NCBI RefSeq assembly: GCF_004217495.1
Contig: NZ_SHLC01000001.1
Span: 992,001 to 1,056,000, forward strand
Source of the DNA: Microterricola gilva
GTDB lineage: Bacteria; Actinomycetota; Actinomycetes; Actinomycetales; Microbacteriaceae
DNA: 64,000 nt
Reading direction: 5' to 3'
Every line of letters starts with the position of its first letter. The first letter of the stretch is position 1. The notes under the pieces are model-generated. The model made no database searches, had not been told where the DNA came from, and saw only the letters and a program-made list of their open reading frames with translations. The position numbers and the translations under genes are program-made. Positions 1 to 64,000 of the stretch are shown here, piece by piece.

Positions 1-261
1 TCGACCATCGGCTACGGCGACTTTGCCACAGCATGCGTTGGCCTCCTCACCTACATCCGCGAGAAGCAGCTCCGCCAGGACGGCTCCCGCACCCTCGCCG
101 CCGCGATCGCGCACGTCGTGCTGCAGCCCATGTCCGACGGGTGGCGGTTCTCGAGGAAGAACAGCACCGGCCCTATCGCAGCACTCAACGCCGCAGCCGT
201 CGGGCTGTGGGCATACGACCACCGCGAGCCAGAGCTCGCCAAGCCCATCATCCACTTCTGA
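1..261 (+). CDS. Terminase large subunit, C-terminal end (partial)
   Basis: The reading frame is open from the first base and stops at 259-261, giving 86 residues that end in KPIIHF. The part with LAAAIAHVVLQPMSDGWRFS followed by an alanine-rich stretch and GLWAYDHR resembles the end of phage large terminase subunits, where the nuclease domain finishes with a short segment that selects asparagine/threonine-rich loops and a closing helix. The position directly before the portal gene fits. The ATPase and most of the nuclease domain lie upstream of the window, so the call rests on this tail and on gene order. Confidence 0.7.
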   Translation, partial: STIGYGDFATACVGLLTYIREKQLRQDGSRTLAAAIAHVVLQPMSDGWRFSRKNSTGPIAALNAAAVGLWAYDHREPELAKPIIHF

Positions 262-273
262 GAGGCCCGAACA

Positions 274-462
274 ATGACGATCAAGCTGGACTCGACCCGT
301 ATCTCCACCGTCGTGAAGTGCTCCGAATGCCCGTGGTGGGCGGCATTCGCGGACTCGAAACTCGAAGGTTGGACGGTCGGCGCACGGCATGACTCGCTCG
401 TGCACGGCGGCTCAAAACAGTCCACCGACGCACTGAGCTGGACGAAGCAACACGCCGAGTGA
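274..462 (+). CDS. Small prophage protein of unknown function, CxxC-containing
   Basis: A 62-residue protein starting 12 bp after the terminase stop, with an AGAGG-like ribosome binding site in between. It contains CSECPWW near residue 17, and His39 (ARHDSLVHGG) and His45, which together could form a small zinc-binding site. Small proteins of this style are common between terminase and portal genes in actinophages. I do not recognise a specific family. The close spacing and co-direction with the late genes make it likely to be real. Confidence 0.6.
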   Translation: MTIKLDSTRISTVVKCSECPWWAAFADSKLEGWTVGARHDSLVHGGSKQSTDALSWTKQHAE

Positions 463-484
463 TTTTCAGCACTCGGTGTGACTA

Positions 485-513
485 GTGACGATTCTCCACG
501 TGGGAATCGTCAC
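485..513. repeat. Palindrome overlapping the portal start codon
   Basis: GTGACGATTC at 485-494 is the exact reverse complement of GAATCGTCAC at 504-513, and the centre holds CCACGTGG. The element covers the first ten codons of the portal gene as called here. It could fold in the mRNA and mask initiation at GTG 485, or be a protein-binding site. Confidence 0.55.
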
Positions 514-1624
514 TGAAGTTAAGCGCCTGTTCGGGTTCGAGCTGTCGGCCGTTGTTGCCAGCCCCGAGTCGCCGTGGGCCACCTCGCCCATTGGGCAGTT
601 CACGCTCGACAACCTCTACAAGCTCGGCGAGCACATCCGAGTGACCGAACCTCGTGCCCGTCAGCTCTCGGTGATCTCGCGGGCCGAGGGCATCACCACC
701 GGCACGATCCAGCGGATGCCGTTGTTCACCGCGAATCGGGCTACCGGCATCCGGCTCCCCGCTCAGCCGTCACTTCTCGTCCAGCCTGAGCGCGGCATTC
801 CCCGCTCGACCACGCTGCGCCGTACCGCCAGGGCGATCTTCTACCACCCAGCAACGTGGTGGCACGTGACCGAGCGCGACGCGTACGGATGGCCGACGTT
901 CGTGCGCTACGTTCCACAGCACGAGGCCCGCACCGACGACGCCGGGCGGCTGATCAACGCGTTCGGCAAGGACGTCAACCAAGACGACGTGATCGACTTT
1001 GTGAATCCTGACGGCGGACTCCTCGTCCGTGGGGCCGAAACGATCCGGCGCAGCATCCTCGTCGACCGCGCCGCAGCACACGCCGAGTCCAACCCCGTCC
1101 CATCCATCGACCTCCACAACGACGGCCCAGATCTCGAAACCACCGAGATCGACGCCCTGATAACCCGGTGGCGCGAGGCCCGCGAGAACGGCGGCATCGG
1201 CTACACGAGCAAGACGCTGAAGGCCACGCCGCTCGGCCAGCCCGTCGAGCAACTGCTCATCGACGCCCGCAAGAAGCTCGAACTCGAACAGGCCCGCCAC
1301 GCCGGGATGCCCGCGTGGGCCGTCGACGTGGAGCTGGCCGGAACGTCCCTGAATTACAGCAACAACGCCAGCCGGTGGCGCGACCTCCTCAACCTCTCGG
1401 CCATCGCCGACGTGTCGACCATCATCACCGACCGGCTCTCGCTCGGCGACGTGACCCCGGCCACGCAGACCGTCGGCTTCGACACCGACCAGTTCACCCG
1501 CGACGACATGACCACCCGCTTCACCGCCTACAAGCTCGGCAAGGACGGCGGGTTCGTAACGAACGACCAGATCGCCACATGGGAGGGCTGGGCGAGCCCA
1601 GCACCCGAAGGGAGCACCAAGTGA
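485..1624 (+). CDS. Phage portal protein
   Basis: A 379-residue protein that begins at GTG 485; an in-frame stop at 479-481 prevents a longer version. It would form the dodecameric DNA channel at one capsid vertex. Support is positional (between terminase and protease/capsid) and from content: an N-terminal RLFGFELS segment, a middle part with TWWHVTERDAYGWPTFVRYVP, a D/N-rich DVIDFVNPDGG turn, and a helical C-terminal end, as in HK97-type actinophage portals. It is somewhat shorter than typical portals of 400-500 residues. Its stop overlaps the start of the next gene (GTGA at 1621-1624). There is no clear ribosome binding site, and a near-perfect palindrome overlaps the start; GTG 500 is the alternative start. 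Confidence 0.75.
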   Translation: MTILHVGIVTEVKRLFGFELSAVVASPESPWATSPIGQFTLDNLYKLGEHIRVTEPRARQLSVISRAEGITTGTIQRMPLFTANRATGIRLPAQPSLLVQPERGIPRSTTLRRTARAIFYHPATWWHVTERDAYGWPTFVRYVPQHEARTDDAGRLINAFGKDVNQDDVIDFVNPDGGLLVRGAETIRRSILVDRAAAHAESNPVPSIDLHNDGPDLETTEIDALITRWREARENGGIGYTSKTLKATPLGQPVEQLLIDARKKLELEQARHAGMPAWAVDVELAGTSLNYSNNASRWRDLLNLSAIADVSTIITDRLSLGDVTPATQTVGFDTDQFTRDDMTTRFTAYKLGKDGGFVTNDQIATWEGWASPAPEGSTK

Positions 1625-3333
1625 ACCGCAAACAACTCGACCGCCTCCACCGGCTCGGCCTCATCGGCGATGTGCAGCACACGGCGGGAATCGCCACGCT
1701 GAACGCCGGGGCCCAGTTCCGCCCCAAGCTCAGCGCCGTCCGAGTCAACGCTGCCATCACTCTCGCAGTCGACCCGACCGCCCGCACCATCAGCGGCACC
1801 GCCTCGATCTACGGCGAGTTCATCCCCTCGCACTACATGTACCTCGACGCCGGGTGTCTCAACTCCCGGATGCCGCTGAACAAGAACAAAATGCTCGTCG
1901 ACCACGACATGCGCCAGCCCGTCGGCTACCTCACCGAACTGGACGAGGGAACCCTCGCCGTCACTTACACGATCCCCGAAGGAGAAGAGGGCGACGACGC
2001 CCTCGCATCCGCCGAGAAGGGGCTCCGCGACGGGCTCTCGGTGGGGTTCACCGCCTCCGAGTACTACTTCGACGAAGACCTCAATATCCACGTCACCGCC
2101 GCCGACTGGTACGAAACCAGTCTCGTAGCCGTCCCCGCCGTCGCCGACGCCGGGGTGAACAACGTTGCCGCCGCCGTGGCAACCTCGCCCACCGAACCCA
2201 AGGAGTTCATTGTGAATCGACACCAGCTCGCGGCGGCCTTCGCCGCAGGCACCATCACCCAAGAGCAGTACGACGCCGCCCTCGCCGCGATCGTCGCCAC
2301 CGAGGCCGCCACCCCCACGCCGGCCGTTCCGGTTGCCGCCGACGTACAGGCTGGCCCCACCCACGACCCGGCCCCAGCCGCCAACCTCGAAGTCAACCAG
2401 CGACCCATGAACCTCGCCGCCGTCGCACAGCGCGTCGCGTCCGGCGTCCGCAGCGGCGAACTGACCAACTCCGAGGGCGTCGCCCTCGCCATCGGCGAGT
2501 TCCTGCCCAGCCAGGACGACGGGCAGGCATTCACCCGCCCCGAGTGGCTGGGCGAGCTGCGCACCCTTACCAAGTCCGACCGCCCGTGGATCGACGCCAT
2601 CGGTTCCCCGCTGCCGCTGACCTCGCTCAAGGCCGAAGGCTGGCGCTGGGACGAGGAGCCTGAGGTGAACGAGCACAGCCTCGACACGTTCGACGAGGTG
2701 ACCGGAAACGACCCGACCACGGCGGGTGACGCCTTCACCCCGTTCATGGTCGCCGCCGCTCACCGTGTGCAGCGCAGCGTGATCGACTTCGCCGACCCGC
2801 AGTTCACCGTCGACTTCCTCACGGCCCGCATGCGCCGCTACAACATCAAGTCGAACATCGGCATCCGCTCCCGCATGCTCGCCGCTGCGAGCGCGCCGAC
2901 CGGCACCGTCACCAAGGGCGGCGTCGTCGCCGTGCTCAAGCAGCTCGTCAAGGACGTGCGCCCGATCGGCGGCCGCCTGAACCGCGTCTTCCTCGACAAC
3001 CTCCTCTACGAGGAGCTGGAAGACCTCGACGTCGGCCCCACCTCGACGCTGCCGCTCTGGCTCCGCCAGGCATCCATCGGCATCAACCTCGCCGATGGCA
3101 CCGCCGACGTGGCCGGGCTCGCAATCGTCAACGATCCCGCCCTCGAAGCCGGGCAGGCGCTCGGCTTCGACAACAGCATCGTGGACGTGCGCGAGTCCCC
3201 GGTGATCCAGCCGACCGCCGTCGCGATCTCGGTCGCCGCCGTCGACATGGGCCTGTTCGGATACCTCCGCCTCGACGACCACGACCCCCGCGGCATCGTC
3301 AAGCGCAAGTACGTCCCGGCGCCCACCCCGTAG
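1621..3333 (+). CDS. Fused HK97-type prohead protease and major capsid protein
   Basis: A 570-residue protein starting at GTG 1621 behind GAAGGGAG. Residues about 40-185 are a prohead protease: the MLVDHD segment near residue 91 supplies the catalytic histidine, GLSVGF near 138 the serine, and ADWYETSLVAVPA closes the domain, as in the U35/S78-type herpesvirus-like fold. Residues about 198-262 are alanine/proline-rich and resemble a capsid delta (scaffold) domain. From about 262 to the end lies a capsid-like domain that includes LPLWLRQASIGINLADGTAD. In most HK97-like phages protease and capsid are separate genes. An internal in-frame start at 2212 may supply free capsid protein. The protease would normally cut off the delta domain during head maturation. 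Confidence 0.85.
   Translation: MNRKQLDRLHRLGLIGDVQHTAGIATLNAGAQFRPKLSAVRVNAAITLAVDPTARTISGTASIYGEFIPSHYMYLDAGCLNSRMPLNKNKMLVDHDMRQPVGYLTELDEGTLAVTYTIPEGEEGDDALASAEKGLRDGLSVGFTASEYYFDEDLNIHVTAADWYETSLVAVPAVADAGVNNVAAAVATSPTEPKEFIVNRHQLAAAFAAGTITQEQYDAALAAIVATEAATPTPAVPVAADVQAGPTHDPAPAANLEVNQRPMNLAAVAQRVASGVRSGELTNSEGVALAIGEFLPSQDDGQAFTRPEWLGELRTLTKSDRPWIDAIGSPLPLTSLKAEGWRWDEEPEVNEHSLDTFDEVTGNDPTTAGDAFTPFMVAAAHRVQRSVIDFADPQFTVDFLTARMRRYNIKSNIGIRSRMLAAASAPTGTVTKGGVVAVLKQLVKDVRPIGGRLNRVFLDNLLYEELEDLDVGPTSTLPLWLRQASIGINLADGTADVAGLAIVNDPALEAGQALGFDNSIVDVRESPVIQPTAVAISVAAVDMGLFGYLRLDDHDPRGIVKRKYVPAPTP
2200..2214 (+). promoter_or_regulatory. Internal ribosome binding site and GTG start inside the protease-capsid gene
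   Basis: AAGGAG at 2200-2205 lies 6 nt before GTG 2212, which is in frame with the fusion (codon 198). Translation from it would give VNRHQLAAAF..., a 373-residue capsid protein with its delta domain but no protease. The full-length protein begins VNRKQLDRL, so both starts are followed by the same VNRxQL sequence, which supports the second one being a true initiation site. Confidence 0.6.
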
Positions 3334-3398
3334 CACCCCCGGTGCCCGGCCCCGAACGGGGTCGGGCACCATCCACCCTCACATGGAAGGTGCCCGTC

Positions 3399-3731
3399 AT
3401 GGTCACTTGGCACACCGCCGACACCGCTCGCGCCGAGTGGAAGGACGCCCCCGCCACCGACGAGCTGAACGACCTCCTCGCGACGGCCAAAATCGAGTGC
3501 ATCGAGTTCGCCACGAGCAAACCCTACGAGGAGTTCGATGAACCAGCGGGCGGCATCCGCCCCGGCTGGCGCATCGCGCAACTCCTCCAAGCCCGGGCCA
3601 TCTGGACGTTCAAACAGACCGGCCCGCAAGACACCATTGGGTACGAGGGCGGCGGCGTCCGCGTCTACCCCATGGACGCCAACATCCGCGCACGGCTCCG
3701 CCCGCTGCGCCCCGTCCCCGGAGTGGGATAA
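3399..3731 (+). CDS. Head-tail connector (adaptor-like) protein
   Basis: ATG 3399 is preceded by GGAAGG (3385-3390), so it is preferred over in-frame starts further upstream; the product has 110 residues. Its place right after the capsid gene, its size and the mostly helical sequence (LNDLLATAKIECIEFA, then GWRIAQLLQARAIWTF) fit the gp6/gp15-like adaptor that joins portal and neck. The ending RPLRPVPGVG resembles the C-terminal tails of such adaptors in actinophages. No catalytic function is expected. The call is by position and general resemblance. Confidence 0.65.
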   Translation: MVTWHTADTARAEWKDAPATDELNDLLATAKIECIEFATSKPYEEFDEPAGGIRPGWRIAQLLQARAIWTFKQTGPQDTIGYEGGGVRVYPMDANIRARLRPLRPVPGVG

Positions 3732-3733
3732 GC

Positions 3734-4114
3734 ATGGCCGACGAAACCACCACCCGTGCCCAGCTCGCCGCAGCCCTCCGCGCGGCCCTGCCCGGCAGTT
3801 ACACCGTCTACGGCTACCCCCTCAACCTCGGCCCGCTCAGCGCGGCCGTGACAGCAGCCATCGTCGTGGAGCGGCGCAAGGTCGAACCCGCCCCCAATCA
3901 GGGCAGCGCGCGCGAAACGTTCTGGATCTGGGTCATCACCGACCAGCTAGACGAGGAGAAGGCCGAGGACACGCTCGACACTGCCCTCACCACCGTGCTC
4001 GACGCGCTGCTCCCGCTGACGTGGTGCACCGCACCCGACGCCACCCGCGACAGGTACGACGAGCAGAAGCACGCGTATCGCATCGAAATCACCGTCAACA
4101 CGAACAAGGAGTAG
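3734..4114 (+). CDS. Neck or tail terminator-like protein
   Basis: A 126-residue protein two bases after the preceding stop. It has an N-terminal helix (TTRAQLAAALRAALPG), strand-like segments (YTVYGYPLN, AAIVVERRKV, TFWIWVITDQ) and an acidic helix (LDEEKAEDTLDTALTTVL), ending in YRIEITVNT. This alternating alpha/beta layout and its place just before the major tail gene match tail terminator proteins (lambda gpU-like) that cap the tail tube. No separate stopper gene is seen between the adaptor and this gene, so it could fill a neighbouring neck role instead. Confidence 0.55.
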   Translation: MADETTTRAQLAAALRAALPGSYTVYGYPLNLGPLSAAVTAAIVVERRKVEPAPNQGSARETFWIWVITDQLDEEKAEDTLDTALTTVLDALLPLTWCTAPDATRDRYDEQKHAYRIEITVNTNKE

Positions 4115-4116
4115 AC

Positions 4117-4530
4117 ATGCCACAGATCAACGTTGCCCCCAGGGCACAAAAGAACCTCAAGCTCAGCATTGGGGCCGACACCTACGAGAAGCATGTGAGC
4201 AACGTGCAGTGGACGCCGACCAGCTCAACGGCTGAGTGGCGAGGTGGCACTCCGGATGCCGTCTTCACCGACACGACCTCGCCGACGTGGACGGCGAACA
4301 TCACGCTCGTGCAGGACTTCGAGACCGAGGACAGCCTCGCCAACTTCCTCCTCGACCACGCCGGGGAGCAGGTCGAGATGAAGTACAAGCCGGATGCCGA
4401 TGGAACGTTCGAGATCAGCGCCACCGTCACCCTCGCACCTCCGGCCATCGGCGGCGCAGTCAACGCGTTCAACGAGTCGACCGTCGCCATGGGCTCGACC
4501 AAGCCCGTCCGCACACCCGTCGGCCCGTAA
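4117..4530 (+). CDS. Major tail (tube) protein
   Basis: 137 residues from ATG 4117, 2 bp after the previous stop. The sequence is beta-rich with typical tail-tube phrases (HVSNVQWTPTSSTAEWRGGT, DTTSPTWTANITLVQDFE, then EQVEMKYKPDADGTFEISAT) and a short C-terminal GSTKPVRTPVGP. This matches small tail-tube subunits of actinophages that polymerise as hexameric rings around the tape measure. It has no Ig-like C-terminal extension. Placement before the tape measure gene supports the call. Confidence 0.7.
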   Translation: MPQINVAPRAQKNLKLSIGADTYEKHVSNVQWTPTSSTAEWRGGTPDAVFTDTTSPTWTANITLVQDFETEDSLANFLLDHAGEQVEMKYKPDADGTFEISATVTLAPPAIGGAVNAFNESTVAMGSTKPVRTPVGP

Positions 4531-4532
4531 CC

Positions 4533-5033
4533 ATGTTCGATGTCCGCCGATCTCCCGAACTGAAAGCGGCGGTGTTCGGCCTCCGCCGCGCGAATGCCGA
4601 GGTGCGCAAAGGCGTCAACGTGCAGACGCGTCAGGAGATCGGCGGACGCTGGAAGACCGCAGTCGAGAGTCGTGCCTCGACCAACATGGAGCGGGCCATC
4701 ATCGTGAAGGGCGCCCGCGCCCGCGCCGGAACCGACCGGTTCAGCCTCCTCGCCGCAACCTCCCGCAAACCTCTGCGAGGCGGCCTCGTGCCCGCCTTCG
4801 AATGGGCAGGTGGCGAGTTCGGCGCACGCAGCCGCCAGGCCGAGGTGCGCACCCGCTCGCGCAAGGGCAAGGCCTACACCGCCAAGAAGTGGATCAACAG
4901 ACAGTTCAAAGGCCGGGTCAAAGAGGGCCGCATCGCCTACGACGCGGCATCCGAGATCGGCACATGGGCCGTCGCCCAGTGGGTGCAATTCATCGTCGAC
5001 AACTACGCCAAAGCAGGAAGGAAGACCAACTAA
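4533..5033 (+). CDS. Prophage tail-region protein, possibly HK97 gp10-like
   Basis: A basic 166-residue protein between the tail tube and tape measure genes, where many siphophages carry the tail assembly chaperone pair. It does not look like a chaperone pair: it is a single frame with many Arg/Lys residues (LRRANAEVRKGVNVQTRQE, then SRQAEVRTRSRKGKAYTAKK). The layout, with an N-terminal helical start and a late VAQWVQFIVDNYAK helix, recalls HK97 gp10-type neck proteins. Its stop TAA shares one base with the next start. The exact role is uncertain. Confidence 0.5.
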   Translation: MFDVRRSPELKAAVFGLRRANAEVRKGVNVQTRQEIGGRWKTAVESRASTNMERAIIVKGARARAGTDRFSLLAATSRKPLRGGLVPAFEWAGGEFGARSRQAEVRTRSRKGKAYTAKKWINRQFKGRVKEGRIAYDAASEIGTWAVAQWVQFIVDNYAKAGRKTN

Positions 5034-6472
5034 TGGCAATCACCATTGACTTCCTCTCAAACGTTCGCGACCTCCTCCGAGGCACCGACGACGCCGAGGA
5101 GGCCTTCGAGGGCGTCGCCGACTCACTAGACGACCTCGCCCGCGAGAGCCAGCGTGCAGGCGACAAGCTCGGCGACAACATCCGCGACGGAGCGAAGGAC
5201 GCAGAGAAAGGCGTCGACCGGCTGGAACGCTCGTTCAAGGAACTTGCGGATACCTCGAAGCGCGAGGCCAAAGGAGCGGGCGACCAGATCGGCCGAAACT
5301 ACAAGAAGGGCACCGACGACGCGCGCGACGGGCTCAAAGACTTCAAAGAGGAAGCGAACTCCACAGCCAAAGAATCCGCCGCCAGCTTCGACGGCTCTGC
5401 CGATTCCATCGTGGACATGTTCCAAGAGGTCGCGGCCAACGCCTTCGCGGGGTTCGGGCCTGCAGGCGCAGCGGCCGGCCTCGCCGCAGCCGTCGGAATC
5501 GGGCTCATCAGCTCCGCGCTGCAAGCTGGATCTGAGGACAGCGAAGCCATGCGAGAGAAGGTCGGCGAACTCGCAACCGAGCTAATAGAAACCGGCGACG
5601 TTGGCAAGCTCTCTCTCGAGTACGTCATCGACAAGATCAAAGAGCTTGCCACCGAAACCGACCCCGCGAAGAACTCGCTCGATGACCTCCGCGAGATCGC
5701 CCGCAAGACCGGCGTACCCTTCGACCGGCTCGCCGGGCTCTACGCCGACAACAGCGACGCCCTCGACGAGTACATCGGTGGTGTGCGTGAACAGATCAAG
5801 GCCATGGAAGGGGCAGGCCGGGGGCTCGGCGACTTCAACGCGTTCATGGAAAAGAGCGCTGACAGTGAGAAGTACACGGGTCTTGTCCTGATCGCGCGGA
5901 AGTACGACAGCATCAAGAAGTCGACCGAGGAAGCAGCCGCAGAGGAAGCCGCGTGGCTCGCACTCGGCGGCCCCGAGTTCGAGCGCAAAGCACAGCTCGT
6001 CGGAACCGTCAACGACGCATACGACGACGCCGCTGGCAGCGTTCAGGACTACATCAACAAAGAGACCGGTCTGTTCGACACCGCCGCATACATCGCCGCC
6101 ATGCAAGAGAAGCAGCAGGCGCTAATTGACTACCAGGACACACTCGCCACAAGCCCGCTGTCGGACTCGGCGAAGAGTTTTCTGGACTCGCAGGGTGCAG
6201 AAGCAGCGGCAACCTTCCTCGCCGGGTACAAGGCTGCTACGCCCGAGCAACAGGACGAGCTGGGTCGCATCTGGACTGAGGCGGGAAAGACCTCCAGCGG
6301 CTCGTATTCAACGGCCCTCGCCGCCGGTATCCCGAAAACGATGGAAGGCCCGCTAGTCACGCCCCGGATCGGCGATGTCGACCTATCCGAGATTCAACGA
6401 CAGATCTCAAACCATCGATTCGTGGCTCGCGTCGCGACCAAGTTCGATCGAGTCGGAAGCCCGGTGCTCTAA
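5033..6472 (+). CDS. Short tape measure protein
   Basis: 479 residues starting at an ATG that overlaps the previous stop (TAATG). The first 130 residues are heptad-rich and charged (SDDLARESQRAG-like helices, DAEKGVDRLERSFKELAD), followed by a hydrophobic Ala/Gly segment near residues 140-170 ([20 protein letters not shown]), then further long helices. This is the usual make-up of a tape measure: a coiled-coil rod with a membrane-active patch. The rule of about 1.5 angstrom of tail per residue predicts a tail near 70 nm, short for a siphovirus. No peptidase or lysozyme module is visible. Confidence 0.75.
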   Translation: MAITIDFLSNVRDLLRGTDDAEEAFEGVADSLDDLARESQRAGDKLGDNIRDGAKDAEKGVDRLERSFKELADTSKREAKGAGDQIGRNYKKGTDDARDGLKDFKEEANSTAKESAASFDGSADSIVDMFQEVAANAFAGFGPAGAAAGLAAAVGIGLISSALQAGSEDSEAMREKVGELATELIETGDVGKLSLEYVIDKIKELATETDPAKNSLDDLREIARKTGVPFDRLAGLYADNSDALDEYIGGVREQIKAMEGAGRGLGDFNAFMEKSADSEKYTGLVLIARKYDSIKKSTEEAAAEEAAWLALGGPEFERKAQLVGTVNDAYDDAAGSVQDYINKETGLFDTAAYIAAMQEKQQALIDYQDTLATSPLSDSAKSFLDSQGAEAAATFLAGYKAATPEQQDELGRIWTEAGKTSSGSYSTALAAGIPKTMEGPLVTPRIGDVDLSEIQRQISNHRFVARVATKFDRVGSPVL

Positions 6473-6828
6473 TGTCCACGATCACAGACGGCACAACGAC
6501 CATCACGCCTCTATTGGTGCTTGGGTACGAGGCGACTAGGCAGGGACGCAACATCATCCACCCGATCATCGGGCGGCCCGATCCCGATGTCACGCTCGCG
6601 CCCGCCGCGCTGCGGACGGGGACACTGAGCCTGCTGTTCAAAGACGAGCCGACCGCAGCCGGATGCATGACCATGCACGCCGCCGCCGCAGTATTCACCG
6701 TCGACCGTGACGACCTGCCGGGAGCGTCGATGAGGTACGTCGTCGCAGGCCGCATCGGGGTCACTCTCGACCCGGCGACCCTGCTTCGGTGCGTGGTGAC
6801 GGTGGACTTTCAGGAGGTCGCACCGTGA
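6472..6828 (+). CDS. Tail protein of unknown role after the tape measure
   Basis: 118 residues; the ATG shares a base with the tape measure stop (TAATG). Its sequence is beta-rich with NIIHPIIGRPDPDVTLAP and a repeated threonine-rich start. Size and place match the small protein before the first large minor tail protein, in the distal-tail position of many actinophages. The phrase LRTGTLSLLFKDE recalls phage proteins that imitate tail-tube folds. I do not assign a firm function. Confidence 0.5.
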   Translation: MSTITDGTTTITPLLVLGYEATRQGRNIIHPIIGRPDPDVTLAPAALRTGTLSLLFKDEPTAAGCMTMHAAAAVFTVDRDDLPGASMRYVVAGRIGVTLDPATLLRCVVTVDFQEVAP

Positions 6829-8528
6829 CGATCTCAACGCACGACTACGCGGCAACCCTGCTAGTGGGGGCGGGGCACGCCCTCTCGCCGCGCGGCGGCC
6901 GGGTCACGATGGACGAGGGGTGGTCGCCACACGTCCAGGCGGAGCTGACGATCCCGATTCCAGCGCAGACCGTGCAAGAGCTGATCGACCCGCGCCAGCC
7001 GCGCCGGGTCAAGATCAGTTGCGCGGCCAACTACACCCCGGCCCAATCCCGGGTGTTCGACCTCGGCCTGCGCGATCGCCAGATCGACCACGAGGCCGGG
7101 GAGATGACGCTCTCGCTAGCCTCCGATGAAGCCCTCCTGCAGGACGACGTGTGGCTCGCCACTGCCCCCAACACGGCGGCACTGGCCTATCAGTCGTCGC
7201 TGCGCAGCATCATCAACAACGTTGTGCTGTCCCGCATTGGCGCCGCCCTGCAGCCCGGCGCAGCTGACTCGTCTTTCTACGTGCTCACCGACTCCACAAA
7301 CCTGTTCACCAACCCGACCGCACAGATCGACACCACCGACACAACGTCGCAGGGCCTCACCAACTTGGTACGGCAGACCGGCGTCGTTCCCGGGTCGCAC
7401 GGCACGGGGTTCCGGCTCAACGGTGCCGCAGCCACCGGCGACTCGGCAATGATGATCGGCGGCGATTCGGGCGCGCTGCGCAACGGTATGCAGGCAGGCA
7501 AGACGTACACGGTGTCGGGCATCTTCATGATCTCGGCAGCGATGGCCGGTACCGCTGTCGCACAGGCGCGCCGCATCGTCGCGTACACCCGCGTCGGCTC
7601 AGGCTCGTACGTGACGACCAGCTCAGCGCAGGCTCCCAACGCGGCCGGGAACACCCGGCTCTCGGTGACCTTCACCGTCCCGCCCGGCGCAACCGAAGCG
7701 TTCGTGCGGTTCTACCACGGCCACGCGAGCACGGCATCGTGCTACTGGATCGACCTTCGCCTCTCCGAAGGCACAGAGACCGCCTACTTCGACGGCGACA
7801 CTGCCGACACTGCCGACTACGGCTACAACTGGACAGGCGCAGCGGGCAAGAGCACCGCGACACGCACCGCCCTCGTCGACCGCTCGCCCGAACTGCTCAA
7901 CTGGAAGCCAGGCGAGTCGGCATGGGACTTTGTGCAGCCGCTCTTTCAGGCGGCCGCCCTGCGACTCTTCTGCGACGAGGCGCGCAAGTGGTGGCTCGTC
8001 GACGGCAGCTACATCGCCAGTGGACAGACGCAGCTCTCCACCGCGAAGAACCTCACGAAGGCAGTCGACCAGATCAGCCGCGACGACGACGACTGGTTCG
8101 ACGCCGCGCTATTCATCTACAGATGGCGGGATTCCACCGGGGCTGCGCAAGAAGCGATCGACTGGTATGCCGAACCGGGGCGCAGCCGTGTCAGGACTTT
8201 CATCCTCGAGCGCGCGTACCCCGGCCCCGGCGCTGCGCGGTACGCCGTCAAGCGCGCGGCCGGACGCGGGCGGACTCTCGACGTGTCTGCCGTGTCGCAG
8301 TACGCAGTGAAACCCACACAGCCCGTAACCGTCACGCTCCCAGCAACACCGATCCAGACCGGCGTTGTTGCCTCCGTCGCGTGGGATCTCGCGACCGACG
8401 AAATGGCCGTGAAGACGCGCGGTCTAACTGATACCCCGCCGACGGCATGGATCTTCCTGCCAGCCGGTACCTCGTGGCTCGCCTCACCTCCCGGTGGGTC
8501 GTGGCTTTCCGAAACGATTGGAGCATAG
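6825..8528 (+). CDS. Minor tail protein with an inserted carbohydrate-binding-like module
   Basis: 567 residues from GTG 6825, which overlaps the preceding stop as GTGA and sits behind CAGGAGG. Residues 1-140 and 355-567 look like a baseplate or hub protein (VTMDEGWSPHVQAELTIPIP; SAWDFVQPLFQAAALRLFCDE). In between, residues about 160-345 resemble a jelly-roll carbohydrate-binding domain: an opening NLFTNPTAQ, a central GKTYTVSGIFMIS and a closing CYWIDLRLSEGTE. Such insertions help phages bind cell-wall glycans. The assignment is by order and by this pattern. Confidence 0.65.
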   Translation: MTISTHDYAATLLVGAGHALSPRGGRVTMDEGWSPHVQAELTIPIPAQTVQELIDPRQPRRVKISCAANYTPAQSRVFDLGLRDRQIDHEAGEMTLSLASDEALLQDDVWLATAPNTAALAYQSSLRSIINNVVLSRIGAALQPGAADSSFYVLTDSTNLFTNPTAQIDTTDTTSQGLTNLVRQTGVVPGSHGTGFRLNGAAATGDSAMMIGGDSGALRNGMQAGKTYTVSGIFMISAAMAGTAVAQARRIVAYTRVGSGSYVTTSSAQAPNAAGNTRLSVTFTVPPGATEAFVRFYHGHASTASCYWIDLRLSEGTETAYFDGDTADTADYGYNWTGAAGKSTATRTALVDRSPELLNWKPGESAWDFVQPLFQAAALRLFCDEARKWWLVDGSYIASGQTQLSTAKNLTKAVDQISRDDDDWFDAALFIYRWRDSTGAAQEAIDWYAEPGRSRVRTFILERAYPGPGAARYAVKRAAGRGRTLDVSAVSQYAVKPTQPVTVTLPATPIQTGVVASVAWDLATDEMAVKTRGLTDTPPTAWIFLPAGTSWLASPPGGSWLSETIGA

Positions 8529-8530
8529 CA

Positions 8531-9373
8531 ATGGCAAACGGAGACGCGGCAGCAGCCGCAGGCATGGACGTGGTGCCCGGCGCCTCGGATCGCCGCCAAG
8601 GCTACGACGAGATCAACAAGACCCGCGACTACATCGCGGACCGCACCTCGGCGGTGACCCCGATCGCGAAGGGTGGCACCGGGGCGATCACCGCGGCGGC
8701 CGCCCGCACAGCGCTCGACGTGCCCAAGAAAGGCGACGTGCCGACAAGCGCCGCGTTCACATCGCTGTCCAATGCGGTGGGCACGAAGGTAGGGAAGCTC
8801 GGCAACGACATCATCGAGCTGGACTGGGACGTTGACGGGCTCATCATGCTCATCAACGGCTTCACCCAGGGCAAAATCGTCACCACGGGCCGCCCGCAAG
8901 GGTTCTACCGGAACGGCGAGGCGCTCAACACCGGGGGCAACGGGCTCGCCTCTCCCGGTGCACGGGGCCAAACCATCACCACGAACTACGCAAGCATCTA
9001 CGCGGACGGTTCCGGCGTGTTCGGCATCCCCGGCTCGACAAGGGCAATGAAGAAGGATCTCACCGAATGGTCGCACGAAGACGCCGCCCGCTTCCTTGAG
9101 TTGGTGAGCGCCTACCACGGCCGCTACCTGACCGACTTCGACGACTCACCGATTCGACCGTTCATGATCGTGGACGAGTTCGAGGACGCCGGGTTCGAGC
9201 AGTTCGTGGTCTACGACGCTGACGGCATCGGCCAAGGCCTGCATTACGAACTAGTGACCGTCGCCCTGCTAGCCGTCGCGAAGCTTCACGCGGCGCAGCT
9301 CGCCGACATCGACGGCCGTGTGACAGCGCTAGAAGGCATCAGCGCAGCAGGAGGCGACCATGAGCTGGGTTGA
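8531..9373 (+). CDS. Tail fibre / receptor-binding protein with S74-type intramolecular chaperone end
   Basis: 280 residues starting 2 bp after the minor tail gene. The N-terminal part holds a collar-like KGGTGAITAAAARTALDV segment common in fibres. The last 105 residues look like a peptidase S74 (ICA) chaperone domain: a Ser-x4-Lys motif in GSTRAMKKDL, helices with DAARFLELVSAYHGRY, a FMIVDEFEDAGFEQFVVYD block and a closing helix LLAVAKLHAAQLADIDGRV. In endosialidases this domain trimerises the fibre and then cuts itself off at the serine. The Ser-Lys spacing here equals the known dyad. The fibre shaft is very short. The gene overlaps the endolysin by 14 bp. Confidence 0.7.
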   Translation: MANGDAAAAAGMDVVPGASDRRQGYDEINKTRDYIADRTSAVTPIAKGGTGAITAAAARTALDVPKKGDVPTSAAFTSLSNAVGTKVGKLGNDIIELDWDVDGLIMLINGFTQGKIVTTGRPQGFYRNGEALNTGGNGLASPGARGQTITTNYASIYADGSGVFGIPGSTRAMKKDLTEWSHEDAARFLELVSAYHGRYLTDFDDSPIRPFMIVDEFEDAGFEQFVVYDADGIGQGLHYELVTVALLAVAKLHAAQLADIDGRVTALEGISAAGGDHELG

Positions 9374-10094
9374 GTTCTACGCAGACCCCGACCTCGCGGA
9401 CGGCTTCGACTCCACCGCAGGCGACCGCGCTAACCCCCACCGAGGCCTCGACTTCTCGCATGCCGGCGGCACGTCGATCCCGTCGTATGTGGCGGGCACG
9501 GTCGTGATAAACGAATGGTCGAAAGCGCTCGGTTGGATCCTCGAGGTGCGCACACCGCTCGGCCGTTACGTCGGTTACCGGCACATGAAGGAACGCTCGC
9601 CGTTCAGCGTCGGCGACGCTGTGAAACTCGCCCAGGGCATCGGCTTCGTCGGCAACACCGGCAGCGCATCTCGCGGCAACCACCTCTGCACCACGAACGC
9701 CAGCGGGCAGGGCGGCGTGCACGGTTACCCGGCACTCGTGTCCGACCCGTGGCCGTACATCCAAGCCGCGATCGGCAGCTCCACTCCCGCGGGCGGCAAC
9801 CTCACACCAACCACCCCTGCAGCACCGACCTCCCAGAGGAGAGACACCATGGCACGACCGATCCGGCAAGGAACACCCGGACAGACCTACTACAACGGCT
9901 GGGCGCTCGTCGGCGAGACAACCTTCGAGCTCAACCCCGCCAACGAAGCCCTCGCGAACGAGTGGGGTCGAATCTGGAACGGGAAGTCGGGCCAGTACGA
10001 CGTCGTCACAGCGACGGAGTTTCACAACGCTCTGGCCGGGGTCAACCGTCGCCGGGCGCAGAACGGGCTGCCCGCGCTCCCGCTGCCGAAGTAG
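9360..10094 (+). CDS. Endolysin, M23-like peptidase with C-terminal wall-binding region
   Basis: 244 residues starting at ATG 9360 behind AGGAGG. The first 140 residues are an M23/LytM-type endopeptidase: NPHRGLDFS supplies the HxxxD pair, YVGYRHM the third histidine, and GFVGNTGSASRGNHLC the last motif. In that motif the usual HxH reads HLC, so a cysteine stands where the third zinc ligand should be. A Thr/Pro linker (about residues 146-162) leads to an 81-residue C-terminal domain that probably binds the wall and has its own internal start at 9849. It would cut peptidoglycan cross-bridges for host lysis, together with the following holin. There is no signal peptide, so export depends on the holin. 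Confidence 0.75.
   Translation: MSWVEFYADPDLADGFDSTAGDRANPHRGLDFSHAGGTSIPSYVAGTVVINEWSKALGWILEVRTPLGRYVGYRHMKERSPFSVGDAVKLAQGIGFVGNTGSASRGNHLCTTNASGQGGVHGYPALVSDPWPYIQAAIGSSTPAGGNLTPTTPAAPTSQRRDTMARPIRQGTPGQTYYNGWALVGETTFELNPANEALANEWGRIWNGKSGQYDVVTATEFHNALAGVNRRRAQNGLPALPLPK
9835..9851 (+). promoter_or_regulatory. Internal ribosome binding site for the endolysin C-terminal domain
   Basis: AGAGGAGAG at 9835-9843 is followed at ideal distance by ATG 9849, in frame with the endolysin. It sits exactly at the end of the Thr/Pro linker. The separate product would be 81 residues (MARPIRQGTPGQTYYNGW...). This is stronger than most gene starts in the prophage. Confidence 0.65.
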
Positions 10095-10126
10095 TCAACA
10101 ACATCCCAAGAATCGGAAGGCAACTC

Positions 10127-10456
10127 ATGAACAAGACCATCATCCTGCTCGGCTTTTTCGTCCTGATCCTCGTCGGCCTGATCGGCTGCGCGGTGCTCTA
10201 CATCTACCGGCCTGACGAGGTGGGCAACTTCGTCACCTCAGTGGTGACGCTGCTCGGCATCGGCTCGGCTGCGGTCGTGACCATCTTCGGGCTCGGCGAA
10301 CAGGCGAAGAAGCTCGACACGATCAAGTCGAACACGAACGGCACACTGTCGGCGATGCAGGAGGAGAACAAGCGCCTCACGAACATCATCGTCGAGCGCG
10401 GGCTGGACGCCACCACCGGCAGCGGCCAGCACCGCGCCGACGACTCCGAGTCCTAG
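10127..10456 (+). CDS. Holin-like membrane protein
   Basis: 109 residues behind GGAAGG. Two hydrophobic spans are visible, residues about 4-26 (IILLGFFVLILVGLIGCAVL) and 34-55 (GNFVTSVVTLLGIGSAAVVT), followed by a charged helix (EQAKKLDTIKSN, MQEENKRLTNIIVERG) that may form a coiled coil in the cytoplasm. Gene position after the endolysin and the two-span layout fit a phage holin that times lysis by making membrane holes. Its stop codon TAG overlaps the integrase stop on the other strand (CTAG at 10453-10456), so the two operons converge without a gap. Confidence 0.7.
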   Translation: MNKTIILLGFFVLILVGLIGCAVLYIYRPDEVGNFVTSVVTLLGIGSAAVVTIFGLGEQAKKLDTIKSNTNGTLSAMQEENKRLTNIIVERGLDATTGSGQHRADDSES

Positions 10457-11343
10457 AAGTTCACGGCACGACGCGTCGCGCCGTCCTCGACGAGGGTGTA
10501 TATCTGCGTGGTCGCCACGGAGGCATGCCCCAGAAGCTCCTGGACGGCGCGAATGTCGCCGCCTGAGCCCCGGTAGGCGTTCGTGGCGAACCAGTGCCGC
10601 AGCATGTGCCCGGTGACGTTCGTGGGCAGCGCCTCGCTGATCAGCTTCGAGACGTAGCCGGGGGAGAGGTGCCCGTCGATGCGACCGGGGAAGATGTAGC
10701 CGGGCTCTAGTTGCTTGAGCATGTGCTCCAGCTCGTCACGAAGCGGAACGGTGCGCTCTTTGCCGCCTTTGCCGTGCACCAGGATCGACGAGCCTACGAG
10801 ATCGGGGAAGACGTCGTCGGTGTGCGCCTTGGCGATCTCGCCGCAGCGCATCCCGGCGTGTGCGGCGAGGTTGACCATCAGCCGCACCCGCCAGTCGTGC
10901 GCCCGCTTGCCCTCGTCAACGGCCTTGGTCGGCGCTGGGCGGGGTCTCCCGGTCTGAACTTTGACCTTGGGTAGGCTCGCGGATGGATCGGTGTCGATGC
11001 GGCCTGTGAGGTGCGCCCAGCGGTAGAACGCCCGCAGGCTAGAGCGCATGCTGTTGCGGGACGATGCGCCGAGCTTGGCATGCCCGCCGAGGTAGCCGGC
11101 CAGAAAGTCGACTGTCATAGGAAACGGCGCCCGCCCCGTTTCCGAGGCGAAGCGCCGCATGTGGTAGCTCCGCAGGTACAGGGTGGTCTCAGGTTGCCCG
11201 GCCGCGCGCATCCACGTCAGGTAACTCTCAAGGTCGGCACGCCAACCATCTGGCGTCCGTATCGCTGTCTTCATATTTTCATGTTCGAGGCGCAGCGAGG
11301 GCCGATCACTGAACGACTCGGCCCCCGTCCGAGTGCCCGTCAT
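10453..11343 (-). CDS. Tyrosine recombinase (phage integrase)
   Basis: 296 residues. A SAM-like core-binding domain (about 30-120: SYLTWMRAAGQPETTLYLRSY) precedes a catalytic domain with all expected residues: Arg in AGMRCGEI, Lys in GKGGKERTV, HxxR in GHMLRHWF, His in LGHASVATTQ and the nucleophile in IYT. It would integrate and excise the prophage at tRNA-Lys. The start at 11343 overlaps the upstream gene's stop as ATGA, which argues for it; ATG 11274 (MKTAIRT) is the alternative. The gene lies about 0.8 kb from the attachment site, with one gene and a truncated reading frame in between. Confidence 0.93.
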   Translation of the reverse strand: MTGTRTGAESFSDRPSLRLEHENMKTAIRTPDGWRADLESYLTWMRAAGQPETTLYLRSYHMRRFASETGRAPFPMTVDFLAGYLGGHAKLGASSRNSMRSSLRAFYRWAHLTGRIDTDPSASLPKVKVQTGRPRPAPTKAVDEGKRAHDWRVRLMVNLAAHAGMRCGEIAKAHTDDVFPDLVGSSILVHGKGGKERTVPLRDELEHMLKQLEPGYIFPGRIDGHLSPGYVSKLISEALPTNVTGHMLRHWFATNAYRGSGGDIRAVQELLGHASVATTQIYTLVEDGATRRAVNF

Positions 11344-12053
11344 TCGGGGGACCGAGACCCTAAATCATGCGGTTCAGGGCGCGGCTTGAAAAGGGCCGGC
11401 TCGGGCGTCGGGGGCGTTTCCGTCCACCCGGTCGAGCCGGGGTGCGGCCACGGCAGCAGCGGCCGGAAGTTCCACCCACCGGGCTCGCGGCCCGCGTCCT
11501 CTTCGGCCATGCAGTCGACACAGACCTCGAACATGAACGACGGGCACGCGGTCAAGTCGGTGGGCTCGCCGTCCTCGTCGCGGTGATCGCACTCGCCCTC
11601 GGTGCAGTCTTCCCACCACGCCTCAAGCTCGACGTGTTCGGCGTGTGCGACGATCGACGCATGAGCGACGCTGACGAGACCGAGCCCCTCACCGTCGAGG
11701 AGGTCGTGCTCTGCGCGGCGAGCTGGCTGGAGAGCGTCGGCGATGGCACCGTTCCCCACGCCGAGTGGCTCCGCCGCTGCCGTGAGGCCGTCGAGGTCGG
11801 CGCGGTCTGACCCGCTCGGCTCAAAAAGGTGTGCGGGATCTTGCGCACCTTTTTCGTCGGCGAGCATGCACGCGCCGAACATGAGACCGTTGACGAGCCG
11901 TTCAGGGCAGGAGCGGCCGGGGCCGTCTTCGGCGTCGTGTGCGTGCACGTTCGGCACACGCTCGATGAACGGCGACGCCTGGCATCTGCTGCAGTAGTCG
12001 AACATCACCACGAAGGTGCTGCCCGTGCTGCCACCACACTGTGCGCAGATCAC
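11340..12053 (-). CDS. Cysteine-rich prophage protein of unknown function
   Basis: 237 residues from GTG 12053, with GAGG seven bases upstream. The N-terminus has two CxxC knuckles (CAQC and CSRC), and the C-terminal third holds CTEGECDH, then ACPSFMFEVCVDC, so one or two zinc sites are likely. The middle is less protein-like. Codon third positions are G/C throughout. It is coupled on both sides: its start overlaps the truncated reading frame at the attachment site (GTGA) and its stop overlaps the integrase start (ATGA). I do not recognise the family. A role next to the integrase, such as excision or immunity, is possible but not shown. Confidence 0.5.
   Translation of the reverse strand: MICAQCGGSTGSTFVVMFDYCSRCQASPFIERVPNVHAHDAEDGPGRSCPERLVNGLMFGACMLADEKGAQDPAHLFEPSGSDRADLDGLTAAAEPLGVGNGAIADALQPARRAEHDLLDGEGLGLVSVAHASIVAHAEHVELEAWWEDCTEGECDHRDEDGEPTDLTACPSFMFEVCVDCMAEEDAGREPGGWNFRPLLPWPHPGSTGWTETPPTPEPALFKPRPEPHDLGSRSPE
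11823..11854. terminator. Bidirectional terminator-like hairpin inside the cysteine-rich gene
   Basis: AAAAAGGTGTGC at 11823-11834 pairs with GCGCACCTTTTT at 11843-11854 with a single G-U type mismatch and an 8-nt loop. Both strands end in a T run. It has the form of an intrinsic terminator, yet it lies within the minus-strand gene. On the plus strand it follows a 49-codon reading frame that ends at 11810. Confidence 0.5.
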
Positions 12054-12160
12054 GAGAGAACCTCGGCCAGCACGTCTTCGGCTGCCCAGATCGCGAGCAG
12101 GTCGTCGGCGGTCGAAACTCTTAACCAGTGGGTTCTCGGTTCAAGTCCGAGGGGGTGCAC
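12050..12160 (-). pseudogene. Phage reading frame cut by the attachment site (3' part)
   Basis: On the minus strand a frame stays open through the whole tRNA fragment (from GTG 12160: VHPLGLEPRTHWLRV) and continues into phage sequence as STADDLLAIWAAEDVLAEV, ending at a TGA that overlaps the start of the cysteine-rich gene (GTGA). A stop lies at 12164-12166, in chromosomal DNA. In the circular phage genome the frame would continue beyond the tRNA core into the other arm, so the gene is probably divided by integration. Codons in the phage part are G/C-ending. Confidence 0.5.
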
Positions 12161-12162
12161 CA
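12117..12162 (+). other. attR: displaced 3' fragment of tRNA-Lys(CTT)
   Basis: The segment starts with the anticodon loop CTCTTAA (12118-12124; anticodon CTT at 12120-12122), then a stem strand CCAGT, the T arm (CTCGG, loop TTCAAGT, CCGAG at 12135-12151), the acceptor strand GGGGTGC and ACCA (CCA at 12160-12162). The sequence to the left cannot form the matching 5' half, so the tRNA is broken here. This is the usual product of integration into a tRNA gene: the intact gene, with a phage-supplied 3' end, should be at the left end of the prophage. Confidence 0.85.
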
Positions 12163-12167
12163 ACTAA

Positions 12168-12198
12168 CCGCCTAGGTCTCACGACCTAGGCGGTTTTT
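12168..12198 (+). terminator. Original tRNA-Lys terminator
   Basis: A perfect 10-bp stem (CCGCCTAGGT and ACCTAGGCGG) with a 6-nt loop is followed by TTTTT. It stands 5 bp after the tRNA CCA and was presumably the terminator of the intact tRNA gene before integration. From here to 12440 I see no gene, only weak reading frames. Confidence 0.88.
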
Positions 12199-12440
12199 AC
12201 GTTCGAGGGTATAGCAACCCTCACAGCAACAAGGCCTCGCACCTCATCAAAATGGGGGAGCGGGGCCTCTTGTCGCCGGCGGCACGACGATTCAGCTGCG
12301 CGCGTTCTGCGCCACACTCCGTGTTTCGCCGTGGTTGTTGCTGGCGCAGAGCGCGGCAACTGGCGCAGAACTCGTCGCGGATTCCGATGCAGCCGTTGGT
12401 GCGTGCCGCTGAGGAGCCGCTGGCGCTCCCTCAGTCGGTG

Positions 12441-12824
12441 CTACCGCGCGGCGTCGTCGCGGGGCGGCAACTGCTGCAGCGCCCAGGTGTTGCCGTCGGG
12501 ATCGGCGAAGAACACGAAACGCCCCCACGGCTGCTCGTCGACCTCGCTGGCGTCGACGCCACGGCTGCGCAGCTCGTCGCGGGCGGCGTCGGCATCCGGG
12601 ACCACGATCTGCACGCCCTTTTGCGAGCCGGGCGGCATCTCCGTGATGCCGGTGCCGAGCACGATCGAGCAGGCCGAGCCAGGCGGGGTCAGCTGCACAA
12701 AGCGCAGGTTCTCGTTGATGACGTAGTCGTGGTCGTCGTTGAATCCGACCTGGTCGACGTAGAACGCCTTCGCGCGATCGACGTCGCTCACGGGGATCGC
12801 TACGAGTTCAATCTTCCAGTCCAT
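12441..12824 (-). CDS. VOC (glyoxalase/bleomycin-resistance fold) protein
   Basis: 127 residues when started at ATG 12824 (MDWKIELVAIPVSDVD), chosen because GGGAG lies five bases before it; an ATG four codons upstream is possible. The sequence is a two-module VOC domain: VSDVDRAKAFYVDQVGF opens the first beta-alpha-beta-beta-beta unit and VPDADAARDELRSRGVD the second, ending in FFADPDGNTWALQQ. Members are lyases, dioxygenases or drug-binding proteins, usually as dimers with a metal in the cleft. The metal ligands are not clear enough here to name a substrate. Confidence 0.8.
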   Translation of the reverse strand: MDWKIELVAIPVSDVDRAKAFYVDQVGFNDDHDYVINENLRFVQLTPPGSACSIVLGTGITEMPPGSQKGVQIVVPDADAARDELRSRGVDASEVDEQPWGRFVFFADPDGNTWALQQLPPRDDAAR

Positions 12825-12903
12825 CGGGGCTCCCATGCTCTCAGTACCGCGTCCTCATCGAGGGTATGACGGCCCCGCGCGGTCGACAAGGGGTGCGGCG
12901 AGC

Positions 12904-13497
12904 TCAGTCGTCGAAGCCGCGGGCAATCAGCGCATCGCCGAGTGCCTCGGCGTTCTGCAGCGAGCGCACGATCACCGGAACCGCCAGCGACTGCAGTGAG
13001 CCCTGCGTTCCGCGTGCGCGCCTGGCCTCGATCACCTCGCCGACGATGGCCGCGATCACCGGAATCGAGCGGATCGTGAGCGCCAGCAGCAGGCCGATGC
13101 GCTCGGGATCCACCCAGCGTCGGAACGGCCGGAGCAGGCTCACGCAGGCGTCGAGCACGGCGCTGACGGTGGTCGTCATCGTGAAGATCGCCGCGAAGAA
13201 CACCGCGATGATCAGGCGGCCGGCCATCAGCGCCGCTGTCACCCAGTCGCCGAAGACGAGCTGCAGCGGAACGGCGATCACGAGCACCCAGAGCACGGGG
13301 GCGACCTGCCGCCAGAGCCCGATGAACGGCAATCGGGCGGATGCCGCGAGCAGCACGCCGAAGGCCAGCACCACGCCGAGCTGCCACGGCTCGCGGAGCA
13401 CCACGCCCACGCCGATGACGAGCGAGAGCAGCGCCAGCTTGAGCAGGGCGGGCGCCCTGTGCAGCAGGGAGTCACCCGGGTGGTAGAGACCGATCAC
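12904..13497 (-). CDS. bioN: Biotin ECF transporter transmembrane component (T protein)
   Basis: 197 residues when started at GTG 13497 (VIGLYHPGDSLLHR), which matches the usual BioN/EcfT beginning; a TTG 17 codons upstream is an alternative. Several membrane spans are clear (LALLSLVIGVGVVL, LGVVLAFGVLLAAS, VLWVLVIAVPLQLVF, then LIIAVFFAAIFTMT). The cytoplasmic coupling region includes an Ala-Arg motif (VIEARRARGTQ) that docks to the ATPase. The T component links the BioY substrate protein to the BioM ATPase. Unusually it is separated from bioM by a GH15 gene and repeats. Confidence 0.85.
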   Translation of the reverse strand: MIGLYHPGDSLLHRAPALLKLALLSLVIGVGVVLREPWQLGVVLAFGVLLAASARLPFIGLWRQVAPVLWVLVIAVPLQLVFGDWVTAALMAGRLIIAVFFAAIFTMTTTVSAVLDACVSLLRPFRRWVDPERIGLLLALTIRSIPVIAAIVGEVIEARRARGTQGSLQSLAVPVIVRSLQNAEALGDALIARGFDD

Positions 13498-13599
13498 GTC
13501 TTTCAGCGTAGGACGCGGCCGGCGGCGCCGGGCCGGCCGGGCGTACAAGAAACGGGGTCAACACTTGGCCGGCCGCCGGCCGCCGCCCACCACGCTCGG

Positions 13600-13659
13600 G
13601 GCCCGGGAAAACTGCACGGGCCCGGTGAATACGCCGGGCCCGTGCACAGTTCGCGGGCC
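13600..13659. repeat. Palindromic intergenic element, copy 1
   Basis: A perfect 12-bp stem, GCACGGGCCCGG (13614-13625) with CCGGGCCCGTGC (13634-13645), encloses the loop TGAATACG, and outer arms (GGCCCGGG..., CGCGGGCC) extend the pairing. A near copy with the same loop occurs at 63385-63438. It sits between the GH15 and bioN genes. Confidence 0.7.
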
Positions 13660-13702
13660 GCGACGGATGCCGGCGGCTCGACGCGGCACGGCGAAGACCG
13701 GG

Positions 13703-15499
13703 TCAGCGGCCGGGGGAGACCGTGCCCTGCAGCGCCTCCGCCGCCCAGATCAGCGCGAGGTGGCTGAGTGCCTGCGGAGTGTTGCCTGCCTGGTGCCCCG
13801 CGCCGACGTCGTATTGCTCGGAGAGCAGGCCGACATCGTTGCCGAGCGCGAGGAGCCGCGTCATCAGCGCCTCGGCCTCGGCCTGCCTGCCGGTGCGCGC
13901 AAACTGTTCCGCCAGCCAGAACGAGCAGGCCAGGAACTGGTTCTCGCCACTCGGCAGACCGTCGACGGAGGTGCGCGTGCGATAGCGCAGCAGCAGGCCG
14001 TCGCGGAGCAGATCCTGTTCAATGGCCGCGACGGTGCCGAGCATGCGCGGGTCGTCCGAGGCGCAGAACCCGACCTGAGGGAGCACAAGCAGCGCCGCAT
14101 CGACCTCCTCGCTGCCGAAGAACTGGGTGTACGAATTGCGCGCGACGCTGAAGCCACGCTCCTCGATGTCGCTGCGCACGTTGTCGCGCAGGGTGCTCCA
14201 GCGCACGAGCGGGCCCTCGAGCCCGAACTCGGTGATGGCACGCACCGCACGGTCGAACGCCGCCCACACCATCACGCGGGAATGCGTGAACTCCCGCGCC
14301 GGCCCGCGCATCTCCCAGATGCCGTGGTCCGGCCGTCGCCAGTTCTGCTCGAGGAACTGCATGAGCGCCCGCTGCAGCGGCCAGGAGAACTCCGTCTCCG
14401 GCACGCCGGCCTCGCGGGCGGCGTGCATGGCCACCATCACCTCGCCGATGACATCCGACTGGAATTGCCCAACCGCCGCGTTCCCCACCCGCACCGGGGC
14501 GGAGTCCCGATAGCCGGGGAGCGTCGTGAGCTGGCGCTCCGGCAGCTCGCGTTCCCCCGCGAGCCCGTACATGATCTGCACGTCGCCAGGGTCGCCGGCG
14601 ACGGCGCGCATCAGCCAGTCGCGCCACGCCTCAGCCTCGCGGGCATAACCCTGGCCGAGCAACACCTTGAGGCTCAGCGAGGCGTCGCGCAGCCAGACGT
14701 AGCGGTAGTCCCAGTTGCGGATGCCGCCAGCCTGTTCCGGCAGCGAGGTCGTCGCCGCCGCGACGATCCCGCCCGTCTCCTCGTTGGTGAGTGCGCGCAG
14801 CACGAGCATCGACCGCACGACCGCCTCGCGATACGGGCCCTCGTGGCTGCAGCTGCGCGCCCAGCTCCGCCACCATTCGGCGGAGCTGCGCTGGTTCTCG
14901 TCCACGTCGATGGGGCCAGGGATCGGCCGGTGCGATGGGTACCAGCTCAGCTGCAGCTCGCGGGTCTCGCCGGCCTGCACGGTGAAATCGGCGATGTGTT
15001 TGCGCCCCTCGGCATGCATGCGGACACCGCGGATGACGCAGGCGTCCGGCCCCGCGACCGCGACGAGCGCGTGCGGCTCACCGGCCGGAGCCCTGGCGTC
15101 CTTCATCTGGCGCATCCACGGCACGGACGATGCGTAGCCGAATCGGACGCGGAGATCCATGTGCATGTCGATGCTCCCGCTGAGACCGCGCACGCGGCGC
15201 ACGATGTCCGGCCCGCCGCCGTGCGGCATGAAGTCGATCACCTCGACCTGGCCGCCCTCCGTCTCCCACAGCGTCGAGAGGATGAAGGTATCGCTCAGGT
15301 AGGAGCGCCTGGGGATCGCAGCGGGATCGGCAGGCGCGAGCAGCCACCGCCCGTGTTCCTCGTTGCCGAGGAGGGCGCCGAACATCGACGGTGAGTCGAA
15401 GCGCGGCAGGCAGAGCCAGTCGATGCTGCCGTTCCGGCCGACGAGGGCGCCGGACTGGCAGTCGCTGATCAGCGCATAGTCCTCGATGTCGAGTGCCAT
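13703..15499 (-). CDS. Glycoside hydrolase family 15 protein (glucoamylase/trehalase type)
   Basis: 598 residues. The N-terminal beta-domain begins with DYALISDCQSGALVGRNGS and contains SIDWLCLPRFDSPSMFGALL, the hallmark of bacterial GH15. The (alpha/alpha)6 barrel carries IRNWDYRYVWLRDAS, a glutamate in HGIWEMRG (general acid region) and GLLSEQYD near the end (general base region). Family members with this layout hydrolyse alpha-glucans or, in mycobacteria, trehalose. There is no signal peptide, so it acts in the cytoplasm. A trehalose synthesis gene lies 10 kb away. It interrupts the biotin transporter locus and is flanked by repeats on both sides. Confidence 0.88.
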   Translation of the reverse strand: MALDIEDYALISDCQSGALVGRNGSIDWLCLPRFDSPSMFGALLGNEEHGRWLLAPADPAAIPRRSYLSDTFILSTLWETEGGQVEVIDFMPHGGGPDIVRRVRGLSGSIDMHMDLRVRFGYASSVPWMRQMKDARAPAGEPHALVAVAGPDACVIRGVRMHAEGRKHIADFTVQAGETRELQLSWYPSHRPIPGPIDVDENQRSSAEWWRSWARSCSHEGPYREAVVRSMLVLRALTNEETGGIVAAATTSLPEQAGGIRNWDYRYVWLRDASLSLKVLLGQGYAREAEAWRDWLMRAVAGDPGDVQIMYGLAGERELPERQLTTLPGYRDSAPVRVGNAAVGQFQSDVIGEVMVAMHAAREAGVPETEFSWPLQRALMQFLEQNWRRPDHGIWEMRGPAREFTHSRVMVWAAFDRAVRAITEFGLEGPLVRWSTLRDNVRSDIEERGFSVARNSYTQFFGSEEVDAALLVLPQVGFCASDDPRMLGTVAAIEQDLLRDGLLLRYRTRTSVDGLPSGENQFLACSFWLAEQFARTGRQAEAEALMTRLLALGNDVGLLSEQYDVGAGHQAGNTPQALSHLALIWAAEALQGTVSPGR

Positions 15500-15528
15500 G
15501 ACGCCATCCTGACAGCCGGCCGGCCGCC

Positions 15529-15588
15529 AGAGAAGAGCGGGCCCAGAGAAGAGTACGCGGAGAAGAGCACGCGGAGAAGAGCACGCGC
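15529..15588. repeat. Short tandem repeat, four units
   Basis: Two 16-bp and two 14-bp units in a row, each beginning AGAAGAGC/T or AGAGAAGAG: AGAGAAGAGCGGGCCC, AGAGAAGAGTACGCGG, AGAAGAGCACGCGG, AGAAGAGCACGCGC. The array fills the gap between the GH15 start and the bioM stop. No promoter is obvious in it. Confidence 0.65.
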
Positions 15589-15597
15589 AGGAGGAGA

Positions 15598-16278
15598 TCA
15601 GGCCAGCAGGGCCCGATAGCGGCTGATCGCGGCATCCGGTACGTCGTCGCCGACGATGCGTCCGTCATCGATGACGATCACCCGGTCGAAGCCGGCGAGC
15701 AGCTCGAGCTGGTGCGTCACGACGATGACCTGCTGATCGAGGCCGGTGAGCATCTCGGTGATGAGACGGGCATTGCGGGCGTCGAGCAGCGTCGTCGGTT
15801 CGTCGGCCACGACGATCGCCGGCTCCGTCACGAGCACGGACGCCAGCGCGAGCAGCTGTTTTTGGCCGCCGGAGAGCCGGTGCGCGGCGTGGTCCGCGTG
15901 CCCGGCGAGGCCGAAGCGCTCCAGCGTCGCGGCGAGCCGCTCCGCGCTCTCCGCCGCGCTGAGGCCGCGCCGACGCAGGCTGAATGCCACATCCTCGGCC
16001 ACCGTCGGCATCACGATCTGGTTGTCGGGGTTCGTGAACACGAAGCCGACGCGGCGGCGTACCTCGCGACCCTTCTTGCTCACATCGAGCCCGTCGACGG
16101 TGACGCGGCCATGATCGGGCGTGACGAGGCCGTTGATCATGCGGGCGAGCGTCGACTTGCCTGAGCCGTTGGCGCCGACGATGCCGACGCGGTGCTCGCT
16201 GATCGTCAGCTCGATCTCCTGCAGCACGCGGCGCTCGCCGTAGCCGTGCGAGACGCCCTCGAACACGATGGGGCTCAT
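15598..16278 (-). CDS. bioM: Biotin ECF transporter ATPase
   Basis: 226 residues with a complete ABC ATPase: Walker A GANGSGKST (about 35-43), Q-loop NPDNQIVMP, signature LSGGQKQL, Walker B IVVADEPTTLLDA and switch histidine VVTHQLEL. The short length, with no extra domains, is typical of ECF-type ATPases (CbiO/BioM). It powers biotin uptake with BioN and BioY. Its ATG overlaps the thiolase stop (ATGA), so it is the fourth gene of a coupled series bioY, ligase, thiolase, bioM. Confidence 0.9.
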   Translation of the reverse strand: MSPIVFEGVSHGYGERRVLQEIELTISEHRVGIVGANGSGKSTLARMINGLVTPDHGRVTVDGLDVSKKGREVRRRVGFVFTNPDNQIVMPTVAEDVAFSLRRRGLSAAESAERLAATLERFGLAGHADHAAHRLSGGQKQLLALASVLVTEPAIVVADEPTTLLDARNARLITEMLTGLDQQVIVVTHQLELLAGFDRVIVIDDGRIVGDDVPDAAISRYRALLA

Positions 16279-17450
16279 GCCGCACGCTCCACGAGCATGG
16301 CGATGCCCTGGCCGCCGCCGATGGAGCAGGCCGCGAGACCGTAGCGCTCACCGTCGCTGGCGAACATGCGCGCGGCGAGCCGCACGAGCAGCACCGCTCC
16401 GGATGCACCCCAGGGGTGGCCGAGCGCGATGGCGCCGCCATCGGAACAGATGCGGTTCTCGTCGAGGCCGACGGCGTCGCTGACCGCGAGGAGCTGGGAG
16501 GCGAAGGCCTCGGTGATCTCGATGGCGTCGAGTTCGGATGCCGCAACGCCCGTGCGGGCGAGGAGGCGCTCGATTGCCAGGGCGGCACCGATGCCGGGCA
16601 GGGCGGGGTCCGAGCCGGACGCCGCGCTCGCGACGATGCGGAGACCGGGCAGGCCGAGCTCGGCGCGCACCGCCTCGCTGGTCACGGCCATCGCGGCCGC
16701 CCCATCGGAGATCCCGCAGGAGTTGCCGGCCGTGACGGTCCCGCCGTCGGTGAACGCCGGGCCGAAGCGGGCGAGGCGGCTCGCGTCGAGCGTCGCGCGC
16801 GGGCGCTCGTCGCTGGCGACGCCGCCGATCGGGACGATCTCCGCGTCGAAGCCGCCGCGGTCGCGGTGGGCGCTCGCCAGCTCGTGCGAGCGGGCTGCCC
16901 AGTCGTCCTGGCGCCGGCGGGAGATGCCGAAGCGGTCGGCGACGGCGTCCGCGGCCTCGCCCATCTCCGGGTCCGGCCAGCCGCTCGGTGCGAACGGGGC
17001 GCGGGTGTAGCGTCGGGCCTCGCTGTCGCCGTGGGGCGGCCAGAACCGCCACGGCGCGGTGGACGCCGACTCCGCGCCGCCGGCGAGCACGAGCTCTGCA
17101 TTGCCGGCGCGCACGAGCGTTGCGGCCTGCGCGACGGCCTCGAGCCCCGAACCGCACTGCCGGTCGACGGTGACGGCCGGCACACTCTGATCGAGGCCGG
17201 CGCGCAGACCTGAGAGCCTGGCGACGTTGCCGCCTGGCCCCATGCAGTTGCCGAGCACGATCTCGCCGATCGGCCGGCCGGATGCGGCCACCGCGTCGGC
17301 GATGGCGCGCAGAACGGGCGCGGCGAGTCCGTCGACGCTGTGCTCGGACAGGCCGCGGCCGCTCGTGGCGATGGCGCTCCGCTTGGCAGCAACGATCACC
17401 GCACCGGTCATCGGTGCGTCGCCGGGGTGCGGCATCCTGTTGCTAGACAT
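16275..17450 (-). CDS. Thiolase (acetyl-CoA acyltransferase family)
   Basis: 391 residues. The nucleophilic cysteine is Cys99 in VDRQCGSGLEA; the catalytic pair is His in IALGHPWGASGA and Cys in AACSIGGGQG. Thiolases either condense or cleave acyl-CoA chains. The start ATG 17450 overlaps the end of the upstream ligase gene by 8 bp; a second Met (MTGAVIVAAKRS, residue 14) is where most thiolases begin. The gene lies inside the biotin transporter operon. In Bacillus subtilis the biotin-regulated yhfUTS operon has the same trio (BioY, acyl-CoA ligase, thiolase), so a role in making or recycling a biotin precursor chain is plausible, but that is inference. Confidence 0.88.
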   Translation of the reverse strand: MSSNRMPHPGDAPMTGAVIVAAKRSAIATSGRGLSEHSVDGLAAPVLRAIADAVAASGRPIGEIVLGNCMGPGGNVARLSGLRAGLDQSVPAVTVDRQCGSGLEAVAQAATLVRAGNAELVLAGGAESASTAPWRFWPPHGDSEARRYTRAPFAPSGWPDPEMGEAADAVADRFGISRRRQDDWAARSHELASAHRDRGGFDAEIVPIGGVASDERPRATLDASRLARFGPAFTDGGTVTAGNSCGISDGAAAMAVTSEAVRAELGLPGLRIVASAASGSDPALPGIGAALAIERLLARTGVAASELDAIEITEAFASQLLAVSDAVGLDENRICSDGGAIALGHPWGASGAVLLVRLAARMFASDGERYGLAACSIGGGQGIAMLVERAA

Positions 17451-18726
17451 CGCGTGGAGCTCCAAACTCGCTGAAGGGGATCGTGCCGTCGTCGAGCCCG
17501 GCCCGCAGCACGCCCTTGGCCAGTTTGCCAGACGCGGTGCGGGGGATCGCGTCGACGAGCAGCCAGCGGCGGGGGCGCTCGATCGGCGTGAACAGCCCGC
17601 GCGCGGAGGCCACAACGGCGTCGAGTGCCCCCGCACCGTCGAGTGCCGCTGTGCGCTCGAGCACGGCGAGGACGCTCTCGCCGAGGATCGGGTGCGGTTC
17701 GGCCAGGACCGCGGCGGTGCCGACACCGGGGATGCCCTCGATCGCGCGCTCGATGTCCTCGCTCAGCACGGTGCTCCCCGCGGTGGTGACGGCGGCATCC
17801 GCGCGGCCGCGCACCCGCACCGTGCCGTCGTCGCCGAGGTCGATGAGGTCGCCGACGCTGGCGAAGCCGGAGTCGTCGCGGAGGAGCGCGCCGTTCGCCG
17901 AGCCGACGTAGCCAAGCGACAGGTACGGGGACCGCACCCAGGCTGAGCGCTCTCCACCGTCCTCTCCACCGCGCAGCTCGAGCTCGACGCCGGGGAACGC
18001 GCGGAGCGCTCCCGCACGGTCGCCGATGGCGACGAAGGAGAGTTCCGCGGCCCCGTAGTACTCGGTGACGGTGCTGCCGCGCTGCTCGGCGGCCGCGCGC
18101 CCTGCCTCAGGGAGGGCGGCGCCGGCCACGATGATGCGCTGGGGCAGTCGCTCGGCCGAGAGGATCCGGCGCAACACGGCCGGCGTGCAGTGCACGGCGC
18201 TCGCCGCGGTGGGGTCATCGCTCAGCTCTGCTCCCAGCCACAGCGTGTGCAGGGCCGCGAAGAGGTGCATCGAGACGTGCAGCGGGCCGGTGAGCACGAC
18301 GGTGTCGCCGCGGCCGAGCCCGGTCGCGGCGGCGAACGGCGCGAAGGAGTCGTGCCACGACGCCGCAGTCCTGGCGATGGCCCTGGCGCGGCCGGACGAG
18401 CCGGACGTCATCACGATCAGCCCAGCGGATGCCGGAACGTGCTGCGGCAGCGGCGCGGGGTCGCGCGCATCACCGATCATCACGGGGCGCCCCCGGTCCA
18501 GAGCCGCGAGGACGGTGACCAGCAGCTCGGTGTCGTCTGCGCTGTCCGCGCGGACGACGACGCCAGGAGTGGGGTTGCTCCGAGCGACGTCGTGCCGGGC
18601 GACGCGCTCGCGCAGCGCCCCGTAGCTGAGCGCGCGCCCGCCGAATCGCAGCGCGGTGTCAGCGTCTGCGCCGCCCAGCCACCGCGCCGTGCCCGCCGAC
18701 GTATCGCTCAGCAACGGACTGCTCAC
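17443..18726 (-). CDS. AMP-forming acyl-CoA ligase (ANL superfamily)
   Basis: 427 residues from GTG 18726, overlapping the bioY stop as GTGA. The adenylation motifs are present: phosphate loop IVMTSGSSGRARAI, aromatic motif TEYYGAAELSF, the Asp of SVGDLIDLGDDG, hinge RGRADA and the late lysine in PRTASGKLAKG. It is shorter than common acyl-CoA ligases (500-550 residues), mostly in the N-terminal part. It probably activates a fatty or dicarboxylic acid for the adjacent thiolase. The homologous place in B. subtilis is held by YhfT. The substrate cannot be read from the sequence. Confidence 0.85.
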   Translation of the reverse strand: MSSPLLSDTSAGTARWLGGADADTALRFGGRALSYGALRERVARHDVARSNPTPGVVVRADSADDTELLVTVLAALDRGRPVMIGDARDPAPLPQHVPASAGLIVMTSGSSGRARAIARTAASWHDSFAPFAAATGLGRGDTVVLTGPLHVSMHLFAALHTLWLGAELSDDPTAASAVHCTPAVLRRILSAERLPQRIIVAGAALPEAGRAAAEQRGSTVTEYYGAAELSFVAIGDRAGALRAFPGVELELRGGEDGGERSAWVRSPYLSLGYVGSANGALLRDDSGFASVGDLIDLGDDGTVRVRGRADAAVTTAGSTVLSEDIERAIEGIPGVGTAAVLAEPHPILGESVLAVLERTAALDGAGALDAVVASARGLFTPIERPRRWLLVDAIPRTASGKLAKGVLRAGLDDGTIPFSEFGAPRDV

Positions 18727-19352
18727 CGGGGGGTGATGAGCCCGGGCCAGGCGCGGTGCACCTGCTTCGCGGCGAGCACCGTCACGATGACCTTGAGGAT
18801 GTCACCGGGAAGGAAGACCAGTGCTCCGGTGAGTGCGACGGTGAACGGGACACCCGTGCTGACGGCGACCCACGGAACGCCGATCGCGTACATGACGACG
18901 ATGCCGCCGAGTGCCGTGGCTCCCAGGGCGGGCCAGAGCGGGTAGCGGGGGAGCAGCCTGGCGGTGAACCAGCCGATCACGAGTGCGGCGAGGAGCCAGC
19001 CGAGCAGGTAGCCGCCCGTTGGGCCGAGGAACACGCCGATGCCGCCGCGGCCGCCGGAGAGCAGGGGGAGACCGGCGGCGACGAGCACCTGCAGCAGGAG
19101 GACGGCGAGGAATCCGTTCCGGGCGCCGAGGATGGCGCCGGCGAGCATCACGCCGAGGGTCTGGAAGGTGATGGGGACGGCGGTGCCGCCGAGGTACAGC
19201 GAGCCGGGCAGGCCGAGGGCGGCGATGAGCGCGGCGAAGGTGGCGATGGACGCCAGGTCGCGGGCGCCGAGGGTGCGTCGCGGCGCACGGGGGCCGGAGG
19301 CTGCGGGGGCGGGGGCCGAGGTCGGCTGTGGCGGCAAGCTCTGCTGTGTCAT
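18723..19352 (-). CDS. bioY: Biotin ECF transporter substrate-binding membrane protein
   Basis: 209 residues from ATG 19352 (MTQQSLPPQ). The first 40 residues are Pro/Ala-rich and cytoplasmic; then six membrane segments follow with the BioY signature AVPITFQTLGVMLAGAILG and the conserved GGRGGIGVFLGPTGGYLLGW loop that binds biotin, and a late GVPFTVALTGALVFLPGDILK. It captures biotin and releases it with BioMN. First gene of the operon, with a 30-bp inverted repeat 38 bp upstream as a candidate operator. No ribosome binding site is evident, so a leaderless or very short leader transcript is possible. Confidence 0.93.
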   Translation of the reverse strand: MTQQSLPPQPTSAPAPAASGPRAPRRTLGARDLASIATFAALIAALGLPGSLYLGGTAVPITFQTLGVMLAGAILGARNGFLAVLLLQVLVAAGLPLLSGGRGGIGVFLGPTGGYLLGWLLAALVIGWFTARLLPRYPLWPALGATALGGIVVMYAIGVPWVAVSTGVPFTVALTGALVFLPGDILKVIVTVLAAKQVHRAWPGLITPR

Positions 19353-19389
19353 GAACACAACGCTAGAAGCGGGGCCGGATGCCGCGCTC

Positions 19390-19419
19390 AATCTGCCGTA
19401 CAAAAAACGACGGCAGATT
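19390..19419. promoter_or_regulatory. Inverted repeat upstream of bioY, candidate operator
   Basis: AATCTGCCGT (19390-19399) and its exact reverse complement ACGGCAGATT (19410-19419) are separated by ACAAAAAACG. The centre-to-centre distance of 20 bp equals two helix turns, as expected for a dimeric regulator. It ends 38 bp before the bioY start. It does not match the BirA or BioQ consensus that I know. Confidence 0.5.
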
Positions 19420-19469
19420 CTGGAATGAAGCGTCTGAACCGCGGAGCCTGGAGCGGAGAGTCTGGAGGG

Positions 19470-19862
19470 CTAGGCGACGGCGCGGTGCGATGCGGTCTCA
19501 GCGTGCGCGCTGCGCGGGGCGTCCGCACGGTTTTGATCGGTGCGGTTCTGATCGGCCCACACCGCAACGGGGGCGGGATTCCAGCTGAGCGCGCTCGGCT
19601 CGGTTCCCGGCTCGTTCCGCAGCGCGTCGCGGCCGTCCTCAACGGTGCGCGTGAGCTCGCCGGCAATCTGGCGACTCAGCATCGTGTGGAAGATCTCGTC
19701 AGTGTCGCCGTCCGCACGGCGAACGAGCGTCCACTCCCCGGATGCCCCGATGATGTCGGTGAGCTTGTTGTTGATGAGCTCGAACAGTGCCTCGGAGCTG
19801 AGCTCCGGCGCAGGGGCCAGAAGCACTGGCGCGGTCTGGCGGCGCCGGCGGAACATTGCCAC
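19470..19862 (-). CDS. Hypothetical protein
   Basis: 130 residues from GTG 19862, with AGAGGA six bases upstream; ATG 19856 is an in-frame alternative. The beginning is basic (MFRRRRQTAPVL), followed by a small folded-looking domain (SEALFELINNKLTDIIGASGEWTLVRR, DEIFHTMLSRQIAGELTR). The last 40 residues are low-complexity and rich in Ala, Asn and His. No membrane span or known motif is visible. It is on the same strand as bioY, 117 bp upstream of it, and is separated from it by the candidate operator, so it is probably not part of that operon. Confidence 0.6.
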   Translation of the reverse strand: MAMFRRRRQTAPVLLAPAPELSSEALFELINNKLTDIIGASGEWTLVRRADGDTDEIFHTMLSRQIAGELTRTVEDGRDALRNEPGTEPSALSWNPAPVAVWADQNRTDQNRADAPRSAHAETASHRAVA

Positions 19863-19948
19863 GATCTGTCCTCTCGCTCGCTTCGGGTAGCAGGATCAGT
19901 CTGCGCTATACTCGCCCGAATCTGCGGCTGACACGCCGCGGCGCGCTG

Positions 19949-20137
19949 TTACTTCTCGAGCGCGCGCTCTCTGGCCTCGTCGCGCACCGCGGTTATCGCG
20001 AGGGTGAGTGAGATGCCCCAGCCGAGCCACATGAGGGCCAGCCGCCAGTCGCGCGGACCGTTGCGTGTGGCTTGAACGATGCCCCAGCTGCTGGTCACCG
20101 CGCCGATGACGGCGCCGTTGAACAGGTATTTGCGCAT
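19949..20137 (-). CDS. Small two-span membrane protein
   Basis: 62 residues from ATG 20137, chosen for the GGAGGTG ribosome binding site just upstream. Two hydrophobic stretches (LFNGAVIGAVTSSWGIV and LALMWLGWGISLTLAITAV) are joined by a charged loop (RNGPRDWR), and the tail is basic and helical (RDEARERALEK). This is a widespread style in actinobacteria with no known function. It stands alone between the hypothetical gene and the divergent TetR regulator. Confidence 0.65.
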   Translation of the reverse strand: MRKYLFNGAVIGAVTSSWGIVQATRNGPRDWRLALMWLGWGISLTLAITAVRDEARERALEK

Positions 20138-20210
20138 GTGTCTGCACCTCCGTCCTCTCACGTTAGCGTGACTGGGAATTCGCCCCAACCCTGACCGATC
20201 GTGCAGTTCC

Positions 20211-20224
20211 TGACCGATTGGTCA
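20211..20224. promoter_or_regulatory. TetR-type operator
   Basis: TGACCGATTGGTCA is a near-perfect palindrome (TGACC-N4-GGTCA) directly upstream of the TetR gene start, and a half copy TGACCGATCG occurs at 20192-20201. Its form and place match self-repression by the adjacent regulator, which would also silence the downstream transporter genes. Confidence 0.6.
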
Positions 20225-20230
20225 AGTAGC

Positions 20231-20848
20231 ATGGGGCGCATGCCCTCAGTAGACGCCGATTCGGCCAACGCCAGCACACGCCCGAAAGCGAGCGACGAGC
20301 TGCGCACGATCGCACTCGAGCAGTTCGCATCGACGGGTTTCTCGGGAACCTCGTTGCAGCAGATCGCCGACGAGGCCGGCTACTCCAAGTCGAGCGTGCT
20401 CTACCACTACGCCAACAAGGAAGCACTGCTCGAAGCCGCGATCGGCCCGGCTATTGACCGCCTCGGCGCCCTGCTCGCCCGATTCACGGAGCGCGGCCCA
20501 TCCCTCGAGGCTCGTGGGCTCTTCGTCGAGGATTTCATCGACTTCCTGCTCGACTACCGGCTCGAGGTCTACACCTTCATCAATCAGGGGAGTTCGCTCC
20601 GCGGCATCCCCGTGATCGATCGGGCGAACGCATTCATCCTCGAACTGTCGAACACCATCTGCGATGAGAACGCCAGCACAGAAGACAAGGTGCGCTTCGG
20701 TGTCGCGCTCGGCGGTGCGGCGTACTCCCTGGTCGCAGGCATGGCCTTCCTCGACGGCGAGGACCTTGGCCCCGTCGACGAGGTGCGAGCCGCCCTCATC
20801 AAACTCGTCGGCGAGCTGCTTGCTCCCGTTTCCATCCCCTCCGCCTGA
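20231..20848 (+). CDS. TetR-family transcriptional regulator
   Basis: 205 residues from ATG 20231 (ATG 20240 is an alternative). The N-terminal helix-turn-helix is clear: LRTIALEQFASTGFSGTSLQQIADEAGYSKSSVLYHYANKEALLEAA. The C-terminal ligand domain is all-helical, without a distinctive motif. A palindromic operator precedes the gene, and an MMPL transporter and a YhgE-type protein follow it in the same direction with a 28-bp gap. It probably represses this export module until a small molecule binds. Confidence 0.9.
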   Translation: MGRMPSVDADSANASTRPKASDELRTIALEQFASTGFSGTSLQQIADEAGYSKSSVLYHYANKEALLEAAIGPAIDRLGALLARFTERGPSLEARGLFVEDFIDFLLDYRLEVYTFINQGSSLRGIPVIDRANAFILELSNTICDENASTEDKVRFGVALGGAAYSLVAGMAFLDGEDLGPVDEVRAALIKLVGELLAPVSIPSA

Positions 20849-20876
20849 CCCCCCTACTACGAGCAGGACAAACACA

Positions 20877-23810
20877 GTGGCAACGTTTCTCTACCGAATC
20901 GGTCGTTTCGCCTATCGCCGTGCATGGCGGGTGATCGGCGCATGGATCCTGGTCCTCGCCGCAATCCTCGGCGGCGGTCTCGCCCTCGGCGGTCAGTTCG
21001 AGGAGTCGTTCTCGATTCCCGGAACGGAATCGCAGCTCGCGATCGACAAGCTGAACGCGGTGTTCCCGCAGGCATCGGGCGCGGCCGTCGAGACCGTGTT
21101 CCAGGTTCCGGACGGTGAATCCGTCGAGGATGCCCAGTACAAGGACGCGATCGAAGAGACGATCTCGGCCATCGAGGGCATCGACGGCGTCGCCGCGGCC
21201 ATCAGCCCGTTCTCCGAGTACGCGGCCAACGCCGTCTCAGACAACGAGGAGACCGCGATCGCGCGCGTGCAACTCGAGGGAGCATCGACGGATGTTACCC
21301 AGGAGACGATCGACGCACTGACAGCCACCGGCGAGATCGGCCGTGACGCAGGCATGACCGTGGCATTCGGCGGTCAGGTCTTCCAAGACACCACCTTCGG
21401 GCTCACCATCGTCGAGGTGTTCGGCGTGCTCTTCGCCGGAGTCGTGCTCGTCATCACCTTCGGGTCGCTGCTCGCGGCCGGCATGCCGCTGCTGATGGCC
21501 CTCGTCGGCGTCGGCGTCGCGATCGGCGGCATCCTCCTCGCGGCGGCCTTCGGCAGCGTGTCGAGCACCGCCCCGATGCTGGCCGTCATGCTCGGCCTGG
21601 CCGTCGGCATCGACTACTCCCTGTTCATCCTCTCCAGGCACCGACAACAGCTCGCCCGTGGCGTCGACCCGGAGGAGTCGGTCGCAACCGCCGTGGCGAC
21701 AGCGGGCGGTGCAGTCGTCTTCGCCGGCATCACCGTGATCATCGCCCTGCTCGGTCTGCTCATCGTCGGAATCCCGTTCCTCAGCACCATGGGTGTCGCA
21801 ACCGCGTTCGCCGTGCTGATCGCCATGCTCATCGCCGTCACCCTGCTCCCGGCCGTGCTCGGCCTGATCAAGGGTCGGATGGCGCCCAAACCCGGCAGCC
21901 GTGCTGACCGCCGCGCGCTCGCCGACGACGACGCCAAGCCGACCATGGGCCGTCGCTGGGTGAACACCGTGCTGAAGGCGCCGATCGTGGCCGTCGTGCT
22001 CGTCGTCGGCGTGCTCGGCACGCTGGCGATCCCCGCGTTCAGCCTCGACCTCAACCTGCCGACCGGCGCGGCGGAGCCTGCCGGCTCGACGCAGCGCGAG
22101 GCCTACGAACTCATCGCAGACGGATTCGGTCCCGGCTACAACGGACCGCTCGTCGTGGTCGTCGACATCACGCAGACCACCGACATCGTCAACGATCTCG
22201 ACACGATCCGCGCCGAGCTGGATCAACTCGACGATGTCGCATTCGTCAGCCAGGGGCTGCCGAACCCGAGCGTCGACACCGCGATCATGCAGGTGATCCC
22301 CGAGAGCGCGCCGGACGACCCCGAAACGAAGGAGCTGGTGCAGAACATCCGTGATCTCGCGCCGAAGATCGAGGACGAGCTGGGCACGCCCATCACGGTC
22401 ACGGGCCAGACCGCCGTCACCATCGACATCTCGAACAGGCTGAGCGACGCGCTCGTGCCGTTCGCGCTCATCGTCGTCGGCCTCTCCATCATCCTGCTGA
22501 TGATGGTGTTCCGTTCGATCTTCGTGCCGATCAAGGCCGCCATCGGCTTCCTGCTCTCGGTGTTCGCCGCGATCGGCGCGACAGTCGCCGTGTTCCAGTG
22601 GGGCTGGTTCTCCGAGCTGCTGCACGTCGAGCACGTCGGTCCGATCCTCAGCTTCCTGCCCATCCTGCTGATGGCCGTGTTGTTCGGCCTGGCCATGGAC
22701 TACGAAGTCTTCCTCGTCTCCGGCATGCGGGAGGAGTTCGTCAAGACAGGCAAAGCTCGATCCTCCATCGTGCACGGCTTCCAGCACTCCGCCCGAGTCG
22801 TGACGGCCGCGGCGCTGATCATGTTCTTCGTCTTCTTCTCCTTCGTGCCTGAAGGCGCAGGACCGATCAAGGGCATCGCGTTCGCGCTGGCGATCGGCGT
22901 CTTCTTCGACGCCTTCCTGGTTCGAATGACGCTGGTGCCAGCCGCCATGGCACTGGCAGGCAAGGCGGCCTGGTACCTCCCGAAGTGGTTGGGCCGGCTG
23001 CTCCCGAATGTCGATGTCGAGGGGGAGAGCCTCCGGGCACACCTCGACGATCTGGCCTGGGCCAGACAGCAGAACTCGGCGCTGACCGCGGATGACGCCT
23101 ACCTCGGCCTCCCCGCACAGGCGATGGGGCCGCTGAACTTCGCCATCGACTCCGGCGCCGTCGTGACGGTGCAGGGGGATGCCTCGGCACGCCGCGTCTT
23201 CGCCGCCTCGCTGGCCGGCCGCCTCGGCCCGGTCGCAGGCAGGCTGCAGCTGCTCGGATCGCCGCTGCCGTCCGAGCGCTCCCGAGCGCTGCGCCGCGTC
23301 GGTCTCATCGACGTCGGCGCCGGTCAGCGGCACGACCTCGACCGCACCGTCGGCGAGGTGCTCAGCGAACGTCTCGAACTCTCACTGCCCTGGTACCGCG
23401 CCCGGTTCGGCGGCGACGCGGAGCGGGCATGGATCGACCGCATCAACGCCGCACTGCGGGCAACGGGAACGAGCCTGCGCCCGATCGACGCCGAGACGAG
23501 CATCTCCTCGCTCAGCGCGCTCGGCCGTGCAACCGTGCTCGCGGCGAGCGTGCTCACGGAGCGGCCGGCCGTGCTCATCGTCGACCTCGGCGACGCGCTG
23601 CCCGTTGATGCCCGCGGCCGCAACATCGCGCAGGTGCTGGCGGCGCTGGCACCGGCAGACACCACGATCGTGTTGGCGGCGGGAGACGCCGTGAACGCGG
23701 CATCCGAAGCCCTCATCGGGGCCAGGGCCAGCACCGCGATCGCGCTGCCGGCGCCGGCCGCCGCCCCGACAAGAATCGAAGAAGTCCAGGAAGATGAGGT
23801 GGCGCGCTGA
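20877..23810 (+). CDS. MMPL-family transporter fused to a degenerate ABC-ATPase-like domain
   Basis: 977 residues from GTG 20877 behind AGGA. Residues 1-740 are an RND/MMPL transporter: first span at 17-38, extracytoplasmic loops, two sets of spans, and GLAVGIDYSLFILSRHR and LFGLAMDYEVFLVSGMREEF as the paired MMPL motifs with the proton-relay Asp-Tyr. Residues about 750-960 read like an ABC ATPase in outline: VVTVQGDASARRVFAASLAG at the Walker A place, SSLSALGRATVLAASVLTER at the signature place and PAVLIVDLGDALP at Walker B. The Walker A lysine and the catalytic glutamate are missing, so the domain should not hydrolyse ATP. The stop overlaps the next start (TGATG). Confidence 0.88.
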   Translation: MATFLYRIGRFAYRRAWRVIGAWILVLAAILGGGLALGGQFEESFSIPGTESQLAIDKLNAVFPQASGAAVETVFQVPDGESVEDAQYKDAIEETISAIEGIDGVAAAISPFSEYAANAVSDNEETAIARVQLEGASTDVTQETIDALTATGEIGRDAGMTVAFGGQVFQDTTFGLTIVEVFGVLFAGVVLVITFGSLLAAGMPLLMALVGVGVAIGGILLAAAFGSVSSTAPMLAVMLGLAVGIDYSLFILSRHRQQLARGVDPEESVATAVATAGGAVVFAGITVIIALLGLLIVGIPFLSTMGVATAFAVLIAMLIAVTLLPAVLGLIKGRMAPKPGSRADRRALADDDAKPTMGRRWVNTVLKAPIVAVVLVVGVLGTLAIPAFSLDLNLPTGAAEPAGSTQREAYELIADGFGPGYNGPLVVVVDITQTTDIVNDLDTIRAELDQLDDVAFVSQGLPNPSVDTAIMQVIPESAPDDPETKELVQNIRDLAPKIEDELGTPITVTGQTAVTIDISNRLSDALVPFALIVVGLSIILLMMVFRSIFVPIKAAIGFLLSVFAAIGATVAVFQWGWFSELLHVEHVGPILSFLPILLMAVLFGLAMDYEVFLVSGMREEFVKTGKARSSIVHGFQHSARVVTAAALIMFFVFFSFVPEGAGPIKGIAFALAIGVFFDAFLVRMTLVPAAMALAGKAAWYLPKWLGRLLPNVDVEGESLRAHLDDLAWARQQNSALTADDAYLGLPAQAMGPLNFAIDSGAVVTVQGDASARRVFAASLAGRLGPVAGRLQLLGSPLPSERSRALRRVGLIDVGAGQRHDLDRTVGEVLSERLELSLPWYRARFGGDAERAWIDRINAALRATGTSLRPIDAETSISSLSALGRATVLAASVLTERPAVLIVDLGDALPVDARGRNIAQVLAALAPADTTIVLAAGDAVNAASEALIGARASTAIALPAPAAAPTRIEEVQEDEVAR

Positions 23811-25756
23811 TGAGTGCCCGACTTGAGAAACTGTTCCGCCGCACGCCTGGCCAACGGCGCACCCGCATCGCCATAATGCTGGCCGGTGTGATCGTGGTGC
23901 CGCTGGCCATCGCCGGGCTCGTCTCCGGTGCGCTCGCCAGCGCGGATGAGCGACTCGACACGGTGCCTGCCATCGTCGTCAACAACGACGAGATGATCAC
24001 GGCGACGCTGCCAGACGGCAGCGAGCAGATGATTCTGGCCGGTCGCCAGCTGGTGACGGAGCTCACCGGCCCAGACATGGCCGGCTTCGAGTGGACGATC
24101 TCGAACTCGGAACAGGCGGCCGATGCGCTCGCCGCGGGCGACGCCTACGCCGTGCTGACCATCCCGAGCGACTTCTCCTCCGCCATCAACTCGCTCTCCG
24201 GCGACGAGCCGACGCAGGCCGATCTGCAGATCCGCACGGATGACGCACACGCCTACCTCGCCGGCTCCGCCGCGCAGTCGGTCGGCGAGGCCATGACCAG
24301 CGCATTCGGGCGCGAGATCACGACCCAGTACCTCACGGCCTTCTACTCGGGAATCGCCGAGATGGGCGACTCGCTCGGCACCGCAGCGGATGGGGCAGAC
24401 ACCCTCGCCGGCGGCGTCGGAACCCTGGCAACCGGCCTCGACTCCCTGGCCGGCGGTGCGACGACGGCCGCGAGCGGTGCAGGCGAATACGCCAACGGAG
24501 TGAGCGAGTTCGCGGGCGGCGTGACGAGCTACACCCAGGGCGTCGACGGCATCGCCGGTGGTCTCGGAACGCTCAACCAGAGCGCGGCCCAGCTGACGCA
24601 GCTCAGCGACGGCGTGAAGCAGTACACCGACGGAATCAGCGGCGGAGCCACCCAACTGAGCGCTGGGCTCGGGCAGGGCATTCAGGCGCTGGAATTGCTG
24701 TTGCCGACGCTTGCCCCAGAGCAGGTTCCAGCGGCGATGGGCGCTCTGGAAGCTATGAAGAAGGTGCAAGCGGGGGCTGACCAGCTCGTCGGCAGCGGCG
24801 ACCAGCTCGCCTCCCAGACCGCGACCGCCATCGGCGGCGTGCAGGGCGGCATCTCCCAGCTGGCCGGCGGCGCCGCGCAGCTCTCGGCCGGGTCGGACGG
24901 ACTGCGCGGCGGCGCAAACGCCCTCGCCGGTGGCGCATCGGAGTTGGCTGGCGGCGTGAGCCAGCTCGCCGAGGGTGCCGGAGCGTCGGCATCCGGTGCA
25001 CATCAGCTGCAGGAGGGCGCCAGCTCGCTAGCGACCGGCCTCGGAGACGGCGCTGAGCAGGCCAGCGCGCTCGGCGGAACGGACCCGAAGGCCACGGCCG
25101 AGGTCATCGCCGAACCCGTCGGCGTCAGCCTCGAACGCGACAACGAGATCGCCACCCTCGGCGAGATCATCGGGATGGTCTTCGTGCCCGTCGGGCTCTG
25201 GATCGGCGCCCTCGCGATCTTCCTCCTGATGCGACCGGTGAGCGCGATCGCGCTCGGTTCGACCGCACCGACGGCCAGGATCGTCGGGCGCGGGCTCCTG
25301 CGCGGCTTCGCCATCGCCGCCGCCCAGGTGCTCGTTATCGTGGCGCTGCTGCACACCACCCTCGGTGTCTCGTGGTCGAGCCTGCCGGCAACGCTGGGCT
25401 TCAGCCTCCTGATCGCCGCCGCATTCGTTGCAGTGCACCACCTGCTGGTGACCGGATTCGGCCGTGTCGGCGTCGTGATCTCGCTGGTGCTCCTCGCGGT
25501 GCAGCTGACGAGCGCTGGCGGACTCTACCCGGTGGAGATCGTCGCGGCGCCTTTCCAGGCGATCAGTCCGTTCCTCCCGCTTACCTGGGCGGTGCAGGGC
25601 ATGCAGGCGATCGTGGCCGGTGTCGGCGGCTCGGCGGTCGGAACGCCGGCCGTGGTGCTCGCGCTCTTCGCGGTGATCTCGGCGACGGCGTCGCTCGCGG
25701 TCGTCGCCAGGCGCCGCGGAGCACGTTCCTTCGCCTTCGCGTTGGCGCAGAGCTAG
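23810..25756 (+). CDS. YhgE/Pip-type ABC-2-like membrane protein
   Basis: 648 residues. One membrane span near residues 22-46, then a large outside region that begins with VPAIVVNNDE and AGRQLVTELTG, the YhgE/Pip signature. Residues about 180-430 are a long repetitive stretch of Gly/Ala/Ser heptads (LAGGVGTLATGLDSLAGG and similar) that predicts an extended coiled-coil rod. At the end are five membrane spans of the ABC-2 type (IGMVFVPVGLWIGALAIFLL onward). The family includes the phage infection protein and relatives of the type VII component YueB/EsaA. Coupled to the MMPL gene. The function is unknown; a cell-envelope export or assembly role is the likeliest. Confidence 0.85.
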   Translation: MSARLEKLFRRTPGQRRTRIAIMLAGVIVVPLAIAGLVSGALASADERLDTVPAIVVNNDEMITATLPDGSEQMILAGRQLVTELTGPDMAGFEWTISNSEQAADALAAGDAYAVLTIPSDFSSAINSLSGDEPTQADLQIRTDDAHAYLAGSAAQSVGEAMTSAFGREITTQYLTAFYSGIAEMGDSLGTAADGADTLAGGVGTLATGLDSLAGGATTAASGAGEYANGVSEFAGGVTSYTQGVDGIAGGLGTLNQSAAQLTQLSDGVKQYTDGISGGATQLSAGLGQGIQALELLLPTLAPEQVPAAMGALEAMKKVQAGADQLVGSGDQLASQTATAIGGVQGGISQLAGGAAQLSAGSDGLRGGANALAGGASELAGGVSQLAEGAGASASGAHQLQEGASSLATGLGDGAEQASALGGTDPKATAEVIAEPVGVSLERDNEIATLGEIIGMVFVPVGLWIGALAIFLLMRPVSAIALGSTAPTARIVGRGLLRGFAIAAAQVLVIVALLHTTLGVSWSSLPATLGFSLLIAAAFVAVHHLLVTGFGRVGVVISLVLLAVQLTSAGGLYPVEIVAAPFQAISPFLPLTWAVQGMQAIVAGVGGSAVGTPAVVLALFAVISATASLAVVARRRGARSFAFALAQS

Positions 25757-25762
25757 CGCGGA

Positions 25763-25829
25763 CAACGCCCGCGAGTTGCCAGAGATGGCCCATTCGCGGG
25801 CGTTGGAGGGGCCATCTCTGGCAACTCGC
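25763..25829. repeat. Interlocking inverted repeats
   Basis: Two perfect stems share bases: CAACGCCCGCGA (25763-25774) with TCGCGGGCGTTG (25794-25805), and GCGAGTTGCCAGAGATGGCC (25771-25790) with its complement at 25810-25829. They overlap at 25771-25774, in the order A-B-A'-B', so both cannot form fully at once except as a pseudoknot. The element starts 7 bp after the YhgE-type gene. No T run follows. Confidence 0.75.
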
Positions 25830-25936
25830 GCGCGAGCTGGACAGGCGGATGCCGGATGCGGCGGCCCGGGGCGGAGCGGGTCCGGCCGCGAAATGCAACG
25901 GGGGAGACGGGTGCTGGGGCGGCTGCTAGCCTCGGA

Positions 25937-28234
25937 GTGAGAGCAAGGTGCGAGCACCGCTCGTGCCGGAACGGATTCATCATCTCCGCCCCAGCAAGCC
26001 CCGCCCCCGCACACACCGTCGCGTACGGCGACTACGGCCTCGTCGTCGTGTCGAACCGCCTGCCCGTCGACTTCGTCGTCGATGCGGACGGCAACGAGGG
26101 CTGGCGCTCGTCGCCTGGCGGCCTCGTCACGGCGCTCGAACCGGTGATGCGCGAGGCCGACGGGGCCTGGGTCGGCTGGGCAGGGGTCGCAGACCGCGAG
26201 TTCGAGCCGTTCGAGAACGACGGCATCTCGATCGTCCCGGTTCCGCTCAGCAACGAGGAGCTCGAGCGCTACTACGAGGGCTTCTCCAACGACACCCTGT
26301 GGCCGCTCTACCACGACGTCATCGCCCCGCCGAGCTACCACCGCGAGTGGTGGGAGAGCTACGTGATCGTCAACCGGCGATTCGCCGCCGCCGCGGCCAT
26401 GGTCGCCGCGCGCGGCGCGACCGTCTGGGTGCACGACTACCAGCTCCAGCTCGTGCCCGCGATGCTGCGCGGCCTGCGCCCGGACCTCGTGATCGGCTTC
26501 TTCAACCACATCCCGTTCCCGCCATACGGCATCTACTCGCAGCTGCCGTGGCGCAAGCAGATCATCGAGGGCCTGCTCGGCGCCGATGTCATCGGCTTCC
26601 AGCGGGTGGCGGATGCCGGCAACTTCACCCGCGCGGTGCGCCGCCTCTTCGGCTACACCACCCGGCACACCGTCGTCGAGGTGCCGACGCAGAACGGCGA
26701 GCTCCGCCGCGTCGTCGCCACCAACTTCCCGATCTCGATCGACGTCGCCGGCTTCGAGGAGATGGCGGGACGGCCGGAGATCCAGGCCAGGGCGCGTGAG
26801 ATCAGGGCCGGGCTCGGCAACCCGGAGACCGTGATGCTCGGCGTGGACAGGCTCGACTACACGAAGGGCATCGCGCACCGGCTGAAGGCGTACGGCGAGC
26901 TCCTCGCGCAGGGCAGGCTCGACATTGAGAACACCGTGCTCGTGCAGGTCGCGAGCCCGAGCCGGGAACGTGTCGCGACCTATATGACGTTGCGTGACGA
27001 GATCGAACTGCAAGTCGGCCGGCTGAACGGAGACCACAGCTCGATCAGTCACACGGCCATCGCCTATCTGCACCAGGCGTACCCGCGCGAGGAGATGGTC
27101 GCCCTCTATCTGGCGGCCGATGTGATGCTGGTCACCGCCCTCCGTGACGGCATGAACCTCGTCGCCAAGGAGTACGTCGCCTGCCGCGTCAACAACGACG
27201 GCGTGCTCGTGCTCAGCGAATTCGCCGGGGCATCCGATGAACTCAAGCAGGCACTGCTGATCAACCCGCACGACATCGAGGGCCTGAAGGATGCCATCGA
27301 GACCGCCGTGCGGATGCCGGCCAAGCAGCGTCGCAAGCGCATGAAGACGCTGCGCAAACGGCTGCGCCAGAACAGCGTCTCCGACTGGGCGAAGGCGTTC
27401 CTCGACGACCTCACCGGTCGTGCCGCCGTCGAGCCGGGCGTGCCAGACACCCTGATCACCAAGCTGCGCGAGGTGGCTGCGAGCGAGCGGCTGCTCGTCG
27501 CGCTCGACTTCGACGGCACGCTGGCCCCGCACGTCGACCGGCCGGAGGACGCGAGGGCTCTGGAGAGTGCCCGCACCGCCGTGATGCGGCTCGTGGCGCT
27601 GCCGGAGACCCGCGTCGCCTTCGTCTCCGGTCGTGCCCTGGTCAGCCTCGAGCAGGTGGCGGAGCCGCCGGAGTCCGTGCTCCTTACCGGCTCGCACGGC
27701 ATCGAGATGAAGCTCGATCAGCCGGAGATCTCACTCAATCTGCTGAGCGAGGAGATCGCCCAGCTTGCGAGCCTGGCCGAGATCCTCGATGGCATCGCGT
27801 CCAAGGCCGAGGGCGCGTGGGTCGAGCGGAAGCCAGCCGGTTTCGCCCTGCACACCCGGCTCGTGCCAGCACCGACAGGTCTGGCGCTGCAGCGCACGGC
27901 CAGGGCGAGCGTCCAGGGCATCCTCCCGAGCCTGTCCGTCCTCGAGGGCAAGAACGTGCTCGAGTTCTCGGTGCGCAGCGGCAACAAAGGCGACGCACTG
28001 CAGCAGCTCCGCGCGTACACGCAGGCCACCTCTGTGTTCTACGCCGGCGACGACGTCACAGACGAGCACGCCTTCGCGGTGCAGGGCGCAGGCGATCTCT
28101 CGCTCAAGATCGGGCAGGGCTTCACCGTCGCCGGAAACCGGGTGCGGGGTCCGGAGGAGCTCGCCGAGGTGCTCGCGCTGCTCGCCGATTTCCGGGCGGC
28201 ACAGGCCGGAGCGTTGGACCGTGCCCGCTCCTGA
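25937..28234 (+). CDS. otsAB: Fused trehalose-6-phosphate synthase and phosphatase
   Basis: About 765 residues when started at GTG 25937; the start is uncertain because no clear ribosome binding site or ATG precedes LVVVSNRLPVDFV. Residues 40-500 are a GT20 synthase that joins UDP-glucose or a similar donor to glucose-6-phosphate: the NRLP loop, VWVHDYQLQLVPAMLR, GFFNHIPFP, and LGVDRLDYTKGI near the acceptor site. Residues about 525-765 are a HAD phosphatase with DFDGTLAP, TGSHGIE and AGDDVTDEHAF, which removes the phosphate to give trehalose. Fusing the two steps in one chain channels trehalose-6-phosphate. The nearby GH15 gene may be its degradative counterpart. Confidence 0.92.
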   Translation: MRARCEHRSCRNGFIISAPASPAPAHTVAYGDYGLVVVSNRLPVDFVVDADGNEGWRSSPGGLVTALEPVMREADGAWVGWAGVADREFEPFENDGISIVPVPLSNEELERYYEGFSNDTLWPLYHDVIAPPSYHREWWESYVIVNRRFAAAAAMVAARGATVWVHDYQLQLVPAMLRGLRPDLVIGFFNHIPFPPYGIYSQLPWRKQIIEGLLGADVIGFQRVADAGNFTRAVRRLFGYTTRHTVVEVPTQNGELRRVVATNFPISIDVAGFEEMAGRPEIQARAREIRAGLGNPETVMLGVDRLDYTKGIAHRLKAYGELLAQGRLDIENTVLVQVASPSRERVATYMTLRDEIELQVGRLNGDHSSISHTAIAYLHQAYPREEMVALYLAADVMLVTALRDGMNLVAKEYVACRVNNDGVLVLSEFAGASDELKQALLINPHDIEGLKDAIETAVRMPAKQRRKRMKTLRKRLRQNSVSDWAKAFLDDLTGRAAVEPGVPDTLITKLREVAASERLLVALDFDGTLAPHVDRPEDARALESARTAVMRLVALPETRVAFVSGRALVSLEQVAEPPESVLLTGSHGIEMKLDQPEISLNLLSEEIAQLASLAEILDGIASKAEGAWVERKPAGFALHTRLVPAPTGLALQRTARASVQGILPSLSVLEGKNVLEFSVRSGNKGDALQQLRAYTQATSVFYAGDDVTDEHAFAVQGAGDLSLKIGQGFTVAGNRVRGPEELAEVLALLADFRAAQAGALDRARS

Positions 28235-28262
28235 AGCGGCGTAGTGGAGCCTCCCGAGGTTC

Positions 28263-28268
28263 TAGACT
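28263..28268 (+). promoter_or_regulatory. Candidate -10 box for a leaderless ilvD transcript
   Basis: TAGACT fits the actinobacterial TAnnnT -10 pattern and ends 6 bp before the ilvD ATG at 28275, so transcription would begin at or next to the start codon. No ribosome binding site is present, in agreement. No convincing -35 box is seen. Confidence 0.4.
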
Positions 28269-28274
28269 CAAGCC

Positions 28275-29969
28275 ATGCCTGAGATTGATATCAAGCCACG
28301 AAGCCGTGCAGTCACTGATGGAATTGAAGCCACGACCAGCCGCGGAATGCTCCGCGCCGTTGGAATGGGCGATGAGGACTGGGACAAGCCCCAGATCGGT
28401 ATTGCGAGCTCGTGGAACGAGATCACCCCGTGCAACCTGAGCCTTGACCGGCTCGCACAGGGCGCCAAGGAAGGCGTGCACTCCGGCGGGGGATACCCGC
28501 TGCAGTTCGGCACCATCTCCGTCTCCGACGGCATCTCGATGGGGCACGAGGGCATGCACTTCTCGCTTGTCTCCCGCGAGGTCATCGCCGACTCGGTCGA
28601 GACCGTCATGATGGCCGAGCGCCTCGACGGCTCCGTGCTGCTTGCCGGCTGCGACAAGTCGCTGCCAGGCATGCTGATGGCCGCGGCCCGGCTCGACCTG
28701 GCATCCGTGTTCCTCTACGCGGGCTCCATCGCGCCCGGCTGGGTGAAGCTCTCCGACGGCACGGAGAAGGAGGTCACCATCATCGACTCCTTCGAGGCCG
28801 TCGGCGCCTGCAAGGCGGGCACCATGACCGAGGAAGACCTCAAGCGCATCGAGTGTGCCATCGCCCCCGGCGAGGGTGCATGTGGCGGCATGTACACGGC
28901 CAACACCATGGCATCCGTCGCGGAGGCCCTCGGCATGAGCCTCCCCGGCTCGGCGGCGCCGCCATCGGCCGACCGCCGTCGCGACTACTTCGCGCACCGT
29001 TCGGGTGAGGCCGTCGTCAACATGCTGCGCCTCGGCATCACGGCCCGTGACATCCTCACCAAGAAGGCCTTCGAGAACGCCGTCACCGTCGCCATGGCTC
29101 TCGGCGGCTCGACCAACGTCGTGCTGCACCTGCTGGCCATCGCACACGAGGCAGAGGTCGAGCTCACCCTCGACGACTTCAACCGCATCGGCGACAAGGT
29201 TCCGCACCTGGCCGACATGAAGCCGTTCGGCAAGTACGTCATGGCCGACGTCGACCGCCACGGCGGCATCCCCGTGCTCATGCGTGCGCTGCTCGAGGCC
29301 GGCCTGCTGCACGGCGACGCGCTCACCGTGACGGGCAAGACCGTCGCAGAGAACCTCGAGCTGCTGAACCCCGACCCGCTCGACGGCGAGGTCATCCGCA
29401 CCCTCGACAACCCCATCCACGCAACCGGTGGCATCACCGTGCTGCAGGGGTCCTTCGCTCCGGAGGGCGCAGTCGTGAAGACCGCCGGTTTCGACGCCGA
29501 GGTCTTCGAGGGTCCGGCACGCGTCTTCGAGCGTGAGCGTGGGGCGATGGACGCGCTCACGGAGGGCAAGATCAGCAAGGGTGACGTCGTCATCATCCGC
29601 TACGAGGGCCCCAAGGGTGGACCCGGTATGCGCGAGATGCTCTCCATCACCGCCGCCATCAAGGGCGCCGGACTCGGAAAAGATGTACTACTCTTGACGG
29701 ACGGCCGATTCTCAGGTGGCACAACCGGACTGTGCATCGGCCACATAGCACCCGAAGCAGTGGACGCTGGTCCCATTGCCTTCGTGCGCGATGGTGATCT
29801 TATACGGGTCGATATCGCGGCCCGCTCCCTTGACCTACTTGTCGACGAGACTGAGCTGGCCGCCCGCCGTGAAGGCTGGGCACCCCTTCCCCCGCGCTAT
29901 ACCCGTGGCGTTCTCGCGAAATACTCCAAGCTCGTGCACTCCGCCGCAGAAGGCGCAGTCACCGGCTAG
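28275..29969 (+). CDS. ilvD: Dihydroxy-acid dehydratase
   Basis: 564 residues. It dehydrates 2,3-dihydroxy-isovalerate and -methylvalerate to the oxo-acids before valine and isoleucine, using an Fe-S cluster and Mg. The three cluster cysteines are visible in [19 protein letters not shown] and [13 protein letters not shown]. The C-terminal swivelling beta-domain contains [13 protein letters not shown] and [15 protein letters not shown]. Length is normal. It precedes ilvB with a 47-bp gap and no attenuator-like leader. Confidence 0.96.
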
Positions 29970-30016
29970 TAGCCCGCGATTCATTCATCCATCACGTACC
30001 CAAGGGACTTCACCGT

Positions 30017-31858
30017 ATGTCTACGGAATCTCAGAACGTGCCTTCGCCGGCCGCACCCAAAACGGGAGCGGCCGCGCAGGCGAACTCATTGACCGGGCCG
30101 AGTAAAACCGGCCCAGAGAAGATGACGGGGTCAGGCGCGATCCTGCGCAGCCTGGAGCTTCTCGGCATCAAGGACGTCTTCGGCCTTCCGGGCGGAGCCA
30201 TCATCCCGTTCTACGACGAGCTCATGTCGTCGACGGCCATCCGGCACATCCTGGTGCGTCACGAACAGGGCGCAGGCCACGCGGCGGAGGGCTACGCCTC
30301 CTCGAGCAACCAGGTCGGCGTCGCGATCGCGACATCCGGCCCTGGTGCGACGAACCTCGTCACCGCCATCGCCGACGCATACATGGACTCGGTGCCGCTG
30401 CTGGCGATCACCGGCCAGGTGTTCTCGACGCTGATGGGAACGGACGCCTTCCAGGAGGCCGACATCGTGGGCATCACGATGCCGATCACCAAGCACTCCT
30501 TCCTCGTGAAGCGCGCGGAGGACATCCCGGCGACGATCGCCGCCGCACACCTGATCGCCTCGACCGGTCGCCCCGGCCCCGTGCTCGTCGACATCACCAA
30601 GGACGCCCAGCAGGGCGAGATGACCTTCAGCTGGCCGCCGAAGATCGAACTGCCCGGCTACCGTCCCGTCACCAAGGCGCATGGCAAGCAGATCCAGGCC
30701 GCGGCCCAGATGCTGGCCGAGGCCAAGAAACCGGTGCTCTACGTGGGCGGCGGCGTGATCCGCGCCCGCGCCTCCGCCGAGCTCAAGGTGCTCGCAGAGG
30801 CATCCGGTGCCCCCGTCGTGACCACGCTGATGGCCCGCGGCGCGTTCCCGGACTCGCACCAGCAGCACCTCGGCATGCCGGGAATGCACGGAACGGTCCC
30901 CGCGGTGCTCTCGCTGCAGGAGGCCGACCTCATCGTGTCGCTCGGCGCCCGCTTCGACGACCGTGTCACGGGCAAGGTCGGGCTGTTCGCGCCGAACGCC
31001 AAGATCGTGCACGTCGACGTCGACCCGGCCGAGATCTCCAAGATCCGCAACGCCGACGTGCCCATCGTCGGTGACGCCAAAGACGTGATCATCGATCTGA
31101 CCGCTGCCCTGGCCGAGGCGACGGGCGGCACAGCCCCCGACCTCGGGGAGTGGTGGAGCTACCTCGACGATCTGCGCGAGCGCTACCCGCTCGGCTACAG
31201 CAAGCCGAGCGACGGCCTGCTCGCACCGCAGTACGTGATCCAGCGCATCGGTGAGCTCACCGGTCCGGAGGGTATCTACGCTGCCGGCGTCGGCCAGCAC
31301 CAGATGTGGTCCGCGCAGTTCATCAAGTACGAGCGTCCCAACGCCTGGCTGAACTCGGGTGGTGCCGGAACGATGGGCTACTCGGTGCCGGCCGCCATGG
31401 GTGCCAAGGTCGCAGAGCCCGACCGCGTCGTCTGGGCGATCGACGGCGACGGATGCTTCCAGATGACCAATCAGGAACTCGCGACCTGCATGATCAACAA
31501 CATCCCGATCAAGGTCGCGATCATCAACAACTCCTCGCTCGGCATGGTGCGCCAGTGGCAGACCATGTTCTACGAGGGCCGTCACAGCTTCACCGACCTG
31601 AACACCGGTCACGAGACGGCGATGGTTCCAGACTTCGTCAAGCTCGCCGATGCATACGGTGCCCTCGGCATCCGCGTGCGAACTGAGGACGAGGTCGACG
31701 CCGCGATCAAGCTGGCGCTGGAGACGAACGACCGCCCGGTCGTCATCGACTTCATCGTGAGCCGCGACGCCATGGTGTGGCCGATGGTCCCGCAGGGCCT
31801 GTCGAACAGTTCCATCCAGTACGCCAAAGATCACGCACCAGCCTGGGAAGAGGAGTAA
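30017..31858 (+). CDS. ilvB: Acetolactate synthase large (catalytic) subunit
   Basis: 613 residues from ATG 30017. The first 35 residues are a low-complexity Ala/Pro/Ser extension. Then come the thiamine diphosphate enzyme domains: pyrimidine domain with catalytic Glu83 in [15 protein letters not shown], a central FAD domain ([18 protein letters not shown] onward) and the cofactor domain with [15 protein letters not shown]...NN. It condenses two pyruvates, or pyruvate and 2-oxobutyrate, in valine, leucine and isoleucine synthesis. The regulatory subunit follows directly, 3 bp downstream. Confidence 0.96.
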
Positions 31859-31861
31859 GCC

Positions 31862-32371
31862 ATGAGCACCCACGTTCTGAGCCTGCTCGTCGAAGACAAG
31901 CCCGGCCTGCTGACCCGAGTCGCCGGGCTCTTCGCCCGCCGCGGCTTCAACATCGAGAGCCTCGCCGTCGGCCACAGTGAGATCGAGGGCCTCTCTCGCA
32001 TCACCGTCGTCGTCGACGTCGACCGCCTGCCGCTCGAGCAGGTGACCAAGCAGTTGAACAAGCTCGTCAACGTCATCAAGATCGTCGAGCTCGACCCGAC
32101 CCAGTCGGTGCAGCGGGAACACCTGCTCATCAAGGTCAAGGTCGACAACACGACCCGTTCGCAGGTGCTCGAGGCGGTCACGCTGTTCCGTGCCCGCGTC
32201 GTCGACGTCGCCAACGATGCCCTCGTGATCGAGGTCACCGGCGATTCGGGCAAGACGAGCGCGCTGCTGCGCGTTCTCGAGCCCTACGGCATCAAGGAGA
32301 TCGCCCAGTCGGGGCTGCTCGCCATCGGCCGCGGCTCCAAGTCGATCACCGAGCGCGTCTTCAAGAATTAA
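31862..32371 (+). CDS. ilvN: Acetolactate synthase small (regulatory) subunit
   Basis: 169 residues. An N-terminal ACT domain (MSTHVLSLLVEDKPGLLTRV, GFNIESLAVGHSE) binds valine for feedback inhibition; the C-terminal domain (residues 80-160, with EVTGDSGKTSALLRVLEPYGIKE) is the usual second half. It activates IlvB and makes it valine-sensitive. The gene sits 3 bp after ilvB and 44 bp before ilvC in the same operon. Confidence 0.95.
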   Translation: MSTHVLSLLVEDKPGLLTRVAGLFARRGFNIESLAVGHSEIEGLSRITVVVDVDRLPLEQVTKQLNKLVNVIKIVELDPTQSVQREHLLIKVKVDNTTRSQVLEAVTLFRARVVDVANDALVIEVTGDSGKTSALLRVLEPYGIKEIAQSGLLAIGRGSKSITERVFKN

Positions 32372-32403
32372 CCCCCACTTTCACACTCACCACCACCAAG
32401 TAG

Positions 32404-33441
<1,038 letters not shown>

Positions 33442-33474
33442 TCAGCAGCTCGTGGTCAGTAGTCACTGATTCGG

Positions 33475-33504
33475 AACGGCCCGCCTCGCTCGAGGCGGGC
33501 CGTT
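33475..33504. terminator. Hairpin between convergent ilvC and the SARP-type gene
   Basis: A 14-bp perfect stem: AACGGCCCGCCTCG (33475-33488) and CGAGGCGGGCCGTT (33491-33504), with CT between. It lies between the stop codons of convergent genes and can serve both strands. No T run follows, so it may act as a Rho-assisted or weak terminator. Confidence 0.65.
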
Positions 33505-33518
33505 CTGCGTCTCGGCGC

Positions 33519-36500
33519 TCAGCCGCCGCCGAAACCGCAGCTTGAACGATAGGGTCCGATGTCGGCGAGGTATGTCTTCCACTCGTCGCGAGTCAGGTCG
33601 CGACCGGCCATGCGGCAGGCGGCCTCTGCCTGCTTTTCGGGGCGCAGGTCCCAGACGGCGATCCCGCCAGTCGCATTCACAGCCAGTTCCTGGCCGTCGG
33701 GCCGGATGAACGCCGCCCAGATCTCGGGGCTGGCCACCCGGATGGGCTCACCCAGGCGGATGCCGCTCTCGACGTCGTAAAGCGACACTGTGCCGTTCTG
33801 GGAGAACGCCGCAACGCTGCGCCCGTCGGAGCTGACGCTGATTCTGGCCAGTCCGCCGGGGATGCCGGGGAGCTCGCCGATGAACTCAAAGGTCTCCGCG
33901 TCGTACCGCGAGACCCGATCCGGTTCGAGGCCGACGATCTCCCCCCGTTCCGTCAGGACGGCCGTCACTGGGCCGAGCAGTCCACCCCTGAGCTGCCGCC
34001 CGTTTGTGCCGTCGTAGAGGCTGCTCGTGAACCCGAGCTTCGGGTCATAGCTGGTGAACAACACCCGTGACGCCGTGCTGTTCGTCGACGCGGACTGGAT
34101 TCGCCCTTCGACACGAAACGTCGGCCCGATGCGCCTCCCGGTCGCCGGATCGAGGGTGTACACCGCGCCGTCGTGATCGCCTGCATAGAGCTTGGTGCCG
34201 TCGGCGCTCGGCCAGAAGAATGGGTCGACGCCCGGCGCGAAGTCCATTCCCCAGTCCCGCCCCGTGCGTGCAGACAGCAACCGGAATGTGCTCGACTCCG
34301 CAGTACCGTGTCTGCCGATGAGTACGCCGTCGCCCGTCCATCCGACCTCCGCCCAGCCGTCGGGCACAGTGAACGAGGGGTCGCCGGTGACGGTGTCGAT
34401 GACCGCCATGCTGCTCGGACCCGCCCCGGATGCCGCGGAGTCGGGCGGAACGACCCCGGCCAGCACCTGAGATCCGGTGACAGAGTAGCCGTCACCCACC
34501 CGCCAGCCTTCGGCGATCACTCGCGTGGCCGGCCCGGAGTCATCGAGCATCCACTGCGAGAACGCGGCCGTGCCGCGCCCGACCACGTCGAGCTTTCGGC
34601 CATCCGCTGAGACCGCCAGGGCGCCGACGAATCCGAACTGCAGGTCGAGGTGACGCCCAGTTGGAACGCCGGCCGAGAGGCTGCGCTCCTCGATCCGGCC
34701 CCACAGGTCGCCGCAGTAGAGGCTGTCACGCGCCGACGAGGCCGCGAGCCACGGGCATGGCTTGCCCTGTTCGCCCTCGAACTGCTGCGACCAGGAGACG
34801 CTGCGCGCAGAGAGGTCGAGCGCCGAGATTCGCCGATCTCCGGTCACGAGGGCCAGCGAATCCGAGAGCACCGACATCGACACGTTCGCCGAAGCTGCGG
34901 GCAGCGCGATATGGGCCGTGACCACACCTGTCGGTGGATCAATCAGGAGTGCGTCCCCAGCGACGGTGCCGTAGACGAGCAGTCCGGCCGGGGTGAACCC
35001 GATGGTACCCGCCCGATCGGAGTCGGACACCTCGGCGTGGGTCGGCACGCCGATGACGGTCCTCACCGTGCCGGACACGGCATCCACCAGCGATAACGCA
35101 CCCGTTGAGTCGATGGCCGCGACCGTTGTACCGTCCGGGCTGATCGCGATCGACGACAACACGCCCTCCAGCTCGACAGGGCTGCGCGCCATCGCTCCGC
35201 TGGCAACGTCGGCGAAGCGGATCGAAGCGTGGCCGAGCGCCGGGCCGTCACCCGATGCCGACTGCTCTGCGACGGCGACAAGGCGGCCGTCGGCGCTGAC
35301 CACGGGGCCAAGGTGGACGTTCAGATCGGCGCCGCCTCGCTCGATGTCGAGTGTGCGTACGAGCTCGCCCGTGTCGAGATCGAAGAGCTGGGTTCGGCGT
35401 GTGTCTGTGACGACGGCCACAAGTCGCGTGCCGGGCACGACGCGGCCAACCATCTCGCGAACACCCGGAACGTACGTCACACGAAGCAGGCCGTTGGCGC
35501 CTTCCATTGCGCCCATCAACGCGGAATGCGTTCGGGGGTCATCGGGCCAGCGTCTGTGGGCCTCCACTGCGAGGAGCGCCGACACATCTCGCTCCGTCGT
35601 GCGCAGCGAGAGCGAGGTGCTGGTGAGTGCCTCGATCGTCGCTTCCGTTCGCTGCGCCGCAGTCTCCCGCGCGCTGAGGGCGACGAGACCGCCAGCGGTT
35701 GCGGCCACCGCGAGCATGGCGATGGTCGTGAAGAGTAGAGCGCGCAGCCGTCGATTCTGTCGCCGGTCGTGCGTTGCACGCCGCGCGAGTTCTGCGGCGG
35801 CCGCCTGCTCACGTCCGCGGGACGCGCTGAGGAAGTCTGCCTCAACCGCGGTCAGCTCCGGCGAGCGTGAATCCTGCCACTCGAGTGCGGACTGCAGCCG
35901 GGCACCGCGGAAGAGCCCTTCATCGGGGCGCCCTTCCATCTCCCACATGCTCGCGGCGGTGTCGAGTGCATGCATGACGCGCGCTCCGTCGGCATCCGAT
36001 TCGAGCCAGCCACGCAGCCTTGGCCACGCCGTGGCCAGCGACTCGTGGGCGACGACGAGTGTGTCCTCCTCGGCGCTGACCAGACGGGCCCGCTCCAAGC
36101 CGATGAGCACCTGCTCATGTATGGCGTCCTTGCGGAGCGGCTCGATTCGGATGCGCCGTCGCATCGGTGCGCCATCGGAGCCGATCTCGACGAGGCGGAG
36201 CAGTGTCGCGCGGCAGATCAGCTGTTGCCGAGGGTCGAGTGACTGGTACAGCTGGTCAGCAGACTGGGCGATGGCTCCGGAGATCCCACCGGACTCTTCA
36301 TAGCCCGCCACGGTGAGCGTTGAGCCCTCGCGCCGCAACCAGGTCTCGACGAGGGCGTGGGAAACATGGGGGAGGGCGCCGGGTTCGCCGGCCGCGTCGC
36401 GAAGTACGAGCTCCACCAGGCCCGTCTCGAGACGCAGCCCCGCGAGGTGCGCCGGCTGTTCGATCGCACTCCGCAGGCCAGCGGGGGAGAGCGGCCCGAC

Positions 36501-37721
36501 GAGGTGGACTCCCTGCGCGACGAGCGGGCCGATGCTCGGCTCGGCCGCGCAGGCGTCGAGGTAGTCGGAGCGGACAGCGACGATGACGGTGCGGCCGGCT
36601 TCGACGGCATCCGCGATCAGCCGGCAGCAGGTGCCCACCTCGTCGATCGGAAGGCCGGCGTTGAGGAGCTCCTCGAACTGGTCGATCACAACGACGTCGG
36701 CGCCGCGGCGATCCGAGAGGGCGTCTCGGATGGCCGCGGATGATGCACGCCCAGATCCGACGACGACGACGATCCGTCCGAGCGAACGCAGGGAGGGGAC
36801 GAGCCCGGCGAGCATGAGCGATGACTTGCCGCATCCCGAGGAGCCGGCGAGCGCAAGGAACGACGAGCCCCTCAGCCGCGCGAGGGCGAGCTGGATGTCG
36901 GCGTCACGCCCGAAGAAGGTCGCGGCGTCCTCGGCGCCGAATGCCAGCAGGCCGCGGTACGGGCATTCGCCGTTCGACTGAGGCGGTGCCGCCGGTGCGT
37001 CGAGCGAGGCCTCGTGGCGGAGGATCGCCGATTCGAGGGCGATAAGCTCTGCACCCGGCTCGATGCCGAGCTCGTCGGCCAGCCGGGTGCGTGCACTGCG
37101 CAAGGTCGCGAGCGCATCGGCCTGGCGGCCGCTGCGGTACAGCGCTGTCGCCACGATCGCCCACCGGCGCTCGCGCAACGGAGCAGAACGCACGAGATGT
37201 TCGGCGTCGGCCACCACCGCGCGGTGTTCGCCGAGCTCCAGCCGGGCTTCGAGCAGATCCTCCTCCGCGGTGGCCCGCACCTCGCCAAGTCGTGCCGCCT
37301 CGAGCAACGCGGGAGGCCATTCGGCTAGGTCGACGTACGGCGGCCCCAGCCAGAGTGCGAAAGCGCGCTCGATCGCGTCAATGGCACGTGCAGGGTCACC
37401 GTCGGCTCGGTGTTGTCGAGCTGCGCCGAGAAGTCGTTCGAAACGCACGGCATCGATCGCGTCGCTGTCGACGGTGAGGCGGTAGCCGGAACGGGAGGTG
37501 ACGACCGCCGTGCGACCGAGTACCCGCCTGATGTGCACGATGAGCGCTTGCAGCTGCTTCGGCCATGTCGTGGGTGCATCGTCGCCCCAGACCGCCTCGG
37601 CCAGCTCCCCGGGCGTGACGATGGAGCCCAATCGCAGCGCGAGTGCGGCGAGGAGGGAACGCTCTTTCGGGCCGAGCGGGCCACCGGCAATCGTGAGATC
37701 GCCGAACACGCGAATCTCCAC
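33519..37721 (-). CDS. Membrane-anchored SARP / nSTAND NTPase / beta-propeller regulator
   Basis: 1400 residues from GTG 37721. Order of parts: residues 1-90 an OmpR-type winged helix (EIRVFGDLTIAGG, ERSLLAALALRLG); 95-245 a BTAD helical domain (ALWLGPPYVDLAEWP, LRERRWAIVATALYRSGRQADALATLR), together a SARP DNA-binding region; 255-600 an nSTAND1-like NTPase with CPYRGLLAFGAEDAATFFGR, Walker A AGSSGCGKSSL near 290 and Walker B VVVIDQFEELL; one membrane span near 659-680 (ALLFTTIAMLAVAATAGGLVAL); then to the end WD40/PQQ-like repeats (FDLDTGELVRTLD, SPDGTTVAAIDSTGALSLVD). The DNA-binding end would be cytoplasmic and the propeller outside. It resembles AfsR but replaces its TPR part with a sensor anchored in the membrane. 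Divergent from a repeat lipoprotein. Confidence 0.85.
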   Translation of the reverse strand: MEIRVFGDLTIAGGPLGPKERSLLAALALRLGSIVTPGELAEAVWGDDAPTTWPKQLQALIVHIRRVLGRTAVVTSRSGYRLTVDSDAIDAVRFERLLGAARQHRADGDPARAIDAIERAFALWLGPPYVDLAEWPPALLEAARLGEVRATAEEDLLEARLELGEHRAVVADAEHLVRSAPLRERRWAIVATALYRSGRQADALATLRSARTRLADELGIEPGAELIALESAILRHEASLDAPAAPPQSNGECPYRGLLAFGAEDAATFFGRDADIQLALARLRGSSFLALAGSSGCGKSSLMLAGLVPSLRSLGRIVVVVGSGRASSAAIRDALSDRRGADVVVIDQFEELLNAGLPIDEVGTCCRLIADAVEAGRTVIVAVRSDYLDACAAEPSIGPLVAQGVHLVGPLSPAGLRSAIEQPAHLAGLRLETGLVELVLRDAAGEPGALPHVSHALVETWLRREGSTLTVAGYEESGGISGAIAQSADQLYQSLDPRQQLICRATLLRLVEIGSDGAPMRRRIRIEPLRKDAIHEQVLIGLERARLVSAEEDTLVVAHESLATAWPRLRGWLESDADGARVMHALDTAASMWEMEGRPDEGLFRGARLQSALEWQDSRSPELTAVEADFLSASRGREQAAAAELARRATHDRRQNRRLRALLFTTIAMLAVAATAGGLVALSARETAAQRTEATIEALTSTSLSLRTTERDVSALLAVEAHRRWPDDPRTHSALMGAMEGANGLLRVTYVPGVREMVGRVVPGTRLVAVVTDTRRTQLFDLDTGELVRTLDIERGGADLNVHLGPVVSADGRLVAVAEQSASGDGPALGHASIRFADVASGAMARSPVELEGVLSSIAISPDGTTVAAIDSTGALSLVDAVSGTVRTVIGVPTHAEVSDSDRAGTIGFTPAGLLVYGTVAGDALLIDPPTGVVTAHIALPAASANVSMSVLSDSLALVTGDRRISALDLSARSVSWSQQFEGEQGKPCPWLAASSARDSLYCGDLWGRIEERSLSAGVPTGRHLDLQFGFVGALAVSADGRKLDVVGRGTAAFSQWMLDDSGPATRVIAEGWRVGDGYSVTGSQVLAGVVPPDSAASGAGPSSMAVIDTVTGDPSFTVPDGWAEVGWTGDGVLIGRHGTAESSTFRLLSARTGRDWGMDFAPGVDPFFWPSADGTKLYAGDHDGAVYTLDPATGRRIGPTFRVEGRIQSASTNSTASRVLFTSYDPKLGFTSSLYDGTNGRQLRGGLLGPVTAVLTERGEIVGLEPDRVSRYDAETFEFIGELPGIPGGLARISVSSDGRSVAAFSQNGTVSLYDVESGIRLGEPIRVASPEIWAAFIRPDGQELAVNATGGIAVWDLRPEKQAEAACRMAGRDLTRDEWKTYLADIGPYRSSCGFGGG

Positions 37722-37774
37722 AGCTGCATTGTGCGCGCATCGCTAAGAGGCGTCAACGCCGCACGCCCCGGATC

Positions 37775-37814
37775 CATACCGAACACATACCGGGAGGGCG
37801 GCGGGGTCATACCG
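37775..37814 (+). promoter_or_regulatory. SARP-type heptamer direct repeats
   Basis: CATACCG occurs at 37775-37781, 37786-37792 and 37808-37814, spaced 11 and 22 bp. SARP activators bind heptamer direct repeats at 11-bp phase, with the last repeat about 8 bp before the -10 box. Eight bases after the last copy stands GACAGT (37823-37828), a weak -10, which would start transcription at the lipoprotein ATG (37835). Confidence 0.7.
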
Positions 37815-37834
37815 GCCACACCGACAGTGAAACC

Positions 37835-38179
37835 ATGAACACAACACAGAAAACCCAACGAGTCCTCGCCGCCGCACTCATCGCAGTCTCGGTCGGCGCA
37901 CTGACGGCGTGCTCGCCGCAGATCGCAGAGACCGGCGATCGGCCGGCGGCCGAGGCGCGCGCCCCGGCTGGGGTGGCGCCGTACCGTGATTTCGCGGAGC
38001 GTCTCACTCCGTCGGATCTTGCGCCGGCGCATAAGGCGGAGGTGCCGTACCGTGATTTCGCGGAGCGTCTCACCCCGGCCGATCTCGCACCGGCGCAGGG
38101 TGCAGAGGAGCCGTACCCTGACTACGCGGAGCGGCTCACCCCCGCCGACCTCGTGCCGCAGTCGTCCTGCCGGGACTGA
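37835..38179 (+). CDS. Small lipoprotein with three 22-residue repeats
   Basis: 114 residues. A lipoprotein signal peptide ends in the lipobox LTAC (Cys26). From residue 49 on, three tandem units of 22 residues each begin PY[RP]D[FY]AERLTP[SA]DL; the first two are nearly identical. The last unit ends in a second cysteine (residue 112). The 66-bp units are also similar as DNA, so they arose by recent duplication. I know no family with this repeat. No ribosome binding site precedes the ATG, and a leaderless transcript is likely. The gene is divergent from the SARP/nSTAND regulator, whose candidate binding sites lie in the shared gap. Confidence 0.75.
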   Translation: MNTTQKTQRVLAAALIAVSVGALTACSPQIAETGDRPAAEARAPAGVAPYRDFAERLTPSDLAPAHKAEVPYRDFAERLTPADLAPAQGAEEPYPDYAERLTPADLVPQSSCRD

Positions 38180-38261
38180 TTCACGCCTCGGCGTGCAGAC
38201 ATCCGATGTCTAACGCTAGGCTGGGTCGACCACATTCTCGATACGTCAGGAGCCCAGCGCC

Positions 38262-39554
38262 GTGCCCACCTCAGCAGCCCCCACCCCCGGAGAGTCCGGC
38301 ACGAACTGGTTCACGACCGGCCGATTCGGTATGTTCGTCCACTTCGGCATCTACAGTGGTGCCGCCAGGCACGAGTGGGTACAGACCAACGAACGGCTGA
38401 GCGACGCGGACTACGCGCAGTACTTCGAGAACTTCGAGCCCGACCTCTTCAATGCCGCCGAGATCGCGCGCGCCGCGAAGAACGCCGGCATGGAGTACGT
38501 CGTGCTGACGACCAAGCACCACGACGGCTTCGCGCTGTGGAACACGGCCCAGAGCGACTTCAACTCCGTCCGCGCCTGCGGGCGTGACCTCGTGGCCGAG
38601 TTCGTGACCGCGATGCGGGCGGAGGGGCTGCGTGTCGGGTTCTACCACTCGCTGCTCGACTGGCACCACCCCGATTTCACCGTGGACTGGAACCACCCTC
38701 GCCGTGACGACGCGAACGCGACCGAACTGAATGCCGGCCGAGACATGGCGCGCTATCGCGCCTTCCTGCACGCGCAGATGCGCGAGCTGCTCACCGGCTA
38801 CGGCCAGATCGACTACCTGTTCTTCGACTTCACCTACCCGGAGACGAAGCAGGGCTGGGTCGGCAAGTCGGCCGAGGACTGGGATGCCGCAGGCTTGCTC
38901 GCGCTCTGCCGGGAGCTCCAGCCAGGCGTCACCGTGAACGACCGACTCGGGATTCCGGGCGACTTCGTCACCCCGGAGCAGTACCAGCCGACCGAGCCGC
39001 TCATGCAGGACGGCGAGCCCGTGGTGTGGGAGGCGTGCCAGACGACGAACGGCTCCTGGGGCTACGACCGCGACAACGACAATCACAAGAGCGCAGATCT
39101 GTTGATCCGGATGCTCGCCGACTCCGTGTCGATGGGTGGCAAGATGCTGCTCAACATCGGCCCGAACGGCAGGGGAGCGGTCGACCCGCGCGATGCCAGG
39201 CTGCTGGCCGAGATCGGTGAGTGGATGCGGCTACACGGCCGCGCGATCACGGGAGCCGGCCACGCGCCGCACACTCCGCCCAGGGAGGGCGTCTACACGC
39301 TGCGCGACGACAGGCTCTACCTGCACCTCTTCAGCTGGCCGATGGGATTCGTGCACCTGCCGAATCTCGCCGGTCGCGTGCGCTATGCCCGCTTCCTGCA
39401 CGACGGCTCGTGGATCAAGATGTCAGTCTCCGACCCGGAGCAGCAGGCTCTCGTTCTGCAGCCGGCCGGCCAGCAGGCCGGGACGCTGACGCTCGCGCTG
39501 CCCGTTCGCCGTCCGGATGTCGCGATGCCCGTGATCGAGCTGCTGCTGCACTAG
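38262..39554 (+). CDS. Alpha-L-fucosidase (GH29), first copy
   Basis: 430 residues from GTG 38262. GH29 landmarks: WFTTGRFGMFVHFGIYS at the start of the barrel, VLTTKHHDGFALW, YHSLLDWHHPDF and the nucleophile aspartate in DYLFFDFTYPE. Then CQTTNGSWGYD and GGKMLLNIGPNGRGAVD, which are typical of the family. A short beta-domain closes the protein. It would cut terminal L-fucose from oligosaccharides. No signal peptide is seen, so it acts on imported sugars. It is transcribed toward the ROK repressor, in the cluster with a second GH29. Confidence 0.92.
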   Translation: MPTSAAPTPGESGTNWFTTGRFGMFVHFGIYSGAARHEWVQTNERLSDADYAQYFENFEPDLFNAAEIARAAKNAGMEYVVLTTKHHDGFALWNTAQSDFNSVRACGRDLVAEFVTAMRAEGLRVGFYHSLLDWHHPDFTVDWNHPRRDDANATELNAGRDMARYRAFLHAQMRELLTGYGQIDYLFFDFTYPETKQGWVGKSAEDWDAAGLLALCRELQPGVTVNDRLGIPGDFVTPEQYQPTEPLMQDGEPVVWEACQTTNGSWGYDRDNDNHKSADLLIRMLADSVSMGGKMLLNIGPNGRGAVDPRDARLLAEIGEWMRLHGRAITGAGHAPHTPPREGVYTLRDDRLYLHLFSWPMGFVHLPNLAGRVRYARFLHDGSWIKMSVSDPEQQALVLQPAGQQAGTLTLALPVRRPDVAMPVIELLLH

Positions 39555-39568
39555 CCCTCTGGCCCTCT

Positions 39569-39625
39569 CCGCTGATTGAGCTTGTCGAAATCCGCTCTGG
39601 CGGTTTCGACAAGCTCAACCAGCGG
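39569..39625. terminator. Inverted repeat between convergent genes
   Basis: Two arms of about 26 bp (39569-39595 and 39600-39625) pair with two mismatches; the core is TTGAGCTTGTCGAAA on the left and TTTCGACAAGCTCAA on the right. It lies between the stops of the fucosidase and the ROK gene. I recall this core as a recurrent intergenic repeat in Microbacteriaceae, but that needs a search. Confidence 0.65.
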
Positions 39626-39652
39626 CGGGCATGAGCGGGTGCCGACGGGGGA

Positions 39653-40822
39653 TTAGCGCTCGAGCACCGAGATCTTCTCGCGCACCAGGTGCGCGGCGCC
39701 GTAGAGGCCGGCATCCGGCCCAGTGCTGGCCGACTCGATGCGGAGCCTCTGGGTGACGAGCGGGTGGCAGCCCTCGTAGACCCGGCTGCGCACGGCGGCG
39801 ATGAACGGCTCGCAGGAGGCCATGCCCCCGGTGAGGAAGAGCGCGTCTGGATTGAAGAAGTTGACGACGCTGCTGAGCACCTCGCCGAGGTAGGTGCCTG
39901 CCGTGCGGACCAGCGTCGTCGCCTGAGGGTCTGCGTCGCGCGCGAGCGCGACGACCTCGGCCGTCGTCGACACGTCGACGCCGCGTCCGCGCAGCTGGCG
40001 CACGATGCCGGCGCCGCTGGCGATCGTCTCCAGGCAGCCGATGTTCCCGCAGGAACACGGCTCGGATGCCGCGGCGGAGATCCGCGTGTGGGTGACGTCG
40101 CCGGCCGCGCCGGTCGCGCCGCGGTGCAGGGCGCCGCTCACGATGATTCCACTGCCGATCGCGGTGCCGGCCTTCACAGTGATGCTGTGCGCCTCCGGTC
40201 CGAGCTGGGCGTAGTGCTCACCGAGCGCCATCAGGTTGGCGTCGTTGTCGACGACAGCAGGCACCTCGAAGTGGCTCTCGAGCCAGTCGCGCACGGCGAA
40301 GCTCTGCCAGCCCGGCATCCGCGACGGCAGCTCGACGCCGCCGATCGTGTTGTCAACCGGACCAGGAAGCGCCATGCCGACTCCGCGGACGCGCCCCGGC
40401 TGTGCGTCGGAGTCCGTGCCGAGTTCGCGCAGGGCCGCGGCCACGAGCTCCAGCGTCGCCTCTGGACCGTCGTTGATGCGCACGGGCACGGTGCGGGTCT
40501 CGAGCAGCTCGCCCGTGAAAGACACCCGACCAATTCGAGCGTGCCGGCCGCCGAGATCGGCGACGAGCGCGTAGTCGTCACCGCCGCGCAGGCGAAGGAT
40601 GCGGGGGCGTCTGCCGCCGCTCGACTCGCCGACGCCCTCTTCCACGAGCACTCCGCGGCGTTCGAGCTCGGCGACACGGAGCGAGACGGTCGACGGCGCA
40701 AGCCCGAGAATCCGCGAGATTTCGCTTCTCGATGCGGCTTCGCCGTGCGCGATGAGCTCCACGATGAGTTTGGCCTGCTGCTCGGTACCTGTCGAGGCGG
40801 CGCGGTGGGTCGTCAGTGACAT
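39653..40822 (-). CDS. ROK-family transcriptional repressor of the fucoside cluster
   Basis: 389 residues from ATG 40822 with GAGAGAA upstream. The N-terminal winged helix reads SRSEISRILGLAPSTVSLRVAELERRG. The ROK sugar-binding domain starts ALVADLGGRHARIGRVSF and includes GPVDNTIGGVELPSRMPGW and the zinc motif CSCGNIGCLE. ROK repressors leave their operators when a sugar binds. It is divergent from the sugar ABC importer, and the 281-bp gap between them carries four GAAAGTT-type half sites, so it most likely controls both directions. Confidence 0.88.
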   Translation of the reverse strand: MSLTTHRAASTGTEQQAKLIVELIAHGEAASRSEISRILGLAPSTVSLRVAELERRGVLVEEGVGESSGGRRPRILRLRGGDDYALVADLGGRHARIGRVSFTGELLETRTVPVRINDGPEATLELVAAALRELGTDSDAQPGRVRGVGMALPGPVDNTIGGVELPSRMPGWQSFAVRDWLESHFEVPAVVDNDANLMALGEHYAQLGPEAHSITVKAGTAIGSGIIVSGALHRGATGAAGDVTHTRISAAASEPCSCGNIGCLETIASGAGIVRQLRGRGVDVSTTAEVVALARDADPQATTLVRTAGTYLGEVLSSVVNFFNPDALFLTGGMASCEPFIAAVRSRVYEGCHPLVTQRLRIESASTGPDAGLYGAAHLVREKISVLER

Positions 40823-40919
40823 AGTTCTCTCGTTCTCGAAGTAAGTCGAGACTAGTGGGGCGAGTGCAGCGGTGGGGCGTTTTGGCCCGTAACTCAAACG
40901 TAACAAACAAACATCCGAT

Positions 40920-41006
40920 GAAAGTTGACGCTTTTGGGGTCGATCTGACAGTATCAACTTTCAGCAGTAAGTTAAGAAAGTTGTTTCGAAGCTCGAATTA
41001 ACTTTC
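40920..41006. promoter_or_regulatory. Cluster of ROK half sites in the divergent promoter region
   Basis: GAAAGTTG at 40920-40927, CAACTTTC at 40955-40962, GAAAGTTG at 40976-40983 and AACTTTC at 41000-41006. The middle pair is an inverted repeat with 13 bp between. The region is locally A/T-rich, unlike its surroundings. The rest of the 281-bp gap holds no gene. Confidence 0.65.
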
Positions 41007-41103
41007 AGACTCCCCCTTGCACCGAACGAGGCTTGCGCTCGCTCGTGCGTAGTCACACTGAAGCGGATCACGTGGTGATTCGTGCCTGAGGAGGCAATTT
41101 TCA

Positions 41104-42354
41104 ATGAAGAAGATGTACATCGCAGCGGCCGTCGCCGCTTCGGCAGCCCTGGTCCTGTCCGGCTGCAGCACCGGTGATGCCGCTTCCGGCGGTTCCGACA
41201 CGATCGTCGTGGACATGTGGGCCGGCAGCGAAGACGACACCGCCGCACTCGAGGCACAGGTCGCCATCGCTCAGGAGCAGAACCCCGACCTCAAGATCGA
41301 GCTGCGCACCGCACCGTGGGGTGACTTCTTCACGAAGCTGACCACGAACATGGCGTCAGGCAACATGGCCTGCGTCACCGGCATGAACAGCGGAATGCTC
41401 TCCAGCTACACCGCAGGCTTCGCCCAGCTGACCGAGGCAGACCTCAAGACCGCCGGCATCGTTGCCGACGAGTTCGCACCTGGCGCCTTCGACATCCTGA
41501 GCAACAAGGGCGACCTCTACGGCGTGCCGTTCGACATGGCCACCATGCTCACCTACTACAACGCCGACATGCTCGCCGAGACCGGCGCACCGGTTCCCGC
41601 CGTCGGCTGGGACTTCGACGACTTCGAGGCCACCGCCAAGGCCGCAACCACCCCTGAGCACGCCGGCTTCGGCATCGGCATGGGCGGCTTCCAGTGGCAG
41701 GCACTCCCGATCGCCAAGGCCGGCGTCCAGCCGGTCAAGCAGGACGGCACGCTCGACCTCACCAACCCAGCCTTCGTTGACGCCGCCACCTGGTACGGCG
41801 AGCTCGTCACCGAGCAGAACGTCGCGCTGCCTGTTGCTTCGGCATCCGACACCGGCTGGGGCGAGAACCAGTACTCCAGCGGCATGGCGGCCATGGCCGT
41901 TGACGGCACCTGGAACGCCGTCGGCTACCTCGACAACGACCCGGGCTTCGAAGCCGGCATGGCTCCGCTGCCCGCCGGCCCCGAGGGCTCGCTCGGCCTG
42001 ATCCTCGGCTCGGGCTTCGGCATCGCGCAGGACTGCGAGAACAAGGAAGGCGCGCTGAAGGTTCTCGGCTCGCTGCTCAGCGTTGACTCGCAGGACTACA
42101 TCGCCTCCTCCGGCCGCAGCTACCCGGCCCGTCTCTCCTCGCAGCCGCTCTACTTCGAGTCGCTCGCACCGGAGTACCGCGAGCAGGTCGAAGAGGCGTT
42201 CACCGCCGCGTTCTCGAACGTGCAGGGACAGTACGTCAGCGACAACTGGTCGAAGGTCGACACCTTCGTCCAGCCGCAGCTCGTCAGCGTCTACAACGGT
42301 CAGGAGAGCATGGCGAACGTGCTCGAGACCGCGCAGTCGCAGTTCGGCAAGTAA
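41104..42354 (+). CDS. Sugar ABC transporter substrate-binding lipoprotein
   Basis: 416 residues with a lipoprotein signal peptide (lipobox LSGC, Cys22). Family 1 solute-binding fold: [21 protein letters not shown], then [19 protein letters not shown], which is the hallmark of oligosaccharide binders, and [17 protein letters not shown]. It would deliver a sugar, probably a fucosylated glycoside given the neighbouring GH29 enzymes, to the two permeases downstream. Ribosome binding site GAGGAG. First gene of the operon and preceded by the ROK sites. Confidence 0.93.
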
Positions 42355-42388
42355 TCAATCCATAACGAAAGCGAGGAGACCTCTCGAC

Positions 42389-43300
42389 ATGTCGATCGGT
42401 ACCCGTACACCTCGTCGAGGGGCTCTTGCCAGGAGCGAATCCCGTCAGGCGCTGGGCTTTGTAAGCCCGGCCCTGGCGGGCCTCGCCCTGTTCACCATCG
42501 TCCCCGTCGTCCTCTCCATCGTGATGGGCTTCTTCAACTGGCCCACCTTCGGTGAGAAGACGTTTGTCGGTTTCGACAACTACATCAAGCTCTTCACCGA
42601 CAGCCCTGACTTCTGGCCGGCACTGCGGAACACCTTCGTGTTCGCCATCCTGTACGTGCCCATCAGCGTCGCACTGTCGTTCCTGCTTGCACTCTCCCTG
42701 CACTCCCGCATCCGCGGTCGCGGCGCGCTCCGCGTGCTCTTCTTCATCCCGGTCGTGACGCCGATGGTGGCCAACGTGCTGGTCTGGAAGATGATGCTGC
42801 AGCCGCAGGGCCTCATCAACGGCATCTCCCAGAGCTGGTTCGGAATCGAGCTGCCGAACTTCCTCGCCGACCCGCAGTGGGCCATGATCATGGTCGTGCT
42901 GATGTCGGTCTGGGCCGGCCTCGGCTACAACATGCTGATCTTCTCCGCCGCTCTCGAGCAGCTCCCGGAATCCACCGTCGAGGCCGCGCGCATCGACGGC
43001 GCGCAGGGACTGCGCATGATCTGGAGCATCACGGTGCCGTTGGTGTCGCCGTCGATCTTCTTCGCCAGCGTCATGACGATGATCACCTCGATGCAGGTCT
43101 TCGCCCAGCCGCAGCTGCTCACGGGCGGCGGGCCGGGCAACTCCACGCAGCCGATCGTGCAGTTCATCTACAACCAGGGCTTCAAGTTCCAAGAGCTCGG
43201 CCTCGCCGCGGCTGCCGCCTGGATCCTCTTTGCCGTCATCATCGCGATCACCGCCGCACAGTTCAGCGTGCAGAAGAAGTGGGTGCACTATGAGCACTAG
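42389..43300 (+). CDS. Sugar ABC transporter permease (MalF type)
   Basis: 303 residues from ATG 42389. Six membrane spans and the cytoplasmic EAA loop EQLPESTVEAARIDGAQGLRM near residues 190-212, which couples to an ATPase. The N-terminal part is basic and cytoplasmic (MSIGTRTPRRGALARS). It forms the membrane channel with the next permease, whose start overlaps its end by 11 bp. The cluster has no ATPase gene, so a shared MsiK-like ATPase elsewhere on the chromosome should power it. Confidence 0.93.
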   Translation: MSIGTRTPRRGALARSESRQALGFVSPALAGLALFTIVPVVLSIVMGFFNWPTFGEKTFVGFDNYIKLFTDSPDFWPALRNTFVFAILYVPISVALSFLLALSLHSRIRGRGALRVLFFIPVVTPMVANVLVWKMMLQPQGLINGISQSWFGIELPNFLADPQWAMIMVVLMSVWAGLGYNMLIFSAALEQLPESTVEAARIDGAQGLRMIWSITVPLVSPSIFFASVMTMITSMQVFAQPQLLTGGGPGNSTQPIVQFIYNQGFKFQELGLAAAAAWILFAVIIAITAAQFSVQKKWVHYEH

Positions 43301-44246
43301 CAGCATGACCATGGGCCCCGGCGCACTCGCCGAGCTCGACACCGCCAGCACGCCGCCGGCACCCCGCCGACGCGCGAAGCGCGAGAAGGAGCGCATCTCA
43401 GGCAGCGCCCCGATGACCAGGGGCGAGCGTGTTCGGCTCGTCTTCGGCCACATCTTCGTCTACATCGCCGCGCTCATCTTCATCTCCCCGCTGATCTACG
43501 CGTTCTTCTCGGCCCTCAAGCCGAACCAGGAGATCTTCGCGATGCCGCCGACACTGGTCGGCTCGGAGATCCGCTGGAGCAACTTCGCCGACGTCTTCAC
43601 GTACGGGCCGTTCCTCACCTACATCGGCAACTCCTTCTTCGTCTCGATCGCCGGAACGCTCGTCGTTCTGGCCGTGTCGACGATGGCCGGTTACGCCTTC
43701 GGTCGTCTGCGCTGGAAGGGCCGGGATGCCGTCTTCGTGCTGTTCCTTGCCACGCTGATGGTGCCGGCCGAGGTGCTCGTCATCCCGATGTTCACCGTCA
43801 TGCAGTGGTTCGGCTGGGTCGACACCTACCAGGCGCTCATCTTCCCGTTCGCGTTCACCGCGTTCGGCACCTTCCTGATGCGGCAGTTCTTCCGCGGCAT
43901 CCCATTCGAGCTGGAGGAGGCGGCCCGCGTCGACGGCGCCGGGCCCGTGCGCTCCTTCCTGCAGATCGTGCTGCCGCTCTCGAAGTCGGCCGTGGCGGTT
44001 CTCGCGGTGTTCACCTTCCTCTCCTTCTGGAACAGCTACCTCTGGCCGTTGATCGTGACCGTCGACTACGCGGCGCACGGAACGCTGCCGATCGGTCTCG
44101 CGACGTTCTCCGGCATCACCGGAACCCGTTGGGACCTGCAGATGGCGGCCGCGATCATCTCGATGATCCCGACGACGATCCTCGTCATCGCCCTGCAGAA
44201 GCACCTCGTGAAGGGCATCTCGATGGCCGGTCTGGGCGGTCGCTAG
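43290..44246 (+). CDS. Sugar ABC transporter permease (MalG type)
   Basis: 318 residues. A 55-residue cytoplasmic N-terminus rich in Arg/Lys precedes six spans; the EAA loop is GIPFELEEAARVDGAGPVRSF. The ending VKGISMAGLGGR is typical of MalG-like permeases, where the tail inserts between the ATPase subunits. Paired with the preceding permease by an 11-bp overlap; the ROK kinase starts 2 bp after. Confidence 0.93.
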   Translation: MSTSSMTMGPGALAELDTASTPPAPRRRAKREKERISGSAPMTRGERVRLVFGHIFVYIAALIFISPLIYAFFSALKPNQEIFAMPPTLVGSEIRWSNFADVFTYGPFLTYIGNSFFVSIAGTLVVLAVSTMAGYAFGRLRWKGRDAVFVLFLATLMVPAEVLVIPMFTVMQWFGWVDTYQALIFPFAFTAFGTFLMRQFFRGIPFELEEAARVDGAGPVRSFLQIVLPLSKSAVAVLAVFTFLSFWNSYLWPLIVTVDYAAHGTLPIGLATFSGITGTRWDLQMAAAIISMIPTTILVIALQKHLVKGISMAGLGGR

Positions 44247-44247
44247 C

Positions 44248-45228
44248 GTGGGCTCCGTCGACACTCTGATCGTCGCCGGAATTGACATCGGCGGCACCAA
44301 GATCTCGGCACTCCTCGTCGACCGGCTCGGCACGGTGCTCGCAAGCGGCACGGTGCGGGCGCCGGCCAGCGAGGGCGGCGACGCGATGAGCGCAGCCGCC
44401 GCCGGGCTGGTGCGCGCGCTTGAAGCGGAAACCGGGACCGTCGTCGCGGCCGCCGGCGTCGGAGCGGCCGGGGTCATCGACCCGGAAACGGGCACCATCA
44501 CCGCCGCATCGGAATCCTTCACCGACTGGGTCGGCTTCCCCTTGGCCGTCGACCTCGGCGCCAGACTCGGCATCGGCGTCGCCGTCGACAACGACGTGAA
44601 CGCCTTCCTGCACGGGGAGATGAGCTACGGCGCGGTCGCGGGCAGCAGTGACGCCATCGGGATCATGCTCGGCACCGGAGTCGGTGGCGCCATCGCCATG
44701 GGCGGCGACGTCTTCGTCGGCCCGCGCGGCGCGGCAGGCGAGATCGGTCACACCCCTGGCTACAGCGAGATCGTCTGCACCTGCGGCCAGCGCGGCCACC
44801 TGGAGACGTTGGCATCCGGTCGCTCGATCGGCGCGCGCTACAGCGAACGGAACGGCGGCATCGTCACCGACTCCGCGTTGTTCGTTGCCGAGAAGGCCCG
44901 GGCGGGCGACCCGGCCGCGATCGCCACGTTCGACGCGGCGGGCGAGGCGATCGGCATGGCCATCGCGACGGCCGTCAACCTCCTCGATGTCCAGGATGTC
45001 GTCATCGGCGGTGGTGTGCGCGGGGCCTGGGATCTGCTCGAACCGGCCCTCAACGCGACGCTGCTCGACAACCAGCCGGTCTCCGGCTACCCGCTCGTCG
45101 TCGTGCCGAGCGCGCTTGGCGGCCATTCGGTCGCCCTCGGCGCCGCCGCGCTGGCCTGGCGCCTGCTCGATCGCGGCGCGACCGCGAACACCATGAACGT
45201 GAACGACCTCGTAAGGAACGCACTGTGA
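44248..45228 (+). CDS. ROK-family sugar kinase
   Basis: 326 residues from GTG 44248. ATP-binding DIGGTKISALLVD at the start, DNDVNAFLHGE with the catalytic aspartate, and GTGVGGAIAMGG. The ROK zinc motif reads CTCGQRGHLE: the last cysteine of CxCGxxGCxE is a histidine here. No DNA-binding region, so it is a kinase rather than a regulator. The substrate is not clear: fucose is usually phosphorylated by other kinase families, so the enzyme may act on the reducing-end sugar released by the fucosidases. The stop overlaps the next start (GTGA). Confidence 0.87.
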   Translation: MGSVDTLIVAGIDIGGTKISALLVDRLGTVLASGTVRAPASEGGDAMSAAAAGLVRALEAETGTVVAAAGVGAAGVIDPETGTITAASESFTDWVGFPLAVDLGARLGIGVAVDNDVNAFLHGEMSYGAVAGSSDAIGIMLGTGVGGAIAMGGDVFVGPRGAAGEIGHTPGYSEIVCTCGQRGHLETLASGRSIGARYSERNGGIVTDSALFVAEKARAGDPAAIATFDAAGEAIGMAIATAVNLLDVQDVVIGGGVRGAWDLLEPALNATLLDNQPVSGYPLVVVPSALGGHSVALGAAALAWRLLDRGATANTMNVNDLVRNAL

Positions 45229-46820
45229 CCGAAGCATCCGACATCTGGACCGGGCCCCTCTCGCCCGTCGCCGAGGGCGGGCTCGTCCGCCCCCGCATCG
45301 GCATCGGCGGAATCTCGATCGAGTCGAGCACCTTCTCTCCGCACATCAGCGGCGACGAGGCGTTCACCGAGCGGCGCGGAGACGTGCTCATCGGCTACTA
45401 CCCCTTCATGGAGGAGGGCTCCGAGCTGCGCGAGGCGGCCGACTGGGTGCCACTGCTGCAGGCCCGATCGCTGCCCGGCGGTGCCGTCGCCCGCGAGACC
45501 TATGAGCGGCTGAAGGCCGAGATCCTCGACGGCATCCGTGGCCAGGGTCCGTTCGACGCCTTCTACTTCGACATCCACGGCGCCATGAGCGTCGTCGGAC
45601 TGGTCGACGCGGAAGGCGACCTCGGCACCGCCGTGCGCGACGCCCTCGGCCCCGATGTACTCGTCTCGACCTCGATGGACCTGCACGGCAACGTCTCGCG
45701 CACCCTGCTCGACGTCAGCGACCTCATCACCTGCTACCGCATGGCGCCGCACGAGGACCACTGGAACACCAAGCAGCGCGCCGTGCACAATCTGCTCGAG
45801 CGCCTGCGCTCCGACGTCGGCTCCGACGTCGATGCCCGCCGCCCGTACAAGGCGTGGCTGCCCGTTCCCGTTCTGCTGCCGGGCGAGAAGACGAGCACCC
45901 GGATCGAACCCGCGCGCACCATCTACGCCGAGGTGCCGGTCGCCGAGGCGCGCGACGGCGTCATCGACTCCTCGATCTGGGTCGGATACGCCTGGGCAGA
46001 TGAGCCTCGCTGCCAGGCCGTCGTCGTGACCATCGGTGACGACGTCGAGGCGATCCGCGAGGAGACCGAGCGTCTCGGCCGCCTGTACTGGGACGCGCGC
46101 GATGACTTCGCCTTCGTCGCCGACGCGCTGCCGCTGGCCGAGTCGATCGACGCCGCGCTGGCCGCCAACGCGACATCCGATGCCCGCCCCTACGTGATCA
46201 GCGACTCCGGCGACAACCCGACAGCCGGCGGCGCAGGCGATGTGTCGTGGACGCTCGGCCAGCTGCTCGAGCGCCCCGAGTTCGCCGACGGCTCGGTGTC
46301 TGTCGTGCACGCCTCGATCTTCGACGCCGCCGCCGTCGCCCAGGCGGTCGCCGCCGGCGTCGGCGCCACGGTGTCGCTCGAGGTCGGCGGGCGCGTCGAC
46401 GCCGGCCCGTCCGGGCCGGTCGCGATCACGGGAGAGGTGCTCTCGATCACCGACGGTGACGCGGATGCCGGCACCCAGGTCGTCGTGAAGTCCGGGGGAG
46501 TGCACGCGATCATCACCGAACGCCGGAAGCCCTTCCACCACATCGGCGACTTCACCCAGCTCGGCATCGACCCGCGCGCGTGCGACATCGTGTTCGTCAA
46601 GATCGGTTACCTCGAGCCAGAGCTCTACGCACTCACCACGGGCGCGGTCGAGGGCGAGCGGTGGAAGCTGGCCCTCACCCCAGGCGGCGTCGACCAGGAT
46701 CTGCTCCGTCTCGGCCACTCGCACCTTGCACCTGGCGTCTTCCCGTTTGATCGGAGCGGCACGCCCGCCCTCCGCGCCATCGTCACCCGTCGCACCGCAG
46801 AAGGAATCGAGGACCTCTGA
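45225..46820 (+). CDS. M81 family (MlrC-like) metallopeptidase homologue
   Basis: 531 residues from GTG 45225. Motifs of the family: RIGIGGISIESSTFSPH at the beginning, DIHGAMSVVG and STSMDLHGNVS (metal ligands), YRMAPHEDHW, and SDSGDNPTAGGAGD in the second half. The prototype, microcystinase MlrC, cleaves a linear peptide, but most relatives sit in sugar or amino acid catabolic clusters with unknown substrates. Here it is coupled to a ROK kinase and a fucosidase, so the natural substrate may be a sugar-peptide or amide. No signal peptide. Confidence 0.85.
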   Translation: MTEASDIWTGPLSPVAEGGLVRPRIGIGGISIESSTFSPHISGDEAFTERRGDVLIGYYPFMEEGSELREAADWVPLLQARSLPGGAVARETYERLKAEILDGIRGQGPFDAFYFDIHGAMSVVGLVDAEGDLGTAVRDALGPDVLVSTSMDLHGNVSRTLLDVSDLITCYRMAPHEDHWNTKQRAVHNLLERLRSDVGSDVDARRPYKAWLPVPVLLPGEKTSTRIEPARTIYAEVPVAEARDGVIDSSIWVGYAWADEPRCQAVVVTIGDDVEAIREETERLGRLYWDARDDFAFVADALPLAESIDAALAANATSDARPYVISDSGDNPTAGGAGDVSWTLGQLLERPEFADGSVSVVHASIFDAAAVAQAVAAGVGATVSLEVGGRVDAGPSGPVAITGEVLSITDGDADAGTQVVVKSGGVHAIITERRKPFHHIGDFTQLGIDPRACDIVFVKIGYLEPELYALTTGAVEGERWKLALTPGGVDQDLLRLGHSHLAPGVFPFDRSGTPALRAIVTRRTAEGIEDL

Positions 46821-48187
46821 TGCTCAACTTCGAGACCCGTGTCGGGCCGGACTTCGGCGAGAACGGCCCCGTCTACCCGAACGCCGCAGTGCCGGAGTGG
46901 TACCGCGACGCCAAGCTCGGCTTCTTCGTGCACTGGGGCCTGTACTCGGTCCCGGCCTGGGGAACCCCGACGGGAACCCGCAACGTTCCGGCCGAGGACG
47001 CCTACGCGCACCACCAGTACGCCGAGTGGTACGGCAACACCGTCCGCATCAAGGGCAGCCCCACCTGGGAGCGCCACCAGGACGTCTACGGCACCGGCAC
47101 CAGCTACGAAGACCTGGCCGACCACTGGAACGCGGACGCCTTCGACCCGCAAGCCTTCGTCGGCTCGCTCGTGGACGCGGGAGCGCGCTACGTCATCCCG
47201 ACCACCAAGCACCACGAGGGCTTCTGCCTCTGGGACACGGCCACGACGCCGTTCAACTCCGTCAAGCGCGGACCCAAGCGCGACCTGATCAGCGAGATCG
47301 CCCGCGAGACCCGTGCAGCCGGCCAGCGCTTCGGCGTCTACTTCTCCGGCGCCCTCGACTGGCACGTCAGCGACTTCCCGCCGATCGAGTCAGACACCGA
47401 CCTGTTCCGCTTCCGCCGGAACGACGACAGGTTTGCCCGCTACAGCGCGGCCCAGCTCGACGAGCTGATCGAGCGATTCGCACCCGACATCCTGTGGAAC
47501 GACATCGACTGGCCCGACGGTGGCAAGGGGCACGACCCCTACGCCGTCGCGGCCCTGCTCGAGCGCTACCTCGAGACGATCCCGCACGGCGTCGTGAACG
47601 ACCGCTGGGGTGTGCCGTACCACGGCTTCATCACGCGCGAGTACCGGCACGTGGAGGACATCATCGAGCAGCCGTGGGAGTCCACCCGCGGCCTCGGCTT
47701 CTCCTTCGGCTACAACCAGGCGGAGGGTCCGGAGCACACGCTCTCCGGCGATGCGCTCATCCGCCTGCTGGTCGACGTCGTGAGCAAGAACGGCAACCTG
47801 CTGATCAACGTCGGCCCGCGCGCCGATGGCTCCATCCCCGAGCTGCAGCAGCAGAGCATGGCCGCCATGGGCAGCTGGCTGCGCGGAAACGGCGAGGCGA
47901 TCTACGGCACCCGTCCGTGGGTCCGCGCCGGCGACGCGGCACAGGCCGTGTCGTACACGCAGAAGGACGGCACGCTCTTCGTCCAGGCGACCGATCCCGC
48001 CCAGGGCACGGCGGCGCTGCCCGCGGAGTTTGTGGCCGGAACGACCGTGCACTGGCTCGGCGCAGGTGGCTCGCAGCCGGCCGAGGTTCTCCCGGCGGCG
48101 CCTGGGGTCCCCGCACGGTTGGCCGTGCCCGATGCGCTCCGCGGCGAGGCCGTGGCCGTCGCGGTGCTCGCCGACCCGCTAGCGTGA
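46820..48187 (+). CDS. Alpha-L-fucosidase (GH29), second copy
   Basis: 455 residues; the ATG overlaps the preceding stop (TGATG). Motifs: WYRDAKLGFFVHWGLYSVPAW, VIPTTKHHEGFCLWDT, VYFSGALDWHVSD and the nucleophile aspartate in LWNDIDWPDGGK. Then SFGYNQAEGPEHTLSGDALI and KNGNLLINVGPRADG. It differs clearly from the first copy (insertion after the first motif, longer barrel loops), so it is not a recent duplicate and probably prefers another linkage or aglycone. No signal peptide. Confidence 0.92.
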   Translation: MLNFETRVGPDFGENGPVYPNAAVPEWYRDAKLGFFVHWGLYSVPAWGTPTGTRNVPAEDAYAHHQYAEWYGNTVRIKGSPTWERHQDVYGTGTSYEDLADHWNADAFDPQAFVGSLVDAGARYVIPTTKHHEGFCLWDTATTPFNSVKRGPKRDLISEIARETRAAGQRFGVYFSGALDWHVSDFPPIESDTDLFRFRRNDDRFARYSAAQLDELIERFAPDILWNDIDWPDGGKGHDPYAVAALLERYLETIPHGVVNDRWGVPYHGFITREYRHVEDIIEQPWESTRGLGFSFGYNQAEGPEHTLSGDALIRLLVDVVSKNGNLLINVGPRADGSIPELQQQSMAAMGSWLRGNGEAIYGTRPWVRAGDAAQAVSYTQKDGTLFVQATDPAQGTAALPAEFVAGTTVHWLGAGGSQPAEVLPAAPGVPARLAVPDALRGEAVAVAVLADPLA

Positions 48188-48945
48188 TGGCCATGACTTC
48201 CCGTGCGCGCTCCCTCGAAATTGCCGTCCAGGACCTCGAGGGTGTGCGCACGGCGCTGGCCGTCGGTGCCAACCGGATCGAGCTCTGCGGCGCCCTCGGC
48301 GTCGGCGGGCTGACCCCGTCGATCGGTGTCATCGAGCAGGCCGTCGCGGCCGCTCTGGATGCCGCAGCGCCGAGTTTCGTTCACGTGCTGGTGCGTCCGC
48401 GGCCCGGTGGCTTCGTCTACTCGACCGATGAGGTCGCCACGACGGTGCGCGACATCCGCGCCGTGCGCGCAGCGGGCGGAGCCGGCGTCGTGATCGGGGC
48501 GCTGACGGCATCCGGCGACGTCGATCGGGCCGTGACCGCCGAACTCGTGGCGGCGGCCGACGGCATGCAGGTCACCTTCCACCGGGCCATCGACGCGGTC
48601 GACTCCCCGCTGGAGACGGCCGATGCGCTGATCGAGCTCGGCCTCACCCGCGTGCTCACCTCCGGCGGTGCTGCGCGCAGCATCGACGGCGTCGACACGC
48701 TCCGCGCGCTGAAAGCCCACGTGGGCGACCGGCTGCAGATCATGGCGGGCGGCGGAGTGCGCGTCGGCGACATCGGTGCACTGTTCGCGGCCGGGATCGA
48801 CGCTGTCCACCTCTCCGCCAAGGTCACCGTCGACGACCCGTCCCCGAGCGGTCCAGGGGGAGGCGCGCAGAGCTACGACCGCACCGACGCGGGCGTCGCC
48901 GCGGAGGCGGCCGCCGCCGTGCTGGCGGCTACGCTGGAGGCATGA
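48187..48945 (+). CDS. cutC: CutC family protein
   Basis: 252 residues from ATG 48187, overlapping the fucosidase stop (TGATG); ATG 48193 is an alternative. The CutC barrel is recognised by LEIAVQDLEGVRTALAVGANRIELC, GGLTPSIGVIEQA, HVLVRPRPGGFVYS, FHRAIDAVDSP and RVLTSGGAARS. CutC was first linked to copper tolerance in E. coli, but that role is disputed and the fold is a TIM barrel that probably binds a sugar-like or phosphate ligand. Its translation coupling to a fucosidase fits a metabolic role. Confidence 0.92.
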   Translation: MAMTSRARSLEIAVQDLEGVRTALAVGANRIELCGALGVGGLTPSIGVIEQAVAAALDAAAPSFVHVLVRPRPGGFVYSTDEVATTVRDIRAVRAAGGAGVVIGALTASGDVDRAVTAELVAAADGMQVTFHRAIDAVDSPLETADALIELGLTRVLTSGGAARSIDGVDTLRALKAHVGDRLQIMAGGGVRVGDIGALFAAGIDAVHLSAKVTVDDPSPSGPGGGAQSYDRTDAGVAAEAAAAVLAATLEA

Positions 48946-49472
48946 CCCGCGACCCCGATGATGACGCCCTGAGCTGGGCCGGCGATGACGACCCGACATT
49001 GGATGCCCGCGCAGCGGCATCCGGCGCTGAAGGCGCGCTGGCTCCCGGGTGGAAGATCGTCGGCGAGCCGGGCACCGTCCGTGACGGCGTGCAGGGCGAC
49101 GCACCGATCGACGAGGGTGCCGCGGCGCAGCTCGACGAGCCCCAGAGCGACGACGCGGCCTCCGCTGCGGATGCCGCGGCGGCCAGCTCCGTCGCCCTCA
49201 TCGTGCTCGGAGTGCTCGGCGGCGTCTACCTGCTGTACACCGTTGGCTGGGTGATCACTGCCGGCCGCGTTCCGAACGGCTCGGTCGACATCGTCGGCGG
49301 ATTCATGTTCGACCTCGGTCTCTGGCTCGCCGCCCTGGCGCCCGCGCTGTGGTTCGCGCTGTCGCTCTGGCTGACGGCGGTCGGCTCGCGCTGGCGCCTG
49401 TTCTGGCTTCTGCTCGGCGTGCTCGTGCTGCTGCCGGTTCCGTTCATCGTCGGAGTGGGGGTCGGAGCATGA
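48942..49472 (+). CDS. Membrane protein with acidic N-terminal region
   Basis: 176 residues; its ATG overlaps the cutC stop (ATGA). The first 80 residues are acidic and unstructured (DPDDDALSWAGDDDPTLDAR). Three spans follow (SSVALIVLGVLGGVYLLYTV, LGLWLAALAPALWFALSLW, LFWLLLGVLVLLPVPF). The family is common in Microbacteriaceae, often annotated simply as a DNA polymerase III subunit-like or hypothetical protein; I assign no function. Its stop overlaps the next start. Confidence 0.75.
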   Translation: MTRDPDDDALSWAGDDDPTLDARAAASGAEGALAPGWKIVGEPGTVRDGVQGDAPIDEGAAAQLDEPQSDDAASAADAAAASSVALIVLGVLGGVYLLYTVGWVITAGRVPNGSVDIVGGFMFDLGLWLAALAPALWFALSLWLTAVGSRWRLFWLLLGVLVLLPVPFIVGVGVGA

Positions 49473-49831
49473 GCGCCGAGGTGAGTGAGCAGGCCACGAC
49501 CCGCCCGCGGACCCCGCAGTGGCTGGCGCTGGTCATCGCTGTGCTGTTCGGGCTGTTCTTCGCCTACGACGTGTGGGAGGCGCTCGGCAACCTGCTCGGC
49601 ATGCTGAGCTTCGCCGACAACCTCGGCGTCACCCTGACCGCGCTCGGCTGGGTCGTGCTGATCGGTGCGCTGCTGCTGCCGATCATCCTGTTCGGCCTCG
49701 CGTTCTGGCTGGGGATGAGGCGCGGCCCCGTGCAGCAGATCGGGCTCTACCTGGCCGCGCTCGCGGTCTCCGCTGTGCTCTATCTCGATATCTACACGGT
49801 CTTCGGTCCGGCAAGCCTGCTCGGGACGTAA
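49469..49831 (+). CDS. Small membrane protein
   Basis: 120 residues from ATG 49469, which overlaps the previous stop (ATGA). Three predicted spans (LALVIAVLFGLFFAYDVWEA, LGWVVLIGALLLPIILFGL, GLYLAALAVSAVLYLDIYT). It is very probably a partner of the preceding membrane protein because the genes are coupled. No recognisable motif. Confidence 0.75.
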   Translation: MSAEVSEQATTRPRTPQWLALVIAVLFGLFFAYDVWEALGNLLGMLSFADNLGVTLTALGWVVLIGALLLPIILFGLAFWLGMRRGPVQQIGLYLAALAVSAVLYLDIYTVFGPASLLGT

Positions 49832-49966
49832 TGCGGTCAGACCGGTCGCCGACGCTCCACTAAAGTGGGGGAGTATCAGCGCCCCAATGGCCGTGGCGCA
49901 CGACCCCTGTTTCATTCGCATTCGATTCCCCCTCGCATCCGACCCACATAAGGAAACTGATACATC

Positions 49967-51559
49967 GTGCCCAAGCCGATCGTGCTCATTGCCGAAGAAT
50001 TGTCGCCAGCCACCGTCGATGCCCTCGGGCCCGACTTCGATGTTCGCTCCGTAGACGGAACCGACCGCCCGGCGCTGCTCGCCGCGCTCGCTGACGCCAA
50101 CGCCATCCTGGTCCGCTCGGCGACGCAGGTCGACGCCGAGGCCATCGCCGCCGCTCCCCAGCTGCAGGTCATCGCCCGCGCCGGTGTCGGCCTGGACAAC
50201 GTCGACATCAAGTCGGCGACCACCGCAGGCGTCATGGTCGTCAACGCGCCGACATCCAACATCATCTCGGCCGCCGAGCTGACTGTCGGCCACATCCTGA
50301 GCCTCGCCCGCCACATCCCGGCCGCGCACAACGCTCTGGCCCAGGGCCAGTGGAAGCGCTCCGCGTACACCGGAACCGAGCTCTACGAGAAGACCGTCGG
50401 CATCATCGGCCTCGGCCGCATCGGCGCGCTCATCACGGCCCGCCTGCAGGCCTTCGGCGTCAGCGTCATCGCCTACGACCCCTACATCACCTCCGCACGG
50501 GCCCAGCAGCTCGGCGTCACCCCTGTATCGCTCGACGAACTCCTCGCGCAGAGCGACTTCATCTCGATCCACATGCCGCGCACGCCGGAGACGGTTGGCA
50601 TGATCAGCACCGAGCAGTTCGCGAAGATGAAGAAGACGGCGTACGTCGTCAACGTCGCCCGCGGCGGCCTGATCGACGAGGATGCCCTCTTCACCGCCCT
50701 CAGCGACGGCGTGATCGCCGGCGCCGGCCTCGACGTCTTCGTCACCGAGCCGCCCGTCGACTCCCCGCTGCTCAGCCTGCCGAACGTCATCGTCACGCCG
50801 CACCTCGGTGCGTCAACCGACGAGGCGCAGGAGAAGGCCGGCGTCTCGGTCGCGAAGTCGGTGCGTCTGGCCCTGGCCGGCGAGCTGGTTCCGGATGCCG
50901 TGAACGTCGCCGGCGGCGTCATCGACCCGTACGTGCGCCCCGGCATCCCGCTCGTCGAGAAGCTCGGCCAGGTGTTCTCGGGTGTCGCGCACACCAGCCC
51001 GCTGACGAGTGTCGACGTCGAGGTCCACGGCGAGCTCGCCGCCTACGACGTGAGCGTGCTGAAGCTCGCCGCCCTCAAGGGCATCTTCACCAATGTGGTG
51101 AGCGAGACGGTGTCCTACGTCAACGCGCCGCTGCTCGCCGAGCAGCGCGGCATCACCGTGCGCCAGCTCACCGATGCCGTCTCCGACGAGTACCGCAACG
51201 TCATCACCCTGCGCGGCGCTCTCGCCGACGGCTCACAGGTCTCGGTGTCCGGCACGCTCACCGGAACGAAGCAGATCGAGAAGATCGTCGAGATCAACGG
51301 CTACGGCGTCGAGATCCCGATCGCGCAGCACCACATCGTCATGATCTACACCGACCGCCCCGGAATCGTCGCCGTCTACGGCGCCGAGTTCGGTGACGCA
51401 GGCATCAACATCGCCGGTATGCAGATCGCCCGCCACGAGGCAGGTGGCCAGGCGCTCAGCGTGCTGACCGTCGACTCTCCGGTGCCGGACGGCCTGCTCG
51501 CCTCGGTCCGCGACAAGATCGCCGCCGACGTGATGGTCGAGATCGACATCACCGAGTAG
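49967..51559 (+). CDS. serA: D-3-phosphoglycerate dehydrogenase
   Basis: 530 residues from GTG 49967. NAD domain: TVGIIGLGRIGALITARLQAFG; catalytic Arg in NVARGGLIDEDAL, Glu in FVTEPPVDSPLL, and His in VIVTPHLGASTDEAQ. After the dehydrogenase come the intervening domain (residues about 320-450) and an ACT domain (IVMIYTDRPGIVAVYGAEFG), where serine inhibits the enzyme. This long form is typical of actinobacteria. It makes 3-phosphohydroxypyruvate, the first step to serine. A TAAAGT -10-like box stands at 49861-49866. AAGGA lies 12 bp before the start. Confidence 0.96.
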   Translation: MPKPIVLIAEELSPATVDALGPDFDVRSVDGTDRPALLAALADANAILVRSATQVDAEAIAAAPQLQVIARAGVGLDNVDIKSATTAGVMVVNAPTSNIISAAELTVGHILSLARHIPAAHNALAQGQWKRSAYTGTELYEKTVGIIGLGRIGALITARLQAFGVSVIAYDPYITSARAQQLGVTPVSLDELLAQSDFISIHMPRTPETVGMISTEQFAKMKKTAYVVNVARGGLIDEDALFTALSDGVIAGAGLDVFVTEPPVDSPLLSLPNVIVTPHLGASTDEAQEKAGVSVAKSVRLALAGELVPDAVNVAGGVIDPYVRPGIPLVEKLGQVFSGVAHTSPLTSVDVEVHGELAAYDVSVLKLAALKGIFTNVVSETVSYVNAPLLAEQRGITVRQLTDAVSDEYRNVITLRGALADGSQVSVSGTLTGTKQIEKIVEINGYGVEIPIAQHHIVMIYTDRPGIVAVYGAEFGDAGINIAGMQIARHEAGGQALSVLTVDSPVPDGLLASVRDKIAADVMVEIDITE

Positions 51560-51574
51560 CGAGCTCGCGCAGCA

Positions 51575-51623
51575 CACGCAGAAATGGCCCCACACCGTCA
51601 CGGTGTGGGGCCATTTCTGCGTG
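51575..51623. terminator. Long perfect hairpin after serA
   Basis: A 23-bp perfect stem (51575-51597 with 51601-51623) with a TCA loop, starting 16 bp after the serA stop. The stem includes GGCCCCACACCG on the left and CGGTGTGGGGCC on the right. No T run follows. Confidence 0.75.
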
Positions 51624-51665
51624 CCCCTGTGTGTGCTGAACGACTGCGCCGGAATCCGAGTGTGT

Positions 51666-51900
51666 CAGGGCTTCGGGGGCGGGGCCTCGTTCCTCGGCTG
51701 CTCCCTCAAGCCAGCGTGGGGACTGCACGGGTCCTCGAGCCAGTGTGGGGACCGCCAGGGTCGTCGAGCGGGCGGGGAATGCACGGGTCCTCCCGCCAGC
51801 GTGGGGACTGCACGGTGGCCGCTCGCGTCGGCGCGTTTCCGCACGATGGCTTGAGGGAGCGGGTCGACGAGGAACGAGGAGGCGCGCCCCCGAAGCCCTG
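51666..51900. repeat. Inverted-repeat element with internal direct repeats
   Basis: The outer arms, 51666-51713 and 51847-51900, are reverse complements with small indels; both ends read CAGGGCTTCGGGGGCG outermost and CTCCCTCAAGCCA innermost. The 134-bp interior holds four imperfect direct units: 51711-51739 and 51740-51768 of 29 bp, 51769-51795 of 27 bp, and a partial one from 51796. No long reading frame with coding character is present. It fills most of the 368-bp gap between serA and the symporter gene. Confidence 0.75.
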
Positions 51901-51927
51901 AGCGACGCCGCCGAGCAGTCGCCCCGG

Positions 51928-53418
51928 TCAGCGCCCCTCGTGCAGGTGGTCCTTGTGCACGGAGTCGCGGAGCACGGGGACCGTGCCGGTGACCGAACGC
52001 TCGTCGACCCAGCACTCGATGCCGCCGATATCCGGCATCCGTGCCTGCGTGAAGACCGGGTCGTGGCCGGCCCTGCGCTGCGCCGTGTAGTCCTTGAGCA
52101 GGCGGAAGGCGACCCCGGAGAGCAGCAGGATCGCGATGAGGTTCACCATCGCCATGACACCCATGATGCCGTCCGCGGTGTTCCAGACGAGGTCGGCCGA
52201 GGCGACGGAGCCGAACAGGATGACGGCGACAGCCACGACGCGGTAGCCGGTCAGTACGGAGCGCTTGGTGGTGATGAACTCGACGTTCGATTCGCCGTAG
52301 TAGTAGTTGCCGAGGATCGAGCTGAACGCGAGCAGGAAGATGATCACGCTGAGCAGCACGTTCGACCAGGAGCCGAGGTTGCTGACGATGGCATCCTGGG
52401 TGAGCCCGATCCCGCGGGTGGCTCCGGCGAGATCCGGGGTGGAGACCAGGATGATGAACGCCGTGATCGAGCAGATCAGGAAGGTGTCGAAGTAGACGCC
52501 GAGCGTCTGCACGAGACCCTGCTTGACCGGGTGCGTGACGGCGGCGGATGCGCCGGCGTTCGGGGCGGAGCCGAGGCCGGCCTCGTTGGAGAACATGCCG
52601 CGCTTGACGCCGGTCATGATGATCGTGCCGATCGTCGCGCCGATGACCTCGTTGTAGCCGAACGCGTCGGTGAAGATCGAGGCGAAGACCTCCGGCAGCT
52701 TCTCGATGTTCATGGCGACGATCACGAGGCCGAGCAGCAGGTAGAGCAGCGCCATCAGCGGCACGACGGCCTGGGTGACGGAGGCGATGCGGCGCACGCC
52801 GCCGAACACCACCAAGCCGGTCAGAACGGCCAGGATGATGCCGATCGCCCAGCCGAGCCAGCCGGGAACGTCACCGCCGAGGCTGGAGCTGAGGGTGGCG
52901 GCGATGGTGTTGGCCTGCAGTGAGCTGAAGGCAAGCGGGAAGCAGAGGATCAGGATGACGGCGAAGAGGACGCCCATCCAACGGGCCTTCAGGCCGTGCT
53001 GCATGTAGTAGGCGGGGCCGCCACGGAAACCCGATTCGTCCTTGACCTTGTACAGCTGGCCGAGGGTCGACTCGACGAAGCTGGACGCGCCGCCGATGAA
53101 GGCCATGGTCCACATCCAGAACACGGCACCGGGGCCGCCGATCGCGATCGCCGTTCCGACGCCGGCGATGTTGCCGACGCCGACGCGCGAGGCGGCGGAG
53201 ATGGTGAAGGCCTGGAACGCCGAGACGGACTGCGGCTTGCCGTCCTCGCCCCGTGGGGTCTTGTCGGTGAGGGTGCGCAACATCTCCGGAATGAGCCGGA
53301 ATTGCACGACGCCGCTGCGAACGGTGAAGTAGATGCCCAGCCCGGCTACGACGGGCAGAACGATCCAGGTCCAGAAGGTATCGCCTGCAGTCGCAACGAA
53401 ATCACTGATTACATCCAT
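51928..53418 (-). CDS. Sodium/alanine symporter (AGCS family)
   Basis: 496 residues from ATG 53418 (MDVISDFVATAGDTFWTW). AGCS signatures: FQAFTISAASRVGVGNIAGVGTAIAIGGPGAVFWMW, GGPAYYMQHGL and FSNEAGLGSAPNAGASA; about eleven spans. It would import alanine or glycine with sodium. The cytoplasmic C-terminal tail of some 40 residues has no known motif. It runs opposite to nusA; the shared promoter region is 53419-53592. Confidence 0.93.
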   Translation of the reverse strand: MDVISDFVATAGDTFWTWIVLPVVAGLGIYFTVRSGVVQFRLIPEMLRTLTDKTPRGEDGKPQSVSAFQAFTISAASRVGVGNIAGVGTAIAIGGPGAVFWMWTMAFIGGASSFVESTLGQLYKVKDESGFRGGPAYYMQHGLKARWMGVLFAVILILCFPLAFSSLQANTIAATLSSSLGGDVPGWLGWAIGIILAVLTGLVVFGGVRRIASVTQAVVPLMALLYLLLGLVIVAMNIEKLPEVFASIFTDAFGYNEVIGATIGTIIMTGVKRGMFSNEAGLGSAPNAGASAAVTHPVKQGLVQTLGVYFDTFLICSITAFIILVSTPDLAGATRGIGLTQDAIVSNLGSWSNVLLSVIIFLLAFSSILGNYYYGESNVEFITTKRSVLTGYRVVAVAVILFGSVASADLVWNTADGIMGVMAMVNLIAILLLSGVAFRLLKDYTAQRRAGHDPVFTQARMPDIGGIECWVDERSVTGTVPVLRDSVHKDHLHEGR

Positions 53419-53540
53419 CTGCCCAGTATCCCCCGGAGCGCGCACAGGCGAAGTTTCCTCGGCGGATGGGGCGCCACGACGGCATCCGATTTGCCATCGT
53501 GGTGTCGAACAGCGCGAGAGTCGGCTAACGTAGATCGGTA

Positions 53541-53566
53541 CGCCACCGCACGTTTTTGCGGTGGCG
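53541..53566 (+). promoter_or_regulatory. Hairpin in the nusA leader
   Basis: CGCCACCGCA (53541-53550) and TGCGGTGGCG (53557-53566) form a perfect 10-bp stem with loop CGTTTT, 26 bp before the nusA start. TAACGT at 53526-53531 and TAGATC at 53532-53537 resemble -10 boxes just upstream, so the hairpin would be at the very 5' end of the mRNA. Confidence 0.55.
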
Positions 53567-53592
53567 CGAATGTGAATAGAGGAGGCCGGCAA

Positions 53593-54591
53593 ATGGACAT
53601 CGACCTCAGCGTCCTGCGTCAGATGGAACGCGAGAAGGAAATCCCCTTCGACGAGCTCGTGCAGATTATCGAGCAGGCGATCCTGACCGCATATCTCAAG
53701 CACGTCAACCCCGAGTCGCACGGCCACGTCGAACCTCAGGGTGTGCGCGTCGAGCTGAACCGCAAGACCGGCCACATCGCCGTCATGGTTCCGGAGCTCG
53801 ACGACGAAGGCAACATCATCGGCGAGGCCGAGGATGTGCCAAGTGACTTCGGCCGCATCGCGGCCTTCGCCGCCAAGCAGGTCATCAACCAGCGCCTGCG
53901 CGACCTGGCAGACGACGCCGTGCTCGGTGAGTTCCGTGGACGCGAGGGCGACATCATCGCCGGCGTGATCCAGCAGGGGCCGAACCCGCGCATGATCCAC
54001 GTCGACCTCGGCACCATCGAGGCCATCCTCCCCCCGGAGGAGCAGGTTCCCGGCGAGGAGTACAAGCACGGTTCGCGCATCCGCGTCTTCGTGACCAGTG
54101 TCGCCAAGGGCACGAAGGGGCCGCAGATCACGGTCTCGCGCACCCACCCGTCCCTCGTGCGCAAGCTCTTCGCGCTCGAGGTTCCCGAGATCGCCAGCGG
54201 CGTCGTCGAGATCGTCTCGCTCGCCCGCGAAGCGGGACACCGCACCAAGATCGCCGTGCGCGCGACCGAGCCGGGCGTCAACGCCAAGGGCGCATGCATC
54301 GGTGAGCTCGGACAGCGCGTCCGCGCCGTCACCGCAGAGCTCAACAACGAGAAGATCGACATCGTCGACTACTCGGCCGATCTGCCGACGTTCGTCGCCA
54401 GCGCGCTGTCACCGGCCAAGGTGACCAGCGCGTTCGTGATCGATGAGGCGACGAAGGCCGTTCGTGCGCTCGTTCCCGACTACCAGCTCTCGCTGGCGAT
54501 CGGCAAGGAGGGCCAGAACGCCCGCTTGGCTGCCAAGCTGACGGGCGCCAAGATTGACATCCAGCCGGATTCGATTCTCGAAGACGACTAA
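53593..54591 (+). CDS. nusA: Transcription termination/antitermination factor NusA
   Basis: 332 residues, with GGAGG upstream. Parts: N-terminal RNA polymerase binding region with DLSVLRQMEREKEIPFDELVQIIEQAIL; S1 domain around residues 110-180 (GDIIAGVIQQGPNPRMIHVDLG); two KH domains, with AVRATEPGVNAKGACIGELGQRVRAVT and LSLAIGKEGQNARLAAKLTG. It lacks the C-terminal acidic repeats found in E. coli, which is usual in actinobacteria. It controls pausing and Rho/intrinsic termination. The usual rimP gene is not upstream; a divergent symporter is there instead. Confidence 0.96.
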   Translation: MDIDLSVLRQMEREKEIPFDELVQIIEQAILTAYLKHVNPESHGHVEPQGVRVELNRKTGHIAVMVPELDDEGNIIGEAEDVPSDFGRIAAFAAKQVINQRLRDLADDAVLGEFRGREGDIIAGVIQQGPNPRMIHVDLGTIEAILPPEEQVPGEEYKHGSRIRVFVTSVAKGTKGPQITVSRTHPSLVRKLFALEVPEIASGVVEIVSLAREAGHRTKIAVRATEPGVNAKGACIGELGQRVRAVTAELNNEKIDIVDYSADLPTFVASALSPAKVTSAFVIDEATKAVRALVPDYQLSLAIGKEGQNARLAAKLTGAKIDIQPDSILEDD

Positions 54592-54673
54592 GGGCCAGCT
54601 GTTTATGCAGAAGGCGGCAGCCCCAGGGATGCCGCCTTCCGCCGGTCGGCCCGATGAGACAGTGAGTGCTAAG

Positions 54674-54931
54674 ATGGAACCCGTTAGAACGTGCGTCGCT
54701 TGCCGTTCACGCGCTCCGAAATCCTCGCTTCTGAGGGTTGTCGCCCGGGAATCAGAACTTGTTGTCGATGACAATGCTTCTCTGCCCGGGAGGGGTGCGT
54801 GGCTGCATCCGACGATCGAGTGCTACCGCATGGCAGTGCAACGTCGAGCCTTCGGGCGGGCGCTGCGTGTCACAACGGCACTCGACACGATCACCTTAGA
54901 GAACAGGCTGAATGGCACCGTGAGCATCTAA
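54674..54931 (+). CDS. ylxR: YlxR-family RNA-binding/regulatory protein
   Basis: 85 residues when started at ATG 54674 (MEPVRTCVACRSRAPKSSLLR), the usual beginning of this family; an in-frame ATG at 54605 would add 23 residues with an unconvincing sequence. It contains the CxxC motif CVACR, then RGAWLHPTIECYRMAVQRRAF, which makes the conserved GRGAYL-type face. It lies between nusA and infB, as in most Gram-positives. YlxR binds RNA and affects RNase P and transcription. Confidence 0.9.
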   Translation: MEPVRTCVACRSRAPKSSLLRVVARESELVVDDNASLPGRGAWLHPTIECYRMAVQRRAFGRALRVTTALDTITLENRLNGTVSI

Positions 54932-55021
54932 TGAGTAACAACTAATGAGCGGCTCGAAATGAGTCCCGTCCGTTACTAACGGTCTGCCCCTTTCCGGGCG
55001 CAGGCCCGGAACAGGAGAATT

Positions 55022-57874
55022 GTGGCTGCAAATCCACGCGTACATGAGATCGCTACCGAACTCAATGTCGATACAAAAGCTGCCCTTGACAAGCTCAAAG
55101 AAATGGGCGAATACGTCAAGGGACCGTCGTCAAGCATCGCGCCGCCCGTCGCGCGCCGCCTGAAGGCAGCCCTCGAGGCCGCCGGCCTCGTCGGAACCGC
55201 AACGCACGCTGCGGCCAAGCCGGCCGCTGCGGCCAAGCCGGGCCCCAAGGCCCCGACTCCCGCTGCCCCGGCAGCTCCGGCCGCCCCGGCGGAGTCGGTG
55301 CAGGAGAAGGCTCCGGCCGCTCCGCTGCCGAGCGCTCCGCTGACCGTTGCCGAGCGTCAGGCTGCCGCAGAGAAGGCAGCAGCCGACAAGGCTGCAGCCG
55401 AGAAGGTCGCTGCCGAGAAGGCGACGACCGAGAAGGCAGAGGCTGCTCCGGCCGCCGCCGCCGAGTCGAAGGATGCCGCAGCGGCAGCCCCGGCTCCGAC
55501 CCCGGCAGAGGCCGGCTCGTCGATCCCGCGCCCAGGCGCCCCGCGTCCAGGTGCCCCGGCTCCCCGCCCGGGCAACAACCCCTTTGCTTCCAACCAGGGC
55601 ATGGGACAGCGTCCTGCCAACCCGCGCCCGGGCAACAACCCCTTCGCGAGTGCACAGGGCATGGGCCAGCGCCCGGCAAGCCCTGGCAACATCCCGCGTC
55701 CGGCCGCTCCCCGCCCCGGCGCCCCGCGTCCAGGCGGTCCCGGCATGGGCCAGCGCCCGGCCGGCTTCGGCCAGCGCCCCGGATTCCAGCAGCGCCCAGG
55801 CGGCGCCGGTGGAGCACGTCCGGCCGGTGGCGGATTCCAGCGTCCAGGCGGTGGAACCGGTGGAGCTCCCGGCGCAGGCGGCGGCTTCGCGCCCCGTCCA
55901 GGCGGCGGTGCAGGCGGTCGTGGCCGTGGACCTGGCGGTGGTACCGCTGGTGCATTCGGTCGCGGTGGCGGCAAGAGCAAGGCTCGCAAGTCCAAGCGGA
56001 CGAAGAGGGCAGAATTTGAGATGAGGGAGGCTCCGTCGCTGGGCGGCGTGAGCGTTCCCCGTGGCAACGGCAGCACGGTTGTGCGCCTGCGTCGTGGCGC
56101 GTCGATCTCCGACTTCGCCGACAAGATCGATGCCAACCCCGGTTCGCTCGTGACGGTGCTGTTCCACCTCGGTGAGATGGCCACCGCCACGGAGTCGCTC
56201 GACGAGGCCACCTTCCAGGTGCTCGGCGAGGAGCTCGGCTTCAAGATCCAGATCGTGTCGCCGGAAGAGGAAGACCGCGAGCTTCTCGAAGGCTTCGGCA
56301 TGGACCTCGACCAGGAGCTCGAGAACGAGACGGACGAGGACCTCGAGATCCGTCCGCCCGTTGTCACCGTCATGGGTCACGTCGACCACGGTAAGACCCG
56401 ACTGCTCGACGCCATCCGTCAGGCGAACGTCGTCGAGGGTGAAGCCGGTGGCATCACCCAGCACATCGGTGCCTACCAGGTCTGGACCGAGCACGAGGGC
56501 CACGAGCGCGCCATCACCTTCATCGACACCCCGGGTCACGAGGCGTTCACCGCCATGCGTGCCCGTGGTGCGCAGGTCACCGACATCGCGATTCTCGTTG
56601 TCGCTGCGGATGACGGCATCATGCCGCAGACGATTGAGGCGCTCAACCACGCCCAGGCCGCCAACGTGCCGATCGTCGTCGCGGTGAACAAGGTTGACAA
56701 GCCCGACGCCAACCCGGCCAAGGTCCGTCAGCAGCTCACCGAATTCGGCCTCGTCGCCGAGGAGTACGGCGGAGATGTCATCTTCGTCGACGTGTCTGCC
56801 CGCAACAACACGGGTATCCAGGACCTTCTGGATGCCGTGCTGCTCACCGCGGACGCCGGGCTCGACCTGCGTGCGAACCCGAACAAGGACGCCCGCGGTG
56901 TGGCCATCGAGGCCAAGCTCGACAAGGGCCGCGGTGCCGTCGCTACCGTGCTCATCCAGTCGGGAACGCTGCGCGTCGGTGACTCCATCGTCGCCGGCAC
57001 CGCGTACGGTCGCGTTCGTGCGATGGCCGACGAGAACGGCGACGCCGTGCTCGAGGCCTTCCCGTCGCGCCCCGTCCAGGTGCAGGGTCTGTCCAGCGTT
57101 CCGCGTGCAGGTGACACCTTCATCGTGACCGATGACGACCGCATGGCCCGCCAGATCGCCGAGAAGCGTGAAGCAGCAGAGCGCAACGCTCAGCTGGCCA
57201 AGGCTCGCAAGCGCATCAGCCTCGAAGACTTCACCCGTGCACTCGAAGAGGGCAAGGTCGAGTCGCTCAACCTCATCATCAAGGGTGACGTTTCGGGTGC
57301 CGTCGAGGCCCTCGAAGAGTCGCTGCTCAAGATCGAGGTCGATGACAGCGTGCAGCTGCGCATCATCCACCGCGGCGTCGGTGCGATCACGGAGTCGGAC
57401 GTCAACCTGGCGACCATCGACAACGCGATCATCGTCGGCTTCAACGTGCGTCCGGACACGAAGGCGCGCGAGCGTGCCGCTCGTGAAGGCGTCGACGTGC
57501 GCTTCTACTCGGTCATCTACAACGCGATCGATGAGATTGAGGACTCCCTCAAGGGCATGCTCAAGCCGGAGTACGAAGAGGTCCAGTCGGGCGTCGCCGA
57601 GATCCGCGAGGTGTTCCGTTCCTCCAAGTTCGGCAACATCGCCGGTGTCATCGTGCGCTCGGGAACGATCACGCGCAACGCCAAGGCCCGCGTCATCCGC
57701 GACGGCATCGTCGTCGGCGACAACCTGGCCATCGAGTCGCTGCGTCGCTTCAAGGATGACGTCACCGAGGTGCGTACGGACTTCGAAGCCGGTATCGGCC
57801 TCGGCAAGTTCAACGACATCCAGGTCGGTGACGAGATCGAGACGATCGAACTCAAGGAGAAGCCCCGCGCCTAA
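55022..57874 (+). CDS. infB: Translation initiation factor IF-2
   Basis: 950 residues from GTG 55022, with AGGAGA just before. N-terminal IF2_N domain ([24 protein letters not shown]), then a long low-complexity part: Ala/Glu-rich to about residue 160, then Gly/Pro/Arg/Gln-rich to 325 with repeated GQRPA. G domain: [15 protein letters not shown] near 451, [12 protein letters not shown], and NKVDK. The C-terminal domains II-IV bring fMet-tRNA to the 30S. The strongly repetitive middle is typical of actinobacterial IF-2 but longer than in many. Confidence 0.97.
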
Positions 57875-57899
57875 TCACAGGCTCGGAGCCCCGCTCTGA

Positions 57900-57940
57900 A
57901 ACAATGGCCGAGTCAGACATTCTCTGGCTCGGCCATTGTT
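57900..57940 (+). terminator. Terminator after infB
   Basis: AACAATGGCCGAG (57900-57912) pairs with CTCGGCCATTGTT (57928-57940), 13 bp perfect, the loop being extended by further partial pairing; a T-rich stretch (CTTTCACTTTT) follows. It separates infB from rbfA, so rbfA needs read-through or its own promoter. Confidence 0.85.
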
Positions 57941-57998
57941 CTTTCACTTTTGCAATCTGTTCCCACTGAGAGCAGTTCCCACCGAGAGGAAAACCACC

Positions 57999-58466
57999 AT
58001 GGTTGATCAGGCACGCGCCAAGAAGATGGCCGACCGTATCCAGGTGATCATCGCGAAGCGCCTCGAACGCGGCATCCGCGACCCGCGCATCGGGTTCGTC
58101 ACCATCACCGACGTTCAGATGACCGGCGACCTGCAGCACGCCACCGTCTACTACACCGTGTACGGCACCGACGAGGAGCGCGCGGACACCGCCGCCGGCC
58201 TCAAGGCCGCCACCGGCATGTTCCGCAGCGAGGTCGGCAAGAACCTCACCGCACGGCTCACGCCGTCGCTGGAGTTCCTGCTCGACGGCATCCCGGAGAA
58301 CGCCGCACACATCGATGGCCTGCTGCGCGAGGCGCACCAGCGCGACACCGCTGTTGCCGGCCTCGCCGCGCAGGCCCAGTATGCGGGCGACGAGGACCCC
58401 TACGTCAAGCCGCGCGAGCTCGACGACGAGGACGACGAGGACGACGCAGAGGCCGACGCACGCTGA
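57999..58466 (+). CDS. rbfA: Ribosome-binding factor A
   Basis: 155 residues from ATG 57999 with GAGAGGA upstream. KH-like fold: ARAKKMADRIQVIIAKRLERGIRDPRIGFVTITDVQMTGDLQHATVYYTVYG, then LTPSLEFLLDGIPENAAHIDGLL. It binds the 30S neck and helps 16S rRNA maturation. The last 30 residues are a disordered, strongly acidic tail (ELDDEDDEDDAEADA), longer than in most relatives. Confidence 0.95.
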   Translation: MVDQARAKKMADRIQVIIAKRLERGIRDPRIGFVTITDVQMTGDLQHATVYYTVYGTDEERADTAAGLKAATGMFRSEVGKNLTARLTPSLEFLLDGIPENAAHIDGLLREAHQRDTAVAGLAAQAQYAGDEDPYVKPRELDDEDDEDDAEADAR

Positions 58467-58495
58467 CGCGTGCCGACGCACTGATTCGCACCGCC

Positions 58496-58530
58496 GAGGG
58501 CGGCCACCCGTTGAACGGGTGGCCGCCCTC
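58496..58530. terminator. Terminator-like hairpin after rbfA
   Basis: GAGGGCGGCCACCCGTT (58496-58512) and AACGGGTGGCCGCCCTC (58514-58530) form a perfect 17-bp palindrome with a small central loop, 30 bp after the rbfA stop. No clear T run. Confidence 0.75.
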
Positions 58531-58668
58531 GTGTGCGTGTGCGGAGAAGCTGCGACGCTCGCCGCGGTGGGGGTAGACAGGGTGGACTAGGCTCGATCGC
58601 GGAGCGACCGCCTGTCCAGGGGGATTTGCAGCACCGCCGCTCCGATCACACACGAGTTTGGGGTTCCC

Positions 58669-59676
58669 GTGCGCGCATCAACGTCGCTGTCCTTTGTGTC
58701 TCTTGCCATCGTCTCCGTGCTGGCGCTGAGCGGCTGTTCGGCCGCAGGCGGCTCAGGCGGGGGAGGCGATCTCAGCTATGAGGACAGCCCTCTCAACACC
58801 TACATGACCGCGATGTACGGCGACATGGACCAGGAGAAGCTCGACGCCCAGCAGGCGGAGACGGAGGAACTGGTCGCCGCCTGCATGAAGGAGGAGGGCT
58901 TCGAGTACCTGCCGAACACGCAGGGTGGCGGCGTCATGATCAGCTCGAGTGACATGGAAGACCGCGAGACCGAGGAATGGGTCGCCAGCAACGGCTACGG
59001 CATGATCCAGAGCGAAGAGCAGATCGCCGAGCAGCAGGCCCAGTCGGAGGAGTACGTCGACCCGAACGCCGAGTACACCGCCTCGCTCTCCGAGAGTGAG
59101 CAGGCCGCCTTCTACGAGACGCTGTACGGCCCAGGCCCCAGCGAGGAGGAGATGGAGGCGATGGAGGCCGGAGACGGCAGCTACGAGTACAACTGGGAGA
59201 CCGCAGGCTGCCAGGGCGCAGCACAGCACGAGGTGCAGGGCGGCGCGCAGGACGCATTCACCGACCCCAAGTTCGCCGGGCTGTTCAAGAAGATGAACGA
59301 GCTCTACACCAAGGCTATGGAGCAGCCGGCCATCAAGGAACTCGACGCGAAGTGGGCCGATTGCATGGCGGATGCCGGCTACTCGGAGTTCACGAGCAAG
59401 AGCGAGGCGCAGATGTCGATCTCCGAGGAGCAGAACGCGCTCTACGAGAACCAGGAGTTCGACGAATCCGGCATGCCGCTCGAGCTGGACGCCGCCGCCA
59501 TGGAGGAGCTGCGACAGAAGGAGATCGATCTCGCACTCGCGGACTTCCGCTGCTCCACGAAGACCGACTACATGCAGAAGAGCCTCGAGGCCCAGTTCGC
59601 ACTCGAGACCCAGTTCGTCGAAGACAACAAGTCCGAGCTCGACGCCATGCTCGCCGAGTACGCGACGGGCAAGTAG
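58669..59676 (+). CDS. Acidic lipoprotein of an ABC efflux operon
   Basis: 335 residues from GTG 58669. Lipoprotein signal peptide with lipobox LSGC (Cys24). The mature part is very acidic and helical, with two similar cysteine motifs, AACMKEEGFEYLP and ADCMADAGYSEF, and two further cysteines (ETAGCQGAA, FRCSTK), which suggests two disulphide-linked helical modules. The CMxxxG[FY] motif is frequent in actinobacterial surface lipoproteins of unknown function. It starts an operon with a HlyD-like protein and an ABC exporter, so it may be the substrate-binding or docking part. Confidence 0.8.
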   Translation: MRASTSLSFVSLAIVSVLALSGCSAAGGSGGGGDLSYEDSPLNTYMTAMYGDMDQEKLDAQQAETEELVAACMKEEGFEYLPNTQGGGVMISSSDMEDRETEEWVASNGYGMIQSEEQIAEQQAQSEEYVDPNAEYTASLSESEQAAFYETLYGPGPSEEEMEAMEAGDGSYEYNWETAGCQGAAQHEVQGGAQDAFTDPKFAGLFKKMNELYTKAMEQPAIKELDAKWADCMADAGYSEFTSKSEAQMSISEEQNALYENQEFDESGMPLELDAAAMEELRQKEIDLALADFRCSTKTDYMQKSLEAQFALETQFVEDNKSELDAMLAEYATGK

Positions 59677-59679
59677 ACG

Positions 59680-61341
59680 ATGCTGCGCGGCCGCAAGAAG
59701 GGCGCGACGTCCGACGCCGATTCCGGCGCAGACTCGCTGACGCCAGACGAAGCTCCATCCGAGGTTGACGCGATTCTGCGCGGCGACACGGCCGCCGCTG
59801 ACGACGCCGACGACGCCACCGCGCCCGCGGTCAAGCCGGATCCGGCTGTCGTCGGATGGCGCAGGGTGCTGCACGGCAACCGCTCGCTCTGGGTGCTCGC
59901 GGCCGTCGCGATCGTCTCGCTCGTCGCCGGTGTCGCGCTCAGCGCCGTGATCGTGTCGCCTGGGCAGGCCGCCGCCGACGCGAAGCCCCCGGAGCCCGGT
60001 CTCATCACCGTGCCCGTCGAGCTGCGCACCCTCTCGAACGACGTCACCCTGCGCGGCGACGTCGTCTACGCGGATTCCGTCGACGTCACCCTCGAGGCCG
60101 GGGACCGCACCGGCCCGGCCGTCGTCACCGGCCGGGTGCCGGAGGTCGGGGCAACCTTCGGGCCGGCATCCGTCGCCCTCGAGGTTGCCGGTCGGCCCGT
60201 CATCGTGCTGCCTGGCGAGCTCCCCGTCTATCGCACGCTGCGTCTCGGCCTGGCCGGGCCAGACGTTGCCCAGCTCAAGAATGCGCTGCGCTCGCTCGGC
60301 ATCGATCCGGGTGGCTCTGAGTCATTCGACGCGGCGACGGCGGCCGCCGTAGCCGAGCTCTACGCCCGCGTCGGCTATCCGGCGCCGCAGCCGGCCGATG
60401 GCACCGACGACGTCGTGCGCGGTGCGCGTGACGCCGTCCGCTCGGCGGAAGCCGGTGTCGCCAGCGCGCAGCGGGAACTCGCCAACGCCGGCTCCGGTCC
60501 ATCTGGGGCAGAGCGGGTCGCGCTCGACAACGACATCCGTGCAGCGGAGCGCGCACTCGTGACGGCCCGGGAGAACGCGAAGACTCCTCCTGTGGCCGGC
60601 GAACCGCAGAACCCGAACGCCGTTGCCGATGCCGAAGATGCGGTGCGCCTCGCGTATGCGAAGCGGGACGTCGCTCTCGCCGCGCCGGACACCGGCGCAC
60701 AGGCATCCGCCGTCGACTTCGCCCAGCGTGCACTCGCCGATGCGCAGGAGGCGCTGGCCGCGGCCGAACAGGGTACGCTCACCTTCCTGCCCGCCAGCGA
60801 GGTGCTCTACCTCTCCGGGCTGCCGCGCCGCGTCGACGAGGTGATGGCCAAGCGTGGCACCGTCGCGCAGTCCGCCGTGATGCGAGTATCCGGCGCCGAG
60901 CTCATCGTCGCGGCATCCGCGGCCGAGAGCGACGCGAAACTGCTGACCGTCGGCGACACGGCGACGGTCGCCGTGGGAGACGACGGCTCGCTCAGCGCGA
61001 CCGTCACCGCGCTTGCACCGCGCAAGGCAACGGGCAAGGAGGCCGGAGTCCGCTACGACGTGACGCTGGCGCTGGTGAACCCGACACCCGAGCAGGTGCA
61101 GTCGCTGCAGGGCCAGAACGTGCGGATCGCGATCCCGATCGGCGCGACGGCCGGCGAGGTTCTCGCGGTTCCCGCAGCCGCGCTCACCGCGGGGGCCGGG
61201 GGAGAGTCCCGGGTCGAGGTCGTCGTGCCAGGTGAGAAGGACACCAAGCTCGTCGCCGTCACCACGGGTCTTGCCGCGGAGGGATTCGTCGAGATCAGCG
61301 GCGACATCGCTGAGGGTGAGCAGGTCGTGGTCGGCCGATGA
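59680..61341 (+). CDS. HlyD/MFP-like periplasmic adaptor with peptidoglycan-binding domain
   Basis: 553 residues. An acidic cytoplasmic N-terminus, one membrane anchor (LWVLAAVAIVSLVAGVALSAVIV, about 69-91), then a barrel-like start (LITVPVELRTLSNDVTLRGDVVYAD). About residues 190-230 are a PG_binding_1-like fold (VAQLKNALRSLGIDPGGSESF). Next comes a coiled-coil hairpin (250-370, AVRSAEAGVASAQRELANAG onward) and a beta-barrel end. In Gram-positives such proteins couple ABC permeases to the wall. Its stop overlaps the ATPase start (ATGA). Confidence 0.85.
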   Translation: MLRGRKKGATSDADSGADSLTPDEAPSEVDAILRGDTAAADDADDATAPAVKPDPAVVGWRRVLHGNRSLWVLAAVAIVSLVAGVALSAVIVSPGQAAADAKPPEPGLITVPVELRTLSNDVTLRGDVVYADSVDVTLEAGDRTGPAVVTGRVPEVGATFGPASVALEVAGRPVIVLPGELPVYRTLRLGLAGPDVAQLKNALRSLGIDPGGSESFDAATAAAVAELYARVGYPAPQPADGTDDVVRGARDAVRSAEAGVASAQRELANAGSGPSGAERVALDNDIRAAERALVTARENAKTPPVAGEPQNPNAVADAEDAVRLAYAKRDVALAAPDTGAQASAVDFAQRALADAQEALAAAEQGTLTFLPASEVLYLSGLPRRVDEVMAKRGTVAQSAVMRVSGAELIVAASAAESDAKLLTVGDTATVAVGDDGSLSATVTALAPRKATGKEAGVRYDVTLALVNPTPEQVQSLQGQNVRIAIPIGATAGEVLAVPAAALTAGAGGESRVEVVVPGEKDTKLVAVTTGLAAEGFVEISGDIAEGEQVVVGR

Positions 61342-62039
61342 CCGACACCGCCGCCGACTCGCCCAGGGAGACCGTGGTCGAGTTGGTTGACGTGACCCGC
61401 TCGTTCCCCGGCCCGCCGGAGGTTCAGGCGTTGAAAGGCGTCAACCTGGCCATCAACCGTGGCGACTACCTCTCGATCGTCGGGCCGAGCGGATCGGGCA
61501 AGTCGACGCTGCTCAACGTGCTCGGGCTCCTCGACCGGCCGAGTGTCGGCGAGTTCCTGCTCGACGGCGTGCGCACCGGCTCACTGAGCGAAGACGAACG
61601 CGCGGCGCTGCGCGGGCGCAGCATCGGTTTCGTGTTCCAGTCATTCCACCTGCTGCCGCGGCGCACCGTTCTCGACAATGTCCTCATCTCCACCCTGTAC
61701 AGCGGTGTGCCCCGTGCGGAGCGGATGCCGCGTGCCCACGAAGCGCTCGAGCGCGTCGGCCTCAGTCATCGCCTCGACTTCCTGCCGACGACGCTCTCCG
61801 GCGGTGAGCGCCAGCGCGTCGCGATCGCCCGCGCCGTGATCGCCCAGCCGCGCGTGCTGTTGGCCGATGAGCCGACGGGCAACCTCGACGCGAAGACCTC
61901 GCGCGAGGTGATGGACCTGTTCGAGGAACTCAACGCCGACGGCCTGACACTGGTCGTGATCACGCACGACAACGCCGTCGCCGAGCGCGCGAGCCGCGGC
62001 ATCCGCATCGACGACGGCCGTGTGAGCGTGCTGCGATGA
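61338..62039 (+). CDS. ABC transporter ATPase (MacB/LolD type)
   Basis: 233 residues. Walker A GPSGSGKSTLLN, Q-loop VFQSFHLLPRRT, signature LSGGERQRVAIARA, Walker B VLLADEPTGNLDAKT and switch VITHDN. The typical MacB-family ATPase, which drives mechanotransmission rather than transport through the membrane. It overlaps its neighbours on both sides as ATGA. Confidence 0.95.
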   Translation: MTDTAADSPRETVVELVDVTRSFPGPPEVQALKGVNLAINRGDYLSIVGPSGSGKSTLLNVLGLLDRPSVGEFLLDGVRTGSLSEDERAALRGRSIGFVFQSFHLLPRRTVLDNVLISTLYSGVPRAERMPRAHEALERVGLSHRLDFLPTTLSGGERQRVAIARAVIAQPRVLLADEPTGNLDAKTSREVMDLFEELNADGLTLVVITHDNAVAERASRGIRIDDGRVSVLR

Positions 62040-63340
62040 CCGCCGGCTGGATCCGCGGCCGACTGGCATCCGTCTCAGAACGGTTCCGCCGCCGCGAGGG
62101 GGCACCGAACCCGGTCAAACGCGCGGACCGCTTCACCGCCCAAGACCTGCTCGTCGAGGTGAGCCACGGCATCGGTGGGCACACGGGTCGGCTCGTGATG
62201 ACGACGATGGGAACCGTGCTCGGCATCGCATCGCTCGTCGTGACGATCGGTTTCGCGCAGACGGCGGCCGGGCAGATCGCCAGGCAGTTCGACTCCGTGG
62301 CCGCGACCCAGGTTCTGGTCACGCCGGGCACGACCGGCGCGATGTTCGGCAATTCCAAGCCGAAGACCGCGTTGCCGTGGGACGCCCCAGAGCGCGTCGA
62401 GCGCCTCGTCGGTGTCGAACAGGCCGGCCTCGTCGGCGCCGTCGACGTTGCAGGGCAACGGATCACCTCGGTCCCGGTGAACGATCCGTCCGCGGCCCAG
62501 ACAAGCGGGCCGGCTGTGCTCGCGGCATCGCCGGGTCTGCTCGATGCCGTGCGCGGCCGCATCGTCACCGGGCGGTTCTTCGACGCCGGCCACGATGAGC
62601 GGGCCGACCGCGTCGTCGTGCTCGGCACGCGGGCGGCCGAGGAACTCGGTGTGAACCGCATCGACAGGCAACCGGCAATCTTCATCGGCGATCGCTCGTA
62701 CACGGTGATCGGCATCGTCGACAAGATGCAGCGCCGCACCGACATGCTCGACGCCGTGATCATTCCCGCTGGCACGGCCCAGGCCGATTTCGGGTTGCGC
62801 GCGGCCGAGGAACTGCACGTCCGAATCGCGGTCGGTGCCGGTGGCGTCGTCGGCAAGCAGGCGCCGATCGCCCTCGACCCGAACACTCCGGACAACTTCG
62901 AGGTCGTCGCCCCGCAGACGGGATCCGAGCTGCAGGAGAGCGTGCAGGCCGACGTCAATGTCGTGTTCCTGATTCTCGGCCTGATCGCTCTCCTGGCCGG
63001 TGGTCTCGGCATCGCGAACGTCACGTTGCTCTCGGTGTCAGAACGTGTCGGCGAGATTGGCCTGCGCCGCGCTCTCGGTGCCACCCGGCGTGAGATCCGG
63101 GCCCAGTTCATGCTGGAATCGGTGGTGATCGGCCTGCTCGGCGGTCTGATCGGCGCGGCCCTCGGAGTCTTCGCGGTCGTCGGCGTCTCGCTCGTGCAGC
63201 AGTGGACGCCCATCATCGACCTGCCGATGGTCCTCGGCTGTGCGGTGCTCGGGGCCCTCGTCGGGCTGGCCGCCGGTGCGTACCCGGCGGCGAAGGCGAG
63301 CAGGATCGAGCCGATCTCGGCGCTGCGCCACGGCGTGTAG
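62036..63340 (+). CDS. MacB-type ABC transporter permease
   Basis: 434 residues. A first span near 60-80 (LVMTTMGTVLGIASLVVTI), a large extracytoplasmic MacB_PCD domain (about 85-305) and three C-terminal spans (VVFLILGLIALLAGGLGIANVTLLSV, the FtsX-like signature ERVGEIGLRRALGATRREI, then GLLGGLIGAALGVFAVV). Together with the adaptor and lipoprotein it forms a tripartite-like efflux system for a peptide, antibiotic or lipoprotein. The substrate is unknown. Confidence 0.92.
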   Translation: MTAGWIRGRLASVSERFRRREGAPNPVKRADRFTAQDLLVEVSHGIGGHTGRLVMTTMGTVLGIASLVVTIGFAQTAAGQIARQFDSVAATQVLVTPGTTGAMFGNSKPKTALPWDAPERVERLVGVEQAGLVGAVDVAGQRITSVPVNDPSAAQTSGPAVLAASPGLLDAVRGRIVTGRFFDAGHDERADRVVVLGTRAAEELGVNRIDRQPAIFIGDRSYTVIGIVDKMQRRTDMLDAVIIPAGTAQADFGLRAAEELHVRIAVGAGGVVGKQAPIALDPNTPDNFEVVAPQTGSELQESVQADVNVVFLILGLIALLAGGLGIANVTLLSVSERVGEIGLRRALGATRREIRAQFMLESVVIGLLGGLIGAALGVFAVVGVSLVQQWTPIIDLPMVLGCAVLGALVGLAAGAYPAAKASRIEPISALRHGV

Positions 63341-63384
63341 CTGCCCGACGGTGCCGAGGAGCACCCGTGCAGTCTGGCCCGCAT

Positions 63385-63438
63385 TAACCGCGCGGGCCCG
63401 GTGAATACTCCGGGCCCGTGCAGTTTTCGCGGGCCCAC
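63385..63438. repeat. Palindromic intergenic element, copy 2
   Basis: CGGGCCCGG (63393-63401) and CCGGGCCCG (63410-63418) form the stem around the loop TGAATACT; GTGCAGTTTTCGCGGGCC follows. It matches copy 1 at 13600-13659, including the loop TGAATAC and outer arms, in the same orientation. It lies between the convergent permease and mutY genes and might also act as a terminator. Confidence 0.7.
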
Positions 63439-63471
63439 GCCAGCCAGGCCGATTCCGTGGATGCGTGCTGG

Positions 63472-64000
63472 TTACTCGTGCGGCAGCGTGTAGCCGCCCT
63501 CGGCGGATGCCACGGCGAGCCCGTCGGCAATAAGGCCGCGCAGCGCACGCTCGCGCTGGGCGGCATCCGGCCACACCGTGTCGATCTCGGCTGCCGTCAC
63601 CGGCTTGTGCGCCGCGCGCAGCTCCTTCATGATGAGCCCGCGCACCTGGCGGTCCGAGCCCTCGAACTTCTTCTGCACGCTCTTGCGCGGGCCGAGGTAG
63701 GCGGGGGATCCTGCCGCGATCCAGGCGCACTGCTCGCGGATCGGGCAGTCGCCGCAGCGGGGCGTCCTGGCGACGCAGACCAGCGCGCCGAGTTCCATGA
63801 TTCCGGCGTTGAAGTCGCGCGCGTCGACGAGCCCCTCCGGCAGCAGCTCCTCCATCGCGGCGAGGTCGCGGGCCCGGCTGGGCGGTGCCGGCTCGGCCTG
63901 ACCCTGCACGGCACGCGCGATCACGCGCCTGGTGTTCGTGTCGACGACGGGATGCCGCAGGCCGTAGGCGAAGGCCGCAACCGCCCTCGCCGTGTAGTCG
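63472..64000 (-). CDS. mutY: Adenine DNA glycosylase MutY (partial, C-terminal part)
   Basis: The frame is open to the right edge of the window; 175 residues are visible. The part nearest the edge reads DYTARAVAAFAYGLRHPVVD, followed by TNTRRV: the catalytic aspartate segment of the HhH-GPD fold. The Fe-S cluster motif C-x6-C-x2-C-x5-C is in CVARTPRCGDCPIREQC. The remaining C-terminal part is short and lacks the long NUDIX-like domain that recognises 8-oxoguanine in E. coli MutY; it ends in a small winged-helix-like segment (LIADGLAVASAEGGYTLP). MutY removes adenine opposite 8-oxoguanine. Confidence 0.93.
   Translation of the reverse strand, partial: DYTARAVAAFAYGLRHPVVDTNTRRVIARAVQGQAEPAPPSRARDLAAMEELLPEGLVDARDFNAGIMELGALVCVARTPRCGDCPIREQCAWIAAGSPAYLGPRKSVQKKFEGSDRQVRGLIMKELRAAHKPVTAAEIDTVWPDAAQRERALRGLIADGLAVASAEGGYTLPHE

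Follow-up and report, generated by a model that had tools for sequence, protein, structure and literature searches.

A phased heptamer array next to a predicted membrane-spanning SARP regulator in Microterricola gilva is a probable operator for a divergent lipoprotein gene

SARPs have mainly been described as activators of antibiotic clusters that act from the cytoplasm, and work by Wietzorrek and Bibb from 1997 is reportedly what is cited for the 11 or 22 bp steps between their repeats. Passages of PMC10936776 describe SARP promoters with repeats in steps of 11 or 22 bp and the last repeat 8 bp from the −10 element; they also describe two AfsR SARP protomers placed side by side on adjacent repeats and carrying sigma region 4. 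ATP binding lifts the inhibition of AfsR by its C-terminal parts, according to the abstract of the published work on that protein. The AfsR/afsS system of Streptomyces coelicolor resembles the locus described here in that a SARP is joined to a STAND NTPase and a repeat sensor, the direct repeats are in an 11-bp register, the last afsS repeat lies 8 bp from a poor −10, CACTGT (passages of PMC10936776), AfsS is a small target protein (63 aa) with three short internal repeats of 12 aa (passages of PMC2267785), and the AfsR site CGTT(T/C)ATCGNN (passages of PMC10972967) is close to the heptamer core TA(C/T)CG found here. It differs in that the AfsR box holds two adjacent repeats where slots 1, 2 and 4 are used here, and in that AfsR has TPR instead of propellers. 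AfsS is cytoplasmic and not a lipoprotein, and we know of no transmembrane helix in AfsR. The operators of ActII-ORF4 and DnrI, small SARPs in antibiotic clusters, also have three heptamers, with spacers of 4–15 nt, i.e. steps of 11 or 22 bp (passages of PMC10972967 and PMC10936776). In the PimR-pimM pair (SARP-LAL, Streptomyces natalensis) a large SARP is likewise combined with three heptamers in the target promoter, and relatives carry the same sequence between both genes; all three heptamers there have 4-nt spacers, however, and the target, a PAS-LuxR protein, regulates antibiotic genes (passages of PMC5930380).

Parts of the architecture recur outside the SARPs. Many of the loci scanned, from actinobacteria and others, encode proteins in which nSTAND1 is followed by a hydrophobic segment and then by a long C-terminal region, although the SARP head is missing in most of them. 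Apaf-1 is laid out as a STAND NTPase with twin WD40 propellers but has, to our knowledge, neither a DNA-binding head nor a membrane helix; its structures 3shf and 3sfz were among the Foldseek matches described below, a likeness of layout and propeller fold only. The membrane one-component regulators CadC and ToxR place an OmpR-type DNA-binding domain inside, a single membrane helix and a sensor outside, and we know of no BTAD, STAND ATPase or propellers in them. A membrane-spanning SARP with diversifying exported partners was not described in any title or abstract that searches of open-licence papers returned, which is not proof of absence, and the passages of the SARP review PMC10972967 contain no occurrence of WD40, transmembrane or membrane.

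The window, the whole 64,000-nucleotide stretch of M. gilva that was analysed, contains a heptamer array in the 113-bp gap between the GTG of a regulator gene (37721, minus strand) and the ATG of a lipoprotein gene (37835, plus strand). The array is probably the operator through which a SARP, the predicted membrane regulator of 1400 aa, drives the divergent lipoprotein gene, giving a leaderless output; we put the probability of this reading at roughly 0.87. The layout of the operator is that of a classical, textbook SARP operator, and what appears unusual is the carrier, a SARP apparently spanning the membrane and paired with diversifying exported partners. The features of the gap and of the target gene are as follows.

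37728–37733, minus strand: −10 element of the regulator's own promoter, CACAAT, read by eye; 6 nt before the GTG, i.e. leaderless, with a similar layout, by eye, in relatives
37751–37756, minus strand: −35 element of the regulator's own promoter, TTGACG, 17 bp from the −10; 44 of 46 gaps have GTCAA (on the plus strand) here
37775–37781, plus strand: heptamer 1, CATACCG, read from the sequence; conserved in the ATG-anchored comparison of gaps
37786–37792, plus strand: heptamer 2, CATACCG, 11 bp after heptamer 1; conserved in the ATG-anchored comparison
37797–37803, plus strand: skipped slot in the same phase, with no consensus (about 0.2–1.0 bits per column)
37808–37814, plus strand: heptamer 3, CATACCG, 22 bp after heptamer 2 and 8 bp before the −10; conserved
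37823–37828, plus strand: −10 element GACAGT (family GANNNT); among 23 distinct gaps the A and the T are each kept in 21
37835–38179, plus strand: target lipoprotein gene, 114 aa, lipobox LTAC (Cys26) by motif, three PYRDFAERLTP-type repeats, predicted leaderless

The positions of the three CATACCG copies and their 11 and 22 bp steps, as given in the preliminary description, were confirmed exactly in the sequence, so that direct-repeat heptamers stand in the register of known SARP promoters. The final copy lies 8 bp from a −10 element that is itself predicted but whose columns are conserved in the family. The suggestion that these are chance repeats, or a repeat with no regulatory role, draws on the fact that CATACCG alone is common: the window holds seven copies against 2.98 expected, and at least seven were seen in four of 100 shuffles. 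With one mismatch allowed, CATACCN5CATACC occurs at three places in the genome against four for the reversed pattern, and therefore the exact pattern alone stands out. A CATACCG pair with at most 30 bp between copies is found in this gap only in the whole 3.67-Mb genome. Among 20,000 dinucleotide shuffles of the gap, any 7-mer recurred twice at 11 bp in 142 and three times in 11-bp phase in one. Chance is also opposed by the same phase being kept in three genera, the window's own (g1), Agromyces (g79) and g29 (G028, with L005 and L122), at 41–58 % protein identity, and we regard it as a negligible alternative.

Relatives were taken from a genome scan (three Agromyces, best segments 57–58 %) and from whole-genome searches (L004, 45 %; L005, 41 %); within genus g1 the regulator was present in one of five genomes, the window's own. 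In a letter-free spacing test on 46 related homologous gaps, 11+22 was the best of 324 spacing pairs, with a mean score of 16.6 of 21 against a median of 9.3 and 13.4 for the next best pair, 11+21. When the 29 of 46 gaps with an ATG in range were anchored on that codon, 26 had TACC at all three places (±1 bp), those below full score being L122, L137_6481 and L182, and none of the 29 had TACC in the skipped slot, in keeping with the earlier statement that this slot is not conserved. The preliminary description had made conservation of the 11-bp phase wherever both genes are present the test of its proposal, and most homologous gaps do keep the phase, the place of the −10 and the place of the ATG. 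By a core-letter criterion (TA[CT]C or AACC) there were 23 gaps with 11+22, 14 with 11+21 and nine without a full ladder (n=46). The logo was built from the 23 of 46 gaps picked by this core, and its core columns are thus conserved partly by construction. No operator was found at L184–L186, L188 and L189 among the 46 regulators. In a subgroup (L009 12227, L114 15848, L118 11803 and L181) an extra copy precedes the first one by 9 bp, and the last step is often 21 rather than 22 bp.

Pattern scans gave four sites in three of 398 family genomes and 17 sites in 13 of 60 Agromyces-genus genomes, while a relaxed pattern with an ATG gave 26 sites in 16 of the latter 60; the reversed control gave 0 in all three scans. 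An order-level scan of 396 genomes returned six sites in five genomes with one match to the reversed control, and the single match outside the family (L128, G630), where the ORF reads like part of a dehydrogenase, was counted as chance, the reversed control having also given one. The 11+22 spacing was not the best in 11 distant SARP-headed loci or at the ordinary SARPs L006 and L007, with the exception of a tie at L032, which reached 19 of 21 with (11,11) as well as with (11,22), a weak result since 19 was also reached at other spacings in L038 and L076. Ahead of its distant SARP-headed gene, L032 has an 11-bp ladder of CTGAAC-type repeats, perhaps an independent operator, a weak observation. 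In the upstream gaps of the ordinary SARPs L006 and L007, TGCTGAT occurs as a perfect pair with an 11-bp step.

The geometry on the lipoprotein side is fixed relative to the array. Between GACAGT and the ATG at 37835 there are 6 nt, which puts the −10 at −12 to −7, and the mRNA is predicted to start on the A of the ATG and to be leaderless; no Shine–Dalgarno sequence was seen by eye ahead of the ATG. This spacing agrees with the earlier proposal that GACAGT, 8 bp after the third copy, would place the transcription start on the lipoprotein ATG. In 17 of 18 distinct operators the ATG lies 27 bp (13) or 28 bp (4) from the start of heptamer 3, and the skipped slot, slot 3, coincides with the −35 position. 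An operator that mainly autoregulates the SARP gene, with the lipoprotein as a bystander, might be proposed from the gap being common to both genes and from the array lying upstream of the regulator's own −35. Against it stand the fixed distances on the lipoprotein side (the −10 after 8 bp, the ATG after 27/28 bp) and the regulator's TTGACG-17-CACAAT promoter, which is separate, consensus-like and opposite in direction; the array is therefore taken as mainly an output switch. Moreover, seven operators lie outside any regulator start gap (six of 18 distinct sites and one in L113) and still precede genes for exported proteins, six of which point towards the 3′ end of a regulator, the other (L098) being in tandem after a first target. 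Autoregulation as the main function is thus improbable. Second targets in L114, L116, L118 and L119 look secreted and have no lipobox, so that anchored and released proteins would fall under one operator type.

The regulator proposed to act on the array has the following parts.

33519–37721, minus strand: gene of the 1400-aa regulator, starting with GTG; made up of SARP, nSTAND1, a single predicted transmembrane helix and two beta-propellers (Pfam, AfsR alignment, hydropathy, AF2, Foldseek)
36972–37721, minus strand: SARP domain, residues 1–250, OmpR-type DNA-binding domain and BTAD; AfsR alignment E 2e-29
35922–36962, minus strand: nSTAND1 NTPase, residues 254–600; PF20703, 316 bits
35682–35738, minus strand: predicted transmembrane helix, about residues 662–680, by hydropathy; RRQNRRLR precedes, with the N-terminus inside
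33522–35669, minus strand: C-terminal part, residues 685–1400, predicted extracytoplasmic, tandem WD40-type propellers and cysteine pairs (AF2, Foldseek, cysteines)

Pfam matches ran from Trans_reg_C through BTAD and nSTAND1 to weak propeller matches, and placed the protein among the SARPs with 32 bits for PF00486 (cut-off 26.2) and 126 bits for PF03704 (cut-off 22.1). The AfsR equivalog model NCBIfam NF053617 was not matched at its cut-off (142 bits against 1430; best stretch residues 17–302), and no PADLOC model of a known anti-phage defence system matched at E 0.01. By hydropathy, each of the 29 homologues (of 46) that reach 1300 aa showed one pronounced hydrophobic segment around residue 660, in most cases behind a run of basic residues. 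It is followed by about 740 residues with recurring cysteine pairs, which suggest an extracytoplasmic location of this part. For residues 685–1400, an AlphaFold2 model built from five sequences (pLDDT 78.6, pTM 0.68) was all-beta except for a few helices at the ends, and its best Foldseek matches were tandem WD40 propellers. Query TM-scores were 0.31–0.39 among the 50 matches listed, so a propeller fold is claimed from the model but a propeller arrangement is not. Identity to the three closest relatives was 71–72 % over the first 620 residues and 45–46 % over the outer part.

In the alignment with AfsR, regulator residue q corresponds to AfsR q+29, and the AfsR contacts W74, P79, R94 and K95 are represented by W45, P50, R65 and R66. 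AfsR T88 and R92, which contact bases according to passages of PMC10936776, correspond to A59 and H63 in the recognition helix. The copies within one operator usually change together, giving CATACC, GATACC, AGTACC and GATATC types, and these followed residue 59 of the adjacent SARP. All 12 copies were AGTA(C/T)C beside T59 regulators (n=4); 17 of 18 were GATACC or GAAACC, with one AATACC, beside I59 regulators (n=6); and all three were GATACC beside the single H59 regulator. Six of the nine N59 regulators had an operator, with GATATC in 17 of 18 copies, and three had none (L184–L186). The A59 regulators (n=24) had CATACC in all three copies in 16 cases, the other eight being mixed or partial. 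Of 110 positions compared, residue 59 was the most informative about the operator dinucleotide (normalised mutual information 0.69; runner-up 0.42), calculated on 39 of the 45 tree rows, six without an operator or a majority dinucleotide being left out and L189 lying outside the tree. In a tree built without the helix, the T59/AGTACC and I59/GATACC–GAAACC combinations each appeared in at least two separate places. This amounts to one or two independent contrasts on well-supported branches and two to five on all branches, too few for a sign test or a statement of significance. The residue-to-base link is not direct, since T88 of AfsR contacts heptamer position 3 and the bases that vary here are mostly 1, 2 and 5. 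On few independent events, then, the covariation argues that the adjacent regulator reads the site.

The site could in principle be used by some other SARP or OmpR-type protein that the genome encodes, e.g. one resembling PhoP, and AfsR and PhoP do use common direct-repeat sites in Streptomyces (passages of PMC10972967). The array and the regulator occur together, however: the array was found in 16 of 24 Agromyces-genus genomes with the regulator and in none of 36 without it (Fisher 4.9e-9, a guide only as the genomes are related), and the operator type follows the recognition helix of the SARP next to it. Use of the site by a different protein is accordingly very improbable. The earlier proposal that the regulator activates the neighbouring gene through the heptamers gains support at the level of sequence from the conserved phase, the AfsR alignment, the SARP promoter distances and the recognition-helix covariation.

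By this preferred reading, in which the array is the operator of the lipoprotein gene, the regulator would sit in the membrane with its SARP and nSTAND1 parts inside and its paired propellers outside. A signal arriving on the propellers from outside, or ATP loading of nSTAND1, would free the SARP domains to occupy slots 1, 2 and 4 of the 11-bp ladder and to guide RNA polymerase to a weak −10 without a usable −35, yielding the leaderless lipoprotein mRNA. A pair of protomers may occupy slots 1 and 2 and a promoter-proximal protomer slot 4, and slot 3 could perhaps take up a neighbour bound non-specifically. By analogy with AfsR, nSTAND1 would gate the regulator and the outer propellers would be the sensor. 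The lipoprotein, exported to the compartment of the propellers, would probably serve the receptor as a partner or as a feedback ligand, any contact between lipoprotein and propellers being speculative. If true, the SARP family would come to include one-step transmembrane signalling, through a member that senses outside the cell and has an exported partner of its own, and what large SARPs sense would become testable, with a candidate ligand encoded next door.

The target of the window has a signal peptide and a lipobox by motif, and neither a further copy of its gene nor, by array scans and a search for lipoprotein copies, a second target was found in the M. gilva genome. A divergent gene for a predicted exported protein stood beside 37 of 46 regulators, with a lipobox-like motif in nearly all (not in L188, and only loosely in L113_12776). 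From the 39 target rows, L179 and L177 (truncated copies of the L116 and L114 targets) and the chance match L128 were dropped before counting. The nine regulators without a divergent exported target were L122, where the target is a 57-aa peptide without a signal peptide; L134 (= L113 7149), where a perfect three-copy operator beside the regulator has no start codon after it and a serA-like gene comes next; L146; L157 and L182, with no intact target; and L184, L185, L186 and L189. At L146 (5766) a T59/AGTACC operator lies at leaderless distance before a protein that reads as a VOC/glyoxalase-type enzyme and not as a lipoprotein. Most targets were of about 60–150 aa, many with short repeats, those of L144, L158 and L188 were larger exported proteins, and targets in the GATATC group had an untranslated leader.

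These targets may instead be independent effectors (surface protection, adhesion or peptide precursors) that the receptor switches on and that are not its partners, a reading we hold at somewhat below even odds. It is favoured by the wide differences among target proteins, which comprise several repeat types (YRDxAERR, RYVxEL, DPRGxH, DLSPL and LRQLMEEDR) and one VOC-like protein. On the other side, exported targets recur at the same place, and particular repeats accompany particular operators: YRDxAERR or RYVxEL targets stood behind CATACC, DLAESR behind two AGTACC sites and DPRGxH in all five regulators with GATACC in at least two copies, though neither observation proves contact. The operator and repeat types are also not strictly matched, as L113 (17584) has a CATACC operator, away from the regulator start, before a secreted protein with LRQQLEAD repeats and DPRGHH. 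A more far-reaching proposal is that membrane-spanning SARP receptors form closed loops in which the Apaf-1-like STAND/twin-propeller sensor reads the repeat lipoprotein it switches on, or a released counterpart of it, with DNA specificity, operator and repeat types co-diversifying into insulated parallel channels that are arrayed in the single ilvC–serA slot and resemble self-recognition or kin sensing. It is weakened by the same unmatched L113 case, and we consider it rather unlikely. The arrays would in any case provide many natural regulator–operator pairs apparently shifting specificity together, a data set on how the helix reads the heptamer.

Regulators were found between ilvC and serA, with one or both genes nearby in 23 of 29 sources (28 loci and the window); there was no ilvC or serA match at L122, L144, L146, L158, L183 and L188, some of which are perhaps short loci, and several loci overlap each other. 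The interval is a fixed chromosomal slot with variable content, as at L008, L109, L118, L119 and L120 among others; its coordinates in the window are 32416–33441 and 49967–51082, the latter being serA, 12 kb further on. At E 1e-30, Agromyces-genus genomes had as many as six regulator matches (G415), and several of these were broken or partial, a pattern that suggests fast birth and decay of regulators in one slot. Several second or third regulators of Agromyces arrays were broken or shortened, in L109, L112, L114 and L115 and in rows with an internal TGA. Further genes of the slot in the window encode an alpha-L-fucosidase and, judged by eye, a ROK-like regulator and proteins of sugar transport.
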